From positions 1-7,860 of the forward strand of contig JASKJZ010000108.1 of assembly GCA_030154385.1 (NCBI GenBank): a DNA stretch of 7,860 bases. The letters run 5' to 3'. Shown piece after piece: positions 1 to 7,860 of the stretch. The stretch is from Clostridiales bacterium (lineage in GTDB: Bacteria; Bacillota_A; Clostridia; Lachnospirales; Lachnospiraceae). The translations under genes and the position numbers were made by a program. Under the pieces are notes generated by a model. It worked only from the letters and a program-made list of their open reading frames with translations, made no database searches and was not told the DNA's origin. Numbering within the stretch: the stretch's first letter is position 1; every line of letters starts with the position of its first letter.

Positions 1-595
1 GATATTCCTGTGCTTTTTTCTTAGTCCATTTTCTTGCCAATAAAAAAGCCTCCTGCATTACGTGATTATTGGTATGAAAGTAGAATTTACTTCCTCCCTC
101 TAAAGCAGCCAGTGTCATAAGACCGCAAGAACTATATTCAACTGCATATCCCTTCTCTAACAGCTTTCTTGCATCTTCTGGCTCTCTAAGCCGTTCAAAA
201 AGCGAGGAGTCAATCGCTTCAATATAAGGAAGATTGGTCTGATAAGTTTCCACACTATATGGAAACTCCTCCTTTTCAATAATAAGCTCTTGTATTTCAC
301 ATAAAAAACTGCTCAGCTGAAGTTCCAATAAATCTGCCAGAAGAACATAATCCTTGCTTTTTTTTGCAAATAAGATATTTTCAATCATTGAGAGCACCGA
401 ATTCTCCTCTACTTGTGAAAAATAAGCTTCTTCTTCCAAGAACGCCTTGACCAATCGATTGATATTGTCTATCGAATCGACTACATAGAAAAGAGCTCGA
501 TCATATACTTCTTCTCGAAAGTAATACACCGCCTTATCGACTTTCTCAATTAATTCAATGTTATTATCAAACACCTGTCTTATTTTATCCTTCAT
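1..595 (-). CDS. Partial protein, possibly MptE-like / motility-associated-factor (DUF115) family; 3' end outside window
   Basis: The reading frame is open from the ATG at 595 to the window edge, giving 198 codons with the C-terminus missing. Residues 1 to about 110 look helical and acidic, with no signal peptide or membrane segment. The segment around residues 148-198 contains EYSSCGLMTLAALEGG and then FYFHTNNHVMQEAFLLARKW. This resembles, from memory, the stretch just before the nucleotide-binding core in MptE-like/MAF proteins (DUF115), some of which take part in flagellin glycosylation. The diagnostic core would lie outside the window, so the family call is tentative. The start is well supported: GGAGGGG lies just upstream and overlaps the stop of the glycosyltransferase gene, leaving a gap of only 5 bases. 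Co-transcription and translational coupling with that gene are therefore likely. If the family call is wrong, this is an unknown cytoplasmic protein. Confidence 0.6.
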   Translation of the reverse strand, partial: MKDKIRQVFDNNIELIEKVDKAVYYFREEVYDRALFYVVDSIDNINRLVKAFLEEEAYFSQVEENSVLSMIENILFAKKSKDYVLLADLLELQLSSFLCEIQELIIEKEEFPYSVETYQTNLPYIEAIDSSLFERLREPEDARKLLEKGYAVEYSSCGLMTLAALEGGSKFYFHTNNHVMQEAFLLARKWTKKKAQEY

Positions 596-600
596 ACTAC

Positions 601-1620
601 TTACCCCTCCGTAGTAGCATTCCTTGCCAATTCCTCATAATAAGAAGCTTGCTCCTCATTCCCCAATCTTTGATAGCAATCATGCAAGCGATACAATGGT
701 AATTCCTTGCTATATCGAATATTTAGCAGACTTGTCGTCTCAAAGGCAGCATTGTAGAACCAAATAATCGCCTCATGAAAGTCTCCTTGCAAAAAATAAT
801 ATTCACCCAATTCAAAACATAATTCAGAAGAGGGTTCACTTGCTAGTTCTTTTGCTGCATATTTTAGTAATTGCTTACTATCATCCTTTAATCTGGCTAC
901 CTTAACAAGCACACAAAGAGCCTCTTTGACTTCCTCTAAGCTTCGTCTGGTATCGTTTGCTGCCTCCATAAAGTATTTCTGCGCCTGGTAAAAATCCGAA
1001 TCCTCTCCTGCAATGAACAGCTCACGTGCGTACATTGTATGGAGTTTCTTGGAAAGATATTCTCCTCTATCCGTCATTTGATTAAAAATATAAAAATCCC
1101 GTTTGCCATGATTCGAAGTTGGACGATGCTCAATTCGTATCTCACTATCGTAAATCAATGGCTCCAAACGGACATTTTCATGAATACAGTTTTCCCAGAC
1201 AAACTCTCGGATACGACGAAATAGTTTTGGTCGATATTCTTCATCAAAATTATAGGTTGTATTGAATGCGAGTTGATTGCAATATAACATCTGTACAATC
1301 TCAATTTCTTTTAGTAGTGTCTGCTTTAATTGCAAGAAACGCTTTTGATTTTCTCCGTCTATGACTTCATCTGCATCCGCAACATAAATGTATTCTTTGG
1401 TTGCTTTGGAAAACGAATAATTCCTTGCTGCCGCAAAATCATCCTGCCAGACAAAGTCATAAACGTGTTTGGTATACCTCCTTGCAATCGTTTTCGTGCT
1501 ATCGGTCGATCCTGTATCCACAATAATAATCTCATCAACCACCCCCGACAGACTATTCAAACAACGCTCTAAAACGTTCTCTTCATTCCTTACAATCATA
1601 CACAAACTGATGGTTATCAC
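601..1620 (-). CDS. Family 2 glycosyltransferase with C-terminal TPR-like region
   Basis: This 339-residue cytoplasmic protein transfers a sugar from a nucleotide-sugar donor. The acceptor is unknown, but a protein is plausible. The GT-A fold is clear: SLCMIVRNEE at 5-14, the nucleotide-binding segment VDTGSTDST at 34-42, and the metal-binding DAD motif at 82-84 within ADADE. YRPKLFRR at 129-136 and IHENVR at 146-151 match the typical acceptor-side elements of this subgroup. Residues 205-335 are helical and TPR-like, for example ELGEYYFLQGDFHEAIIWFYNAA. GT2 enzymes with this architecture include SunS-like peptide glycosyltransferases and flagellin-linked enzymes. The start is GTG at 1620, supported by AAGGAG (1633-1628) seven bases upstream; an in-frame ATG seven codons later would remove the first strand. 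It lies 33 bases after the Ig-like protein gene and 5 bases before the next gene, so it is probably the middle gene of an operon. Confidence 0.88.
   Translation of the reverse strand: MITISLCMIVRNEENVLERCLNSLSGVVDEIIIVDTGSTDSTKTIARRYTKHVYDFVWQDDFAAARNYSFSKATKEYIYVADADEVIDGENQKRFLQLKQTLLKEIEIVQMLYCNQLAFNTTYNFDEEYRPKLFRRIREFVWENCIHENVRLEPLIYDSEIRIEHRPTSNHGKRDFYIFNQMTDRGEYLSKKLHTMYARELFIAGEDSDFYQAQKYFMEAANDTRRSLEEVKEALCVLVKVARLKDDSKQLLKYAAKELASEPSSELCFELGEYYFLQGDFHEAIIWFYNAAFETTSLLNIRYSKELPLYRLHDCYQRLGNEEQASYYEELARNATTEG
606..610 (-). promoter_or_regulatory. Ribosome binding site overlapping the upstream gene's 3' end
   Basis: On the minus strand GGAGG(GG) is followed by TAAGTAGT and then ATG at 595. 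The GGAGGGG run ends at the TAA stop (603-601) of the glycosyltransferase and lies within its last codons. A ribosome finishing the first gene would be placed on the start site of the second, which favours coupled translation. Confidence 0.75.
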
Positions 1621-1627
1621 AAGCTAT

Positions 1628-1633
1628 CTCCTT
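1628..1633 (-). promoter_or_regulatory. Ribosome binding site fixing a GTG start
   Basis: AAGGAG on the minus strand, then seven bases (ATAGCTT), then GTG at 1620. It decides between GTG at 1620 and the internal ATG seven codons further in. The 33-base gap between the two genes holds nothing else I can identify, with no promoter or terminator, so readthrough from the upstream gene is expected. Confidence 0.7.
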
Positions 1634-1653
1634 CTTGCTTACGAATTGTCTCC

Positions 1654-4194
1654 CTAGCTTTTATTTGTCAAGGTCTGATCCAAAGGTACCGTATAATAGA
1701 CATATATTTTCTCCACTCCATTTCCATTAAAGGTAACAAGCTGCTTGATTGATATGGTATCAATGTGAATTTTTTGTCCTGGATTAATAAGTACCGCCTC
1801 TCCCTCAAGGGACGTTCCCGTTACGGAACAATTATAGATGGTACTGGTATCAGATAAGCTCACACAGTCATTGACAAGAGCTAATGCATTGGTTACCGTC
1901 TTGGAACTTGTTTCAGCTTTTAGCGTTATTTTTGGAACCGTCTGCGAATCGGTAAAGGTGACCGATGTCGTCTCAAAGTTTAGGGTACCCGATGTATCAA
2001 AATACTTCACCGTTACCTGATAGACCCCAGCTACTGCCTTTTTACACTCTCCCACATTGGAATTACTGGTTGATATTTTTACAGGATAGAGTACCACTGA
2101 ATTACCATTTAATACGGAGCAAAAGGTCTCTCCCTTTGCTGGAGTAGCGGTCAAATCATTGGCATAATAAAGTCCATCCTTTTGTATCGTAGCACTGGTT
2201 ATACTGGCATATCCTGCAAAAATACCACCGATATATTTTTTTAGACGTACCGTAACTCCCTGAACACTTGTATCGGATGGTTGTACAATCATATCAAAGC
2301 TTGGATGATCTGCCTCAATTTGGTATCCGATACTTCCTGTCGCAGGTACGGTCTGCACCACTACCGTAAAACCAGCAGCAAGGGTTACCCCATTTAATAC
2401 AAAGGTCGCCGTAAAATCATATGTGGATGCTGCAACCCCTCTCGCATCCAGTACAATTTGATGATTACTCTTATCATAGGATGCCAGCACTTTTCTTCCA
2501 TTATTTTCTTTTATGGTGCAGGTTTCGTTCTGCATACTTATTTCTTTTCCGTATTGATCCTTAATGGTTACATCCAAATATTCCCGGTAGTCATAGACAT
2601 AGATATTGGACATCGTAACAGCATTTCTGCTAAGAACCGCGGTAGTCGGGATCTTTTTTTCTAATATTGTAATAACTTGTGTATAGGTAACTTCCTTCGT
2701 TCCCTCTTTTGCTATAATATTAATGGTCACATTTCCGGTCTTGATAGGTGTTAATTTTCCATCCGGATCAATAATCAGCGAATTATCATCCGCAGATGTA
2801 TATTGCACCGAACTATAACTAATTTCCTTCCCGTAGCTATCAAGCGCTCGAAAATGTGCATACAGGGTATCCCCTACTGCAATCGATGTAACCGCCTGGT
2901 AACTGGAAGAGGAAAAGTTTGGTGCCGTTTTTGAATCGGTAAGTGTAAAATCCGTTGTAGAGGATACGGTTGTTCTCGCCTCTACACACTTAATTGCCTT
3001 GCTAGCGGTAATGACAGGAGAGACATTGTCCTTTTTATAGATAAGTGTAACATTTGCCGTCTTTCCAACCGTATACATGTACAAAGTGTCTTTTTCTGTT
3101 TTATAACCATTTACAACTTCTGCGGAAAGAGTCGTCGTTCCCGTTGCCGCTGATTTTACATCAATATTATTTGCATCATAGAGCGCATACTCAATCGGAG
3201 TTTCCTTCCCCTCTTCGACTGTTTCCGTTAAAATAACTGCCTTTGTCACTGCACCAACACTGGCGATAAAGGCTCTAGCACTTCTGGCATAGCTTATGGT
3301 ATAGGACAGCTTATCTCGGAAATTCTCATTTGTGGTAACATATGCACCCTTTCCATCGCTGGAAAAAACAACGCTTTTGGGGGTTAAGGTCTCCGTTCCA
3401 CTCGTGATACGAATTGCAAAATCAGAAGCCTTCACATCATTTTTTGCAACATCACTAAAGACTGCATAAAATTGATTGGATGCCACCTGCTTGACAGACT
3501 CAAGGGTTAATCCAACACTTACACTCTTTGTATGGTATACAATCGTCTTTCCTGTTTTTGAATTTTTCGCAACCGCTTTGATTGTATACGTTCCATTTGC
3601 TGTAGGTGTCCATACACCATCGGAAGTAATCTCAGAAGAATAATCTTGACCATTTAAACTAATGACACTCCAGTACACCTTACTGGTGGTATTAGCTGGC
3701 TGAATATTTGCATCAAAGTCGTAGGCTTTCCCAACCACAAGTCCATCCAAATCATCCGTAATCTTACTTGTGCTAATCACGACATCCGTAGCCTGAATCT
3801 TTAGCTTTACACGATCCTTCACTTGTTTGACCAAGGTTCCCTTGGAAGAGTAAATCTTTGCCGTAATTGCCAGGATAGCATTTCCTGCATCCGCAGCTCC
3901 TTTGCTATCAATCGTTACCTTATTACTTGAGGTTCTTCCCTTTACCTCTCTTTGCGTATACTTAAGCTTTGCATATTTTTTCCCAGCTCCTGTTAATACC
4001 CATTTTACCTTTTGTCCCTTTTTCACATTGGTAACGGTATATGTATATACTCCCTTTGCACTTGAGTTTTCATACAAAGAGCTTCTTACTTTTTTAAAGG
4101 CAGGACTTTCATCTGCGCTCGCTTGGTAGGGTATTGATGTCACAATAAGTGAGAAAGTCAGCAATGCCGCTACCTTCTTCCAAATTTTTTTCAA
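1654..4194 (-). CDS. Large secreted Ig-like repeat surface protein
   Basis: The 846-residue product begins with a classical signal peptide: basic MKKIWKK, a hydrophobic core (AALLTFSLIVTS) and probable cleavage near QASA-DES at about 27-28. The rest is Ser/Thr/Val-rich beta-type sequence. I read tandem Ig-like modules: a first domain about 31-135, a Big_2-like domain about 137-228 (VYWSV ... SDGVWTPTANGTYTIKAVAK), an SbsA-like domain about 229-324, and further modules about 425-512 and 513-615. YGKEIS occurs in both of the last two (454-459 and 548-553). The region 616-846 is less clear. I see no SLH repeats, LPXTG motif, C-terminal membrane helix or catalytic domain, so the mode of wall attachment is unknown and the protein may be released. 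The start is TTG at 4194, backed by AGGAGG seven bases upstream. It is the first gene of a probable operon with two downstream genes, at least one a glycosyltransferase, so it may be a glycosylated surface protein. The family assignment of individual modules is approximate. Confidence 0.85.
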   Translation of the reverse strand: MKKIWKKVAALLTFSLIVTSIPYQASADESPAFKKVRSSLYENSSAKGVYTYTVTNVKKGQKVKWVLTGAGKKYAKLKYTQREVKGRTSSNKVTIDSKGAADAGNAILAITAKIYSSKGTLVKQVKDRVKLKIQATDVVISTSKITDDLDGLVVGKAYDFDANIQPANTTSKVYWSVISLNGQDYSSEITSDGVWTPTANGTYTIKAVAKNSKTGKTIVYHTKSVSVGLTLESVKQVASNQFYAVFSDVAKNDVKASDFAIRITSGTETLTPKSVVFSSDGKGAYVTTNENFRDKLSYTISYARSARAFIASVGAVTKAVILTETVEEGKETPIEYALYDANNIDVKSAATGTTTLSAEVVNGYKTEKDTLYMYTVGKTANVTLIYKKDNVSPVITASKAIKCVEARTTVSSTTDFTLTDSKTAPNFSSSSYQAVTSIAVGDTLYAHFRALDSYGKEISYSSVQYTSADDNSLIIDPDGKLTPIKTGNVTINIIAKEGTKEVTYTQVITILEKKIPTTAVLSRNAVTMSNIYVYDYREYLDVTIKDQYGKEISMQNETCTIKENNGRKVLASYDKSNHQIVLDARGVAASTYDFTATFVLNGVTLAAGFTVVVQTVPATGSIGYQIEADHPSFDMIVQPSDTSVQGVTVRLKKYIGGIFAGYASITSATIQKDGLYYANDLTATPAKGETFCSVLNGNSVVLYPVKISTSNSNVGECKKAVAGVYQVTVKYFDTSGTLNFETTSVTFTDSQTVPKITLKAETSSKTVTNALALVNDCVSLSDTSTIYNCSVTGTSLEGEAVLINPGQKIHIDTISIKQLVTFNGNGVEKIYVYYTVPLDQTLTNKS

Positions 4195-4200
4195 TGTAAT

Positions 4201-4207
4201 TCCTCCT
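4201..4207 (-). promoter_or_regulatory. Strong ribosome binding site fixing a TTG start
   Basis: The minus strand reads AGGAGGA, ATTACA, then TTG at 4194. The near-perfect Shine-Dalgarno at good spacing, together with the signal peptide starting right there, supports TTG as the true start. No ATG in this frame lies nearby. Confidence 0.8.
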
Positions 4208-4244
4208 AACTTGAATGTAAATATTTTCTAGGGCCATTATTTTT

Positions 4245-4273
4245 ATTATAGAATATATTTGCAGACAGTGCAA
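4245..4273 (-). promoter_or_regulatory. Sigma-A-type promoter of the surface-protein/glycosyltransferase operon
   Basis: On the minus strand TTGCAC (4273-4268) is followed by a 17-base spacer and a perfect TATAAT (4250-4245). The -35 box matches consensus at three of six positions, so full activity may need help. Predicted transcription starts near 4238, giving a leader of about 40 bases. A short inverted repeat, GTGCA-N-TGCAC (4268-4278), overlaps the -35 box and could be an operator. The element lies directly below the terminator of the citrate synthase gene. Confidence 0.7.
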
Positions 4274-4281
4274 TGCACAAG

Positions 4282-4320
4282 AAAAAAAAATTACAAAATA
4301 ACCGAAGCTATTTTGCAATT
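4282..4320 (-). terminator. Rho-independent terminator with UUCG tetraloop
   Basis: On the minus strand the arms 4320-4307 and 4302-4289 form a 14-bp stem with two G-U wobbles. It closes on C(UUCG)G, an unusually stable tetraloop, and a run of T (4288-4282) follows. It starts 43 bases after the stop codon of the citrate synthase-like gene and insulates that gene from the surface-protein operon. Confidence 0.9.
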
Positions 4321-4363
4321 TTAAGACAAGCGACCATGTTTTAATTTTAGGTTACAAGGTATT

Positions 4364-5758
4364 TTATTTCATTTTTTCCAATCCGAGGCGCTCACAAGTC
4401 TCGTCAATAACTGCCACTAATTCATCATCCGTAAGCACCGTAACGCGTCCTCCTTCGTATTCTGCGTCAACCCAGGCCTTTACCATTGCTACAACTTCCG
4501 AAGCTTTATCCACCTGTTTATCTTGAGGAAGCTTGTAATAGGTATTCATCCAATGGGCAATTCCTGCAAGTCCTGATGTATTGGACACTGACACCAGTAC
4601 AGGACGATTTAAGAACTTTTCGGTATCAAAGATATTATAGATTTCCTCGTTTTTCAACAGACCATCCGCATGGATTCCTGCTCTGGTCACGTTGAAGTTT
4701 TTCCCTACAAATGGTGTTCTGGACGGCACCTTATAACCAATTTCTTTTTCATAATAATCTGCAAGCTCCGTTATGACAGTCGTATCCATACCATCCAGCG
4801 TTCCCTTTAACTGTGCATATTCAAACACCATTGCCTCAAGCGGTGTATTTCCCGTTCTCTCTCCTATACCAAATAACGAACAGTTTACTCCGGAACAGCC
4901 ATATAACCAGGCAGTCGTTGAATTGGAAACCGCCTTGTAAAAATCATTATGTCCATGCCATTCAATGAGTTCAGATGGAAAACCAGCGTGTACCATGATT
5001 CCATAGATAATACCTTGTACTGATCTTGGGATTACCGCACCTGCATAATTGACCCCATATCCCATCGTATCACAAGCACGTACTTTAATCGGTATGTTAT
5101 ACTCCTCCATCAGTTTTGTAAGCTCCATACAAAATGGAATCACATATCCATAGATATCGGCTCGTGTCACATCCTCCAGGTGACATCTTGGACTAATTCC
5201 CGTATCCAGACACTCCCGAATAATACTTAAGTAATGATTCATTGCTTCTTTTCTGGTCATCTTCATCTTGTAAAAAATATGATAATCAGAACAACTTACC
5301 AAGATTCCCGTTTCTTTCATACCAATCTCTTTTACCAGTTCAAAATCTTTTTTACTTGCCCGAATCCAGCTCGTAACCTCTGGAAATTTATAACCACGCT
5401 CCATACATTTATAGACCGCATCGCGATCCTTCTTACTGTACAAGAAGAATTCACTTGCGCGAATAATTCCGTTTGGACCTCCTAATCGATGCAAATAGTC
5501 ATAAATTGTCACAATCTGCTCTGTCGAATAAGGTGCTCTTGACTGCTGCCCATCACGGAATGTCGTATCGGTTATCCAGATTTCGTCTGGCATATGATGT
5601 GGTACGATACGATCATTAAAGGCGATTTTGGGAACCTCATCGTACGGGAATAGATTCCGAAAAACGTTTGGTGTTTGCACATCCACGAGTGGATACATAT
5701 GTTCTTCTAGCTCTAACAAATTGGTATGCAGATTCATTCTGACAGCTCTATTTTCCAT
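4364..5758 (-). CDS. Re-citrate synthase-like enzyme (isopropylmalate/homocitrate synthase family)
   Basis: This 464-residue enzyme belongs to the acyl-CoA-condensing DRE-TIM metallolyases. The catalytic signature DTTFRDGQQ is at 64-72 (D64, R68, D69). RCHLEDVTRAD follows at 191-201, the metal-binding HGHND at 268-272 (H268, H270), and GERTGNTPLE at 299-308. The roughly 60-residue N-terminal extension before the signature, Q in place of E in RDGEQ, and segments such as SCSDYHIF and HRLGGPNG match my recollection of Clostridium kluyveri-type Re-citrate synthases rather than LeuA. LeuA places its signature near the N-terminus and carries a long regulatory tail that is absent here. The likely reaction is acetyl-CoA + oxaloacetate to citrate, feeding 2-oxoglutarate and glutamate synthesis in anaerobes. 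Homocitrate or isopropylmalate synthesis is less likely. Start ATG at 5758 has AAAGGGG seven bases upstream. It appears to be monocistronic, with its own promoter and terminator; no aconitase or isocitrate dehydrogenase gene adjoins it. Confidence 0.8.
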   Translation of the reverse strand: MENRAVRMNLHTNLLELEEHMYPLVDVQTPNVFRNLFPYDEVPKIAFNDRIVPHHMPDEIWITDTTFRDGQQSRAPYSTEQIVTIYDYLHRLGGPNGIIRASEFFLYSKKDRDAVYKCMERGYKFPEVTSWIRASKKDFELVKEIGMKETGILVSCSDYHIFYKMKMTRKEAMNHYLSIIRECLDTGISPRCHLEDVTRADIYGYVIPFCMELTKLMEEYNIPIKVRACDTMGYGVNYAGAVIPRSVQGIIYGIMVHAGFPSELIEWHGHNDFYKAVSNSTTAWLYGCSGVNCSLFGIGERTGNTPLEAMVFEYAQLKGTLDGMDTTVITELADYYEKEIGYKVPSRTPFVGKNFNVTRAGIHADGLLKNEEIYNIFDTEKFLNRPVLVSVSNTSGLAGIAHWMNTYYKLPQDKQVDKASEVVAMVKAWVDAEYEGGRVTVLTDDELVAVIDETCERLGLEKMK

Positions 5759-5815
5759 TTTTTCGCCCCTTTGCTTTTACAAATTAAAGTTTTATTGTGT
5801 GAAATTCTAGCTAAT

Positions 5816-5844
5816 ATTGTAATCACTTGGACGCCACTTGTCAA
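5816..5844 (-). promoter_or_regulatory. Near-consensus sigma-A promoter of the citrate synthase-like gene
   Basis: On the minus strand a perfect TTGACA (5844-5839) is followed by a 17-base spacer and TACAAT (5821-5816), one mismatch from TATAAT. The predicted start is near 5809, giving a leader of about 50 bases with no evident hairpin. Two copies of CACTTG on the plus strand (5824-5829 and 5835-5840) lie 11 bases apart in the spacer and -35 box. I see no clear terminator for the preceding MFS gene, so some readthrough is possible. Confidence 0.85.
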
Positions 5845-5859
5845 GAAAAAAGATAGAAA

Positions 5860-7065
5860 TCATTTTTGGCGAAATATGTAGAGGATACTTCCATAAAAAA
5901 GAGCAAAGAAAAACAAAAGAACCCCAAGCCCATGAAAAATTTTATTTAGACCAAAGACATCTCCAAGGAAGCCGCTTAATGGAAATAATACAATCATGGC
6001 AACCGAAAAAAACATACTGTTTATCGACAAAATAGTTGCTCTTTGTTCACTTGGAATTTGTTCATTCAGCGCATTGGAGGAAATCGGATAGAGCAGGGCA
6101 TTGAAAAAGTTCAAAGCAAAAAAAGATGCAACTGCAATTCCAAGGTGCTCCCATCCGAAGAAAAAGATACAAAAACCCATTATGCCCGCTGCCAAATAGC
6201 CTGATTTTTCTCGAAAGATACGATAAAAGGGTTTGGCGGTCAGGGCAGCAACGGAACAAATCACACCAGAAACCAGCATAATAAGTGCAATTTTCGTTTT
6301 GCTAAGTCCCATATCTAAAAATTTTTGCTGTCCATAAAAATACGTTAAAGTCTGAAATGAAAACACTACGGGGTAATAACACAAAATCGCACGAACATTT
6401 GACTGCTGTCGCAAAATCTGATACGCGCCCTGTGCATGCTTTTTAAGGCTTATCGTATCTTGCTTTTCATGAACCAACGGCTCTTCAAAAAAGGTTCCGC
6501 AAAAAAAAGCGAGCAAATCATTTACAATTTGACAAATGTAAGTAAGCGTAAAAGATATATCCGAAAGGACTCCTCCCACAAACGAAGAAGCTCCCTGCGA
6601 CACTTCGATAATAAAATTCAGCCTTCCATTGACGGATAAGTACTCTTCCTCTCTCTTTACCTGCTTCATACTATCATATACAAGTGCTTCTTCTGAGCCA
6701 GAATTTAAATTATAGCTGGCCGCACTTAAAACAAACGAAAGCGCAAACATCCAAAATTGGTCCGAACACAGCATAAGAACTGAAGAACTTATGGCCAGTA
6801 TTCTTCCAAGCAGCAGCATATTTTTTCTTCCAAATAAATCCGCCATCGCTCCGGTTGGAACTTCAAAGAAAAAACTCGTTACATGAAATATTCCCTCTAG
6901 TAATCCGATTTCCCCAAGACTCATTCCTCGATAAGCAAGATAGAGTATCCAAACAGCACTGCTTAAACTAAAATTAAAAAGGCCACAATATACATAATCA
7001 ACACCTACATTTTTTATTCGTTTCATAATGCTCCAATCTGTTGTAAAAATATTCAAATACGTCAA
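5860..7065 (-). CDS. MFS transporter, probable drug or metabolite efflux
   Basis: This 401-residue integral membrane protein has about twelve hydrophobic segments. Motif A of the major facilitator superfamily is visible as GAMADLFGRK (72-81), between helices 2 and 3. EQIPSEQRATILSINSM (335-351) is a recurrent segment in a Firmicutes MFS group that also carries FEVPTGA (67-73). Members are usually called multidrug or macrolide efflux proteins; the substrate cannot be read from the sequence. The start is uncertain. TTG at 7065 has AGGAGG (7075-7070) but only four bases of spacing. ATG at 7026 (residue 14, MKRIKNV) has a weaker GGAG four bases upstream and would begin where relatives I recall begin. 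Upstream lie a leader with a small ORF and a terminator about 22 bases before the TTG start, so expression probably depends on readthrough. A MATE efflux gene lies further upstream. Confidence 0.85.
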   Translation of the reverse strand: MTYLNIFTTDWSIMKRIKNVGVDYVYCGLFNFSLSSAVWILYLAYRGMSLGEIGLLEGIFHVTSFFFEVPTGAMADLFGRKNMLLLGRILAISSSVLMLCSDQFWMFALSFVLSAASYNLNSGSEEALVYDSMKQVKREEEYLSVNGRLNFIIEVSQGASSFVGGVLSDISFTLTYICQIVNDLLAFFCGTFFEEPLVHEKQDTISLKKHAQGAYQILRQQSNVRAILCYYPVVFSFQTLTYFYGQQKFLDMGLSKTKIALIMLVSGVICSVAALTAKPFYRIFREKSGYLAAGIMGFCIFFFGWEHLGIAVASFFALNFFNALLYPISSNALNEQIPSEQRATILSINSMFFSVAMIVLFPLSGFLGDVFGLNKIFHGLGVLLFFFALFYGSILYIFRQK

Positions 7066-7085
7066 GTTGCCTCCTAAAAATGGGC

Positions 7086-7119
7086 ATAAAAAATCCTGTC
7101 AAGTTATACCTGACAGGAT
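7086..7119 (-). terminator. Rho-independent terminator just upstream of the MFS gene (candidate attenuator)
   Basis: On the minus strand ATCCTGTCA (7119-7111), a nine-base loop and TGACAGGAT (7101-7093) form a perfect 9-bp stem, followed by an uninterrupted T run to 7088. It ends about 22 bases before the TTG start of the transporter, leaving no room for a new promoter. The transporter should therefore be expressed only when this terminator is bypassed. Confidence 0.88.
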
Positions 7120-7145
7120 ACTGCGCATATCTCAAATTGGATTTT

Positions 7146-7286
7146 CTATAGGCTTGAATCGATAGAAAGTTCCACTTTTTTCGAAAAAAAGGCGCAGTAA
7201 CCCAATTTCCCCAAAAATACATGCGTTAATTCGCGAAAACTACTTACTACGATTGCAAAACCTTTTGACTTCGAATCTAGCTTCAT
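7146..7286 (-). CDS. 46-residue upstream ORF, possible leader peptide
   Basis: ATG at 7286 to TAG at 7148-7146 encodes 46 residues, starting MKLDSKSKGFAIVVSS and ending VELSIDSSL. A GAAGGG ribosome site lies nine bases upstream of the start. A second in-frame ATG at 7295 would add three residues but sits too close to that site. The peptide has no recognisable domain or clear membrane helix. The stop codon lies inside a 7-bp hairpin about 27 bases before the terminator stem, so ribosomes on this ORF would melt the upstream helices and could decide how the leader folds. This is the layout of leader peptides that control efflux and resistance genes by ribosome stalling; the role here is inferred from position only. 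It could also be a chance ORF. Confidence 0.45.
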   Translation of the reverse strand: MKLDSKSKGFAIVVSSFRELTHVFLGKLGYCAFFSKKVELSIDSSL

Positions 7287-7315
7287 CTTTACCATCCCTT
7301 CTATCTTTTTTGTTT

Positions 7316-7344
7316 ATTCTAGCAAATCAATTCAAAAAAAGCAA
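7316..7344 (-). promoter_or_regulatory. Candidate extended -10 promoter for the leader and MFS gene
   Basis: On the minus strand TTGCTT (7344-7339), a 17-base spacer, then TAGAAT (7321-7316) preceded by TGC, which makes an extended -10 element. The -35 box is poor (three of six). It begins two bases after the stop codon of the MATE gene. No convincing terminator separates the two genes, so transcription from the MATE gene may also enter the leader. Confidence 0.55.
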
Positions 7345-7346
7345 GC

Positions 7347-7860
7347 TTATTCTTCCATTACGATATTATGAATCCATACACCTTTTTTCACCAGCACAAA
7401 GCCGATAATACATTTCATGATTTCTAATAACTGACAGCAAAGATAAATCAACACGATATTCCACTGCGTATAATGCGTCAAGCTAAAAGCCACTGGTATG
7501 CTAAACGTCCACACAAAACAGCTGTCAAAGATAAAGGTTATAATGGTTTTACCGCCAGATCGCAGGGTAAAGTAACTGGCATGTGTAAATGCATTCAGCG
7601 GCATACATAACGCAGAAATTAAAATAAAATAGGTTGCAAAGTTCTTTACTTCATCGGTTGTATTATACACCTTCGGGAAAAAAGGTGCGATGGTAGACAT
7701 TAAAATACCAATAAATACACAGCTTACTACAGAGAAAAAAATGAGTTTGCGGTCGGTGTCCTTTGCTTCCTCCATTTTACCAGCACCCAAAAGCTGACCG
7801 ATAATAATCGCCACAGCACTTCCCATTGCTATAAATACAATGTTAAATACATTTGCAATC
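7347..7860 (-). CDS. MATE-family efflux transporter, C-terminal part; 5' end outside window
   Basis: The frame is open from the window edge to TAA at 7349-7347, giving 171 residues of the C-terminal portion. The ATG at 7826 is internal, because the frame continues upstream with NVFNIVFIA. MATE features include GSAVAIIIGQLLGAGKMEEAK, the usual helix-then-amphipathic loop with G-Q-LGAG. TLRSGGKT and FDSCFVW follow, where family members typically carry LRAGGDT-like and D-x-x-x-x-W segments. The short basic tail KKGVWIHNIV is also typical. MATE proteins export drugs or metabolites using Na+ or H+ gradients in the cytoplasmic membrane; the substrate is unknown. It lies upstream of an MFS transporter and its attenuator-like leader, so the two may be a loosely linked efflux pair. 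Confidence 0.88.
   Translation of the reverse strand, partial: IANVFNIVFIAMGSAVAIIIGQLLGAGKMEEAKDTDRKLIFFSVVSCVFIGILMSTIAPFFPKVYNTTDEVKNFATYFILISALCMPLNAFTHASYFTLRSGGKTIITFIFDSCFVWTFSIPVAFSLTHYTQWNIVLIYLCCQLLEIMKCIIGFVLVKKGVWIHNIVMEE

Follow-up and report, generated by a model that had tools for sequence, protein, structure and literature searches.

In erm and cat leaders, a short peptide senses a ribosome-targeting drug and a helix swap frees the Shine-Dalgarno (SD) site of the gene; control of this kind is mostly translational and is often carried on mobile resistance genes. In the vmlR leader of Bacillus subtilis, as described in PMC9226507, an upstream ORF lies in an anti-antiterminator, an antiterminator competes with an intrinsic terminator and a TTNTTT pause motif is present; an extra hairpin partly masks the SD of the gene, and transcription and translation attenuation are combined. 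The leader analysed here is like vmlR in architecture, and it differs in its gene: vmlR encodes an ABC-F factor with lincosamides and others as inducers (PMC9226507), whereas the gene here belongs to the major facilitator superfamily (MFS). By its description in PMC4191407, the bmrCD leader of B. subtilis is a second likeness, with ribosome-mediated transcriptional attenuation before a drug exporter, although bmrCD is an ABC transporter and not an MFS protein. Leader-ORF elements found computationally, uORFC-8-2 (cysS) and uORFC-6-1 (hflX), are comparable as well, but belong to other genes and lineages, and the term "mfs" has no occurrence in the main text of that paper (PMC8632094). Among the open-licence PMC papers listed by our literature search, none names this leader in its title or in the opening of its abstract. 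The mechanism appears to be of a known kind, and the family, with its peptides and its exporter-like partner, appears to be new. We consider it highly probable that the leader is a ribosome-mediated attenuator of vmlR-like layout.

The element lies on the minus strand (7346-7066) of the window, by which we mean the whole 7,860-nt stretch of Lachnospiraceae DNA that was analysed, and all features given below are on that strand. On one side it is flanked by a MATE-family transporter gene (7859-7347), truncated at the edge of the window, and on the other by an MFS transporter gene (5860..7065; 401 aa, TTG start; Pfam MFS_1, 98.9 bits), which would be the regulated gene and has the SD sequence AGGAGG at 7070..7075. 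The MFS product bears a loose likeness to multidrug or tetracycline-type exporters, with scores far below curated cut-offs. Adjoining the MFS gene is a 464-aa HMGL-like protein (4364-5758) that scores far under the curated cut-offs of isopropylmalate and homocitrate synthase models; an HMGL neighbour is also found in the related locus L021. Farther along, an 846-aa ORF (1654-4194) has no Pfam match and by eye resembles a surface protein that is secreted and bears a signal peptide. A short ORF recognized in the sequence (MPIFRRQLDVFEYF..., 6998..7087) begins immediately downstream of the terminator and extends across the MFS start; its product begins MPIFRRQLDVF..., L021 has ATGCCC at the matching position, and in the homologue P0006 the sequence MPNFK runs directly into the transporter reading frame.

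The first-pass annotation had described a promoter, a small ORF, competing helices and a strong terminator packed into these 281 bases, and all of them are present, the promoter as a match at chance level. The promoter-like site consists of a -35 hexamer TTGCTT (7339..7344), weak by itself, and a -10 hexamer TAGAAT (7316..7321) preceded by TG as in an extended -10. Together, TTGCTT-17-TAGAAT (7344-7316) fits 8 of 12 consensus positions, which 81 of 200 shuffles match, so that the -10 of the window copy does not stand above shuffles, and a stricter promoter scan of the window did not report the site. The same -35 hexamer and 17-nt spacing recur at the equivalent place in L021 (TTGCTT-17-TAAAAT; 171 of 200 shuffles as good), and across the family 23 of 36 leaders have a best promoter-like site that no more than 10% of shuffles equal. 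Downstream, an SD-like AGAAGGGA (7295..7302) precedes a leader ORF of 46 codons (7146..7286; ATG at 7286, stop at 7148-7146) encoding MKLDSKSKGFAIVVSSFRELTHVFLGKLGYCAFFSKKVELSIDSSL and homologous to the leader of L021. Inside this ORF lies the switch strand P1 (GGGTTACTGCGCC, 7191..7203), directly followed by a T7 tract (7184..7190) that may act as an RNA polymerase pause or as an anti-SD. P1 pairs with P1' (GCGCAGTATCCT, 7115..7126), which would either form an antiterminator with P1 or contribute its last 5 nt to pairing with the 3' arm of the terminator.

The intrinsic terminator hairpin (7093..7119) has 12 pairs, a 3-nt loop and a T tail at 7092-7088. It has the longest stem among five terminator-like sites in the whole window, a number without excess over the shuffle mean of 4.8. 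From the end of the T tail at 7088 to the TTG start at 7065 there are 22 nt, the distance first reported for it. A terminator on the same strand downstream of the MATE gene could in principle simply end the MATE transcript, with the MFS gene read from another promoter, and this position is what such a non-regulatory role has in its favour; we give it hardly any credence, in view of the mere 22 nt left between tail and start codon and of the occurrence of such leaders before the transporter at loci with other upstream genes. The 257-nt leader including the terminator folds better than 200 of 200 shuffles (z -3.40), whereas the leader minus the terminator has an ordinary fold (z -1.28, equalled by 20 of 200 shuffles). 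Since the terminator-less fold is unremarkable, the other helices gain no support from folding energy by itself.

A protein search with the window transporter retrieved 824 proteins at E 0.001 or better; among the best 120 of these 824, the five closest besides the window protein are 61-64% identical and come from the sources lgn or jgi. Scanning contigs with the transporter yielded 11 loci (L001-L011) at 40-52% identity, nine of which (L002-L010) carry leaders of a shared plan, here called group I; of the other two, L011 contains merely a gene fragment and L001, with a 45% identical transporter, showed no leader upstream of the gene. A second, transporter-only search of 378 Lachnospiraceae genomes (E 1e-40 or better) gave 10 loci, and the leader is present in all 10. 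L021 is the closest relative examined, with a 62% identical transporter, the order MATE-leader-MFS-HMGL as in the window, and a leader (MLLDSKSKGFHIVVSSSSEKTHVFTEKLGYCAFF) that is an evident relative of the window leader; these two form group III. Group I leaders occur in L022-L025, at the places of L009, L018, L019 and L020, and group II leaders in L026-L030, where the transporters are 32-34% identical. Most of the examined MFS relatives at about 29-45% identity have a leader of the same plan with a group I or group II peptide. The same genomes recur across searches, so these counts are not independent samples. With leaders at 9 of 11 and 10 of 10 loci, the view that the attenuator-like leader belongs to the MFS transporter is supported. 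The element had been proposed with a stake declared beforehand, the conservation of its terminator and helices upstream of orthologous transporters; both are conserved there, and the element survived. Its link to this one transporter family is steady.

Comparison of the leaders revealed distinct peptide classes. The group I peptide reads MNGxGYxPxCSSSSxSKTC with small variations, followed in all of L002-L010 but L007 by a RDYCAxF-like segment. The group II peptide is MxWKTxNLxLxKG overall; in L026-L030 it takes the form M[STG]WK[TN]xxxxxxKG and ends in YGDSA[LP]FF or ISAPIF. In group I, mean variation at codon positions 1, 2 and 3 is 0.09, 0.07 and 0.29 (18 codons, 11 of 12 loci, L006 being excluded for length), and group II shows a weaker form of the pattern (0.22, 0.21 and 0.31; 12 codons, 22 loci). 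Between the window and L021 leaders, the residue is identical at 27 of 34 codons, five of these via a synonymous change. Judged by these substitution patterns, the upstream part of the leader ORF is conserved as a peptide in groups I and II. The window leader itself has diverged: SSSSEK of L021 is SSFREL in the window, where only two Ser codons are adjacent, and the stop that follows P1 in L021 (TTTTTTTAG) is lost in the window leader (TTTTTTTCG). The otherwise typical leaders of L040 and L046 likewise extend well beyond P1.

These peptides bear on the idea of an amino-acid-starvation attenuator, in which the ribosome would stall on codons for a scarce amino acid (Ser or Cys in group I) and the transporter would respond to amino acid supply. 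The Ser codon run of group I, with Cys on its flanks in most leaders (CSSSSxSKTC), is what such a leader might look like. However, group II has the same RNA plan and the same transporter family without any such run, the window leader retains just its one Ser pair, and the transporters resemble drug exporters, distant as that resemblance is from the curated cut-offs. We regard starvation control as improbable. Because the peptide classes differ, a signal from any single amino acid is disfavoured, and the inducer is most likely, we infer, an antibiotic or another ribosome-acting compound.

A leader that binds a ligand or protein (a riboswitch, a T-box or an RNA-binding protein site), with the ORF incidental, would produce similar output parts. 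Riboswitch-type elements commonly act through a terminator with competing helices, and both are found here. The Rfam search of the window returned no family at gathering score, known riboswitch and T-box classes included, in agreement with the initial failure to match the element to any of them. The best sub-threshold match was ncr1575 (RF02452; 28.1 bits over 7219-7088 against a gathering threshold of 60), and the window matches at permissive E-values were chance-like and were dismissed. Among 22 submitted relative loci, no Rfam family fell on any leader; the sole hits there were three tRNAs and one TwoAYGGAY RNA (RF01731, 70.7 bits; L006:2241-2406), which lies about 160 nt upstream of the group I leader of L006. 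With the ORF conserved as a peptide and P1 located within it in most leaders, a ligand- or protein-binding leader is very improbable, and on sequence grounds the element has the look of an attenuator that senses ribosomes through a leader peptide, and not of a riboswitch that binds a ligand.

P1 is inside or at the end of the leader in all three groups; its start coincides with or closely follows the ORF stop in L051 and L052, and L054 has no P1. Its sequence is GGGATTACTGCGCC in group I, with the variant ATTATTGC in L004, L005 and L017, and GGGGATAGTGCGC in group II, with the variant TATAAGTGCGCC in L037, L039 and L041. L007 and L020 retain the group I sequence GGGATTACTGCGCC in a different reading frame, and P1 is therefore conserved as RNA. 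At least four Ts follow in 35 of 35 leaders having P1, and TTNTTT occurs within 14 nt after P1 in 20 of 35. The pairing of P1 with P1' reaches -18.5 kcal/mol in the window (0 of 200 shuffles as good) and -15.9 in L021. For 30 of the 35 leaders no more than 5% of 200 mononucleotide shuffles give a duplex as stable, the test failing in L009, L037, L039, L041 and L049.

The relation of P1' to the terminator differs by group. As detected by script, P1' overlaps the terminator's 5' arm in 16 of 21 group II leaders, and it does so in the window and L021 as well. The script chose the wrong terminator for L035 and L048, which have the same layout as the others once correctly anchored. No terminator was detected in the group II variant of L037, L039 and L041. 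In L037 and L041 a hairpin seen by eye, GCATTATC...GATAATGC, would cover the SD of the transporter, which suggests control of translation only. The P1' of group I lies directly next to the terminator (gap of -1 to 5 nt, 12 of 12) and does not replace it. Antiterminator and terminator are alternative, mutually exclusive pairings, with the qualification that in the window the two helices can partly coexist: when the window is folded with P1 free, an 8-bp P1:P1' helix stands beside an 11-bp terminator. Given the roughly 5-nt overlap and this partial coexistence, the effect of P1:P1' in the window may be to weaken termination without abolishing it.

The same strand also faces the transporter start. 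Where group II leaders have a terminator, its 3' arm is at once the SD region of the transporter (AAGGAGATTTTTTTATG and similar), so that one hairpin would both stop transcription and mask the start. The terminator of group I leaders stands downstream of P1' and ahead of the gene, and their P1' (GTAATTCC) shows complementarity to the SD region of the transporter (GGAATTAC). This complementarity beats 95% of 1000 shuffles in 9 of 12 loci, and the remaining three fall at 5.3-7.8%; the nine include L018, whose best match is located upstream of the SD site, which leaves direct support from 8 of 12. P1' was chosen in group I by its pairing with P1, and only its SD match is an independent test. L020 and L006 are altered on both sides of the P1'/SD pairing. 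The L020 SD site scores -9.1 kcal/mol against its own P1' and a mean of -3.5 against the P1' of other loci; the L006 site scores -12.5 against its own and -9.2 against the others (53 of 1000 shuffles). We read P1 in this light as a putative decoy copy of the transporter SD region, and the element in the relatives seems also to control access to the transporter ribosome-binding site, as judged from these complementarities. The window P1' matches the AGGAGG site of the MFS gene poorly, and control in the window would be mainly by termination.

Checking related loci for covariation, as proposed at the outset, uncovered two-sided changes in group II, for P1:P1' mainly in L060. The count was made on group II alone because the P1 strands of groups I and II differ by insertions, and it excludes L037, L039 and L041 (no terminator), L054 (no P1) and L061 (one-base deletion). 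In 18 rows, P1:P1' is 89.9% paired (49-61% when slid) and near-invariant, with no excess of two-sided change (202 of 500 shuffles), and the terminator has nine two-sided cells (1 of 500 shuffles). After L058-L060 were added, P1:P1' is 90.5% paired over 21 rows (48-60% when slid) with three pairs changed on both sides, a number that 0 of 500 shuffles reach, and the terminator has 12 two-sided cells (0 of 500 shuffles) at 89.0% pairing; the shuffles ignore relatedness, so these shuffle counts are not probabilities. The P1:P1' signal arises from the added rows, mainly from L060, which holds two of the three changes, the third being in L053. In L060, P1 (AGGGTCAG), P1' (CTGACTCC) and the terminator arm (GGAGTT) have all changed together. 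In L061, GGGGAAG pairs with CTTCTCC. Such coordinated changes, observed in a few relatives, support both the P1:P1' and the terminator/SD pairings as predicted.

The arrangement can be put together as follows. A ribosome would translate the leader ORF during transcription of the leader by RNA polymerase, and if unhindered it would leave P1 either covered or re-paired with an upstream strand (P0 in many relatives). With P1 sequestered, P1' would join the terminator and transcription would stop before the transporter; in relatives, the P1' strand could also mask the transporter SD region. A ribosome stalled in the conserved peptide upstream of P1 would instead leave P1 free to form P1:P1', which would open the terminator at its base, or else the masking helix, and allow the transporter to be made. 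The spacing is compatible with such a stall: SKTC ends at codon 19 in group I, with P1 starting at about nucleotide 73, and LxKG ends at codon 13 in group II, with P1 starting at about nucleotide 58, so that a ribosome halted at the end of either block would not quite reach P1, given a presumed footprint of some 15 nt ahead of it. Where the stop follows P1, the finishing ribosome would cover P1; the longer ORFs of the window, L040 and L046 would need the upstream strand instead, and in the window the loss of this stop means that a ribosome at its stop codon would not cover P1. Leader translation, stalling and the direction of the effect, together with the inducer, are what we infer from the parts and their conservation.

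P0, the leader SD region, is a candidate for the upstream strand. Of 35 leaders, 20 have a pairing of this region with P1 plus the T tract that surpasses 95% of 300 shuffles; in L008, GGGCGCAG pairs with CTGCGCCC, and in L037, GGGCGCAC pairs with GTGCGCCC. The pairing is at chance in the window (130 of 300 shuffles) and in L021 (125 of 300). Together with the T tract, P0:P1 might itself serve as an earlier, first terminator. Six full-length ribosome-free folds were made. P0:P1 forms in L002, L036 and L040, as the proposed mechanism wants; L008 shows P1:P1' rather than P0:P1, the opposite of its default; and the folds of the window and L021 place P1 in helices internal to the ORF.

Within this evidence the window copy is the weakest link; it is not the best example of the family, and it may be leaky or partly decayed. 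A stronger version of this would make it a decaying relic, regulated in relatives and leaky or constitutive in the window, as the lost stop after P1, the change from SSSSEK to SSFREL, the weak promoter match and the chance-level P0:P1 pairing might indicate. Yet P1, P1' and the terminator are all retained, P1:P1' is stronger than that of L021, the leaders of L040 and L046 also run past P1, and L021 too is without significant P0:P1 pairing. We hold a relic to be unlikely, and we retain attenuation by a translating ribosome as the preferred reading for the window as well.

Searches that started from the leader, not the transporter, recovered the same association. The group I peptide profile matched 5 of 397 genomes, with the MFS family downstream in 5 of 5 (including L002's own locus, a profile row); on the whole genomes behind six contig-scan loci it found a single copy in each of five and no copy in the sixth, the genome of L011. 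The group II profile matched 22 of 397 genomes, and 20 of 22 matches are tied to the same MFS family. Profile rows, or sequences identical to them, make up six of these (L036-L041, at the places of L030, L026, L027, L033, L029 and L028); of the remaining 16, 12 stand before an MFS ORF, L042 and L054 before a decayed MFS start, and L055 and L056 were left unconfirmed. A class-wide search of 381 genomes with the group II profile gave five matches, four of them before MFS genes (L040, a profile row, and L059, L060 and L061) and L058 without a transporter. A strict P0:P1 pair pattern hit 3 of 397 genomes, G034 and G353 having already been seen, and its reversed control hit 0.

Some leaders seem to have outlived their transporter, the MFS gene being decayed behind L042 and L054 and absent behind L058. 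L042 had been considered as a leader moved to another exporter gene, and this was rejected, as the sequence is a decayed MFS start. At L055, a short ORF ending in KGQKFKVYGISALFF resembles the end of a group II leader without the usual start, and no downstream ORF of at least 110 aa was seen; the stretch preceding it we take to be a typical tRNA gene in translation.

Unlike the often mobile erm and cat leaders, the leaders studied here had no plasmid match beyond chance level. DNA searches found nothing with the window leader in plasmids and phages, and nothing with the group II leader in plasmids; the leader-peptide searches of plasmids gave one match at E 10 in one and none in the other, and a 41-nt query of the P1 region gave chance-level plasmid matches only. 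In a phage collection, two unannotated human-faecal scaffolds (L034 and L035) carry a group II leader before the start of the same MFS gene, and two further matches are at chance level. In viral_contigs no relative was confirmed: pattern matches numbered 0, 25 and 1, none of them confirmed, and further searches returned none.

A wider reading is that these leaders form a modular family of ribosome sensors in Lachnospiraceae, in which one P1/P1' chassis and transporter are combined with at least three arrest-peptide classes (SSSSxSKTC, WKTxNLxLxKG and the window type), perhaps tuned to different compounds, and P1' is shared by antiterminator, terminator and SD mask; we offer this tentatively, as a possibility that we judge somewhat less probable than its opposite. 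Because the P1, P1' and terminator/SD strands change together in a few relatives, the alignments suggest that transcriptional and translational control may share one strand, as in vmlR, in another lineage and another gene family. A recurrent, uncharacterised exporter-like family of Lachnospiraceae thereby gains a concrete, proposed mode of induction, and the conserved leader peptides become candidates for direct screening as arrest sequences. If the peptides answer different compounds, these bacteria would carry ready-made sensors of ribosome inhibitors.
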